From positions 1 to 51,184 of the forward strand of contig CANQHD010000003.1 of assembly GCA_947623625.1 (NCBI GenBank): a stretch of DNA of 51,184 nucleotides, given 5' to 3'. Made by a program: the position numbers and the translations under genes. Numbering within the stretch: position 1 is the stretch's first letter; each line of letters begins with the position of its first letter. The notes beneath the pieces are model-generated. The model ran no database searches. It had not been told where the DNA came from and worked only from the letters and a program-made list of their open reading frames with translations. Of this stretch, positions 1 through 51,184 are shown piece by piece. The stretch comes from an uncultured Bacilli bacterium. GTDB lineage: Bacteria > Bacillota_I > Bacilli_A > RF39 > UBA660.

Positions 1-2
1 AT

Positions 3-53
3 GCACTTAACTACCAATACAAAGATGAAACCAAACAAATTGAAAATAAATAA
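3..53 (+). CDS. C-terminal tail of an unidentified protein truncated by the window start (…ALNYQYKDETKQIENK*)
   Basis: Frame 3 open from the window edge to TAA at 51-53; composition protein-like but very short. Confidence 0.3.
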   Translation, partial: ALNYQYKDETKQIENK

Positions 54-111
54 TTAAATTTCAATTGTTGTAAAATTTGCAATAACCTAAAACAATAACT
101 AAAAAATGAAA

Positions 112-287
112 AAAATATAGGTTGTGTTAGAACACACCTTGCAAACCCTTGTAAAATAAGGATTTAATAAAGTTCCAAAAAACTCAAGTAAACTTATAAG
201 TTAAACTTTTAAAAAAAATTATTCTAAATAGTTAAAAAATAGGTCTGTATCAGACCACACGCAAACCCTTATAAATAAAGGAAAAAA
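112..287. repeat. Two related ~50-bp direct repeats, each with a small hairpin followed by GCAAACCCTTRTAAATAAGG-like sequence
   Basis: Copy A ~119-162 AGGTTGTGTTAGAACACACCTTGCAAACCCTTGTAAAATAAGG; copy B ~239-281 AGGTCTGTATCAGACCACACGCAAACCCTTATAAATAAAGG; hairpins GTGTT/AACAC and GGTCTG/CAGACC. Confidence 0.6.
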
Positions 288-310
288 TAGAAAAGTGTCT
301 TCACTGCACT

Positions 311-658
311 CAAAGAGTTGCCCTTATTAGAACCCTTGCAGTAAAACCAGATATTCTTCTTTTAGATGAGCCTTTTTCTGCACTTGATTATCAAACACGT
401 CTTGCTCTTTCAGAGGATGTTTATAATATCATTAAAAATGAGAAAAAAACAGCCATTATGGTGACGCATGATTTAGCAGAAGCAATCTCGACTTCTGATC
501 GTATTTTTGTCTTATCCAAGCGACCTGCTACTGTAAAAAAGATTTATGAAATTCATCTAACCGATAAGCAAGGACCTATTCACAATCGAAAATGCCCAGA
601 ATTTAGCGTGTACTATGATCAAATATGGAGGGATTTAGATGTCCACATCGAGTCTTGA
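311..658 (+). pseudogene. 5'-truncated ABC transporter ATPase (nitrate/sulfonate/taurine type)
   Basis: Frame 2 reads QRVALIRTLAVKPDILLLDEPFSALDYQTRLALSEDVYNIIKNEKKTAIMVTHDLAEAIST…; Walker B and H-loop present, but Walker A and LSGGM absent; homology stops at ~311, in-frame stop at 272-274. Confidence 0.8.
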
Positions 659-1439
659 GCATCAAAAATTCTTATCTCAAAAAAAGAAAGAAAAAAGAAA
701 AATTTGCTTATTTCGTATACTAATCCTTATTTTGTTTTTAGGAATTTGGCAAATTGCTGCTGAAAAAAAGTGGATCAATACCTTTTTATCTTCATCTCCT
801 AAAATGATTCTTGAAACAATTTTAAATCTTTGTAAAACAAACGATTTATGGAACCATATTGCAATTACAATTTATGAGACCATTTTAAGTTTTGCTCTTG
901 CATCTTTCTTAGGATTATTGACTGCAGCGTTTCTTTGGTGGAAGCCAATCATAGCAAAAATTGTGGATCCTTATTTAACTGTTTTAAATTCTCTTCCTAA
1001 AGTTGCTCTTGGTCCTTTGATCATCATTTGGGTAGGAGCTAGTACAAATTCGATCATTTTTATGGCACTTTTAATTGCAACATTTTTATCGATTATTGAT
1101 ATTTACCATGCGTTTATAACAACAGATAATCACTATATCACTTTGATGAAATCTTTTCATGCCAAAAAAGGACAAATATTTTTCAAAGTGATTTTGCCAA
1201 GTAATTTAGAAAATATAATCAACAGCTTAAAAATAAATATTGGGATGAGTTTCATCGGAGTTATCATGGGAGAGCTGCTCGTTTCTAAAAAAGGACTTGG
1301 TTACCTTATTATGTATGGATCTCAGGTTTTTAATATCAATCTTGTGATTGCATCCGTCTTCATCCTTGGTCTACTCTCTTTTTCATTCTATTATCTCATT
1401 TGTCTGTTTGAAAAAAAATTACAAAAAAAGGGTCTATAA
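639..1439 (+). CDS. ABC transporter permease (SsuC/TauC-like, binding-protein-dependent type)
   Basis: ORF with multiple TM segments, downstream of and overlapping the SsuB/TauB-like ATPase remnant. Confidence 0.8.
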   Translation: MSTSSLEHQKFLSQKKKEKRKICLFRILILILFLGIWQIAAEKKWINTFLSSSPKMILETILNLCKTNDLWNHIAITIYETILSFALASFLGLLTAAFLWWKPIIAKIVDPYLTVLNSLPKVALGPLIIIWVGASTNSIIFMALLIATFLSIIDIYHAFITTDNHYITLMKSFHAKKGQIFFKVILPSNLENIINSLKINIGMSFIGVIMGELLVSKKGLGYLIMYGSQVFNINLVIASVFILGLLSFSFYYLICLFEKKLQKKGL

Positions 1440-1440
1440 T

Positions 1441-1482
1441 AAATAGTGTTAGTGAGTACAATCATTAACACTATTTTTCAAC
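1441..1482. terminator. Bidirectional intrinsic terminator
   Basis: AATAGTGTTA…TAACACTATTTTT stem-loop between convergent genes. Confidence 0.7.
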
Positions 1483-1486
1483 TCTA

Positions 1487-1678
1487 TTATTTTTTTCTTA
1501 TTGAATTGAATTGTTTATTATTTTGATTCAACCAATATAGTCTTACCACTCCTATTCCTATTGGAATAACAGCAACTGGAGGACAAAGAACTAAACTTCC
1601 AACTGTGACACTACCTAGCACAACCCCATTTTTTATTCTTCTTCTTTTATTTTGTTTTTCGAATGATTTTGATGACAT
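1487..1678 (-). CDS. Small basic membrane protein, unknown
   Basis: ORF 63 aa with hydrophobic centre. Confidence 0.45.
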   Translation of the reverse strand: MSSKSFEKQNKRRRIKNGVVLGSVTVGSLVLCPPVAVIPIGIGVVRLYWLNQNNKQFNSIRKK

Positions 1679-1698
1679 AATTTTTCATCCCTTTCCTT

Positions 1699-2331
1699 TT
1701 AAAATTCTTTTTTGTTAAATATCCTTTCAGATATTTTATAAGATATATAAACCATAATAATTGCGATGATTATTAAAATGATGATTAAATAGTCTTCTAA
1801 AAATAATATAGCCTTTGTAATCAATGATAGATTGAAATAATTTGTGAGAAAACCACCGATAAACACGAGACCAAATACAATTAAAAATATACCAATTCTT
1901 GCTTTTTCAACACCCAATTTATAAATAATGGGATACATAAAAGACAAAACGAATAATGTTCCAAATATTGTACCAAACATGGATATTAATATTTGTTCAC
2001 AGTTTATTGTTTTTGTGCTTGCATAAGAAATTATAAAAGATAAAAGAGTTGTGATAATAGAAACAATAACAATCATCAAGACTGTTGCTACGTATTTTGA
2101 CTTTACACTGTTTTTTCTTCCGTCAGGGAATGAAATAGAATAAGCATCCCAATTATTATAGTTATCATAACTAAATGTTGAAATCATTATCATAACACTC
2201 ATAAATGGCAAGATGAAGGAGATATCTATCTCACCAACAAAGCCCATTAATGTGTATGCAATAATCAATATTCCTAATAATTTAAAATTACTTTTAATCA
2301 TGAATAAGTCTTTTTTAATAAATCCTATCAT
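1699..2331 (-). CDS. ABC-2 type transporter permease
   Basis: Six predicted TM segments; next to ABC ATPase and GntR regulator. Confidence 0.75.
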   Translation of the reverse strand: MIGFIKKDLFMIKSNFKLLGILIIAYTLMGFVGEIDISFILPFMSVMIMISTFSYDNYNNWDAYSISFPDGRKNSVKSKYVATVLMIVIVSIITTLLSFIISYASTKTINCEQILISMFGTIFGTLFVLSFMYPIIYKLGVEKARIGIFLIVFGLVFIGGFLTNYFNLSLITKAILFLEDYLIIILIIIAIIMVYISYKISERIFNKKEF

Positions 2332-3188
2332 TATTCTTCCCCCTTAATCATTAAAACCATCAGCTCATCTAAAGTTATTTTGTCTATTATAGCAATATCA
2401 TATTTTGCTTTAAAGTCTTTTTTATTAGAAACCAATACTTCATATTCATATTTTGTTTTTCTATATTTAATATAATCTTTTTTATTGATTTTTTTAAATT
2501 CAGCTTCTGTGCATTTGACAATACCATACTTATCTAATAATTCGTCTTTTGTCTTAGATAAGACTATTTCTCCACGATTAATAAAAGTAATATAGTCTGC
2601 AATGTGTTCTAAATCTGTAGTAATATGACTAGAAAGTAAAATAGAACAATCATCTTTTTCAATAAAGCTTTGAAATATTTGGATAATTTCTGCACGAGCA
2701 ACTGGATCTAAGCCAGATGTTGGCTCATCTAATATTAAAAGTTTAGGATGGTGAGATAATGCTGTTGCTATTTCTAGTTTTTTTCGCATTCCTTTTGAAA
2801 AAGTTTTAATTTGTTTATTAGGTAATAATGAAAATTCTTTTAAGTAGTCATCGAACATTTTACTATCCCAGTTTTTATAAATACCTTTCATAGTATTATC
2901 AATATCGTTTGGTGTAAGAATTTCAGGAAAAAACATATCATCTAATACGACCCCAATATCTTCTTTTATTTTCTTATCATATTTGCGATTATCTAACCCA
3001 AAAATTTTAATTTCTCCACGATAGGATTGAATGATGTTTAATATGGCTTTTATGGTTGTTGTCTTTCCAGCACCATTTTCTCCAATAAAGCCCATAATCA
3101 TACCCTTAGGTAGACTCAATGTTACATTTTTCAAAGCAAAGTTATCATACGTTTTACATAAATTTTTAATTTCTAAAATATTTTCCAT
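2331..3188 (-). CDS. ABC transporter ATP-binding protein
   Basis: Walker A GENGAGKTT, FSKGMRKKLEIA signature, LLILDEPTSGLDP. Confidence 0.92.
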   Translation of the reverse strand: MENILEIKNLCKTYDNFALKNVTLSLPKGMIMGFIGENGAGKTTTIKAILNIIQSYRGEIKIFGLDNRKYDKKIKEDIGVVLDDMFFPEILTPNDIDNTMKGIYKNWDSKMFDDYLKEFSLLPNKQIKTFSKGMRKKLEIATALSHHPKLLILDEPTSGLDPVARAEIIQIFQSFIEKDDCSILLSSHITTDLEHIADYITFINRGEIVLSKTKDELLDKYGIVKCTEAEFKKINKKDYIKYRKTKYEYEVLVSNKKDFKAKYDIAIIDKITLDELMVLMIKGEE

Positions 3189-3191
3189 TTT

Positions 3192-3569
3192 TTATTTATC
3201 CTCCTCATATAAGATAGTTAACATTTCATTGAGTGTTTTCTTATTTATATTATTCATTTTTGCAATAGTAACTGCCTTATCCATCAGTTCTTCTATCTTA
3301 TTTAATTGTTCTTCTAATGCGACATCTTTATTGATTTTAGCAACATAGAAACCTTTTGACGGAACATTTTTTATATAGCCTTCTTTCACTAATTCTTCAT
3401 AAGCGTTTTTCGTTGTTATGACACTGCAGTAAAGATCTTTAGCTAAGGTTCTAATAGAGGGCAATAGTTCGTTTTCTTTTAATTCGTTAGAAACAATTTT
3501 AACCTTTATTTGTTCTTTTATTTGTTCATATATTGGAACTCCACTTGAATTACTTATTATAATTTCCAT
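3192..3569 (-). CDS. GntR-family (YtrA-type) transcriptional regulator
   Basis: N-terminal wHTH PIYEQIKEQIKVKIVSNELKENELLPSIRTLAKDLYCSVITTKNAYEELVKEGYI. Confidence 0.9.
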   Translation of the reverse strand: MEIIISNSSGVPIYEQIKEQIKVKIVSNELKENELLPSIRTLAKDLYCSVITTKNAYEELVKEGYIKNVPSKGFYVAKINKDVALEEQLNKIEELMDKAVTIAKMNNINKKTLNEMLTILYEEDK

Positions 3570-3832
3570 AATTCACCTCTTTTGTATATACATATTATAT
3601 ACAGATTATACACAGTTGTCAATGCATATAAAATAAAAACTCATTACTTGAAAGATAGAATGATATCGATAATGACATTGATACTTTTTTATAGAACAAA
3701 AAAGAACTAGAATTTAGTCCTCTTACACAGTTCATTTATCACTCATTTTTGACTCTACTTTTTAATTTTTTTATCAATTGCCAAAATTTAGACCATTCTA
3801 TAACAGTGTCTAGGCTATAAAAATTAGTATTC

Positions 3833-4525
3833 TCATTTTTTTAGTATTGTATATGAGTAGCTTTCATCAAGCAAACTCATTATATCGCTATCAGCAATCG
3901 TATCATCTAATAGAATTGTAATCCAATTTTTTTTATTCATGTGATATGCAGGATAAAATCCTTTTTTCTGGAGCAATTCTTTTATTTTATTGGGGTTTAA
4001 TTTTACATCAATTATTTCTACTTCTCCAGTAGAGTCTGCATCTATTTTGCTTTTATCTATATTCATTATTATGCCGTACCATTTTTTACTGATAGAATTT
4101 CTAAAAGTAGCATATCCGGGAAATTTTTCCCATTCAAATTCTGGTTCATCCTTGTATTTTAACTTTATTTGTTTTGCTATTCTATTGGATTGTTCACATA
4201 TAAAAAATTCCTTTGTAAAGCATTGGTTTCTAATATCTTTTAATATATTTATGAATTCTTCTTTTATTTTTTCTACAAAAGACCCTTTAATATTTTTTAT
4301 TCGAAAGTTGGTATATTCACATTCAGCACTTAAATCAAAAACTTTGCCTTGAACAAATCCATCACTATTTATTTCAATATCAACTCTAAAAGTATTGTTG
4401 ATAATTTTTTTCGAATATCGGTAAACTGTCTTTTCTTTTTTAAATCCATATTCCAATATCTTATGAAAATCTATTTTTGTTTTTCTAAATATTTCTTCTT
4501 CAATTGTCATTTTTACACTCTTCAA
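3833..4525 (-). CDS. MmcQ/YjbR-like protein
   Basis: C-terminal GFYPAYHMNKKNWITILLDDTIADSDIMSLLDESYSYT resembles the YjbR family. Confidence 0.65.
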   Translation of the reverse strand: MKSVKMTIEEEIFRKTKIDFHKILEYGFKKEKTVYRYSKKIINNTFRVDIEINSDGFVQGKVFDLSAECEYTNFRIKNIKGSFVEKIKEEFINILKDIRNQCFTKEFFICEQSNRIAKQIKLKYKDEPEFEWEKFPGYATFRNSISKKWYGIIMNIDKSKIDADSTGEVEIIDVKLNPNKIKELLQKKGFYPAYHMNKKNWITILLDDTIADSDIMSLLDESYSYTILKK

Positions 4526-4569
4526 AAATTATTATTTTCCCTTTCAACTACAATTATATATTAGTGTTT

Positions 4570-4923
4570 TTATAAATTTTTCTTAAAAGCAGCTTTTAAA
4601 ATACGAAAAGCAACGATTATGAATATTCCTATTATTATAAAAGAGGAATATCTTTTGTTGGAAATAGCATCATATATTGCATATACTAAAAATCCAAAAA
4701 TATAAATAAAAAAACTTATTCGAAAAATATATTTAAAAATATGCGCTATTTTTTCCTTCTCGATTAGAATAAATAACATTTCCAAAAGGTGAGTAAAAGA
4801 ACAGATTAAAAATGGACTTATAATAATTTTTCCAACAAATTGATTGCAAGAAAAAGCCCAAGTTAATGTTAAGAATGCTGTCAAATCAACAATCATTTGC
4901 CTAATAATATATATTTTTTTCAT
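4570..4923 (-). CDS. Hypothetical membrane protein
   Basis: ORF 117 aa with several TM segments. Confidence 0.5.
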   Translation of the reverse strand: MKKIYIIRQMIVDLTAFLTLTWAFSCNQFVGKIIISPFLICSFTHLLEMLFILIEKEKIAHIFKYIFRISFFIYIFGFLVYAIYDAISNKRYSSFIIIGIFIIVAFRILKAAFKKNL

Positions 4924-4928
4924 CGTTT

Positions 4929-6782
4929 TTATTCCAATTCAAAAGCACCTGTATAAAGTTCATAATATTTTCCTTTTTGCTTCATCAAATCTTCATGGTT
5001 TCCTCTTTCAATAATTTTACCATTTTCAAGAACAATAATAGCTTCAGCATTGCGAATAGTTGATAAGCGATGCGCAATGACAAATACAGTGCGTCCTTCC
5101 ATTAATTTATCCATTCCCTCTTGAACATCTTTTTCTGTACGGGTATCAATACTTGAAGTTGCCTCATCTAAAATCATAACAGGTGGATTGTTGAGGGCAC
5201 ATCTTGCAATAGCAAGGAGCTGCCGTTGTCCTTGAGATAAATTTTCACCATTATCTGTAATGATAGTATTATAACCATTTGGCAACTTTTCAATAAATTT
5301 ATCTGCATTAGCAAGACGCGCTGCTGCAATACATTCTTCATCACTCGCGTCTTTTCTTCCATATCGTAAATTTTCCATAATAGTTGCGGTGAATAAATGA
5401 ACATCTTGTAAAACCATTCCTAACGATTTTCTTAAATCATTCTTATTGATATCTTCAATATTAATACCATCATATAAAATACTCCCTTTCTCAAGATCAT
5501 AAAAGTGATTCATTAGATTGGCTAGTGTTGTCTTCCCTGCTCCAGTTGCTCCAACTAAAGCAATCTTTTCTCCTGGATTTGCATATAAATGAATATCTTT
5601 TAATACCTTTTTCCCTTTGACATAAGAAAAATCAACATTTTGAAAACGTATATCACCCTTTAATTCAATAAGTTCATTATTCTCTGGATTTTTCCATGCC
5701 CAAAGACCTGTATACGTAGAGGATTGTTTAAATAATCCATCTTCTTGACGTAGGACATTGACTAATGTAATTTTTCCCTCATTTTTTTCACTTTCTTCAT
5801 CCATAAGCTCAAAAATTCTATTGGCTCCTGCTAATGCTAAAGCAATGGAGTTATACTGTTGAGACAATTGATTAATGTGCATTGTAAAACCTCTTGTCAA
5901 AAGTAAGAAAGATGCAATAGCTCCAATGGATAACATTCCTGTTTGAATTGCGAGGCTTCCTCCTAAAATAGCAATCACCACATAAACTAAATAGCCTATA
6001 TTTCCCATAATCGGCATAATAATATTAGCATAAATATTCGCATTCTTTGTATTTTCATATAATTTTTCATTCAATACATCGAATTTTTTCTTAGATTCTT
6101 CTTCATGAGTAAAAACTTGAACGACCTTTTGTCCATCCATCATCTCTTCTATATAAGCATTGACCTCCGCAACTGTTTTTTCTCTTGCATTAAAATAGAT
6201 TGCCGACTTTCTTCCGATATATCTTGCCACAAAAAGCATAATACTCACACCGAAGACGATCATCATAGTCAAATAGACATTTAATGAGAGCATAGAAATA
6301 AAAGCCGCTAAAATAAAAACCACATTAGATACACAGTTTGGAATACTTTGGGAAATCATCTCTCTTAAAGCATCCGTATCATTAATATAGTAACTCATAA
6401 TATCTCCATGAGGATTGTCATCAAAATAACGAATGGGTAATGTCTCCATATGTTGAAACATATCATCGCGAATTTGCTTTAATACGCCTTGACTTACATT
6501 GACAGTTAATCTTGAATAAATCCAAGTCATCAAAACTCCAATTAAATAAATAACTGCCATCCAGAAAATGGCTTGATATAAAGAAGTATAGATAGGATTT
6601 TGCTGTCCAATTAAAGGAGTAATATACTCATCGATCAAGACCTGCAAAAACAACTGACCATATACATGGCAAATAGAGCTAATAATAATCGCAATAAAAA
6701 TAACGAATAATTGTTTTTTAAATCTTTGAGTAATATATTTTAATAACCTTAAAAGTGGATGCTTTTTACTCATCAGAAACAC
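4929..6782 (-). CDS. ABC exporter half-transporter (MdlB-like)
   Basis: TMD plus NBD; Walker A GATGAGKTT, LSQGQRQLLAIAR, VMILDEATSSID. Confidence 0.92.
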   Translation of the reverse strand: MFLMSKKHPLLRLLKYITQRFKKQLFVIFIAIIISSICHVYGQLFLQVLIDEYITPLIGQQNPIYTSLYQAIFWMAVIYLIGVLMTWIYSRLTVNVSQGVLKQIRDDMFQHMETLPIRYFDDNPHGDIMSYYINDTDALREMISQSIPNCVSNVVFILAAFISMLSLNVYLTMMIVFGVSIMLFVARYIGRKSAIYFNAREKTVAEVNAYIEEMMDGQKVVQVFTHEEESKKKFDVLNEKLYENTKNANIYANIIMPIMGNIGYLVYVVIAILGGSLAIQTGMLSIGAIASFLLLTRGFTMHINQLSQQYNSIALALAGANRIFELMDEESEKNEGKITLVNVLRQEDGLFKQSSTYTGLWAWKNPENNELIELKGDIRFQNVDFSYVKGKKVLKDIHLYANPGEKIALVGATGAGKTTLANLMNHFYDLEKGSILYDGINIEDINKNDLRKSLGMVLQDVHLFTATIMENLRYGRKDASDEECIAAARLANADKFIEKLPNGYNTIITDNGENLSQGQRQLLAIARCALNNPPVMILDEATSSIDTRTEKDVQEGMDKLMEGRTVFVIAHRLSTIRNAEAIIVLENGKIIERGNHEDLMKQKGKYYELYTGAFELE

Positions 6783-8493
6783 TTCCTTTGACTTGAGAAT
6801 AGTAAATTTCTTGATAAATTTGATTGTGTTTTAATAAATTCTGAGGGGTATCAAAATCTGAAATTTCTCCATTATCTAAAACAAGAACTCGATCACAGTC
6901 TTCTATACTAGAAATTCTTTGAGCAATAATAATTTTTGTCACCTTTGGAATAAACTGACGAAATGATTGACGAATCATTGCCTCTGTCTTCGTATCCACT
7001 GCACTAGTAGAATCATCCAAAATAATAATCTTAGGACTTTTTAGTAAAGCTCTTGCAATACACAATCTTTGTTTTTGTCCTCCTGAGAGATTGGTTCCAC
7101 CTTGATCAATATAAGTGTCATATCCATCTTTAAATTTAGATATGAATTCACTGCAACAAGCAATGGCACAAACTTTTTCGATTTCTTCTAAAGTTGCATC
7201 CTTTTTTCCCCATTTTAAATTTTCTTCAATGGTTCCACTAAATAATACGTTTTTTTGAAGAACGACCGCAACTGAATCTCGAAGAGTTTTTATCTCATAA
7301 TCACGTACATCTCGTCCTGCTAACAAAACGCGACCAGAACTGACATCGTATAGCCTTGGAATTAAATGAACTCAAGTACTTTTGCTTGAGCCAATTCCAC
7401 CAATGATACCAATCATTTCTCCAGATTGAATCGTTAAGTTAATATTTTTTAAAACCTCTTTTCCTTTTTTATATGAAAAAGAGACATTTTGAAATTCTAT
7501 ATCACCATTTTCTACACTTGTTATTGGGTTTTTATTATTTTTTATATTGACCTTTTCTTCCATGACTTCTACAATTCTTTTCATAGAAGGAATAGAAATA
7601 ATGCAGTTAACATAAACCATAGAAAGCATCATAAAACTACTTAAAATTTGAGCAGCATAAGTAATAACACCCGTCAATTCTCCAGTTGTAAGTGTGCCAA
7701 GTACAACATAGCGAGATCCAATAAAGCAGATTAAAACAATGGCAGTATAAATACAAAATCGCATAATAGGATTATTGAAAGCAACGAGTTTTTCTGCCTT
7801 AATGAAGTTCTGATAAATCTTATTAGAAATGGCATTGAATTTTTCTATTTCTCTTTCTTCTTGAACATAAGACTTCACAACGCGAATTCCTCTTACATTT
7901 TCCTGAACACGATTATTTAAATGATCATAAGTTTGAAAAACATTTTCAAATAAAGGATGCGCTTTATTGGCAATAAAAAATAATAAGAAACCAAGAACGG
8001 GTGCAATCATTAAAAAGATAAGAGAAAGCTTCGGATGAATTGTGTAGACCATCCATAAAGAAAAAAGAAACATGAGTGGAGAGCGAATGGCAATTCGAAT
8101 GAGCATCTGATAAGTTATTTGTAAATTATTAACATCTGTTGTCAGTCTTGTCACTAGACTGGATGAAGAAAATTTTTCAATATTTGAAAAAGAATAATCT
8201 TGAATCTTATTATACATATCATGTCTTAAATTTTTCGCAAAACCACTAGAAGCAATGGCAGCATAGCGACTGGATAAATAGCCAAAAAGCAAAGATAAAA
8301 AAGAAATTACAATTAAAATGCCACCAATTATCATAACTACATGTAAATCTTGTTTGTTGATCCCATCATCAATAATTTTACTCATCAAAATAGGAATGAA
8401 GACATCAAGAATCACTTCTAAAGAAATAAAAAGAATTGTTAAAAAACTAACTTTTTTATATTCACGAATCGATTTAGATATCTTTTTTATCAT
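6766..8493 (-). pseudogene. ABC exporter half-transporter (MdlA-like) split by in-frame TGA directly after a degenerate Walker A
   Basis: Two ORFs in the same frame; readthrough reads GIIGGIGSSKST*VHLIPRLYDVSSGRVLLAGRDVRDYEIKTLRDSVAVVLQKN. Confidence 0.85.
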
Positions 8494-8555
8494 AACTTCA
8501 CCTCAATTTGAATATTTTCACTCACAAAATAGAAAAAAAGAAAAAGGAAATCCCT

Positions 8556-8912
8556 TTATCTTACCTTTTTAGCAATAAATTCAACGGTTCTTTTGGGATC
8601 TGCAATTAGTTTTTCATAAAGATTATCATGTTTTCTTAGCTCTTCTAAAATCAAAATTTCTTCTTCCGCAAGATAAAAGAACTCCTTGTCTTTTTTTTGA
8701 ACGACTTCATCATGACCTAAAAAGTAGGCAACATCAACGCCAAAAACTTTTCCTAACTCTAACAACGTATCAATTGTAGGCATTCTTGTTCCATTTTCAT
8801 AACAGCAAATACTGACCTTTGTGACATTAATTAAATCACCGAGTTCTTGTTGTGTAAGACCCTTTTTTTTCCGTAAATCTTTTAATCTTTTTCCTAATAG
8901 CATCTCTCTCAC
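8556..8912 (-). CDS. XRE-family HTH transcriptional regulator
   Basis: LGKRLKDLRKKKGLTQQELGDLINVTKVSICCYENGTRMPTIDTLLELGKVFGV. Confidence 0.9.
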   Translation of the reverse strand: MREMLLGKRLKDLRKKKGLTQQELGDLINVTKVSICCYENGTRMPTIDTLLELGKVFGVDVAYFLGHDEVVQKKDKEFFYLAEEEILILEELRKHDNLYEKLIADPKRTVEFIAKKVR

Positions 8913-8990
8913 CTAACATTTAACATTATACCATTCATTATAGTGATTTGATTGAATTCTTTGACATAAATTAACTAATAAGTAACTTCT

Positions 8991-9338
8991 TTATTCTTTA
9001 AAATCTGGGCTTTTTTCCTTTTCTTTTTTCGTTAAAAAAGTAATTTTTTCGGCAACAATTTCAAGTCGATAGCGAATTCCATCTTCTTCTTCAATTTTTC
9101 TTGTTTGTACTCTTCCTCGTACTCCTACAATATCTCCTTTCCTACAATATTCTTTGGTTCGATTTGCTTTCTCTTCCCACAAAACACAATCAACAAAATC
9201 AGTATCATACTCACCATTCATATTTTTAAAACTTCTTGGAATTGCAAGGGATAAAGTGGCAACATTTTTTCCGGATTCAGTGACATGAACTTCTAAATCT
9301 TTGGTGAGTCTTCCAACCAAAATCACTTGATTTAAAAT
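8991..9338 (-). CDS. ssb: Single-stranded DNA-binding protein, probable ATT start codon
   Basis: LNQVILVGRLTKDLEVHVTESGKNVATLSLAIPRSF… OB-fold; strong SD AAAGGAGGT seven nt upstream of ATT; longer ORF to 9401 exists. Confidence 0.85.
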   Translation of the reverse strand: MLNQVILVGRLTKDLEVHVTESGKNVATLSLAIPRSFKNMNGEYDTDFVDCVLWEEKANRTKEYCRKGDIVGVRGRVQTRKIEEEDGIRYRLEIVAEKITFLTKKEKEKSPDFKE

Positions 9339-9454
9339 AATACCACCTCCTTTCTTGCCTACTAATTTATTCGAAAGAAAAGATTTTTGCAAAAGGCACA
9401 TTTGTCATTTTAAAAAGAGATTTTCCTCCTTTAAATGCGTTTTTTTATAAAAAA

Positions 9455-9492
9455 AGAAAAAATCTTGACAAGTAAACATGTCAGATTTTTAA
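9455..9492 (-). terminator. Intrinsic terminator after sufB
   Basis: AAAATCTGACA…TGTCAAGATTTTTTC stem-loop with T-rich tail on minus strand. Confidence 0.65.
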
Positions 9493-9502
9493 AATTTGTA
9501 CT

Positions 9503-10822
9503 TTATAAATTTTTTTTCAAAAGTTGATTCAATTCCACTGCATATTCAACAGGAAGTTCTTTTCGGAATTTTTCAATAAATCCTAAAATAATGAGTTCTG
9601 TTGCCATCTCTCGAGAAAGACCTCGACTCATCAAATAAAATAAATGACTTTCCTTAATTCTAGAGACAGTCGCTTCATGTTCAAGTGAACTGCTTTCATT
9701 ACGAACAATATTGGTTGGAATTGTATCACTTTTAGATTTTTCATCTAAAATGAGTGTATCGCATTTGACAAAAGCAAGACTGTTTTTAGCATTTCCTTTA
9801 ATATCGACTTTACCACGATAAGTTGCATTTCCTCCATCGGAACTAATACTTTTTGAAATAATTTTACTCTTTGTATTTTTTCCTATATGAATCATTCTTG
9901 CACCAGTATCTTGCACTTGTCCATTTTTAGCAACTCCGATTGTAATACAAACGCCCTCGCTTCGATCCCCTTTTAAAACACAACAAGGATACTTCATTGT
10001 CACTTTAGAACCAATATTCCCATCAATCCACTCCATCGTAGCATCTTCTTCAACAACAGCTCTTTTTGTAACTAAATTATAAACATTTGGTGCCCAATTT
10101 TGAATGGTACTATAACGACACTTACTCCTTTTTCCAACATAAATTTCAACAACAGCTGCATGAAGAGAATCATCACTATAAGTAGGAGCTGTACATCCTT
10201 CAATATAATGAAGTTCGCTATCATCATCCACGATTATTAAAGTTCTCTCAAATTGTCCCATCCCACGACTATTGATTCGAAAATAACTTTGCAAAGGACG
10301 ATTTAATTTTGTATGAGGAGGAATATAGATAAAACTTCCACCACTAAATACAGAACTATTTAAAGCAGCATATTTATTCTCTTCATAAGAGACAATTTTT
10401 CCAAAATACTTTTCAGCAATCTTTCTATATTTTTTTAGTCCTTCTTCAATAGATGTGAAAATAACATTTTTTTCTTTTAACTCTTCCAACATATGATGAT
10501 AAATAACTTCACTTTCATATTGAACACCCATTCCATCTAAATGTTGTTCACTTTGAATAACCCCTAAGTCTTGTAGTTCACATCGAACAGGCTTCATCAC
10601 GCTTTTCCAATCAGATACAATCTTTTCTTCAGAACTTTTATAATAAGTAATCTTTGAAAAATCAAGAGAAAAAGAAGGACCAAAAGAAGGCTCTTGTTGA
10701 TGAATAAATGACTGATATGCTTTCTTCCTATAAGCAAGTATCCACCTGTCTTCTTGTTTGCGTTCTGATATTTTATCAATCGTCTCTTCACTCAGTCCCT
10801 TTAATTCCATCTTTTTCCTCAT
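9503..10822 (-). CDS. sufB: Fe-S cluster assembly protein SufB
   Basis: SufB/SufD beta-helix protein, last gene of the suf operon; YIEGCTAPTYSDDSLHAAVVEI, FIEKFRKELPVEYAVELNQL. Confidence 0.95.
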   Translation of the reverse strand: MRKKMELKGLSEETIDKISERKQEDRWILAYRKKAYQSFIHQQEPSFGPSFSLDFSKITYYKSSEEKIVSDWKSVMKPVRCELQDLGVIQSEQHLDGMGVQYESEVIYHHMLEELKEKNVIFTSIEEGLKKYRKIAEKYFGKIVSYEENKYAALNSSVFSGGSFIYIPPHTKLNRPLQSYFRINSRGMGQFERTLIIVDDDSELHYIEGCTAPTYSDDSLHAAVVEIYVGKRSKCRYSTIQNWAPNVYNLVTKRAVVEEDATMEWIDGNIGSKVTMKYPCCVLKGDRSEGVCITIGVAKNGQVQDTGARMIHIGKNTKSKIISKSISSDGGNATYRGKVDIKGNAKNSLAFVKCDTLILDEKSKSDTIPTNIVRNESSSLEHEATVSRIKESHLFYLMSRGLSREMATELIILGFIEKFRKELPVEYAVELNQLLKKNL

Positions 10823-11240
10823 CTTTCATTTGTTTTAATATATTTTTAATGGCTTTTGAAGGTAAGAGTGCACAATTTTTTCGATTGGGTTGCAAATAAA
10901 TATCTTGATAAGCTAATAACTCCTCCAAAAGACTTTCATCATATGGTCTTTCTTCAATCATGTTTTCATAATTTTCTAAAAGTATTTGGGCTTCTTTTTT
11001 CTCTTTACCAATTAATTTCCTTAAAAGAATGGATGTTGCTGATGTTGAAATAGCGCATGCTTCTCCATCAAAGGTTGTATCTACTATTTTTCCATCTTCT
11101 ATTTTTAAAGAGATATCTAAATTGTCAATACAGCTTTCATTGTTAGCATTCTCAACTATATATCCTTCTTTTTTTAATCCTTTATGAAAAGGATGTTGAT
11201 AATTATCTAAAATTATTTCTCTTTTTAATTCCTTATCCAT
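10788..11240 (-). CDS. sufU: Fe-S scaffold/sulfur transfer protein SufU
   Basis: Conserved Cys motifs GEACAISTSATSILL and RKNCALLP. Confidence 0.93.
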   Translation of the reverse strand: MDKELKREIILDNYQHPFHKGLKKEGYIVENANNESCIDNLDISLKIEDGKIVDTTFDGEACAISTSATSILLRKLIGKEKKEAQILLENYENMIEERPYDESLLEELLAYQDIYLQPNRKNCALLPSKAIKNILKQMKDEEKDGIKGTE

Positions 11241-11249
11241 TTTCTTCTC

Positions 11250-12446
11250 CTATAAAATGACATTATAAAGTGTATCACTTTGTTTTAATACATCCATTAA
11301 CTTATCAATTTCTTCTTTTGTATTATAAAAATAAAAACTAATGCGAACAGTGTTTTGAACAGGCAATTCTTCTTTTAATGCTTTAGCACAATGAGTTCCA
11401 GCACGTACACAAATTCCAAAATAATCAAGATAAATTGCGGCATCTTGACTAAAGACATCGTGAATATTAAAAATGACTTCTCCACCCTTAACTGATGCAT
11501 TGTAAACATCTACTTGTGGAACTTCTTTTATTCGTTTTAAAAAATATTCTTTTAACTCTTCTTCATATTCTTCGATTTTTTCCATCCCAATTTTTTCTAA
11601 ATAGGAAATGGCTGCTTTTAATCCAATCACTTCAGCAATCGGTGGTGTTCCCGCTTCTAGTCGGGCTGGAAGGGGTTTCAATGTTACATCTCCTAGTGAT
11701 GAAAAGTTTTGATTCATATCGCCACCATATTCACAAGGCTTCATCTCTTCTAGTAATTCTTTCTTTCCATATAAAACACCAATGCCTGTTGGACCTAGCA
11801 TTTTATGTCCTGAAAAAGCTAAGAAATCAATGTTATCTCGAACGACATCTGTTTTTGTATGTGGAACACTTTGAGCACCATCTACTAAAAAGTAAATTTG
11901 ATTTTCCTTACAATATCGACCAATTTGATTTAAAGGACGATGATCGCCAACTACATTAGAAACTCCCGCAATTGCAACAAGCTTTGTCTTTGGTGTAACA
12001 GATGATAAAAATGATTCATAATCAAGTTCATTTTCTTCTTTTAATGGCATATAAATAAGATGAATACCTATTTTTTCAGCCAATATCATAAGAGGCAGCA
12101 AAAGTGAAGCATGTTCTGCCTTTGTTACAAGAACTTCATCGCCTTTTTTCAAGTGTGTTTCAAAAAAACCAAAAATGATTTTATTAAGGCTTTCTGTCGT
12201 TCCTTTTGTAAAAATGATTTCTTCTGGTTTATCTGCATGAATAAATTTTTGACAAACTTCACGAGCTTGATCATAAATGTCACTTGCTTTTAAAGAGATT
12301 TCATAATCTCCTCGATGAATATTTGCAGAATAATTCTCGTAATAATCTACCATGCTTTCAATAACAGCACTTGGCTTTAGGCTTGTCGCACCATTATCAA
12401 AATAGATCTTCCCAGTTTTTAAAAATGGAAAATCCTCTCGATTCAT
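11250..12446 (-). CDS. sufS: Cysteine desulfurase SufS
   Basis: YFDNGATSLKP, FSGHKMLGPTGIGVLYGK, RAGTHCAKAL. Confidence 0.96.
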   Translation of the reverse strand: MNREDFPFLKTGKIYFDNGATSLKPSAVIESMVDYYENYSANIHRGDYEISLKASDIYDQAREVCQKFIHADKPEEIIFTKGTTESLNKIIFGFFETHLKKGDEVLVTKAEHASLLLPLMILAEKIGIHLIYMPLKEENELDYESFLSSVTPKTKLVAIAGVSNVVGDHRPLNQIGRYCKENQIYFLVDGAQSVPHTKTDVVRDNIDFLAFSGHKMLGPTGIGVLYGKKELLEEMKPCEYGGDMNQNFSSLGDVTLKPLPARLEAGTPPIAEVIGLKAAISYLEKIGMEKIEEYEEELKEYFLKRIKEVPQVDVYNASVKGGEVIFNIHDVFSQDAAIYLDYFGICVRAGTHCAKALKEELPVQNTVRISFYFYNTKEEIDKLMDVLKQSDTLYNVIL

Positions 12447-12447
12447 A

Positions 12448-13086
12448 TTATCCCTCCTTTCTTATTTGGAAAAAGGAAACTTTTTCAAGATCAGAAAGTC
12501 CTTCTTTTATTAAAAATCCTTCTAATAATAATTGTTGAATCTTTTCTTTTTCAAGTCCTCTTGTTCCTAAATAAAATTCTATATTTTTATCAAAAGGTCC
12601 TGTAAAAGAAGCATGTGTTGAAGATACATCATATTCATCAATATATAAATTAGGACAGATTGTTGAGATAGCATCTTTTTCATTATAAATTTGATTTTCT
12701 TGCGTTGCAATGGATCCTTTCATTCCTTTGGGAATTGAAACATCCACTAAAAATGTCAATTGCTGTGCCTTATTATATCCATGCATAAACAGATGACTTT
12801 CTGTATGGGGTGCATGATGTAAAACCTCAACGTGTACTTTATTTTCTTTGATACTGATTGTCTGATAATGATAGTTAATACAAGCGTTTTCACCTTGAAT
12901 ATCTATTTTTATTTTACCTTCTGTATTCTTTCCATAATGAAAAATAGTAACATTTGCATTTTCTAAAAGTTGAAGAGTTATATCAAATGTATCTTCACTT
13001 AAAAAGACAAAAGTTTGTGGCTGTTTTTCTGAAAATATTTTTTCAACTGTTCCATTTACTTTTTCCTTCTTTACTATTTTATTCAT
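12448..13086 (-). CDS. sufD: Short SufD-like protein (212 aa)
   Basis: Between sufC and sufS; SufB/SufD C-terminal-type beta-helix, SSTHASFTGPFDKNIEFYLGTRGLEKEKIQQLLLEGFL. Confidence 0.8.
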   Translation of the reverse strand: MNKIVKKEKVNGTVEKIFSEKQPQTFVFLSEDTFDITLQLLENANVTIFHYGKNTEGKIKIDIQGENACINYHYQTISIKENKVHVEVLHHAPHTESHLFMHGYNKAQQLTFLVDVSIPKGMKGSIATQENQIYNEKDAISTICPNLYIDEYDVSSTHASFTGPFDKNIEFYLGTRGLEKEKIQQLLLEGFLIKEGLSDLEKVSFFQIRKEG

Positions 13087-13090
13087 AAAG

Positions 13091-13840
13091 TTACTCCTTC
13101 GCTTGTTCCTTTACCTGGTAGCCCTCTTGTTCAATTTTGTGTGCAAGGTGAATATCTCCAGTTTCAATGATTTTTCCATCCATCATTTTATGAACATAAT
13201 CTGGATGAATATCATCTAAAATTCTACTATAGTGCGTGATAATCAAAACACTTGCATCTTTTTGTTCTTTTAAATATTCCTTTAAAACAGTGCAGACTTT
13301 TTTTAAACTATCTACATCAAGACCTGAGTCTAATTCATCTAAAATAATCAGCTTGGGTTTAAGAAGCAAAAGTTGCAAGATTTCACTTTTTTTCTTTTCG
13401 CCACCAGATAAGCCTTGATTAATAGACTGATGAATGATTCTCTCATCCATTTCAAGTTTTTTAGTGGCATTTTCTACATCTTTAACAAATGAATAAAGTG
13501 AAACATGTTCCTTCGTTTTTTCATAAAGAGCTTCTCTTAAAAAATCACTGTTACTAACGCCTTCAATCACTAAAGGGTCTTGCATACATAAAAAAACACC
13601 TAAACGAGCAACTTCACACGTTTTTAATGGAATTAAATCTTTGCCAAAAAGTGTCATGCTTCCACTTAAAATGCGATAATCTTGATTTCTAAAAATAACT
13701 TTGGATAACGTACTTTTTCCAGTCCCATTCGGTCCCATAATCGCATGAATTTCTCCTTCTTTTATCGAAAGGGAAAATTGATTTAAAATCTTCTTGTTTG
13801 TATCCGTCGTCTCCACACATAAATTTTTTATCTCTAACAT
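13091..13840 (-). CDS. sufC: Fe-S assembly ATPase SufC
   Basis: MLEIKNLCVE…GPNGTGKSTLSKVI; LSGGEKKKSEILQLLLLKPKLIILDELDSGLDVD. Confidence 0.95.
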   Translation of the reverse strand: MLEIKNLCVETTDTNKKILNQFSLSIKEGEIHAIMGPNGTGKSTLSKVIFRNQDYRILSGSMTLFGKDLIPLKTCEVARLGVFLCMQDPLVIEGVSNSDFLREALYEKTKEHVSLYSFVKDVENATKKLEMDERIIHQSINQGLSGGEKKKSEILQLLLLKPKLIILDELDSGLDVDSLKKVCTVLKEYLKEQKDASVLIITHYSRILDDIHPDYVHKMMDGKIIETGDIHLAHKIEQEGYQVKEQAKE

Positions 13841-13961
13841 GCTACTCACCACTTTTACCATATCACTTTTCTTTTTATTTCACAAGAATGACATTTCTCT
13901 TAAGGACTTTATTATACGCTTGTTTTAAGGATTTGTAAATGAATGATGAATCATAATTTTT

Positions 13962-14012
13962 ATAATAAAAAAAGAAATATATTATTCAAAATTTGATATC
14001 AATATTTCTTTC
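13962..14012 (-). terminator. Intrinsic terminator after pflA
   Basis: GAAATATT…AATATATTTC followed by TTTTTTT on minus strand. Confidence 0.5.
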
Positions 14013-14030
14013 ACTTTATAACTAAAACCA

Positions 14031-14750
14031 TTACTTTTCATCTTGTTTCCACTTTTTCATGAATTTTGCAAACAACTCTTCACATTTTTTAGGATCCATT
14101 TCTTCTTTATCTTTTAAAGGATTGGGTATATTCAGTCGTTCATATTTTTGAAATCCTAAATGATGAAATGGCAAGAATTCAACTTTCTCAATATTTTTTA
14201 TCTGCTTTAAATAAGTAACAAGTCCTTCTAAATAAGAATCACTGTCCGTTATTTCTGGAACAACGACTTGGCGAATGATTACTTTTTTACCACTTTTATT
14301 AAGAGCTTCAATAAACTTTTTGACTTCATCCATCTTTTGTCCTGTTAGTGCAAAGTAGGAGTTTTCATCAATATGTTTAATATCTAAAAGGACAAGATCT
14401 ACCCACTTTAATATCTCATCATATGAACCTATTCCAACACCACTGGTATCTAGTGCAATATGAATACCGTTTTTCTTAAGGATCTGACAAGTCTCAATTA
14501 AAAAGTCTTTTTGAAGTAAAGGCTCACCCCCTGAAAAAGTAACACCTCCGCCTCTTTTAAAATAAGGTTTATTGCGAAGAACTTTTTCTAAAATCTCTTC
14601 ACTTGTCATTTTGCTTCCTTGTTGCTGCCACATTTCTGGATTATGACAGTATTGACATCTTAATTTGCAGCCACTTAAGAAAACAACATTTCGAATACCT
14701 GGACCATCTAAAAGTCCAAATGTTTCAATAGAATTAACATATCCACTCAT
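14031..14750 (-). CDS. pflA: Pyruvate formate-lyase activating enzyme
   Basis: Radical SAM CKLRCQYCHNPEMW; adjacent to pflB. Confidence 0.96.
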   Translation of the reverse strand: MSGYVNSIETFGLLDGPGIRNVVFLSGCKLRCQYCHNPEMWQQQGSKMTSEEILEKVLRNKPYFKRGGGVTFSGGEPLLQKDFLIETCQILKKNGIHIALDTSGVGIGSYDEILKWVDLVLLDIKHIDENSYFALTGQKMDEVKKFIEALNKSGKKVIIRQVVVPEITDSDSYLEGLVTYLKQIKNIEKVEFLPFHHLGFQKYERLNIPNPLKDKEEMDPKKCEELFAKFMKKWKQDEK

Positions 14751-16978
14751 TATAATTTTTCATGGAAAGTTCTTGCAATCACTTCTTCTTGTTGTTTTCT
14801 TGTTAAGCGATTAAATCGAACTGCATAACCTGATACTCGAATTGTAAGTAATGGATATTTATCTGGATTTTCCATAGCCTCCACTAATTTATCACGACTT
14901 AAAACATTGACGTTTAAGTGATGTGCTCCCTTAGTAAAATAACCGTCTAATAAACTAACAAGATTATCAATGCGTTCTTCTTGTGTATGCCCTAGTGTTG
15001 TTGGAACAATAGAGAATGTATTGGATATTCCATCACGGCAATAAGCAGTATAATCAAGTTTTGCAACAGAATTAAGGGATGCAAGAGCTCCACTTTCATC
15101 TCTTCCATGCATCGGATTTGCTCCTGGTGCAAAAGGAATTCCCTTTTTTCGTCCATCTGGTGTTGCTCCTGTTTTATTTCCATAAACAACATTCGAAGTA
15201 ATTGTTAAAACAGAAAGAGTTGGTTGAGCATTTCGATAACATGGATGTTTTTCTAGTTCTTCATACATTTTCTTTAAAATTTCTTGAGCAATAGAGTCTA
15301 CTCGATCATCATCATTTCCATACTTTGGATAGTCTCCTTCAATTTCAAAATCTACCATAATCCCCTCTTCATTACGAATCGGTTTTACTTTCGCATAACG
15401 AATAGCAGATAATGAATCTGTTGCGACTGATAGTCCTGCAACACCATAAGCCATTAATCTTCTAACATGTGTATCATGAAGAGCCATCTGTCCTTTTTCA
15501 TAGGCATATTTATCATGCATATAATGAATAATATTCATCGCATCTGAGTAAATTTCTGCGACTTTTTCAATGGCTCTAAAATATGCACTTTTGACTTTTT
15601 CGTAGTCTAATACCTCATCATCCATCTTTGTAAAGCCATCCAAAACTTTCGTTCCATCCACTTCATCAATGCCCCCATTCATCGCATAAAGAAGTGTCTT
15701 AACAAGATTACATCTTGCCCCAAAAAACTGCATATCTCGACCCACTCTCATTGCTGAGACACAACAAGCAATCGCATAATCACTGCCATATAATGGTCGC
15801 ATAATGTCGTCATTTTCATACTGAATGGCATCTGTTTGAATGCTCATCTTAGCACAATACTTCTTAAAAGATTCTGGTAATTTCTCACTCCATAAAATTG
15901 TAATATTGGGTTCTGGTGAAGTATCTAGATTTGAAAGAGTATTTAAAATACGATAACTTGTCTTAGTAACAAGGCTCTCACCTTTTTCTGTAACCCCACC
16001 TAAAGAACAAGTCACCCAAGTTGGATCTCCTGAGAAAAGCTCATCATAGTCTGGTGTTCTTAAATGACGTACAAGGCGTAGTTTGATAACAAATTGATCG
16101 ATAATCTCTTGAATTTCTTGCTCACTGATTGTTCCTTCTTTTAAATCTCTTTCAAAATAAATATCAAAGAAAGCATCCACTCTTCCTAAGCTCATTGCAG
16201 CACCATTGTTTTCTTTGATTGCTGCAAGATAAGCAAAATAAGTCCATTGTACGGCTTCTTTACCATTTTTTGCAGGACGAGAAATATCCAATCCATAGCT
16301 TTGAGCCATTTCTTTCATCTCACCTAGCGCACGGTACTGCATAGAGACTTCTTCACGAAGGCGAATCACTTCATCCGTCATAGGTCCTTTGATATTTTCA
16401 AAGTCTTTCATCTTCTCTTTCTTTAGAAAATCAATTCCATAAAGAGCAACTCTTCGGTAATCTCCGATGATTCTACCACGACCATAAGCATCTGGAAGTC
16501 CTGTTAAAAGTCCAGCATGTCTTGCTTTTTTTATTTGATCCGTATACGCATCAAAAACACCTTGATTGTGTGTTTTCCGGTAAAGATTAAAGTAGTAATC
16601 AACATCTTTATCCAACTCATATCCATAAGCTTCCAACTCCTGATAAACCATTCGAATTCCACCATAAGGATTGACGCATCTTTTTAATGGAGCATCCGTC
16701 TGAAGTCCTACAATAACATCATCGTCTTCATTGATGTATCCTGGCTGAAATGCACAAATACCAGCCATATTTTTAACATCAATATCTAAAACATGCTTTT
16801 TTAACTCTTCTTTTAACAAATCTGTACAATGAGACCATATCTTTTTTGTCTTTTCTGTAGCTTCATTTAAGAAACTCTCATCCCCATTATAACTTTGATA
16901 ATTTTTCTCTATAAAATCTTTTACATTAATTTCACTTGTCCAAATCCCCTCTTTAAATGATTTCCATTCTTCTTTCAT
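14750..16978 (-). CDS. pflB: Formate acetyltransferase (pyruvate formate-lyase)
   Basis: CCVSAMRVG active-site region; C-terminal glycyl radical [13 protein letters not shown]. Confidence 0.97.
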
Positions 16979-17116
16979 TTTTGACCTCCTTCTATTTATC
17001 ATTATACATGAACTAAAATGAAAAACAAAATTTAAATTTTAGATTCTTTTTTGATATTCTTGTATAAATTTGTAAAGATACGTCCATCTTATAAATGGAT
17101 ATTCGCAAGTATTCAC

Positions 17117-17144
17117 AAAAAAAGGTGCAACGCACTTTTTTATT
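17117..17144. terminator. Bidirectional terminator-like hairpin in a divergent intergenic region
   Basis: AAAAAAAGGTGCAACGCACTTTTTTATTTG. Confidence 0.55.
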
Positions 17145-17191
17145 TGTCTTTTTGACAAAATTTTTATAAAATATTTTTAGGTGATGATAAT

Positions 17192-17962
17192 TTGCGCAAA
17201 CAAAATGTATTAATGATAGAGATGGCGATTTTCTTCTGCTTTGTCTTTATCTCATTCGGATTAATTATTCTTCATGAAAAAGGAAATATTCTCATGTATC
17301 CTATGATTGAGAAAAAACTAAATCAGTATTTTGATGAACATTATAATGGCATTAAAAATCAAGTAAAAAAAAGCGACTTAAAATTCTCTTTTAAAGAGAA
17401 AAATTATTACTTTACATATCAACATAAAAAAAATTCTGATTTAACTTTCAAAATTGTTTATAGTAAAGAGAAAAAAATTACATCTACTTATCAACAAGAT
17501 TTCGTCGATGGGAAAAGTTTTCTAAATAAGTACTTAAAGAAGATTTCTTCCTCTGTTCAATCTGTTTTAAAAGATGAAAATATTGAAGATTTATCTTTAA
17601 AGACAACAACTACTCTCAATGATTTAAGTGAGAAAGAAAGAAATAAAATTCTCACAAATAAAGCAAAGGAAGTTCCATTTTATGAAGTAGAATACACTAC
17701 ATCCATTCTTAATTTAAGTACCCAACAGATGAAGGAAAAACTTGAAGATATTCATAATTTATTAAAAAAGAATAAAATAAATCCTTCCTCTTATCAAGTG
17801 AAATTTACTTTAGAAGGAAATGGAATGAAAGGTTTTATTCTAAGAAATGTTTCAGCAAATTTGATTGAATATGGAAAAGTAGAAAATATTATTAATACAC
17901 TTTATCAAACCGGTCAGAAAATCGATCAAAGTACAAAAATGGAAATGGAGGAATTGAAATGA
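17192..17962 (+). CDS. Hypothetical protein with N-terminal TM anchor
   Basis: ORF 256 aa; N-terminal hydrophobic helix; overlaps the HIT gene by 4 nt. Confidence 0.7.
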   Translation: MRKQNVLMIEMAIFFCFVFISFGLIILHEKGNILMYPMIEKKLNQYFDEHYNGIKNQVKKSDLKFSFKEKNYYFTYQHKKNSDLTFKIVYSKEKKITSTYQQDFVDGKSFLNKYLKKISSSVQSVLKDENIEDLSLKTTTTLNDLSEKERNKILTNKAKEVPFYEVEYTTSILNLSTQQMKEKLEDIHNLLKKNKINPSSYQVKFTLEGNGMKGFILRNVSANLIEYGKVENIINTLYQTGQKIDQSTKMEMEELK

Positions 17963-18357
17963 ACGATTGCATTTTTTGTAAAATCATTAACAAAGAGCTA
18001 CCATCTTACACAATTTATGAAGATGATATTTTAAAAGTATTTATGAATATCAATCCCAGTACGAATGGACATTTACTACTAATTCCTAAAAAGCATTTAG
18101 TTACAATTCTTGATATTGATAAAGATTTTTTAGCCCACGCTCTTGATGTTATTCAAACAAAAATTTATCCTCTTTTAAAAGAAAAACTACACTGTGAGGG
18201 TCTTACTCTTTCACAAAACAATTTTTATGGGCAAGAAGTGAAACATTTTCATCTTCATCTAACACCAAGATACAAGGATGATATGGTTGATTATCAATAT
18301 AATGAAGAGGTATTAAAAAATGTCGAAGATGTTTATAAAGTTCTCGTCGATGATTAA
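17959..18357 (+). CDS. HIT-family protein
   Basis: CIFCKIINKELPSYTIYEDD; HFHLHLTPRY histidine triad. Confidence 0.95.
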   Translation: MNDCIFCKIINKELPSYTIYEDDILKVFMNINPSTNGHLLLIPKKHLVTILDIDKDFLAHALDVIQTKIYPLLKEKLHCEGLTLSQNNFYGQEVKHFHLHLTPRYKDDMVDYQYNEEVLKNVEDVYKVLVDD

Positions 18358-18851
18358 AAAAGAAAAGTATACAAAATATCAAATAAAAATATAGAAAGTA
18401 CCAAATACGTAAGAATTTTTGGTATTTTTTTTATGACTTTATCGGTAAGCGGCTTGACATATCGCAGAAATAGGCAAGCACCTAAACCCCACCCTATACT
18501 TGTTGGAAGGGATATATAATGTCCAAAATGAAATGGAATATCATCATAATTCCACATGACTTTATCAAATAATGTTTCAATGAGCATACCACTACTCCAT
18601 TCAAGAAGCGTTAAAAAAATTGTCACACCGAAAAAAATAATCACATAACGCTTCAACTTACTTCCTTCCATTTTTTCATAGACAAGTTTTCCAAAAAGTA
18701 AAATAATTAAAATTCCAACTCCATAAACTGGAACAAAGGGTCCTTTTAAAATACCACTTTTTAGATTGGGTAAAAAAAAAGCTTTTAAAGTTTCCTCAAA
18801 AAAAGAACCTAAAATGCAAAATAAAAGAAAGTATGCTAAATAATAATACAT
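18354..18851 (-). CDS. Putative ABC transporter permease-like membrane protein (CmpB/YxjA-type family)
   Basis: GSFFEETLKAFFLPNLKSGILKGPFVPVYGVG motif typical of the family. Confidence 0.7.
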   Translation of the reverse strand: MYYYLAYFLLFCILGSFFEETLKAFFLPNLKSGILKGPFVPVYGVGILIILLFGKLVYEKMEGSKLKRYVIIFFGVTIFLTLLEWSSGMLIETLFDKVMWNYDDIPFHFGHYISLPTSIGWGLGACLFLRYVKPLTDKVIKKIPKILTYLVLSIFLFDILYTFLF

Positions 18852-18933
18852 AACTCATCACCTATACTATTATTTTGTCTTAATACTTTCTTTTTATACA
18901 GTTTTATTAGCAAGGAAGAGCTCTTCCTTTATC

Positions 18934-19089
18934 TTAATAGTGATTGCAAACTGAACCTAAGATAATTGCTAATAAAATATAGAGTACAACTACAATAATA
19001 AACCCATTTCTTCCATTATTACCACACTCACATGAATGATAATTGCAAGAAGAACATGCTGTTTGATTAACAGAATTATTACAAGCCAT
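18934..19089 (-). CDS. 51-aa small Cys-rich membrane protein, YjcZ-like topology
   Basis: MACNNSVNQTACSSCNYHSCECGNNGRNGFIIVVVLYILLAIILGSVCNHY*; SD AAAGGAGGT; not in supplied ORF track. Confidence 0.65.
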   Translation of the reverse strand: MACNNSVNQTACSSCNYHSCECGNNGRNGFIIVVVLYILLAIILGSVCNHY

Positions 19090-19110
19090 TTTTAAACACC
19101 TCCTTTATGT

Positions 19111-19191
19111 TTAGATATAGGCACCGACGATGATAACGAGTAAAATGAATAATACTAAAATGATTGCAGATGAAGATACATAATTACCCAT
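19111..19191 (-). CDS. 26-aa YjcZ-like small membrane protein (sporulation-associated family)
   Basis: MGNYVSSSAIILVLFILLVIIVGAYI*; SD AGGAGG; matches YjcZ-type FALIVVLFILLIIVGA pattern. Confidence 0.75.
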   Translation of the reverse strand: MGNYVSSSAIILVLFILLVIIVGAYI

Positions 19192-19328
19192 AAATTACAT
19201 CCTCCTTTTTTCTAGTCTTCACATTATTCTATGGTAAAGGTCCAATTTGTGTGATTATATTAGTCCCAAGTTGCTTGATAAAGTAAGAAAATTTTGTTAT
19301 GATTAAAACGATTGGAGGAAGAAAAAAC

Positions 19329-20333
19329 ATGAAGCAAACAAAAAAAATAATGATGGGAACTTTTGTTCTTTCTTGTATGCTTTTAATGCTTACAGGTTGT
19401 GGAAAAGAAGTTACCTTAAAAAATGGTGAAAAGCCAGTTGTAACCTATAAAAAAGGAGAGATCACATCCGATGCCTTTTATAAAGAATTAAAGGATCGTT
19501 ATGGAGTTGCTGCATTAATTGAAATGATCGATCACGCACTATTTGATGAAGCTTATAAAACAGATGACGAAGAAAAAGACTATGTCGATAGTCAAGTAAG
19601 TCAAATGAAAGCACAATATAATAATGATGAAGAGCAGTTTAAAAATGCCATTCAACAATACTTAGGTCTTAAAGATGAAGAGGATCTTAGAAAGACATTA
19701 TCACTCGAATATAAAAGAGACAAAGCTATTAAAGACACTTTGAAAGAACAAATGAGCGAGGATGAAATTAACGACTATTATGAAAATACAGTCATTGGGG
19801 ATATTACTGCTAAACATATTTTAATCAAACCAGCAACAACTTCAGATATGTCTACAGAAGACAAAGAAAAGAAAGAACAAGAAGCTCTTGATAAAGCAAA
19901 AGAAGTCATCCAAAAATTAAAAGATGGTGAAAAGTTTGAAGATTTAGCAAAAGAATATAGCGATGATTCTGCAACAGCAGAAAATGGTGGTGAATTAGAG
20001 CCATTTAATCATGATAGTGGTATGGATGAGAATTTCTTAAAGGCTGCAATGGGACTTGAAAACGGAAAATATACAGAAGAGCCGATAAAATCAACTTATG
20101 GATATCATATTATTTTAAAAGAAAAACAAGAAGACAAACCCAAACTTAAAAAAGTAAAAGATACAATTATTGATACACTTGTAGAAAATAAATTAAATGA
20201 CGATGCTTCTCTTCGATACCAAGCATTAAAAGATGCAAGAGAGAAAAAAGGTTTAAAATTTGAAGATGATGAATTGAAAAAAGCATATGATGACTATGTA
20301 GATGACTTAATTAAAAGCATTCAAAATTCGTAA
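19329..20333 (+). CDS. prsA: PrsA-like lipoprotein foldase (parvulin-type peptidyl-prolyl isomerase)
   Basis: Lipobox MLTGC; parvulin domain TAKHILIKP…YSDDSATAENGGELEPF…STYGYHIIL. Confidence 0.93.
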   Translation: MKQTKKIMMGTFVLSCMLLMLTGCGKEVTLKNGEKPVVTYKKGEITSDAFYKELKDRYGVAALIEMIDHALFDEAYKTDDEEKDYVDSQVSQMKAQYNNDEEQFKNAIQQYLGLKDEEDLRKTLSLEYKRDKAIKDTLKEQMSEDEINDYYENTVIGDITAKHILIKPATTSDMSTEDKEKKEQEALDKAKEVIQKLKDGEKFEDLAKEYSDDSATAENGGELEPFNHDSGMDENFLKAAMGLENGKYTEEPIKSTYGYHIILKEKQEDKPKLKKVKDTIIDTLVENKLNDDASLRYQALKDAREKKGLKFEDDELKKAYDDYVDDLIKSIQNS

Positions 20334-20339
20334 AAGTCA

Positions 20340-20374
20340 TAAAAAACGATGAAAAAAATTTTATCGTTTTTTTT
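20340..20374 (+). terminator. Intrinsic terminator after prsA
   Basis: AAAAAACGATgaaaaaaattttATCGTTTTTTTT. Confidence 0.8.
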
Positions 20375-20459
20375 AATTGTAAAAATCAGTCAATTCAGAT
20401 ATTTATTGAAGAAAAAAGAAGAAAAAGAAATTATAATAAAATAATAAGGAGTGAAATCT

Positions 20460-21227
20460 ATGTTTATTATACAATTATTAATTGCACTTATTCCATTTGG
20501 AATCATCCATTATTTTGTAAAAAAGTATGATCACCCAAATAATAAAAAAATCTTTAACTTAATCTTCTACATGGTAGTATCGCTGATTTTATTATCTATA
20601 TATGACTATTTAATTATACAAATTTCCCCAACATTTTATCAGATTATTCCCTTTCTAATAAACCCTATAAGTTTTTACATAACTGCATTTGTCACTAAAC
20701 TTTTTACCACAGGACTTCCAGAAGAGATTGCAAAGTATTTAGCAATAAAAATGTCTAAACCTAAAAATAATGAAGAAATTATTAAAAATTCACTCTATAT
20801 TTCAACACTATTTATGTTTTATGAAAATTATTCATATGCTTGTGATGGAATTGTATATGGACTATGGAGATCTATTTTGCCCGTACATATTATTTCGCAG
20901 ATAGTGATGTCTTATTTCTTAATAAAAAAAGGCAAAGAGAAAGAAAAAAGAAAATCTCAACTTTATTCAGTTCTTTCTCTTCTAATTCCAATTATTATTC
21001 ATACATTATATAACTGTTGCATTATTTTACCTATGAATGAAATTCTAAAAGCTCTTTTCATTTTGACATTTGGAATCATAACTTATATTATAGCAGCCAA
21101 ATATATAAAAAGTGGAATAGAAAAGAACAAAGAAAGTGAGAACGAAAACGATATTAAAATAAGTAAAATTAAATGGATTATCATTCTATTAGTAACTTTA
21201 TTTTGGCTTTATATTTATAGAATTTAA
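20460..21227 (+). CDS. PrsW-family intramembrane metalloprotease
   Basis: Multi-TM protein with LPEEIAKY, FYENYSYA and HTLYN motifs; ATG at 20460 with SD AAGGAG. Confidence 0.7.
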   Translation: MFIIQLLIALIPFGIIHYFVKKYDHPNNKKIFNLIFYMVVSLILLSIYDYLIIQISPTFYQIIPFLINPISFYITAFVTKLFTTGLPEEIAKYLAIKMSKPKNNEEIIKNSLYISTLFMFYENYSYACDGIVYGLWRSILPVHIISQIVMSYFLIKKGKEKEKRKSQLYSVLSLLIPIIIHTLYNCCIILPMNEILKALFILTFGIITYIIAAKYIKSGIEKNKESENENDIKISKIKWIIILLVTLFWLYIYRI

Positions 21228-21232
21228 AACAA

Positions 21233-21979
21233 TTATTCTTGATAAGTAAAGCCTTTTTGATAAAGTCTTTTTTTGATTTGTCTTTCTAACTCTTCTCCAC
21301 TATATTTTCTCATTAAGCGTTTTTTCAATTTTTCATATTCCTTTTCTTTTAAATGATTATCTTCTAAAAAGGAAGCATTCTCTAATTTTTCTTGAATAAC
21401 ATCTGGAGAAAAACCATCTTTTAACAGTGTATCTTTTATTTTTTGCTTTAAAAAAGTGGTGCTTTTTGTGTGATTTGAGCGAATCATTTTTTGAACACGC
21501 TTTTCTACTTTGTCTAACTCACTTTCTCTAGGATAATACTCTACTGTCTTTTCTGCAATTTCTAAAGAAACACCCTTTTCAAGAAGAATATTTTTAATTT
21601 TATTCGGTCCATAAGATGTGGATTGAATTTGATGATTTAAATAACTATCCGCATAAGACTGATCATCTAGATAATGTTGATCTACTAGCTTTTGAACCGC
21701 TTCATCCACATTTTCTTTTAAATAACCCTTTTCTGTAAGAACATCTTTGATCTCTTTTATGCATCTTGCTTTTTTCTTTATTAAATCCAAAGCATCATAG
21801 TAAGTTTTCCAAAAATCATTGTCTTTTTTTATAGAAGAGAGCACTTGCTCATCTATCTTTTTAGATAAAAGTAAATCATACTTTAAAATGACTTCTTGAT
21901 ATACAGTGTATGTCTTGCCATTTTCTAAACAAAGCGTATAACTTCCATCTTTATTCTTTTTAAACTGATTAATATTCAA
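21233..21979 (-). CDS. recX: RecX-family regulatory protein
   Basis: Repeats of type VDEAVQKLVDQHYLDDQSYADSYL…YGPNKIKNILLEKGV. Confidence 0.88.
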   Translation of the reverse strand: MNINQFKKNKDGSYTLCLENGKTYTVYQEVILKYDLLLSKKIDEQVLSSIKKDNDFWKTYYDALDLIKKKARCIKEIKDVLTEKGYLKENVDEAVQKLVDQHYLDDQSYADSYLNHQIQSTSYGPNKIKNILLEKGVSLEIAEKTVEYYPRESELDKVEKRVQKMIRSNHTKSTTFLKQKIKDTLLKDGFSPDVIQEKLENASFLEDNHLKEKEYEKLKKRLMRKYSGEELERQIKKRLYQKGFTYQE

Positions 21980-22088
21980 CTCATATCACCTCATATTTTG
22001 TATTATAATACTTTTACAAAGAATTTATCTAACTATATAAACTTTTTTGAAGTTTGATGGATTCTATAAAAAAAGCGGAAAAATTTTA

Positions 22089-22289
22089 TTATTTTTTTTC
22101 CACTTTTAAATGCCCTTCTAAAATTTCTTCTAGGGCTCTCCCAATATTCTTTTTACACTTGTATTCAGATTCAGGCATTTGGTAATGTTCTGTCCTTGAC
22201 ATTTCTTTACTGCGTCTTGCTGCGATATGGACAAGTTCATATTTACTTCCTACAATATTTTGAAGCTTATCAATAGACGGATATATCAC
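22089..22289 (-). CDS. rpoZ: RNA polymerase omega subunit
   Basis: MIYPSIDKLQNIVGSKYELVHIAARRSKEM…KNIGRALEEILEG. Confidence 0.9.
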   Translation of the reverse strand: MIYPSIDKLQNIVGSKYELVHIAARRSKEMSRTEHYQMPESEYKCKKNIGRALEEILEGHLKVEKK

Positions 22290-22370
22290 TGTATCACACT
22301 CCCTATTTTAAATATAATCATATTGACTATCTTGTGCAAGTAATATGACATAATTAGACATGAATTAACA

Positions 22371-22396
22371 AAAGAAAAAGTGTCATTGACACTTTA
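22371..22396 (-). terminator. Intrinsic terminator of the CotD-like gene
   Basis: AAGTGTCAATGACACTT followed by TTTCTTTTG on minus strand. Confidence 0.75.
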
Positions 22397-22535
22397 GTTG
22401 AAACGTCCACACTGGTTACAAGAACCACATTGGATATTACTACATACGTTTTCTTCGCAACAAGAATATTGTGGACTATAAGTATGTCTAAAGATATGAT
22501 GATTAATAATTCTCGTACGAATTGGGCAAACATGT
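22394..22535 (-). pseudogene. 3' part of an interrupted CotD-like Cys/His-rich protein
   Basis: Minus strand reads …CPIRTRIINHHIFRHTYSPQYSCCEENVCSNIQCGSCNQCGRFN*; continues the frame of 25340-25575 after removal of the element. Confidence 0.9.
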
Positions 22536-22550
22536 CTCTGCCCTTTTTTG

Positions 22551-24128
22551 TTAGATTTTATTAAAAGTAACATTAATATTTATATTCTTATCCTCAAATA
22601 TTTCTATTCTATCCACTAAATTTATTATAAGTTCTCTATTAGGTTCTTTCATAGATAAAAATTGATTAATATATTCTATTATCATTTTATTTTTAGATTT
22701 TTCATCTGTTATATCATTCATATTATCATTTAATTCATTATATTTTTTTTGTTTTATAGAAAGTTCTTTTTCTAGTTTTAATTTAACTCTTTCAAATTGC
22801 TCTTCAGTAATTTTTTGATTTAACTTATCAATATAAATAAGATCTAAGTTATCATTGATTTGCTTAATGTCATTATTTAGTATTTCTAGCTCTTTTTTAT
22901 CATTCACTTTGTTTGTTTTATTTAAATTAGATAAAACAGAACTTTTAATTTTATCTTTGTTAATATAATTTAAACACATTTTAGCCAAGAAATGAATAAT
23001 CACCTTCTCCAACTCATCATAATTATTTGAATGAGTTGTACATAACTTCTTCTTCATATAGGTTCTATAGTAATTACAAATAGTATAACATCTATTATCT
23101 TTTTTCCTTCTCGATGTGATGGATATTCGATGTCCACAATCACCACAATACAAAAGTCCATCTAGTAAATGATTTTCTTTTTTTTCATCTCTACCTACAT
23201 TTTTAGGTATTCTTGCCTGCACTTCATAAAACAATTCTTTATCAATTATAGCTTCATGAGTATTTTCTACAACAATATAATCATTCGTATTATTTTTTAT
23301 TACTTTTTTTACCTTATAATTTACTTTACTTCTTTTATTTTGGACTAGATCACCTATATACATCCTGTTTGTTAAAATATCTCTAACTGTTTTAGAATGC
23401 CACTGTCCATATCTTAAATTATAATGGCTTTTCCATTCAAAACTATAATACTGGGCAGGTGTTTTTACTTTTTCATTTGTTAATTGCTCAGCTATTTTAT
23501 AAAATGATAAGCCTTCTAAACACATATTAAATATTCTCTTAACAATACTAGCTTGTTCTTCGTTTATTACTAAATGATTTTTATCACTTTTATCTTGATC
23601 GTATCCAAATGGCGTTCTACCTCCTACCCATTTTCCTTCTTTCATCTTTGCTTTTAAACTAGATTTTATTTTTTTAGAAATATCTTTAGCATACATATCA
23701 TTCATTATGGCTTTAAATGGTGCAATATCATTATTTGAACTATCTAAAAAAGTATCTATATTATCTGTAACGGCTATATATCTAACATTATGTTCTGGAA
23801 AATATTTTTCTACCAAATTACCAGTTCCAATATAATCTCTCCCAAGTCTTGACATATCTTTCGTAATAACCATATTTATTTTTCCAAGTTCAATATCTTT
23901 AAGCAATCTATTAAAGTCTGGTCTATCAAAATGAGTCCCAGAATAGCCATCATCAATATAAATATCGTAAACCCTTAAATGATTTTCTTTTACATATTGA
24001 AGTAATAAACTTTTTTGATTTTTAATACTTTCACTCATCAACACCTTATCATCATCTTCACGAGATAGTCTTATATAAAGACCAACATTATATATCTTAT
24101 TTAAATGACTAATAATTTCTACCTCCAT
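22551..24128 (-). CDS. Large serine recombinase
   Basis: Resolvase catalytic domain YNVGLYIRLSREDDD…SESIKNQ…DDGYSGTHFDRPDF; recombinase domain; zinc ribbon LLDGLLYCGDCGHRIS…RRKKDNRCYTICNYY; C-terminal coiled coil. Confidence 0.97.
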   Translation of the reverse strand: MEVEIISHLNKIYNVGLYIRLSREDDDKVLMSESIKNQKSLLLQYVKENHLRVYDIYIDDGYSGTHFDRPDFNRLLKDIELGKINMVITKDMSRLGRDYIGTGNLVEKYFPEHNVRYIAVTDNIDTFLDSSNNDIAPFKAIMNDMYAKDISKKIKSSLKAKMKEGKWVGGRTPFGYDQDKSDKNHLVINEEQASIVKRIFNMCLEGLSFYKIAEQLTNEKVKTPAQYYSFEWKSHYNLRYGQWHSKTVRDILTNRMYIGDLVQNKRSKVNYKVKKVIKNNTNDYIVVENTHEAIIDKELFYEVQARIPKNVGRDEKKENHLLDGLLYCGDCGHRISITSRRKKDNRCYTICNYYRTYMKKKLCTTHSNNYDELEKVIIHFLAKMCLNYINKDKIKSSVLSNLNKTNKVNDKKELEILNNDIKQINDNLDLIYIDKLNQKITEEQFERVKLKLEKELSIKQKKYNELNDNMNDITDEKSKNKMIIEYINQFLSMKEPNRELIINLVDRIEIFEDKNININVTFNKI

Positions 24129-24252
24129 CTAAAGGTAAATAAGTGAGTGATGGTCCCTCATATTTTTTGATCTCTTTATTTAAAACTTTTATAAAAATAT
24201 CATTAATATCTTGGTCTTTACTAAAGATATAATTAATTTTGTACTTATCCAT
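24109..24252 (-). CDS. 47-aa small ORF overlapping the recombinase start
   Basis: MDKYKINYIFSKDQDINDIFIKVLNKEIKKYEGPSLTYLPLDGGRNY*; SD-like GAAGGGA; 20-nt overlap with recombinase CDS. Confidence 0.6.
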   Translation of the reverse strand: MDKYKINYIFSKDQDINDIFIKVLNKEIKKYEGPSLTYLPLDGGRNY

Positions 24253-24408
24253 ATATTTTATTCCCTTCACTTTAACTTATGGATAAGTCATCCATTTTAG
24301 TATTACTTATAAACTTGCATATTATTTTCATGAAGGAAAAACTAGAAAAAATTCTTTTGATCACTTGTAAATTGATTAAGAAGCAACATTAGAAATACTA
24401 CACTTAAA

Positions 24409-24462
24409 AAATAAAAATCATCCTACATTAAAATTTTAATTTATAGGATGATAATTTTTCTA
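24409..24462 (-). terminator. Intrinsic terminator after fic
   Basis: ATCATCCTATAAATTAAAATTTTAATGTAGGATGATTTTT on minus strand. Confidence 0.65.
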
Positions 24463-25212
24463 ATTATTTTCTTTGATTTCAAAATTTAATAATTCTCGAG
24501 AAGTTTTTTCATATAAATCTTGTTCATGTTTTATAGTATCCATCAAAAACATCTTATCACTTTCATATTCTTTTAACCCCCTCATATAATAAGGCTTATC
24601 ATCATCTAATACAATAAATGGCATAATATTGTTTCTTAAACACTCTTTAAACATTATTATTCTACCAACACGCCCATTCCCATCTCCAAAAGGATGAATA
24701 CGCTCAAATCTAAAATGAAAATCAACGATATCTTCTAGAGTAATATTTGTTTTAGTATTATATTCTTTTAACAGTTCTTCTATTTCTTTTTCCACATCAT
24801 CTGGGGCAGTAGTATTAATAATATTAACAACACCTATCATGTTAGGAATAACTTTAAATCCACCAACATTATATCTAGGATTTTCTTCATCGCTAGTATT
24901 TCTTTTTAATATCTTATTCATTTCAATTATCATATCTTTAGTTAAGAGTTCATCTATATTATCTAACATATAATCAAATAATTTAAAATGATTTTTAGAT
25001 TCCGTTAAATCATCCAATTTAATTAAATCATCACTTTTCGGAATAAAAGAAGATGTATCAAATATTGCCTCAGTCTGTTCACTGGTTAATCTACTACCTT
25101 CGATTTTATTTGAATTATAAGCAAAATTAACTTGCGAATAATGATATATATTCCCTTTAAATTTAGATTCTTTTTGTTTGATTAATTCATTTTTTATTTT
25201 ATTTATATCCAT
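24460..25212 (-). CDS. Fic-family protein (probable AMPylase) with N-terminal inhibitory helix motif
   Basis: HPFGDGNGRVGR Fic motif; N-terminal SNKIEG matches (S/T)xxxE(G/N). Confidence 0.95.
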   Translation of the reverse strand: MDINKIKNELIKQKESKFKGNIYHYSQVNFAYNSNKIEGSRLTSEQTEAIFDTSSFIPKSDDLIKLDDLTESKNHFKLFDYMLDNIDELLTKDMIIEMNKILKRNTSDEENPRYNVGGFKVIPNMIGVVNIINTTAPDDVEKEIEELLKEYNTKTNITLEDIVDFHFRFERIHPFGDGNGRVGRIIMFKECLRNNIMPFIVLDDDKPYYMRGLKEYESDKMFLMDTIKHEQDLYEKTSRELLNFEIKENN

Positions 25213-25339
25213 AAATTCACCAACTTTCAAACTTTCATTTTTCTATTTATTAACATTCTTTTAAAATATTATATTTATTCTTCATCCATTATATCATAAA
25301 AAGACATTTCTTATTTTTAAGTCTATCATAAATTATCAC

Positions 25340-25575
25340 ACATGTGGTACATTGTGCATGATAGTACGATTTACAACACGTTCTTGCATTGGCTCAATAA
25401 TTGGGTTTTCGTTATCTGTCATTTGAAAATTATCTCCACCATCCATATCCATCATAACATCATTACCAACATTAATATCAATATCCATATCTTGATCGAT
25501 AACATTATTGTTTCCAACGATTGTAGCATCTTGATCGCTCATAATATCTCCAAGACTTGGGTTATTATATAACAT
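25340..25575 (-). pseudogene. 5' part of the interrupted CotD-like protein
   Basis: MLYNNPSLGDIMSDQDATIVGNNNVIDQDMDIDINVGNDVMMDMDGGDNFQMTDNENPIIEPMQERVVNRTIMHNVPHV then TGA contributed by the element. Confidence 0.88.
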
Positions 25576-25611
25576 ACATTTTCCTCCTATCTGTTATAAG
25601 ATATGAACAGA

Positions 25612-25646
25612 TAAAAAAACTGGTCGCGATGATTGCCCAGTTTCTT
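25612..25646 (-). terminator. Intrinsic terminator after ffh
   Basis: AAACTGGgcaatcatcgcgaCCAGTTTTTTTATC on minus strand. Confidence 0.8.
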
Positions 25647-25649
25647 TGA

Positions 25650-26957
25650 TTAAAATGGTAACTTCAAATTTCCATTTGAAAATTGCTTCATCATTTTCTT
25701 CATTTGATCAAATTGAGCTAAAAGTTTATTGACTTCTTGAACAGATAAACCACATCCTTTAGCAATTCTCGTTTTTCTACTCGCTTTAATGATTTCAGGA
25801 TGTCTTCTCTCATTTGGAGTCATAGAAAGGATAATCGCTTCAATATGAGCCATTTGCTTCGGAGGAATCTTCACATTATTCAGTCCCATTTTAGAAGCCC
25901 CAGGGATTAATTTCAATAAGTTTTCGAGTGGTCCTAATCTCTTCATTTGCTTGAGTGTAGATAAAAAGTCTTCTAAATCGAATTTACCTTGTTGCATTTT
26001 CTTCGCAGTTTTTTCTGCTTCCTTTTCATCAATTGCTTCTTGGGCTTTTTCAACTAAAGAGATAATATCTCCCATTCCAAGAATTCGACCAGCCATTCGT
26101 TCTGGATCAAAAGAATCTAGTCCGTCTAACTTTTCAGAAACACCAATAAATTTGATGGGAACATGTGTTAGGTGTCTTACAGATAAGGCAACTCCACCTC
26201 TTGTATCTCCATCTAATTTAGTCAAAATAACTCCCGTTAATTTAAGCTTATCATTGAATCCTGTAATCACATTGATAGCATCCTGTCCCATCATAGCATC
26301 AAGTACTAAAAGAATTTCTTGAGGAGTTATTTCTTTTTCAATATTTTGTAGCTCCTCCATTAAAGCATCATCAATATGAAGACGCCCAGCAGTATCTACT
26401 AAAACATAGTCATAATGATTTTCTTTAGCATAGGAAATTGCATTTTTTGCAATGGTTACTGGATTTTCTTTTCCTTCTTCATAAACTTCTATATTCAACT
26501 GTTTTCCTAGTTGTTTTAGCTGATCAATTGCAGCAGGACGATAAACATCACAAGCAACTAAAAGAGGTTTTTTCGCATGTTTTTTTCTTAAGAAATTCGC
26601 AAGCTTACCAGTTGTCGTTGTTTTTCCACTTCCTTGTAATCCAACAAGCATCAAAATTGCAGGAGATCCATCTAAATTAAGAGGAGCACTTTCTCCACCT
26701 AATAGTTCTGTTAATTCATCTTTTACTATTTTTACAAATAGATCCCCTGGCTTAATACTAGATTGTACTTCTTCGCCAAGAGCTTTTTCTTTAACCGTTT
26801 GTGTAAATTCTTTTACAACTTGATAGTTGACATCGGCTTCTAAAAGAGCAAGTCGAATCTCTCTCATCATCTCGCCGATGTTTTCTTCCGTTATTTTTCC
26901 ATAGCCTTTCATCTTATGAAGCGCATTTTGTAGACGTTGTCCTAAACTTTCAAACAT
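25650..26957 (-). CDS. ffh: Signal recognition particle GTPase Ffh
   Basis: MFESLGQRLQNAL; GLQGSGKTTTTGKLA; C-terminal M domain. Confidence 0.97.
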   Translation of the reverse strand: MFESLGQRLQNALHKMKGYGKITEENIGEMMREIRLALLEADVNYQVVKEFTQTVKEKALGEEVQSSIKPGDLFVKIVKDELTELLGGESAPLNLDGSPAILMLVGLQGSGKTTTTGKLANFLRKKHAKKPLLVACDVYRPAAIDQLKQLGKQLNIEVYEEGKENPVTIAKNAISYAKENHYDYVLVDTAGRLHIDDALMEELQNIEKEITPQEILLVLDAMMGQDAINVITGFNDKLKLTGVILTKLDGDTRGGVALSVRHLTHVPIKFIGVSEKLDGLDSFDPERMAGRILGMGDIISLVEKAQEAIDEKEAEKTAKKMQQGKFDLEDFLSTLKQMKRLGPLENLLKLIPGASKMGLNNVKIPPKQMAHIEAIILSMTPNERRHPEIIKASRKTRIAKGCGLSVQEVNKLLAQFDQMKKMMKQFSNGNLKLPF

Positions 26958-27020
26958 ATTTATCACCACTTTCATTATATAGAAATTTTTTTGAAAAGTA
27001 AAAGAAAAAGCATCTCTTTC

Positions 27021-27770
27021 CTATGATGGAACTTCAAATGCTTCAATTTTTCCATAATCTTGATAACTAACTGTAAAATAAGTTTGCATCGGAGTTTTTC
27101 TTAAATAAGTGTCATAACTTGAATAATTATAAAAAATCTTTTCAACTTGACCATTTTCTGTGACATAAACCTCAATAATGTTAGGCTCATCGGCTATATC
27201 AATTTTTTCATTTTGATACAAGTCCCAAAGTGTTGTTGTACTAATTTGATAACGGTAAACTGTTTGCTTATTTTGATAAAGTGTTTTGGACTCAAAAGTT
27301 GCTGCATCAAGTGTTTTCTTAAGCATTCCCTCTTCAAGAATTTGACGATAATAAAAAGGATTATCACAAATTTGCCAAACATCATTTAGTCTTTGTATTA
27401 CAATACCACTATATAAAAAATACATATTGCCATAATTGTTTGTAACCTGCTTCATTTGATTATAAGCTTTTCCTGTTAATTCTTTAGAAACACCATTGAC
27501 ATTTTCTTGATAAGTAAATTGATAGTTTCCATTTACTAAATCTTGCACGGAATAATTCGCATTTTCTTGCAGTTGACTAGGAAGTGTTAAATTTTTTTGG
27601 GGAGCGGACGCAGATGCTCGAAAGGAAATACCTAATACAAGAAAGAAAATAAAATAAAAACCAAAAAATAATAGAGCTCTTCCTTTTGGACTTTTCCATA
27701 ACTCTTTTAAATAAGCAACTCCACTTTCAACTTGATTACTTTTCTTTGTTTCATTTTTCTTTTTATTCAT
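27021..27770 (-). CDS. Hypothetical protein with one TM helix and extracellular domain
   Basis: ORF between ffh and fmt; TM near residue 35. Confidence 0.7.
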   Translation of the reverse strand: MNKKKNETKKSNQVESGVAYLKELWKSPKGRALLFFGFYFIFFLVLGISFRASASAPQKNLTLPSQLQENANYSVQDLVNGNYQFTYQENVNGVSKELTGKAYNQMKQVTNNYGNMYFLYSGIVIQRLNDVWQICDNPFYYRQILEEGMLKKTLDAATFESKTLYQNKQTVYRYQISTTTLWDLYQNEKIDIADEPNIIEVYVTENGQVEKIFYNYSSYDTYLRKTPMQTYFTVSYQDYGKIEAFEVPS

Positions 27771-27778
27771 CTTTATCC

Positions 27779-28720
27779 CTACTTTAATTTTTTTCCTAGT
27801 AAAGATTTCTTATCAATTCCATTTAAGAACTCTTTTACATCACATTTTTTCTTTCCTTCTAACTGTATCTGTTCCAAAATAAGTTCACTGTCTTTCGTAG
27901 AAACACCGATACCATCTTTATAGATAGCAACGATTTCACCATCTTCTTTTTCTAAATAAACATGATCGCTCATCCGAGCTCGATAGACTTTTAAAATCTT
28001 ACCATCAAGAGTCGTATAAGCTATTGGATCTGGATTCATTCCTCTTATTTGATTATAAAGCTCTAATGTTGTTTTATGAAAATCAAGTTTTTCTTGTTCC
28101 CTTGTGATATTATAAGCCATTGTTTTTTCTGTCTCATCCTGCTTTTGAGGTTTAATTTCTCCCTGAATAATTTGAGGAATTACTTTCAGTAAAAGTTGAG
28201 CACCAACATGACTCATTTTTTCTTCAAGACTTCCCTTTGTATCTAAAGGTGAAATCAACACTTCTTCTTGAGCTAAAATATCTCCACCATCCATTTTTTC
28301 ATTCATATACATAATTGTAATTCCAGTTTTTAAGCATCCATCTATAATAGCTTGATGAATGGGAGCCCCTCCCCTATATTTAGGAAGAAGAGAAGCATGG
28401 ACATTAATGGATCCATAACGAGGATAGTCCAATAATTTTTTCGGCAACATTTGTCCATAGGCACAAGTAACAATCATATCTGGATTTAACTTTAAAAATT
28501 CTTCATATTCATCTTTTAAAGAAACTGGTTGATAAAGGGGCAAATTATAATTTGCAGATGCGACTTTTATTGGGGATGGGGTCATAATGTGTTTTCTTCC
28601 AACCGGTTTATCTGGTTGTGTAATGACACCAACAATTTCATATTGACTACTCATAAGTGCATCTAAAATTGGAACACTAAATTGGGGTGTTGCCATCAAT
28701 AATATTTTTAACTTTTCCAT
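27779..28720 (-). CDS. fmt: Methionyl-tRNA formyltransferase
   Basis: SINVHASLLPKYRGGAPIHQAIIDG; GDILAQEEVLI. Confidence 0.96.
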   Translation of the reverse strand: MEKLKILLMATPQFSVPILDALMSSQYEIVGVITQPDKPVGRKHIMTPSPIKVASANYNLPLYQPVSLKDEYEEFLKLNPDMIVTCAYGQMLPKKLLDYPRYGSINVHASLLPKYRGGAPIHQAIIDGCLKTGITIMYMNEKMDGGDILAQEEVLISPLDTKGSLEEKMSHVGAQLLLKVIPQIIQGEIKPQKQDETEKTMAYNITREQEKLDFHKTTLELYNQIRGMNPDPIAYTTLDGKILKVYRARMSDHVYLEKEDGEIVAIYKDGIGVSTKDSELILEQIQLEGKKKCDVKEFLNGIDKKSLLGKKLK

Positions 28721-28724
28721 TTTT

Positions 28725-29993
28725 TCACCTCATTTTAAAGTAATTAAGAATAAGAATGAGCGTAAGACCACTCACAATGCTTAAAAAACCACAGAGTGCT
28801 ATTACATCCGCATAACCATGATTATTAACAGGCTTGGAAAAGACAAATGTATTTTCTTCTTCAAATTCCTCATCATCTTCCTCTATTTCAATAGATTCCA
28901 TTTCTTTTTCAAAAATAGGAAGTGGTATTTTTTCATCTTGTTCACTTGCATTTTCCAAATCGAATTCCTGATAAGTTGGCATTTTCTCCACAATAAAGTC
29001 AAGAGGCAAAATAGAACTAAATTGCTTATCATTTGGATATTTACTATCTAAAATTCTTGCCATGCTAATTGAGAAATCCTCGTTTTCTGCTTGAGACAAA
29101 ATTTGAGCAAAATCATCTAACTTATCTCGTCCAACAGCTTGTCTTTTAATAAAGGCAATACAAGGTTTTGATTCATCTAATTTTAACACTTCCCACTGCT
29201 GTTTAAAAGCCTCATTCACTCTTTCTTGTTCTACCTGAGATAGATGAATATGTTCTCCAATAGAGTGCAAGTTTTTCTGACAGGCATCATAATCTTTTCG
29301 ATAATAAGCAAATTTATCATAGGATGAGTCTTTCATGTAAGGACTTGTTGCAGTCATATTTGAAAAATAAGAAGGAGATGAGAGAGCATAATAGTAAGCC
29401 ATTAAAAAGCTATCTGTAATATATATAGGATGTTCTTTTTCTTCCCATCTTTTTAAAATAAAGTTTTTATAAGAATGATTTTCAAAAATATAAGCAATTT
29501 GTTTCATTTTATCAATCGGATATTGATAATTTTTTGGATCAATTCCATTGAATTCTACTTCTTCTTGAAAAACAGATGGAAAACTGTGATAGCAATAGCC
29601 ATTTACAATATAACGATTATAAATTTGCATTAAGACACTTCTTTTATTTTCATATGTATTTAAATCCGAAAGACCTAATTGTAACATAACAATTTGTCCT
29701 AGTAATGAATGGATTCCAATCACAAGTTCCTGATGATTTTTATAAAGACGAGAAAGCTTTGTAATCTCTTCTAAAAATTTATCCCAATAGGCATCATCAC
29801 CTACAATAATTTGATACTTGATGACTGCATCAGTAAATATTAGCATCGAATAAAAATTATACATTCTCTCTTCTGCATTAGGAGATACATTAGATACTTT
29901 ATGTAAAGTTTCTTTATTAGATAAAACAGAAGAAAGGAGCTTTAAAATTTGTGGATCTTTTAATTTTTTTCCAAACATAATAACTCCTCTCAT
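28725..29993 (-). CDS. Hypothetical protein with C-terminal TM anchor
   Basis: ORF 422 aa; C-terminal VIALCGFLSIVSGLTLILILNYF. Confidence 0.65.
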   Translation of the reverse strand: MRGVIMFGKKLKDPQILKLLSSVLSNKETLHKVSNVSPNAEERMYNFYSMLIFTDAVIKYQIIVGDDAYWDKFLEEITKLSRLYKNHQELVIGIHSLLGQIVMLQLGLSDLNTYENKRSVLMQIYNRYIVNGYCYHSFPSVFQEEVEFNGIDPKNYQYPIDKMKQIAYIFENHSYKNFILKRWEEKEHPIYITDSFLMAYYYALSSPSYFSNMTATSPYMKDSSYDKFAYYRKDYDACQKNLHSIGEHIHLSQVEQERVNEAFKQQWEVLKLDESKPCIAFIKRQAVGRDKLDDFAQILSQAENEDFSISMARILDSKYPNDKQFSSILPLDFIVEKMPTYQEFDLENASEQDEKIPLPIFEKEMESIEIEEDDEEFEEENTFVFSKPVNNHGYADVIALCGFLSIVSGLTLILILNYFKMR

Positions 29994-30117
29994 AATAAAG
30001 ATAAGTATTTTTGAACACCAACTTTATCATTTTTCATTCATTGATTTTTAATGATTTCTCTTTTCCGTATTATAATTAGATTATATCAAAATCTTCTATA
30101 ATTGACAATTAAATTCA

Positions 30118-30142
30118 AGTAAAAAAGCCAACATGTGGCTAA
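30118..30142 (-). terminator. Intrinsic terminator overlapping the stop codon of the HerA-like gene
   Basis: AGCCACATGTTGGCTTTTTTAC on minus strand. Confidence 0.75.
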
Positions 30143-32289
30143 ATACTTTCAATTTCATCTTGAGCCATTCCCTGCCCTATTGTTGGAATGGATACTTCTG
30201 GAATTGGATTCATTCCAGTGGTGAAACTTGGATTATTCACAGGTTCTTGAGCAATAACTTGAGATGGTGGAAATGGGATTCCTGGTACCAATTGAGGTGG
30301 TGCTTGTGAAGCATTTTCTGAAGGCATTACAAATGTAGGCTGTGGTGGAATCGGTGGTCCTGATACTGGTGGCTGTTCAATTACTATGGATGGTGCGTTA
30401 TTTGGCTGAGGAGGAGGTGTTGGAACAGATGGCTCATTATTCACAGGTATCGGTGCCGAATAACTAGGTGTTACTTCCGGAACGACATTTGTAGGAGCTT
30501 GATTGACAGGAGCAGATGTCGCTGGGGCTTGTTGTTTATTTCCCGTCCAAATAGATGTAACAGCACAGTTACCACTTCTAGGCTCTGGATTTGGCATTGC
30601 AAGTTTGACAATTAATGGTATTTTAAACGCCATTCCAAAAGCTAAACAAGTTCCTGCCTGCAAACTTTTTTGTTTTTCAACAATTTCTTCACTGATATTT
30701 GGAACCATTTTTTTAATATAGTCCACGTCTGTTGGGTGATTCATTTTAAATATTAAGAAATTAGAACATTGAGAAATAACGGTATCAGAAAGCTCCACAG
30801 GGCGCTGTGAAATAAGTCCTAAAATGACACCATATTTACGTCCTTCTTTGGCAACACGATCAAAGATATTGTACCCTATTAAAAATTGATCGGTATCATG
30901 TTGAATATAACGATGTGCTTCTTCAACAATAATATGAAATGGTATACTTGCCCTATCTTTTAAAGATTTTGCAAATTCAAAGATAAGTCTTGTATAAATT
31001 TTAGTAATAACTTTCGCAAAAGAGTCATCGACATCATCTAAATTAATATTGACAATTTGATATTTAACACCATTTTGAATCAATAAATTAGAAAGATATG
31101 CTTCAAGAGAAATATACTCTTTTACATCAAAGTATTTTGCTTGGTCGGATGTTATTAAGGAATGAAGTCTTACTCGAATCGTAACAGCATCGCCATATGT
31201 ATTTTCATTTCGAAGCCATCCTTCACTAATTAAAGTAAAGTTAAGAGCTTTCTCTAAATCTTGAAGGGTGTAAAAACACTCTCCATGTGGCTCATAATCA
31301 TCGTATTTTGGATCAATAAAACTAGAGACATATTCTGTTAATAAAACGCTTTCTGTAAATTGTCCTTGAGAGTCGATTAAAAAACATTCTCTAAATTTTC
31401 GAACATAACCAATTCCTTGAATAGGAGACTCCAAATTAAACTCTGGTGTAGAACATGACCCAATGATTGAGAAAATATCATTTCTTTTATTTGGGGAAGT
31501 TTGATTGGTATAGAGAGTTGCCATAATTGCTTTTGCGATTAAATGATTTTTAAATGCATTGGCATCCATATCACTTTGAGCAAAACTGCGTACAAGTTTT
31601 AACATTCTTTCAATAATTGGAAGTTGAGAGTGTTCAGTTACTTGTAAAAGAAGGGCTAAATCATCACAGTTTAAAAGCCAAATTGGTAAACGAAGTGGAT
31701 CACCTTTAGCTTCTGTTTCATTGGTTGTGAAAAATTTATAATGATAATTTGCATTAATTTGATTAATGTCTTTAAAGGCATTATAATATTCACCAGATGA
31801 GTCAAAAAGTAAAATATTGGATTTATAAGGAAAAAGTCGCATATCTTCAAACATATTCTGAAATATTCTTGAAACACCACATGATTTACCGCTTCCACTG
31901 TTTCCTAAAATAGCAAAGTGATTACTAAAGAAATTATCAACATCTAGATAGACGGGAAAATCATTATAATAAGGACTAAAGCCAAGGGGCATATAACCTA
32001 CTTTATCTTCTCCTGTAATTAATGGTATTTCATTTTGCTCAATAACACGTATCTTTGCATCCAAGCTTGGCTTTCGTAGAACACCACCAATTAGCCGTCC
32101 GTTTTTAATTTCACCTAAAAATCTTGCTTTAACAATTCCTTCTGATAAATCATCTACTTCACCTAAAATTGTTTTTTCACTATCCTCAAAAACTAAATGT
32201 AAATTCATTAAATTCATTTTTACTTCAGCATTCTCTTTTAATTTAATATTAGCTGAATGATCACTGATATAAATAATTTTGTCAAACAT
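30139..32289 (-). CDS. HerA-like (DUF87) ATPase with long Pro-rich C-terminal tail
   Basis: HFAILGNSGSGKSCGVSRI; HIIVEEAHRYI; RKYGVILGLISQRPVELSDTVISQCSNFLIFKM. Confidence 0.9.
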   Translation of the reverse strand: MFDKIIYISDHSANIKLKENAEVKMNLMNLHLVFEDSEKTILGEVDDLSEGIVKARFLGEIKNGRLIGGVLRKPSLDAKIRVIEQNEIPLITGEDKVGYMPLGFSPYYNDFPVYLDVDNFFSNHFAILGNSGSGKSCGVSRIFQNMFEDMRLFPYKSNILLFDSSGEYYNAFKDINQINANYHYKFFTTNETEAKGDPLRLPIWLLNCDDLALLLQVTEHSQLPIIERMLKLVRSFAQSDMDANAFKNHLIAKAIMATLYTNQTSPNKRNDIFSIIGSCSTPEFNLESPIQGIGYVRKFRECFLIDSQGQFTESVLLTEYVSSFIDPKYDDYEPHGECFYTLQDLEKALNFTLISEGWLRNENTYGDAVTIRVRLHSLITSDQAKYFDVKEYISLEAYLSNLLIQNGVKYQIVNINLDDVDDSFAKVITKIYTRLIFEFAKSLKDRASIPFHIIVEEAHRYIQHDTDQFLIGYNIFDRVAKEGRKYGVILGLISQRPVELSDTVISQCSNFLIFKMNHPTDVDYIKKMVPNISEEIVEKQKSLQAGTCLAFGMAFKIPLIVKLAMPNPEPRSGNCAVTSIWTGNKQQAPATSAPVNQAPTNVVPEVTPSYSAPIPVNNEPSVPTPPPQPNNAPSIVIEQPPVSGPPIPPQPTFVMPSENASQAPPQLVPGIPFPPSQVIAQEPVNNPSFTTGMNPIPEVSIPTIGQGMAQDEIESI

Positions 32290-32406
32290 AATAATTCCCC
32301 TATCTTTCTTTATATAATTAGTATACAAAATCTTTGTTTTTTTTTCAACAAGATTCAGTAAAATTACAAGGGGACTTTATCATTTATTCCTATTTTTTTT
32401 CTTATT

Positions 32407-32712
32407 TTAGTCAAGTTCTTCAATAATTTTAGTAAGACGCTGTTGAATATTTTTCTCTTTTATATCTTCCTTTAAAGTAGAAAGTTCTCTTTTTAATTTA
32501 TAAAGATGTAATTTCTGTTCATAATCTTCAAGTTTTTTACAAACATCTTTGACTTGTTTATAAATAGCATTTCGACTTTTATTTTCATTAAAAGCAATTT
32601 CTCCAAAAGAAAGATTATAGAAATAGTAACTTTCATAATAGGCTCTTTGTTTTTCTGTCAATAACGATTGATAACAGTCATATAACGCATTATAGTAAAG
32701 AACTTCTTTCAT
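32407..32712 (-). CDS. YlxM-like HTH protein
   Basis: LLTEKQRAYYESYYFYNLSFGEIAFNENKSRNAIYKQVKDVCKKLEDYE; near ftsY. Confidence 0.8.
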   Translation of the reverse strand: MKEVLYYNALYDCYQSLLTEKQRAYYESYYFYNLSFGEIAFNENKSRNAIYKQVKDVCKKLEDYEQKLHLYKLKRELSTLKEDIKEKNIQQRLTKIIEELD

Positions 32713-33014
32713 TTAAATATATCTCCTACAATTGCAATAATCGACATACAAACTAGCAATAATCCAATGATAACATAAAGAATTGTGCCACCATTTCTTT
32801 TATAAAAAAGCGCATTATTCAGTGCAATATCAAGCAGCGTAATTCCTAAAGAAAGTTCAAACCAAGGAAGGAATGTTCCCTTAAAAAGTGTTATAACACC
32901 AAGAATGAGCATGACAATTGTTAAAATTGCTTGTAAGTATAGCATCGGATAAGATATTTTAACAGTAGGCGTCTTTTCTTTTATTTTATTTTGACTCTTA
33001 CTCATTTTCTTCAT
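32709..33014 (-). CDS. Small membrane protein
   Basis: Hydrophobic 101-aa ORF overlapping ftsY and ylxM-like ends. Confidence 0.6.
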   Translation of the reverse strand: MKKMSKSQNKIKEKTPTVKISYPMLYLQAILTIVMLILGVITLFKGTFLPWFELSLGITLLDIALNNALFYKRNGGTILYVIIGLLLVCMSIIAIVGDIFK

Positions 33015-34188
33015 CTCCTATAAAATCTTTAAAGAGTCCATATATATACTTTTCAATATCAAAAACTTGTAAGTCCTCTTCTCTTTCGCCAAGACCAATA
33101 TATTTAACAGGAAGACCTACTTCTTCTTTGATTGCTAGGACAATTCCACCTTTGGCAGTTCCATCTAATTTTGTTAAAACAATTCCCGTAAGTTTTACAA
33201 TTTCTTTAAAGCTTTTTGCTTGAGCAATTCCATTTTGACCTGTTGTAGCATCTAAAACTAAAAGAGTTTCATTGGGTTCTTTTCCCATAATTCCTTGAAT
33301 AACTCGATTGATTTTTTCAAGTTCTCTCATTAAATAATCTTTATTTTGAAGTCTACCTGCTGTATCAATTAAAATAACATCATAGTTTTCACTTTTTCCA
33401 CGTGTAACGCCATCAAAGACAACACTTGCAGGATCAACGCCTTCTTCTTTTCCATAAAAATCAACGCCTATTTTTTCACTCCAATTTTTAAGTTGCATAA
33501 CAGCACCTGCTCGAAAAGTATCTCCTGCAACTAATAATACTTTTTTTCCTTCATTTTTCATGCGATATGCAAGTTTAGCAATGGTCGTTGTTTTTCCAAC
33601 CCCATTCACTCCTACAAATAAAAGAACGGTTGGACCATTTTCACTATATTCTATCTTATTAGAAAGCACTTCACCACTGACATAAATGATAAATAATTCA
33701 TCAACAATGACTTCTTTTAAGTCAAGTGGTGACTCTATTTTTTCATCTTGAACACGCTTTTTCAACTTATCAATAAAACGCATGACTGTCTCAACACCAA
33801 TATCTGCCATGATTAAAATTTCTTCTAATTCATCAAAATACGTTGCTTCTATTTTTTTATATTTATTGGTTAAATCTTGTAATTTAGAAATAAAAGATTT
33901 TCTTGATTTTGTAAGTCCTTTCTCATAAATTTTGACTTCTTTTTCCTCAGTGCTTGGAAGAATTTGTTCCTTTTCTTCTGTTTCGATATTTATCTGTTCA
34001 TGCTCGTCTTTATCAGGTTTTTCTGGAACTGAAATTGATGAAGTTGCTTCATTTTCTCTTTCTTCTTGAATAACTGTTTCCACTTGTTTTTCATCTTTCG
34101 AAGAGATTTCTTCTTCTATAGTAGTTTTTTCTTCTTTTTCCTTTTTTTTGCTAGACCATTTTTCTTTCCATTTATCAAAAAATCCCAT
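32998..34188 (-). CDS. ftsY: SRP receptor GTPase FtsY
   Basis: VGVNGVGKTTTIAKLAY; DTFRAGAVMQL; DTAGRLQNKDYLM. Confidence 0.97.
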   Translation of the reverse strand: MGFFDKWKEKWSSKKKEKEEKTTIEEEISSKDEKQVETVIQEERENEATSSISVPEKPDKDEHEQINIETEEKEQILPSTEEKEVKIYEKGLTKSRKSFISKLQDLTNKYKKIEATYFDELEEILIMADIGVETVMRFIDKLKKRVQDEKIESPLDLKEVIVDELFIIYVSGEVLSNKIEYSENGPTVLLFVGVNGVGKTTTIAKLAYRMKNEGKKVLLVAGDTFRAGAVMQLKNWSEKIGVDFYGKEEGVDPASVVFDGVTRGKSENYDVILIDTAGRLQNKDYLMRELEKINRVIQGIMGKEPNETLLVLDATTGQNGIAQAKSFKEIVKLTGIVLTKLDGTAKGGIVLAIKEEVGLPVKYIGLGEREEDLQVFDIEKYIYGLFKDFIGDEENE

Positions 34189-34381
34189 AATATCACCACT
34201 TGTATTTTAACAAAGTTTTTTATCTTATTCAAACTATTATTGCAAACAATTTCTTAGTGCACACAAACCAAATTTGATTTATTTTCATGGAAGAATCTAG
34301 ACATTTTCCCATCTTTATAGTATAATCTTACTTGGTTAGTTCTTTTAGTAACTGAATAAAGAAAGGAGATTTTTATTTATT

Positions 34382-36052
34382 ATGAGTAAACCAAATGAAA
34401 CAAAGGTAATTGTTTTAGGTGGTTTAGGAGAAGTCGGAAAAAACATGTATTGTATAATGCATGATGATGAAATTATTATAATTGATGCCGGAGTTAGTTT
34501 TCCAGAAGGTGAACTTTTGGGAATTGATTATGTATTACCAGATTATTCTTTTTTAAAATTAAATGAAGCAAAAATTAAAGCTCTATTTATTACACATGGT
34601 CATGAAGATCATATTGGAGCAATTCCTTTTTTACTTCAAAGTGTGAATATTCCTGCAATTTATGCACCAAATCAAGCCAAAGAATTAATTGCATTAAAAT
34701 TAGAAGATAGAAATATTCGTTATGATAATTTATATGTATATCATGAAGATACTGTTGTAAAATTTAAAAACTTGCAGGTAGAGTTTTTTCGCACAACACA
34801 TTCTATTCCAGATTCTCATGGGATTTTAATTAAAACTCCAAATGGTAATATTGTAACAACTGGAGATTTTAAATTCGACTTAACTCCTATCGGACCTATG
34901 GCTGACCTTTATAAAATGGCGATTATTGGACATGATGGTGTTGACTTATTAATTAGTGATAGTACTAATGCTTTAGATGAAGGAATGTCTGTTAGTGAAA
35001 GTCGCGTAGATGATGCTTTAGCAGATATTTTTAATCGCTATAAATATAATCGAATTATTATTGCGACCTTTGCATCTAATATCTATCGTTTAAAACATAT
35101 TTTTGAATCTTGCTATCAACATGGTAGAAAAATTTGTGTTTTCGGTAGAAGTATGCAAAACAATATTGACATTTCTATTAAGGGTGGCTACATTGATCAC
35201 AAAGAATTACTCGTCAGTGCTGAAGTTGCAAATACACTAAAGCCTGGTGAAGTCACAATTCTTTGTACAGGTAGTCAAGGGGAACCTCTTGCAGCTCTTT
35301 CTAGAATTGCAGATGGGACACACAAACAAATCAAATTACGACCAGATGACATCGTTATCTTCTCAAGTAGTGCTATCCCAGGAAATGCTCTTAGTATTTC
35401 AAAGACAATTAATAAACTTTATTTAAAAGGTGTTCAAGTTTTCACAAATATGCTTTATAGTGACTTACATACATCTGGACATGCAAAGCAAGAAGAATTA
35501 AAGTTGATGATTCGTCTTATTAATCCACATTATTTAATGCCTTTTCACGGAGACTATCGCATGTTAAAACGTCATGCAAATTTAGGTGTTGAATGTGGTA
35601 TCCCACCAGAGAATACTTTTATTCTTAAAAATGGAGACAGTCTTATTTTAAAAAATCATATAGTAACTAAAGGAGAAAGCTATCCAAATAATGATATTTA
35701 TGTAGATGGTAATCGGATTGGAGAAATTTCTGGAGCCGTTTTGCGTGATCGAAAAGTAATGGCTAATGATGGAATTTTAGTTGTTATTGCAAATATCAAC
35801 ATGCAAAAAAGAGAATTATTAATTAAGCCTAATATTACAACACGTGGATTTATTATGGTGAATGAAAATGAAGAACTCTTAAAGAAAATTGAACATCAAG
35901 CTACTAAAACAATCAAGTTAAAACTTGCAGATCATAGTAGTAGTTATACGGATATTAAAAATCAGATTGTCGCAGATTTATGTCCTTATATTTTAGAACT
36001 AACTGGTAGAAGACCCATTATTCTTCCTGTTATTTTAGATGCTAAAAAGTAA
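34382..36052 (+). CDS. rnj: Ribonuclease J
   Basis: ITHGHEDHIGAIPFLL; TGSQGEPLAALSRIADG; beta-CASP domain. Confidence 0.95.
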   Translation: MSKPNETKVIVLGGLGEVGKNMYCIMHDDEIIIIDAGVSFPEGELLGIDYVLPDYSFLKLNEAKIKALFITHGHEDHIGAIPFLLQSVNIPAIYAPNQAKELIALKLEDRNIRYDNLYVYHEDTVVKFKNLQVEFFRTTHSIPDSHGILIKTPNGNIVTTGDFKFDLTPIGPMADLYKMAIIGHDGVDLLISDSTNALDEGMSVSESRVDDALADIFNRYKYNRIIIATFASNIYRLKHIFESCYQHGRKICVFGRSMQNNIDISIKGGYIDHKELLVSAEVANTLKPGEVTILCTGSQGEPLAALSRIADGTHKQIKLRPDDIVIFSSSAIPGNALSISKTINKLYLKGVQVFTNMLYSDLHTSGHAKQEELKLMIRLINPHYLMPFHGDYRMLKRHANLGVECGIPPENTFILKNGDSLILKNHIVTKGESYPNNDIYVDGNRIGEISGAVLRDRKVMANDGILVVIANINMQKRELLIKPNITTRGFIMVNENEELLKKIEHQATKTIKLKLADHSSSYTDIKNQIVADLCPYILELTGRRPIILPVILDAKK

Positions 36053-36085
36053 CTTTTCTTTTAAAGAAGAGTTTTTTTTATTGGG
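36051..36085 (+). terminator. Intrinsic terminator after rnj
   Basis: AACTTTTCTTTTAAAGAAGAGTTTTTTTT. Confidence 0.7.
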
Positions 36086-36099
36086 AAAATTAAGACCGC

Positions 36100-36122
36100 A
36101 AAAAAAGAAGCTTACTTTGCTT
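36100..36122 (-). terminator. Intrinsic terminator overlapping the rny 3' end
   Basis: GAAGCAAAGTAAGCTTCTTTTTTTG on minus strand. Confidence 0.7.
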
Positions 36123-37677
36123 CTTCTTGTGCTCTTGTTTCACGAATAACTGTAATTTTGATTGTTCCAGGATATTTCATAGTTTCTTCTATTTTTTCTT
36201 TGATTTCTCGAGCGACTTGATGTGCTTGTAAGTCATCTATTTCTAATGGTTTTACAATCACACGAAGTTCCCTTCCAGCTTGCATAGCATAGGTTTTATC
36301 AACGCCTTCTATTCCATTGGCAACTTCTTCAAGTTGTGATAAACGCTGAATATAATTTTCAAGTGAGTCATTTCTTGCACCAGGACGTGACGCAGATAAT
36401 GTATCTGCAATAGCAACTAAAACAGAGATAATACTCGTTGCTTTCATATCACCATGATGAGAAGCTATCGCATTGACAATCACTTCATTTTCATGGTATT
36501 TTTTGGCTAAATTTTTTCCAATATCTACATGACTTCCTTCGATTTCATGATCAATTGCTTTTCCAATATCATGTAAAAGACCTGCTCTTTTTGCAAGAAG
36601 GACATTTTCTCCAACTTCTCCAGCTAGTAGCCCCGTTAACTCAGCAACTTCTTTTGAATGTTGCAATGCGTTTTGCCCATAACTTGTTCGAAAATGAAGT
36701 TTACCAACAAGTTCTACCAACTCAGGTGCCATTTTTGTAATTCCTAATTCAAATAAGGTCGTATTTCCATATTCTAGTATCTTATCTTTCATTTCTTTGC
36801 ATACTTTATCATACACTTCTTCAATTCGAGTTGGATGAATTCTTCCATCCTTAATAAGCGTTTCTAATGTTACTCTTGCAATTTCTCTTCGATAAGGATC
36901 AAAACTTGATAAAACAACTGCTTCTGGTGTATCATCAATAATTAAATCAACACCTGTAATTGCTTCAAGAGTTCGAATATTTCTTCCTTCCCTACCAATA
37001 ATTCTTCCTTTCATATCTTCACTTGGTAAATTCACCACAGTGACCGTTTGCTCATTTGCAATATCTGCAGCATATCGTTGCATAGATGAGACAATCATCT
37101 CTCTTGCTTTGCTAGAAGCATTTAATTTTGCTTCTTCTTCCTGTTCGCTCATATAAAGAGCAATTTCTCTATCCATGGCATCTTTTACGTTATTCATAAT
37201 TTGTTCTTTTGCTTTTTCTCGACTGTAGCCTGAAATTTTTTCAAGTAAATCCAATTGTTGCTTTTTTATATCATCCACTTTATCTTGTTCTTGTTGAATT
37301 TGTTTTCCACGTTCCGTTAATTTTTGTTCACGTTCATCAAGGGCAGTCTCGCGTTTTTGATAAAGTTCATCACGTTTATCCATACTTTTTTCACGTTGTA
37401 AAATTCTTTGTTCTTGTTCTTTTAATTCATTTTTTTTCTCTTTAATTTCTTGTTCTGTTTCTAATTTTAAGCGATGAGCTTCTTCTTTGACTTCTATTAT
37501 AGAATCTCTTTTATAATCTTCTGCTTCTTTTTTAGCATTTTGAAGCATTTTTTCAATCTTTTTTTCTGTTTTAGATTCTTTTAAAGTATTGAAAACAAAA
37601 ATAACGACGAAACAGATTACAAATCCAACGATGATCAATAAAACTGGAGTCATCATTTGATCCATAAGTTCCTCCAT
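36112..37677 (-). CDS. rny: Ribonuclease Y
   Basis: N-terminal TM, coiled coil, KH domain [33 protein letters not shown] domain [10 protein letters not shown]. Confidence 0.97.
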
Positions 37678-37756
37678 CTAGAATTGATAATTTAAAACCA
37701 TCATTCTAGCTTTATTGTAAAATGAAAGAAGTTTGATGTCAAGGAAAAGAAAAGTT

Positions 37757-38536
37757 CTAACGAGTCATCCGATATTGTTTCACAATTTTATCTATTTGCT
37801 CTACGTAACCACTAGGTACATGACTTTTTCCTAAGCTCGCTTCAGCGTGAAGAGTACTCAATTGCTCTATTGCTTGAAAAGCTGAAGGCAAAATGGGTGC
37901 TAGCTTTTCATTAAACTCAAGAATTACCTCTTTACTTCCATCAATAAGACTCTCATTTAATTTTTCTTTTCCAACAACTTCTTTTAAAAACTTTGCGCCT
38001 TGATAAGCAACTTGATAAGATGGAGCCAAATAAAATGGATGATCTAACCTAGTTAAGAGTTCTTCCTGAACTAAAGCAGCACATCCTTCAGTCCACATCG
38101 GATATATTTGAACATCACCAGCGAATGATTTCAAACAAAATCCATTTCGAAGATAAATACCCGTTTTATCTTTCAGCAAAAAATTTTTTACCCCAAAAAG
38201 AGCATGTCCATAAAGTTCATGAGCAAGAGCATTTTCAATGGATATTCTTGATTCATTTCCTCTACAAAGAACATATTTTTCATAATGAGAAAATGTATTG
38301 ACAAGGAAAAAAGAAGAAATATTATGCATGCAAGGTAATTTAATAGAAACTTCATCTCCTAATATCAATTGGATTGCTTTTTTTAAAGAATCTTTTTTCA
38401 TATCATAAATCATGGTTGTTTGAATCGTTTGATCAATCTCACTTTGATATTTTTCTCCATAATAATCAATTGCTGCATAATAAAGTTTTTCATTGATTTG
38501 TTGAATTTTCTTTTGATTATTTCTTAAAGCTAACAT
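37757..38536 (-). CDS. Hypothetical protein with HELYGH motif
   Basis: ENALAHELYGHALFGVKNFLLKD. Confidence 0.65.
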   Translation of the reverse strand: MLALRNNQKKIQQINEKLYYAAIDYYGEKYQSEIDQTIQTTMIYDMKKDSLKKAIQLILGDEVSIKLPCMHNISSFFLVNTFSHYEKYVLCRGNESRISIENALAHELYGHALFGVKNFLLKDKTGIYLRNGFCLKSFAGDVQIYPMWTEGCAALVQEELLTRLDHPFYLAPSYQVAYQGAKFLKEVVGKEKLNESLIDGSKEVILEFNEKLAPILPSAFQAIEQLSTLHAEASLGKSHVPSGYVEQIDKIVKQYRMTR

Positions 38537-38596
38537 GAAATCCCCTCTTTAAATGCTCATATTATAGCACATTTTAAAGAAAAGGAAGCAAAATTT

Positions 38597-39619
38597 TTAA
38601 GATTTTTTCTTTAAAGAAATACCATAATACTCTCTTACCTTTTGTTCCAATTCTTCTTTTAATTCTACTTGTTCTTTCAAAAGTAGCTTTACATTTTCTT
38701 TTCCTTGTCCTAGTTTTTCACCATGATAACTATACCAAGCACCTGATTTTTCAATAATGCCAGCATCTGTTCCTAAATCAATAATTTCGCCTTCCCGTGA
38801 AACACCTTCTCCATACATAATATCAACGGTTGCTGTTTTAAAAGGAGGCGCTACTTTATTTTTTACAACTTTAATTGTTGTTTTATTTCCAACGACTCCA
38901 TCCCCCATTTTTAATTGTTCATTCCGACGAACATCTAAACGAATTGTTGAATAGAACTTAAGAGCTCTACCACCAGGAGTTGTTTCAGGATTTCCATACA
39001 TAACCCCTACTTTTTCTCGAAGTTGATTAATAAAAATAGCAATCGTATTTGTTTTATTAATTGTCCCTGATAATTTCCGTAATGCTTGACTCATTAATCT
39101 TGCTTGTAATCCTACATGGGAATCCCCCATTTCTCCATCTATTTCTGCTTGAGGAACTAAAGCTGCTACTGAATCAATTACAATAATACTTACTGCTTCA
39201 CTTCGAACCAATGCTTCACAAATTTCAAGTGCTTGTTCTCCAGTATCTGGCTGGGATAATAACAATGAATTCGTATCAACACCTAATCTTTTCGCATAAA
39301 CTGGATCAAGAGCATGCTCTGCATCAATAAACGCAGCACGCCCTCCCTGCTTTTGAACCTCTGCAATTGCTTGTAGAGCAAAAGTTGTTTTTCCACTCGA
39401 CTCAGGTCCATATATTTCAATAATTCTCCCTTTCGGATATCCTCCAACTCCAAGCGCAATATCTAACGACAAACAACCACTAGATATGACATCTATTTTC
39501 ATATGTGCATTTTCTCCTAAACACATAATAGAACCTTTACCAAATTGTTTTTCAATATTAGCAATCACTTGCTCTAATTCTTTTTTCTTTTCTTCATCTT
39601 TAACAACTGTTTTTGCCAT
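38597..39619 (-). CDS. recA: Recombinase RecA
   Basis: [47 protein letters not shown]. Confidence 0.98.
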
Positions 39620-39831
39620 ATCAACATAAACCTCCAATACTCGTTACAAATTCATTCTAACATTACTAAAATTAAGAAGTCAAGCATTATTTTCAAACAA
39701 TTGTTTGTTATTTTTTAGAACTAAATTAAAGCAAATTTTACATTTTTCTTTATTCTATTTAGCAAACTTTTCATTTTTTCTCTTCACAGTGACTTTATTT
39801 GACAAATGAAGACCTTCTCTTTCACAAATAA

Positions 39832-39868
39832 AAAACAAAAAAAACGCTTTAAAGTAGCGCTTTATGAC
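39832..39868 (-). terminator. Intrinsic terminator after pgsA
   Basis: AAAGCGCTACTTTAAAGCGTTTTTTTTG on minus strand. Confidence 0.65.
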
Positions 39869-40480
39869 TTATTTTGTAGCTTTCTCAGGAAGAATTAAGT
39901 CTTTATTAATTTGATAATATTCAATCATAGATAAAACACTCATAATCGTTGCGAAATAAAGAAGAAAATCTGAAACACGTATTCCTATATATTCAAACGG
40001 TAAATTGTAAAAAAAAGTTAAAACCAATCCAACCATCATAGAAGCAGTTTTTAACTTTCCTGAAAAGACTGCTGCTTGAACTTTTCCTTTTCTTCCCGCT
40101 TCCATTTTAATAGCATCTACAACTGTATCTCTAAAAATAATCACAACAGGAATCCAAGATGGAATAAAACCTTGAACTGCAAGAACAACTAAGATTGGAT
40201 TTACCAATAACTTATCAGCTATCGCATCTAACATTTTTCCAAGGTCTGTTACTTGATTATTTTTTCTTGCTAAATATCCATCTAGAAAATCAGTCAATGA
40301 TGCAATGATAAAAAGAACACCCGCAATAATATATTCTATTTCTAGATAGAGTCCATGCACCATTATTTTTGGAAATTCTATACCAATTGAATAGAATGGA
40401 AACAAGAGTAATATCAAAATAAATAAAGTCAAAATAATTCTTACAATCGTTAACTTAGTAGGTGTATTCACTTTCAACAC
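39869..40480 (-). CDS. pgsA: CDP-diacylglycerol-glycerol-3-phosphate 3-phosphatidyltransferase
   Basis: SLTDFLDGYLARKNNQVTDLGKMLDAIADKLL motif. Confidence 0.94.
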   Translation of the reverse strand: MLKVNTPTKLTIVRIILTLFILILLLFPFYSIGIEFPKIMVHGLYLEIEYIIAGVLFIIASLTDFLDGYLARKNNQVTDLGKMLDAIADKLLVNPILVVLAVQGFIPSWIPVVIIFRDTVVDAIKMEAGRKGKVQAAVFSGKLKTASMMVGLVLTFFYNLPFEYIGIRVSDFLLYFATIMSVLSMIEYYQINKDLILPEKATK

Positions 40481-40940
40481 TTCCTTTCAATTCAGATGTT
40501 CGAATGGGCTCTTTGTTAATTTCCTTAATCACAATAATAACAATTAACAAAATAAACAAAAAAATCATCAATGTCAAAACAATTGGGGCATAATTTATTT
40601 TTCTTTTATGTTCTATTGTGTAAGGAGAAATCACTTTTTTCTTCTCATCTTCTTCTTTCATTTTCTTGGCTTCTAATATATCTTGCAATGAAATTTTTGA
40701 AGTATGTTCAAATAAAAAATCATTAAATTCTTCTGTCACATCTTCCTTATTTAGCCCTAAATATTTGGCGTAGTCTTGTAAAAGGTGTCTTAAATGATAG
40801 ATATCTTTAAATGCTTTTGTATTACCGCTTTCCATATTTTCAAGTTCTAATGCAGAAAGATTTAAATCTTCACTTGCCTCTTCAATACTTACACCATGAC
40901 TTTTTCTAACATCTTTTAAATAGGCTCCTAATTCTTTCAT
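40455..40940 (-). CDS. RodZ/YmfM-like HTH membrane protein
   Basis: N-terminal HTH LGAYLKDVRKSHGVSIEEASEDLNLS…; C-proximal TM; upstream of pgsA. Confidence 0.85.
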   Translation of the reverse strand: MKELGAYLKDVRKSHGVSIEEASEDLNLSALELENMESGNTKAFKDIYHLRHLLQDYAKYLGLNKEDVTEEFNDFLFEHTSKISLQDILEAKKMKEEDEKKKVISPYTIEHKRKINYAPIVLTLMIFLFILLIVIIVIKEINKEPIRTSELKGSVESEYTY

Positions 40941-40964
40941 GCCTCACCTCTATTCAATCAAAAA

Positions 40965-41309
40965 AACATTTCATAAGCCATGTTCTGTTCCTAATAATTA
41001 GGTGGCAAACATTTATCTACCAGTTTCCTAGTCTCTAACGCCATTCAAATTCTTTTGTTAGAGTTCCCCTACCAAAATTTGGGTTTCTCACTCGTGGGGT
41101 TTACCTCGTTTCACTTCTTCGTTTCCAAAGAATTCGTCACTGTGGCACGTTATCAAAACCGCAATAGATTTCTCCTTAGCGATTTTTTTGCCGTTAGATT
41201 TCTCTACCTTAGGTTATTTTTTCCCTAAGCACGAACACTACTACCATCTCAGGTAAGTGTGAGCATGGACTTTCCTCTACTTTTATAAAGCAGCGTTTGC
41301 CGAAATGTT
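40965..41309 (-). ncRNA. rnpB: RNase P RNA, Bacillus-type (class B)
   Basis: Minus strand contains TAGAGGAAAGTCCATGCTCACAC, GAGAAACCCAAATTTTGGTAGGGGAACTC and ACAGAACATGGCTTAT; P1 formed by AACATTTC/GAAATGTT; next to gpsB as in B. subtilis. Confidence 0.96.
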
Positions 41310-41634
41310 ATTCTTCTTTTCCATAGACCATTTTTTCAAGCTGTGATAAACGCTTTAAAATATCGACATTATTAACATCACTCATATCTTGATTCTTGGC
41401 AATTTCTACATTCATCCTTGCATTGCGCAGTTCTTGTTTTAAATTCATAATCTCTTTTAACAACTCTGATTTTTCTTGTTCTAAATGATTAATAATATTA
41501 AAGAACTGTTCATAGTCTCCAATCACAATATCTAAAAATTGGTCAACTTCTTTTAATCGATATCCTCTTGTATCAATTTTAAACTCTTTTTCTAGAATTT
41601 CTTGTGGAGAGAGTGTAATCTTATTTTGATACAT
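41308..41634 (-). CDS. gpsB: Cell division protein GpsB/DivIVA-domain protein
   Basis: LSPQEILEKEFKIDTRGYRLKEVDQFLDIVIGDYEQF. Confidence 0.93.
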   Translation of the reverse strand: MYQNKITLSPQEILEKEFKIDTRGYRLKEVDQFLDIVIGDYEQFFNIINHLEQEKSELLKEIMNLKQELRNARMNVEIAKNQDMSDVNNVDILKRLSQLEKMVYGKEE

Positions 41635-41679
41635 ACCATCACCAATCCCTTTAATACTATTATTCTACTTTAAAGGAGC

Positions 41680-41802
41680 CTATTTGTCAATCAATTTAGA
41701 TGGAATGGATGCGAGTAATTTTCTCGTTTGCTCTTCCCTTAAAACGAATTTTATTTGTTCATGCATTTGATTTAATAAATAAACAACTTCTTTTGTTTTC
41801 AT
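41680..41802 (-). CDS. 40-aa small ORF
   Basis: MKTKEVVYLLNQMHEQIKFVLREEQTRKLLASIPSKLIDK*; SD-like AGGTGGTG upstream. Confidence 0.45.
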   Translation of the reverse strand: MKTKEVVYLLNQMHEQIKFVLREEQTRKLLASIPSKLIDK

Positions 41803-41948
41803 TGAAAGTCACCACCTATTGAAGACTTTACTATAAGGATACAAAAAGATGCAATAAATTCGACAAAAGATATGTTTTTTCAACAAAATAATTGACGAAA
41901 AGAAAAAAATTTTGTATTGTAATAGCTAATTAAAGGAATTGGTGATTT

Positions 41949-42590
41949 ATGAATTTGAATGCTTCATTAAGTAATTTTATTAATAATGAAGGTGAAAAAA
42001 AACTTTTAAGTCTTTTTGATAAAGATTTTGTACTTGATAAAGAAAAAGCTATTTTGATCTGTCAAAGGCAACAAAAGATAAGTTATCCAGAAATTCATAT
42101 AACTCCTAAGAATATTCAAATTGAGACAGATAATTTTTCTTATATAATCCAAAAAAGAAAAGAAAAAAGCGACTATATTTGCTATCTTGAAGATAAGAAA
42201 AAAGATGCGACAATTTCACTTAGAAGATATCTTGATGAAGAGGATCGAGAAGAATTTATTTTATCAAGAAAATTTTTTCAAGAAAGTACTACTCGTGATG
42301 ATTTAGTTGAATCTTCAGTTCATTTAGCTCCTCACCATATTTCTTTTGAATCTCATTTAGTGGAAAGTCAGATTTCTTGTTTTGAAATCGGATGTATGAG
42401 AGTGAAAACTTACCGAATTTCTCAAGAAGGAAAAATGCGTGGTATTTTACGTCCTTTCTATCAAAATCAACAAAATTTAATGATTTTTTTAGAACAACAA
42501 TATGGAATTTTAAAAGATGTTTCATCTTATCTTCTTCCGCATCGATTTGAAGATTTTGCTGGAAAACCATGGTTGAAAATTTATAAGTAA
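41949..42590 (+). CDS. Hypothetical protein
   Basis: ORF 213 aa preceded by GGTGATTT and followed by a strong terminator. Confidence 0.7.
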   Translation: MNLNASLSNFINNEGEKKLLSLFDKDFVLDKEKAILICQRQQKISYPEIHITPKNIQIETDNFSYIIQKRKEKSDYICYLEDKKKDATISLRRYLDEEDREEFILSRKFFQESTTRDDLVESSVHLAPHHISFESHLVESQISCFEIGCMRVKTYRISQEGKMRGILRPFYQNQQNLMIFLEQQYGILKDVSSYLLPHRFEDFAGKPWLKIYK

Positions 42591-42612
42591 GCCACTAAAA
42601 ATATATCGGAAC

Positions 42613-42640
42613 TTTCTACAAATTGTAGAAATTTTTTTTC
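42613..42640 (+). terminator. Intrinsic terminator
   Basis: TTTCTACAAATTGTAGAAATTTTTTTTC. Confidence 0.85.
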
Positions 42641-42668
42641 CTTTATGTTATGATATAGAATAGGTGAT

Positions 42669-43259
42669 GTGATGAATTATCCTGGTGGTGTTGTACAAAC
42701 AAATACACATATAGTTAATTACAAAAATAGAGGAATGAACTTAGAAGAGGATTTAAATGAGTCCAATCGATACTATCAACAACAGGATATCGCATATATT
42801 TATAAGAAGCCGACTCCTATTCAAATTACAAAGGTGGAGTATCCTTCAAGAAAAAATGCTGTGATTAAAGAAGCTTATTTTAAAGAACCTTCTACCACGG
42901 ATTACAATGGAATATATCGAAAATATTATATTGATTTTGAAGCCAAAGAAACGAAAAATTCTACTTCCTTCCCTCTTTCAAATATTCATCCTCATCAAAT
43001 AAAACATTTAAAAAACATATTAAGACATGGTGGTATTGCCTTTTTAATTATCAGATTTACAACAAAGAATGAAACATATTTATTAGATGGAAATGATTTT
43101 TTTCTCTTTTTAGAAAACGAGAATAGAAAATCCATTCCTTATTCCTATTTCTTAGAAAAAGGGAAAAAAATCCCTTTTGGATATCATCCAAGACTTCCTT
43201 ATTTAAAAGTAGTGGATGAAATAATTGGAGGAAGTTATGAAAGCAAAGAAAACAAGTGA
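42669..43259 (+). CDS. recU: Holliday junction resolvase RecU
   Basis: YPSRKNAVIKEAYFKEPSTTDYNGIYRKYYIDFEAKETKN…FPLSNIHPHQIKHL; upstream of PBP1. Confidence 0.95.
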   Translation: MMNYPGGVVQTNTHIVNYKNRGMNLEEDLNESNRYYQQQDIAYIYKKPTPIQITKVEYPSRKNAVIKEAYFKEPSTTDYNGIYRKYYIDFEAKETKNSTSFPLSNIHPHQIKHLKNILRHGGIAFLIIRFTTKNETYLLDGNDFFLFLENENRKSIPYSYFLEKGKKIPFGYHPRLPYLKVVDEIIGGSYESKENK

Positions 43260-46140
43260 AAAAAATAAAAAAGTTGTTAAGTCAGTTAAGACAAAAACAA
43301 GAACTGAACGAAAAGAGCCTATCAAAAAAACAAAAACAGATCCAAAAATAATTTGCATACTTTTACTTGGGTTTATTTTATTAATGGTCATTAGTTATTT
43401 CACTCTAGGATTATTGATGAGCATTTTTATGGGTGTGGGTATTTTGCTCATACTTGGGATTTCAAAATTGCTAGATAAAACCAAGAATAATCCTAAAAAA
43501 AGAAAAGTCTTGAATATCATTTTAATTATTTTTCTTTCTTTTGCCATTTTAGGAGCCATTTTGGTTTGTTGTTTCTTTATCTATATTGTCAGTTCCGCTC
43601 CTGCATTTAAAGCCGAATTACTCAATCCGGATGAGATGAGCATTATGTATGATGCGGATGGAAATGAAATTGCAAAAATGGGTGGAGAACTTCGAACTAA
43701 AATCAGTTATGAACAACTTCCACAAGTCTTTATTGATGCTTTAGTAGCAACAGAAGATTCACGCTACTTTCAACATAATGGATTTGATGCTCCAAGATTT
43801 TTAAAAGCTTCTTTAGGACAGCTTGCAGGTCACAGTGATGCAGGCGGTGCTTCTACTATATCAATGCAAGTCATTAAAAACAGAATAACTGGTTCTGAAA
43901 GCGAAGGAATGGAAGGAATCATTCGAAAGTTTACAGATATTTATTTAGCCATCTTTAAATTAGAAAAGAATTATACAAAAGAACAAATTTTAGAGTTTTA
44001 TGTCAACAATCACTTGCTTGGTGGAAATGTCTGGGGAATTCAACAAGCATCACAAGCTTACTTTAGTAAAGATGTAGAGGACTTAAATTTAAGTGAAGCT
44101 GCAACTCTTGCTGGAATGTTTAAATCCCCTAACTATTATAGACCGCATGTTAACCCTAAAAATGCAACTGCAAGACGGGATACTGTTCTTTATTTAATGG
44201 AACTTCATGGCTATATTACACATGAAGAAAGAGAAGTTGCCTCATCCATCCCAATGGAAGAACTCGTCAATGTCAATACAAATGCGATGACTTTTGGAAA
44301 TGCAGAATATCAAGGATATATTGATACAGTTGTTGAAGAAATTAAAGATAAATATAATGGATTAAATCCTTATACAACGCCTATGCTTATTTATACCAAT
44401 ATGGTTCGTTCTAAACAAGATGCTGTTAACAGAGTTATGAGCGGTGAAGGCGGATTTACTTGGATGAATGATGTCATTCAAGGTGGTGTTGCAGTACTGG
44501 ACGCTACAAATGCTAAAATTCAAGCCATTGGTGCAGAGCGACCCAATAATAATGAAGTAAGACACAATTATGCCTTTAGTATGACACGACAGCCAGGTTC
44601 AACAGCAAAGCCTCTTTTCGATTATGGACCTGCATTTGAATATTATAACTGGTCTACTTATGGGCAAAATGATGGAAATGATAATTATACAACATTAGTG
44701 GATGAGCCTTATTCTTATAGCAATGGACAGCAAATGGGAAACTGGGATGGAAATTATATGGGAAATATGACAATTCGAAGTGCCCTTTCTCTTTCAAGAA
44801 ATATTCCAGCTTTAAAAACATTCCAAGCTGTCAGTGCAAGTGATAATGGTGCTGGTAATAAGAAAATTTTGGAATTTGTTACCAATTTAGGAATTACACC
44901 AGAAGAAGAAAATGGACGTCTTCATGAAGCGCATTCAATTGGAGCATTTGATCCCGGTGTTTCTCCAGTTATTTTAGCTGCTGCCTACTCTGCTTTTGCA
45001 AATGGTGGAACATATCACGAACCTTATTCTGTTGATCATTTAGTGATTCGTGGTACTGGAGAAGAAAAGAAGCATGAAGAAGTCAAGCGTCAAGCAATGA
45101 GTGATGCAACAGCTTTCATGATTACAAGTATTTTACAAAACGTTTCTCTTTATGGTAGTACAATTCCAAATGTTGCTGCTAAAACAGGAACCACAAACTA
45201 TCCAGCTGAAGTAAGAAGTCAATACGGTATGGCTGAAGATGCTGTTCGTGACTCTTGGGTTGTTGGTTATACCACAAAAACAGTGATTGGATCTTGGTAT
45301 GGATATACTGATCCTGATAGTACTTATTATTGTCGCACTGCTCTTTGTTCAAATCAACGTGACTTATTCTTTAGAGCCCTTGCAAATTCAGTCTTCGAAT
45401 CCAACAAAGAATCTTTCAAAGCCCCTGATAGTGTTGTCGGTATCCAAATTGGTGGTCGAACAGAGTACTTCAAGAAAGACCATGAACCTAAACGAGTGGA
45501 TAATGGCAAAATTGATACACCATCTAATTTAAAAGCCACCTACGATGCAAATAGTAAAAAAGTAACTATTTCTTGGAATGCAGTGAATCCAGTCACCGTT
45601 TTAAATTCTTATGGTGAATTTGGATACAATGTCTATTTCAATAATACACTTCTTGGATTTACAACTAAAACAAGCTATACCGTTTCAAACCCAACGACTC
45701 CATATGGTACTTATAAAGTTGTGGCAACCTTTAATAAATATAATGGCAATCAAAGTGAAGCAGCTACTTATACTTTATCGCAACCAAAAATGAATTTAGT
45801 TGTTGGACCAAGTACTATCAATATTGAAACTACAACAGGTTCAGCTACCGTTAATGATATTAAAAAACAAATCTATGTTAAAGACAGCGATAAAAATGTA
45901 ACGTCTTCAATAGAAATTATTTCTATTAGTGTAGATGGTAAAAATATGGCATTTACTAATACATTAAATGTTGGTACATATTCTGTTAAAGTGACTTTCA
46001 AATATCTTGGAGAGACAAAAACAAGTGCAAATATAACAGTCCATGTTAAACAAAAAAATACATCTTCTGCTGAAGGAACAGAAGGTGGTACAACTGGAAA
46101 TCAAGGATCAAGCAACAATAATCCACCATCTAATCCATAA
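43237..46140 (+). CDS. ponA: Class A penicillin-binding protein (PBP1a), C-terminal Fn3-like region and N/G/S tail
   Basis: Transglycosylase VATEDSRYFQHNGFD, transpeptidase TRQPGSTAKPL and AAKTGTTN. Confidence 0.95.
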   Translation: MKAKKTSEKNKKVVKSVKTKTRTERKEPIKKTKTDPKIICILLLGFILLMVISYFTLGLLMSIFMGVGILLILGISKLLDKTKNNPKKRKVLNIILIIFLSFAILGAILVCCFFIYIVSSAPAFKAELLNPDEMSIMYDADGNEIAKMGGELRTKISYEQLPQVFIDALVATEDSRYFQHNGFDAPRFLKASLGQLAGHSDAGGASTISMQVIKNRITGSESEGMEGIIRKFTDIYLAIFKLEKNYTKEQILEFYVNNHLLGGNVWGIQQASQAYFSKDVEDLNLSEAATLAGMFKSPNYYRPHVNPKNATARRDTVLYLMELHGYITHEEREVASSIPMEELVNVNTNAMTFGNAEYQGYIDTVVEEIKDKYNGLNPYTTPMLIYTNMVRSKQDAVNRVMSGEGGFTWMNDVIQGGVAVLDATNAKIQAIGAERPNNNEVRHNYAFSMTRQPGSTAKPLFDYGPAFEYYNWSTYGQNDGNDNYTTLVDEPYSYSNGQQMGNWDGNYMGNMTIRSALSLSRNIPALKTFQAVSASDNGAGNKKILEFVTNLGITPEEENGRLHEAHSIGAFDPGVSPVILAAAYSAFANGGTYHEPYSVDHLVIRGTGEEKKHEEVKRQAMSDATAFMITSILQNVSLYGSTIPNVAAKTGTTNYPAEVRSQYGMAEDAVRDSWVVGYTTKTVIGSWYGYTDPDSTYYCRTALCSNQRDLFFRALANSVFESNKESFKAPDSVVGIQIGGRTEYFKKDHEPKRVDNGKIDTPSNLKATYDANSKKVTISWNAVNPVTVLNSYGEFGYNVYFNNTLLGFTTKTSYTVSNPTTPYGTYKVVATFNKYNGNQSEAATYTLSQPKMNLVVGPSTINIETTTGSATVNDIKKQIYVKDSDKNVTSSIEIISISVDGKNMAFTNTLNVGTYSVKVTFKYLGETKTSANITVHVKQKNTSSAEGTEGGTTGNQGSSNNNPPSNP

Positions 46141-46172
46141 AAAAAGAGCTCATGCTAAGAGTTCTTTTTCTT
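46140..46172. terminator. Possible bidirectional terminator between PBP1a and nth
   Basis: AAAAAAGAGCTCatgctaAGAGTTCTTTTTC. Confidence 0.5.
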
Positions 46173-46799
46173 TTCCTGTTTTGATCTTCGACAAATTTCT
46201 TTTAAAGGGCAATCATTACAAAGTGGCTTAACAGCCTTACAATAATACCTCCCAAATAATACCATCTGCAAATGGCGTTTTCCCCAAACATCTTTGGAAA
46301 ATTTTTTCATAAGACGCTCTTCAACATGATATGGACTATCTTTTAAAGCTGCTAAGTAAAGTCTTTTACTTACTCTTTCTACATGAGTATCAACAGCAAT
46401 TGCAGGATAATTATAAAGTTCTGATAAAACAACATTAACTGTTTTTCTTCCTACACCTGGTAATGATTCTAACTCTACTCTGTCTTTTGGTAAAACTCCA
46501 GAATAATCTTCATCTAGTCTTCTAGCAATCTCTTTCACATAATATGCTTTTTTTCGAAAGGAACCAATGGGTCTTAAAATTCGTTCTAAATCCTTTAATT
46601 CGGCTTCTTTTAAGTCTTTTAAAGTTGGATATTGACTAAATAAAATTGGGGTAACACTATTCACTCTTTTATCCGTACTTTGTGCACTTAAGACAACGGC
46701 AATCAACAATTCCCAATCACTATGATAAATCAGTTCACAATGCGGATTTGGAAATAATGTATCTAAATATTTTTCTATTTTTTCAACTTTTTCATTCAT
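46155..46799 (-). CDS. nth: Endonuclease III
   Basis: LSAQSTDKRVN; LPGVGRKTVNVVLSE; C-X6-C-X2-C-X5-C cluster CKAVKPLCNDCPLKEIC. Confidence 0.96.
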   Translation of the reverse strand: MNEKVEKIEKYLDTLFPNPHCELIYHSDWELLIAVVLSAQSTDKRVNSVTPILFSQYPTLKDLKEAELKDLERILRPIGSFRKKAYYVKEIARRLDEDYSGVLPKDRVELESLPGVGRKTVNVVLSELYNYPAIAVDTHVERVSKRLYLAALKDSPYHVEERLMKKFSKDVWGKRHLQMVLFGRYYCKAVKPLCNDCPLKEICRRSKQEKKKNS

Positions 46800-47463
46800 C
46801 TAAATCATCATCCTCAAACCAATTATATTCAAACACTTCAACTGGAGGTTCTTCCTTTCGATGATGGAGTTTTTTCTTTTCAACATCTTCCCTTGTCCGT
46901 ATTCCTTTCTTATCCCATTCATATAAAATTTTATCAATATAACGAAGATTGGTAACTCCATTGAACACAGATTCTTTAATAGCTTCTTCAATCACCTCTT
47001 CTTGAAATCCACTATCCAGCCATGCTTTTATAATCTCAAGTTCCATAGGACTTAAAGTGCGACCAAATTCTTGTTCAACAAGTTCAAAGATGTTACTTTT
47101 TGATACATCCTTTTGATTAATCTGTTCAAGAGCATATTCGACATATCGACGTTCAAAGTCTTCTAACGAAAGATAGTCTTCTAATATTCCCTTTTCGCCT
47201 TTAACTGTATTCATTCTCAGTAAATGTACATCTTCTAAGCTACTAATTGAAAGCATGACTTCTTTTGTTGTAAGAGCTAAATCTTCTCCTATTTCATTTG
47301 GATTTAATGGAAAAGTTTTTCCCTTATCTTTCAAATACATTAACATAATAAAATCATTCCATTCCAATTTCCATTTTTGCTTTAAAGGAAGCATACTTAA
47401 TGGAATTTGGATATTTTTTCCAGTTAGAAATGGTAATAACTTTTCTTGATTCATCCTTTTCAC
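46792..47463 (-). CDS. dnaD: DnaD-domain replication protein
   Basis: FELVEQEFGRTLSPMELEIIKAWLDSGFQEEVIEEAIKESVFNGVTNLRYIDKILYEWDKKGIRT. Confidence 0.95.
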   Translation of the reverse strand: MKRMNQEKLLPFLTGKNIQIPLSMLPLKQKWKLEWNDFIMLMYLKDKGKTFPLNPNEIGEDLALTTKEVMLSISSLEDVHLLRMNTVKGEKGILEDYLSLEDFERRYVEYALEQINQKDVSKSNIFELVEQEFGRTLSPMELEIIKAWLDSGFQEEVIEEAIKESVFNGVTNLRYIDKILYEWDKKGIRTREDVEKKKLHHRKEEPPVEVFEYNWFEDDDLDE

Positions 47464-47478
47464 CTTCTGTTTTCTCGG

Positions 47479-48573
47479 TTATACTATCATAGATTTATTG
47501 TTTAAACAATAGGAAATCAATGCTTCTTTTTGATTTTCTATATTTCTTAAAATCACTTGTTTTTCTAATAACTTAATCCACTGTTTTAAATAAGGTCCTG
47601 GTGGCTTATTAAATATTTTCAAAAGATCTCGTCCATTAACTGACAACTCCTGTAGTCTTTTAATAGGCAAGGCTTCGTATTTTTCTATAATTTCTTTTTT
47701 CGAAAGACCACACATTTCACCCGCAACGCTACTTGCATAAAGACCACATTGATAAATTGCATAATCTGAAAAATTCTCGTCTTTTACTTTTCTAATTTTC
47801 ATCATTAATTCTTTTTCATTTTTTGAAAATGGGTAAAGATTATCTACTTCTAAAAATGCCCATATACCAATACTTTGTGAGAAAAAATGAATATCTTTTA
47901 ACTTTTTTAAATGAAGAACTTTATCTAGTTCAAAGTAAAGTAATAAATGTATTCCGCCTTTCGCATTTGTTGAAGCAAATATTTTAGTCAATTCTTCTTT
48001 AATACGTTCTTTTGATAAGTAATTTAATAAGTATTTTGTTTGACGAATGGCATCTTCGACTTCTTTATCTAAATCAAAATTTAAAGTAGTAGCAAATCGT
48101 ATTGCTCTTAGTATTCGAAGAGCATCTTCTTCAAAGCTTTTTTTGCTTTCTTGAACTGTTTTTATTTTTTTTGTTTTTAAGTCTTCTTTAGCATTTAACA
48201 AATCTATAATTTTTCCATTTTTATCCATACAAAGAGTATTTACAGTAAAATCTCTTCTTAATAAATCTTCTTTGAGTGTCTTTATGTAAATAACTTCTCC
48301 AGGACGTCTATTTTTTTGATAGTTAAATTCTTTGCGAAAAGTAGTAATTTCAAAGCGAATTTGATTCACAATGATTGTAACAGATCCATATTCTGTAGTT
48401 GGCAAAATAGCATCTGGAAATATAGTATACAAGTCTTTTGGTGTTGCATCTGTTGTAATATCTATGTCATTTGACTCTATTCCAAGAAGAAAATTACGAA
48501 CAAATCCTCCTACAATATAAGCTTGATATCCTGATTCTTCTATTTTTTTTAGTATTTTTAATGTGACTTCTTT
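47479..48573 (-). CDS. cca: CCA-adding tRNA nucleotidyltransferase / poly(A) polymerase family
   Basis: YIVGGFVRNFLLGIESNDIDITTDATP; RRDFTVNTLCMD; EDALRILRAIRFA. Confidence 0.93.
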   Translation of the reverse strand, partial: KEVTLKILKKIEESGYQAYIVGGFVRNFLLGIESNDIDITTDATPKDLYTIFPDAILPTTEYGSVTIIVNQIRFEITTFRKEFNYQKNRRPGEVIYIKTLKEDLLRRDFTVNTLCMDKNGKIIDLLNAKEDLKTKKIKTVQESKKSFEEDALRILRAIRFATTLNFDLDKEVEDAIRQTKYLLNYLSKERIKEELTKIFASTNAKGGIHLLLYFELDKVLHLKKLKDIHFFSQSIGIWAFLEVDNLYPFSKNEKELMMKIRKVKDENFSDYAIYQCGLYASSVAGEMCGLSKKEIIEKYEALPIKRLQELSVNGRDLLKIFNKPPGPYLKQWIKLLEKQVILRNIENQKEALISYCLNNKSMIV

Positions 48574-48613
48574 CATCTTTAGTATCACCATCTTTATTAT
48601 ACTATAAATTAAC

Positions 48614-48645
48614 AAAGAAAAATCTCAAGAATGAACTTGAGACTT
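48614..48645 (-). terminator. Intrinsic terminator after hup
   Basis: GTCTCAAGTTCATTCTTGAGATTTTTC on minus strand. Confidence 0.8.
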
Positions 48646-48648
48646 CTT

Positions 48649-48924
48649 TTAAGCATTAACTGCTTCTTTTAATGCAGAACCTGCTTTAAATGAAACAGCT
48701 TTTCTAGCAGCAATGTGAACTGTTTCTCCTGTTTTTGGATTACGTCCTTCACGGGCAGCTCTTTCAGAAACATCAAATGTTCCAAAACCAACAAGTGGTA
48801 CTTTATCTCCTTGCTTCAAAGCTCCTGTAATTGCTTCAAATGTTGCATCGATTGCACGTGTTGCATCTGCTTTTGTAATTCCAGCTTTTTCAGCAACAGC
48901 TTCTACTAATTCAACTTTTTTCAT
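48649..48924 (-). CDS. hup: DNA-binding protein HU
   Basis: [52 protein letters not shown]. Confidence 0.97.
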
Positions 48925-49028
48925 TTTTAATACTCCTCCCTATGTTTAAGCATATCATGCTTACATATTAAGAATAACATGTTAAATAGTAAAAAGCAAT
49001 ATAAAACAAGGGAAAAGTTTTTGTTTTT

Positions 49029-50195
49029 CTATAGGTCTGTAGGGATTTTTAAAGTCATACCTATCGAGAGAAGATCACTTGTTAATCCATTTGCTTCACG
49101 AATAGCATTCACAGTTGTTCCAAATTTCCTAGCAATTGTCCAAAGACTATCTCCTCTTTGAACGGTATATATTGTTGAAGGAGTTACAGGCGGTATATTA
49201 CTTTCTGTTGGTATGATTAAAACTTGTCCGATTTGAAGTAAGTTTGTAGTTAAGTTATTTGCTGTCTTTATATCATCTACACTGACACCAAATGTTTTAG
49301 CAATACTCCATAAGCTATCTCCTCTTTGAACAGTATATGTCGATGGAGTTGCAGGTGGCATGGGCTCTTCCTCGCGACTTGGGACTTTTAAAATTTGTCC
49401 GATTTGCAAAATATCACTTGTAAGGTTATTAATTGAACGAAGTTCATTAACAGTGGTATTAAATTCTCGAGCGATTGTCCATAGGCTATCTCCTCTTTGA
49501 ACAATATAGTCTTGCGTCGTTATAGAAGGTGGTTGATAATTGGAAGGAATTACCAATATTTGTCCTATTTGCAAGACGTCTGAGGTTAAATTGTTAGCAG
49601 CTTTTAACTCTTGAACTGTAATGTTAAAATCCCTGGCTATGCTCCATAAGCTATCCCCACTTTTCACCGTATAAGTTTGTCCTTCTTGAGATGGTGGAGA
49701 TGTGTCTAGTGGTTTTACACGAAGTGTTTGTCCTATTTGTAGAACATCTGTTGTTAGTTGATTCAAATCTCTTAATTGTTGTACCGTAAGTCCAAATTGT
49801 TGAGCAATACTATAAAGACTATCTCCTCTTTTTACCGTATAATATTCTCCCTCTTGTCCTTCTGGAGGAATATAGTTATAGCCACCATAATTTGCAACTG
49901 CTCGAACCACTCCTTCTACATAGTTTAGCAAATCATTTTGAAGTTTTTGTTGATCATTTGGATTGTCAATGAAACCATACTCTAGAAGCAATGATTGAGC
50001 AGGATCTGTATCCCGAATAATAAAGTAGTAATCTTGAAGAGGATTTTCTGGAAGACGTCTTTGATAATATCGTCTAGTCACTTGACCCTCCTGCCCAATT
50101 GCATCTAGGATATCTTTAGCAAGGGTGCTACTATTTCTTAAAGCGTAGACAACTTCTGCACCTTCGCCACCTGGGGATAGTCGCTGTGTAGTATT
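49029..50195 (-). pseudogene. 3' part of an N-acetylmuramoyl-L-alanine amidase with five LysM repeats, 5' part displaced by an insertion
   Basis: Open frame from ~50195 reads …GGEGAEVVYALRNSSTLAKDILDAIGQEGQVTRRYYQRRLPENPLQDYYFIIRDTDPAQSLLLEYGFIDN then 5x V(K/Q)(R/S)GDSL(Y/W)(S/T)IA LysM; catalytic N-terminus missing. Confidence 0.87.
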
Positions 50196-50966
50196 TTATT
50201 TATCATTTTCTATTATTTCTTTGATTAAAGACCATTTCCAAACATAGCCTAAATCACTATCTTTATTAATTCTTCCACTATATATTCCTATACCGTATGT
50301 AGTATTAGACTGCCAAGAATATGATCCATCATTTTGCCTTACCATACCTGCTTCTCGATAATATATCACTGGTGATCCAGATTGCCCCTGTCTAGTTTTA
50401 GCATCGACTAAAAATGCTGGTAGTTGTTCACCATTTATATTTATGTTAAGATCCGGATCGCTTGCAACAATTCCTGTAGACCAAATGGCGTATTTACCAA
50501 TATTAGGATTAACTTCAAATCCAAAAGGATAGCCTATAATATAAACATTCTCAGTAACAATTGGATTATATCCAGATATTAATTCATGACAAAATTCAAA
50601 TTGATTATATCTTCCAAGATTAATTGCAACAACATCAACCTTTTCATTATACAAAGGATGTTCTATCCAAATTTTATTTTCTTCACTATCATATAAATCT
50701 ACATTTATATTACCCCAAACATAATTATCATTTTCTTTATGTGGAAACCAAACGTTTAGCCTATTTGGTATTGATAAATTTAAATTTAAACATTCATTTG
50801 TTTCATTATTTCTACCAGTAACAACATGCCTATTAGTAATTAGATACACATTACCATTATAATTTACTATAAATCCTGTTGCAGTTGCCAATTTTATATC
50901 ATTAAATAGTATGGTGATTAATAATGATCTAATTGAATTAATATTTATAGTTATTTGTTCTTTCAT
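50196..50966 (-). CDS. Trypsin-like serine protease domain protein
   Basis: ATGFIVNYNGNVYLITNRHVV (His), VDVVAINL (Asp), TRQGQSGSPVIYY (Ser). Confidence 0.88.
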   Translation of the reverse strand: MKEQITININSIRSLLITILFNDIKLATATGFIVNYNGNVYLITNRHVVTGRNNETNECLNLNLSIPNRLNVWFPHKENDNYVWGNINVDLYDSEENKIWIEHPLYNEKVDVVAINLGRYNQFEFCHELISGYNPIVTENVYIIGYPFGFEVNPNIGKYAIWSTGIVASDPDLNININGEQLPAFLVDAKTRQGQSGSPVIYYREAGMVRQNDGSYSWQSNTTYGIGIYSGRINKDSDLGYVWKWSLIKEIIENDK

Positions 50967-50977
50967 TTTTACCTCTA

Positions 50978-51184
50978 TTAAAAATTATTTAATATGTTAA
51001 ATTTGTATATTATTTCTATATTTTTATCCTTGTCTATAACTATTTTATCAATGATGGTTTGCATTAATTCTCTTGTAGGATTTTCAATATTAATTAAAGA
51101 TTTAATTTTTTCTTCATATTGTTTTAAATCATCAGTTTTGTTTTTTATAACCTTGTTATCATCCTTCAATTTATTTATTTCTTT
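50978..51184 (-). CDS. C-terminus of a large serine recombinase (truncated by window end)
   Basis: LINIENPTRELMQTIIDKIVIDKDKNIEIIYKFN resembles the C-terminus of the 22551-24128 recombinase (MKEPNRELIINLVDRIEIFEDKNININVTFN). Confidence 0.75.
   Translation of the reverse strand, partial: KEINKLKDDNKVIKNKTDDLKQYEEKIKSLINIENPTRELMQTIIDKIVIDKDKNIEIIYKFNILNNF

Follow-up and report, generated by a model that had tools for sequence, protein, structure and literature searches.

A minimal serine-recombinase element splits a cotD-like gene in uncultured RF39 Bacilli and may be excised in the mother cell

Introduction

The few known cases of developmental gene reconstitution come from Bacillus and Clostridium, in which mostly large, prophage-like elements interrupt sigK, spsM, gerE, yabG and a small number of further genes (PMC5595907, PMC4191935, PMC10747680). 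Here we analysed a stretch of 51,184 nucleotides, hereafter the window, from an uncultured Bacilli bacterium of the GTDB order RF39 (contig CANQHD010000003.1 of assembly GCA_947623625.1), in which a 2810-bp insertion splits a cotD-like gene. The closest described system is gin, which lies in gerE of Bacillus cereus ATCC10987, has no phage genes and is excised by GirC together with the 42-aa protein GirX (PMC5595907). Both elements are non-phage, split a short mother-cell sporulation gene whose halves join precisely, and pair a large serine recombinase (LSR) with a tiny protein, 47 aa long in the case of the window's candidate; moreover, both have near-identical copies in different strains. In contrast to gin, which spans 28.6 kb, carries three recombinases and has been shown to be excised, the window's element measures 2.8 kb, contains three genes, sits in cotD, is known here from sequence alone and has relatives spread over many genera at one site.

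The skin elements in sigK of Bacillus subtilis and Clostridioides difficile, SPbeta in spsM and yin in yabG likewise represent serine-recombinase elements within a sporulation gene, with att half-sites and in-frame restoration (PMC5025042, PMC4191935, PMC10747680). These are prophages or prophage-like, whereas the window's element is devoid of phage structural genes; in addition, sigK is uninterrupted in the window's genome, unlike in skin-bearing hosts. Staphylococcal cassette chromosome (SCC) elements with Ccr recombinases share with it a broad recombinase architecture, tandem accretion at one chromosomal site and, in related loci, toxin-antitoxin-type cargo. The best NCBIfam matches of the LSR are indeed CcrC/CcrB, at 124 bits versus a cut-off of 900, but SCC occupies the end of rlmH without disabling this gene, whereas the window's element splits cotD. 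The low score and the different site together rule out that it is an SCC/Ccr element. What it has in common with the skin/gin type is an interrupted coding region of a sporulation gene, a serine recombinase of its own and frame-restoring att sites, and it probably works in the same way. In the literature searched (open-licence papers), we found no report of a cotD-targeting or Fic-bearing element of this kind.

Results

A three-gene insertion in a cotD-like gene

On the minus strand, the gene order of the locus is ffh, cotD 5' half, Fic gene, 47-aa ORF, LSR, cotD 3' half, rpoZ and recX, comprising the following features:

25,650-26,975, minus strand: ffh, the conserved upstream neighbour (profile match and synteny)
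25,340-25,575, minus strand: cotD-like 5' half, 79 codons, ending in HV (N-terminal halves of the same family at 45 loci)
24,460-25,212, minus strand: Fic protein (PF02661, E=1e-14; active site HPFGDGNGR; N-terminal inhibitory-type motif SNKIEG)
24,109-24,252, minus strand: 47-aa protein whose gene overlaps the start of the recombinase, a candidate recombination directionality factor (position conserved in relatives)
22,551-24,128, minus strand: LSR, 525 aa, with Resolvase, Recombinase and zinc ribbon domains (PF00239, PF07508, PF13408) and catalytic YIRLS
22,394-22,534, minus strand: cotD-like 3' half, HVCPIRTRIINHH...GRFN followed by a stop (comparison across loci)
22,089-22,289, minus strand: rpoZ, the conserved downstream neighbour (profile match and synteny)

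The element has a GC content of 24%, compared to 30% for the whole window, and its gene content amounts to the LSR, the overlapping 47-aa protein and a Fic protein. Domain and family searches of the 2810 bp revealed these three genes and no phage structural or replication genes, ruling out a prophage or prophage-like identity. The initial annotation had recognised the recombinase, but its inventory lacked the Fic gene as well as the small ORF preceding the LSR and a hairpin over the start codon of this ORF, described below. The N-terminal SNKIEG motif of the Fic protein is of the inhibitory (S/T)xxxE(G/N) type, and we take the protein to belong to class II; it is 86-93% identical in most relatives sitting at cotD. 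For the 47-aa protein, profile searches returned neither a family match nor recognised relatives, but its ORF keeps its position directly upstream of the LSR in relatives. We are dealing almost certainly with a minimal, non-phage integrative element that was inserted into cotD by its LSR.

As initially annotated, the sequence ACATGT occurs at 22,530-22,535 and 25,340-25,345, defining an interval of 2810 bp, and the repeat extends no further than these 6 bp. Removing the element in silico yields the expected joined ORF of 123 aa, while the split 5' half terminates at a TGA supplied by the element (25,336-25,338). Since the hexamer occurs 10 times in the window, the repeat by itself proves nothing, and the proof has to be comparative. 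Uninterrupted homologues, which the initial annotation had proposed to look for, exist in two same-genus genomes, G001 and G003, whose joined ORFs share 82% and 75% aa identity with the reconstituted one. The DNA of G001 aligns straight through the joined flanks with no scar (79.5% over 483 bp). A third same-genus genome, G004, is split at the identical point by an element whose Fic protein and recombinase are 89% and 83% identical to those of the window. The two halves belong to one protein family rather than aligning to unrelated proteins. The name CotD-like rests on a Pfam match (PF11122) scoring slightly below the cut-off (20.9 vs 22 bits); the uninterrupted relatives, which are located downstream of ffh, form one clear family.

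Relatives at one site in many genera

We gathered relatives of the LSR from 388 family genomes plus named genome contigs. At 66 loci, the LSR was closely followed by a full-length cotD 3' half lying on the same strand, always in one orientation. A Fic gene, a small ORF and extra cargo were often present between the cotD halves, with complete elements ranging from 2.8 to 8.1 kb. Where loci with at least 70% LSR identity initially seemed to be without a cotD 3' half, the contig ended soon after the LSR or the half was present in further DNA. The cotD-sited relatives occupy an identical point of this gene across dozens of related genera, and they are spread throughout the bacterial family, whose order is probably RF39. 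Their hosts are uncultured Bacilli or Tenericutes, one of them being Candidatus Faecimonas gallistercoris, which has been placed in the GTDB order RF39, family CAG-611 (PMC8035907).

Joining the halves at the same position produced an open, in-frame gene at every one of the 45 loci containing both, and none of these complete loci carried a decayed half. The 3' half also appeared to be under alike constraint in split and intact genes, with a median pN/pS of 0.436 vs 0.425 (partly saturated values). In genome G014, a displaced duplicate of the cotD 3' half, separated from the usable copy by a MazEF-like cassette, is changing at conserved residues (pN 0.062 vs pS 0.043; a single case). Roughly 30 of the 118 genomes with a cotD match, about a quarter, look split according to a hand count from the match table that set aside ambiguous contig-edge cases.

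Toxin-antitoxin-type genes recur around these elements. At one locus (L042:8272-9709), a 46% identical Fic gene and a MazEF-like pair follow the cotD 3' half; at two others (L037, G014:C94; L179, G148:C1), a second cotD 3' half lies beyond a MazEF-like or NERD-domain-like cassette, resembling the accretion of cassettes that bring a replacement gene end. Two IMG/VR contigs (L161 and L162) encode a 77% identical LSR and contain no cotD. In the second (L162:2592-7584), this LSR adjoins a reverse transcriptase, an Avd-like ORF and a Fic gene, an arrangement reminiscent of a diversity-generating retroelement.

Recombinases of a sister group (L153, L156-L160), at about 55% identity, belong to elements ending at the 'VSGD' of LysM cell-wall genes. 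In L153 (3478-7703), the protein encoded by the 5' part is amidase-like and carries LysM repeats; a join at GAT regenerates YVVKKGDTLWDIAQKYGTT there and likewise restores the LysM domain in L159. The right-end pattern of this group was present in 20 of 195 family genomes.

A CA dinucleotide shared by both junctions

Comparing the 45 complete loci allowed us to delineate the att sites as follows:

25,343-25,344, minus strand: attL crossover dinucleotide CA, inside ACATGT 25,340-25,345 (45-locus comparison)
22,533-22,534, minus strand: attR crossover dinucleotide CA, inside ACATGT 22,530-22,535 (45-locus comparison)
25,322-25,345, minus strand: element left end ACATGTGTGATAATTTATGATAG, conserved attP half-site with in-frame stop (logo of 45 loci)
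22,530-22,560, minus strand: element right end CTAACAAAAAAGGGCAGAGACATGT, conserved attP half-site (logo of 45 loci)

The initial annotation had placed its att sites essentially correctly, but took the entire ACATGT as core. Across the 45 loci only CA is common to both junctions every time, and, judged by this alignment, the 6-bp core is partly coincidence. The CA opens the His codon of VPH-VCPI, and the third base of this codon comes from the element in attL (A at 31, T at 13 and G at 1 of the loci) and from the host in attR (T at 38 and C at 7). The left ends follow the consensus CA[A/T]GTGTGATAATTTATGATAG, including the nearly invariant in-frame TGA, and the right ends are strongly conserved as CTATCAAAAAAGGGCAnnnACA. 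We infer that the constant orientation of the elements fits the fact that CA is not self-complementary. Tandem elements at cotD meet in an element-element junction (L088:2721 and L137:3768), and here the predicted attP occurs in nature, composed of right end, CA and left end. Viral contigs contained neither the attP junction nor the element's left end, terminal overlaps revealed no circular molecule among small contigs, and no single strain yielded an excised junction (attB plus circle). In two contigs, L192 and L039 (G027), cotD seems to be inverted relative to ffh/rpoZ, and both contigs stop exactly at the att core.

Promoter motifs and a start-codon hairpin

Two further features concern the expression of the split gene and of the recombinase:

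25,597-25,605, minus strand: CATATCTTA, sigma-E/K type -10 motif of cotD (motif count upstream of cotD)
24,243-24,288, minus strand: hairpin ACTTATCCATA/TATGGATAAGT, 11 bp, which encloses the ribosome-binding site of the 47-aa gene and base-pairs with its ATG (leader comparison)

Upstream of the cotD start, CATANNNT was present within 20-60 nt (typically about 30 nt) in 59 of 66 genes, compared to a mean of 4.9 after shuffling, a pattern typical of mother-cell sigma-E/K promoters. In the window, GACC at 25,622-25,625 additionally fits the sigma-K -35 element of cotD. The genome encodes Spo0A, SpoIVA, SpoIIGA, SigE, SigG, the uninterrupted SigK as well as SigF-like and SigH-like factors, and sporulation has been predicted for RF39 bacteria (PMC10868615).

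A stem of at least 7 Watson-Crick pairs with the geometry of the window's hairpin was found in 42 of 52 distinct leaders, as opposed to a shuffled mean of 8.8, a comparison in which the relatedness of the leaders overstates their independence. Distant groups keep the hairpin with different bases (TTATCCATA/TATGGATAA, AACCATAGA/TCTATGGTT and GCCATA/TATGGC), which supports a real structure. Such a hairpin could act as a translational lock, silencing read-through transcripts from ffh, cotD or Fic. In most elements, CATANNNT also occurs 21-29 nt upstream of the 47-aa gene start, where it coincides with the 5' arm of the hairpin; one subgroup (L087, L132, L135 and L136) is without it. A mother-cell promoter for the recombinase at the hairpin arm is thus possible, but the motif is inseparable here from base pairing, and we do not regard this promoter as established. 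Many elements (L081-L119) have another inverted repeat, AGTAATACTAAAT...ATTTAGTATTACT, which precedes the hairpin upstream of the 47-aa gene and is a possible operator or terminator.

Discussion

According to our model, the LSR would integrate the element at one CA inside the VPH-VCPI codon run of the cotD-like gene, whereby the 5' half gains a stop codon and the 3' half is left without a dependable start. During sporulation, the mother cell would express the recombinase together with an excision factor, for which the 47-aa protein encoded just upstream is the candidate; both this factor and the timing are deduced. Recombination of attL and attR at the CA should then release a circular element and leave cotD scarless. 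As the mother cell dies anyway and the forespore keeps the element, neither host nor element would be harmed. We consider it probable that cotD is rebuilt in the mother cell in this manner, because the joins are in frame at all 45 loci, the 3' half is full-length at all 66 even though 49 of them offer it no start codon, it is similarly constrained in split and intact genes, and about a quarter of the genomes are occupied. The CATANNNT motif of cotD, the host's sporulation genes, the tandem attP-type junctions, the prediction for RF39 and the gerE precedent point in the same direction.

The element might instead be a plain mobile element knocking out a dispensable cotD, the halves being intact since insertions are young and soon lost or replaced. 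Its mobility is well documented. At the 31 loci for which both genes were available, recombinase identity was uncorrelated with that of Ffh (Mantel r=0.09, p=0.22), which rules out a vertical, skin-like inheritance. The elements at L124 and L098 (5627 and 5628 bp) encode LSRs that are 99.8% identical in hosts whose Ffh proteins share 76% identity; conversely, clearly different elements reside in hosts with 98-99.5% identical Ffh (L120/L138 and L086/L098). The missing correlation and the near-identical elements in distant hosts indicate that the elements move between genera and turn over at the site. With such rapid turnover, many insertions may be recent, and intact halves and pN/pS values alone do not prove use. 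Nevertheless, occupancy of a conserved gene in about a quarter of genomes is hard to reconcile with a costly knock-out of cotD, no half has decayed in the complete loci, the displaced and unusable 3' copy of G014 does show changes, and fast turnover itself needs precise excision or replacement at the site. We therefore regard a simple knock-out as unlikely. Restoration during development is the better-supported account of why both cotD halves stay intact, and the element is clearly mobile between genera; developmental restoration and mobile cargo do not exclude each other.

Somewhat less probable still is an excision untied to sporulation, in which some cells lose the element at any time and a mixed population has cotD intact in part. 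For the yin element in yabG of Clostridium botulinum, excision affects a fraction of the cells at every time point (PMC10747680), and a mixed population could also yield contigs ending at the att core, as seen in G014 and G027. Such contigs are few, however, and repeated elements in one sample could generate the same ends, leaving them too few to weigh as evidence for mixed populations. Moreover, loss during growth is permanent and should favour empty sites.

That the 3' half forms a short gene of its own with an element-supplied start, the product being deliberately made in two pieces, is very improbable. The window does offer an in-frame ATG in the element (ORF 22,394-22,573), but at 49 of 66 loci the stretch from the preceding stop to the core contains no ATG, GTG or TTG, and several loci carry a stop immediately ahead of the core. 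Independent production of the 3' half is therefore unlikely; on this family comparison, a separate gene appears largely excluded. An assembly artefact in the form of a chimeric contig, conceivable for sequences that are all metagenome-assembled, has next to no probability given the identical junctions in dozens of independent assemblies from varied hosts and projects and the preserved ffh-cotD-rpoZ-recX order.

Returning to excision in the mother cell, we tentatively envisage a broader, widespread class of elements in uncultured spore-forming gut Bacilli, although this generalization is rather doubtful at present. Its members would be minimal, non-viral and horizontally spreading, would reside within conserved spore or cell-wall genes, with the sister group behaving likewise in LysM genes, and would leave only in the terminal mother cell. 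The start-codon hairpin would lock recombinase translation unless transcription begins within the element, at a mother-cell promoter that overlaps the 5' arm of this hairpin.

If confirmed, the element would represent a far smaller version of developmental gene reconstitution, acting on a target gene not reported before in the literature searched, and occurring in a large uncultured gut lineage whose sporulation ability has only been predicted. The recombinases, together with their nature-derived attB and attP sites, could be used directly in recombination tests in vitro, and the dozens of independent natural copies provide a comparative series on how mobility is balanced against host harm. 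Finally, a joined cotD in read data would indirectly mark sporulation in organisms that have never been grown.
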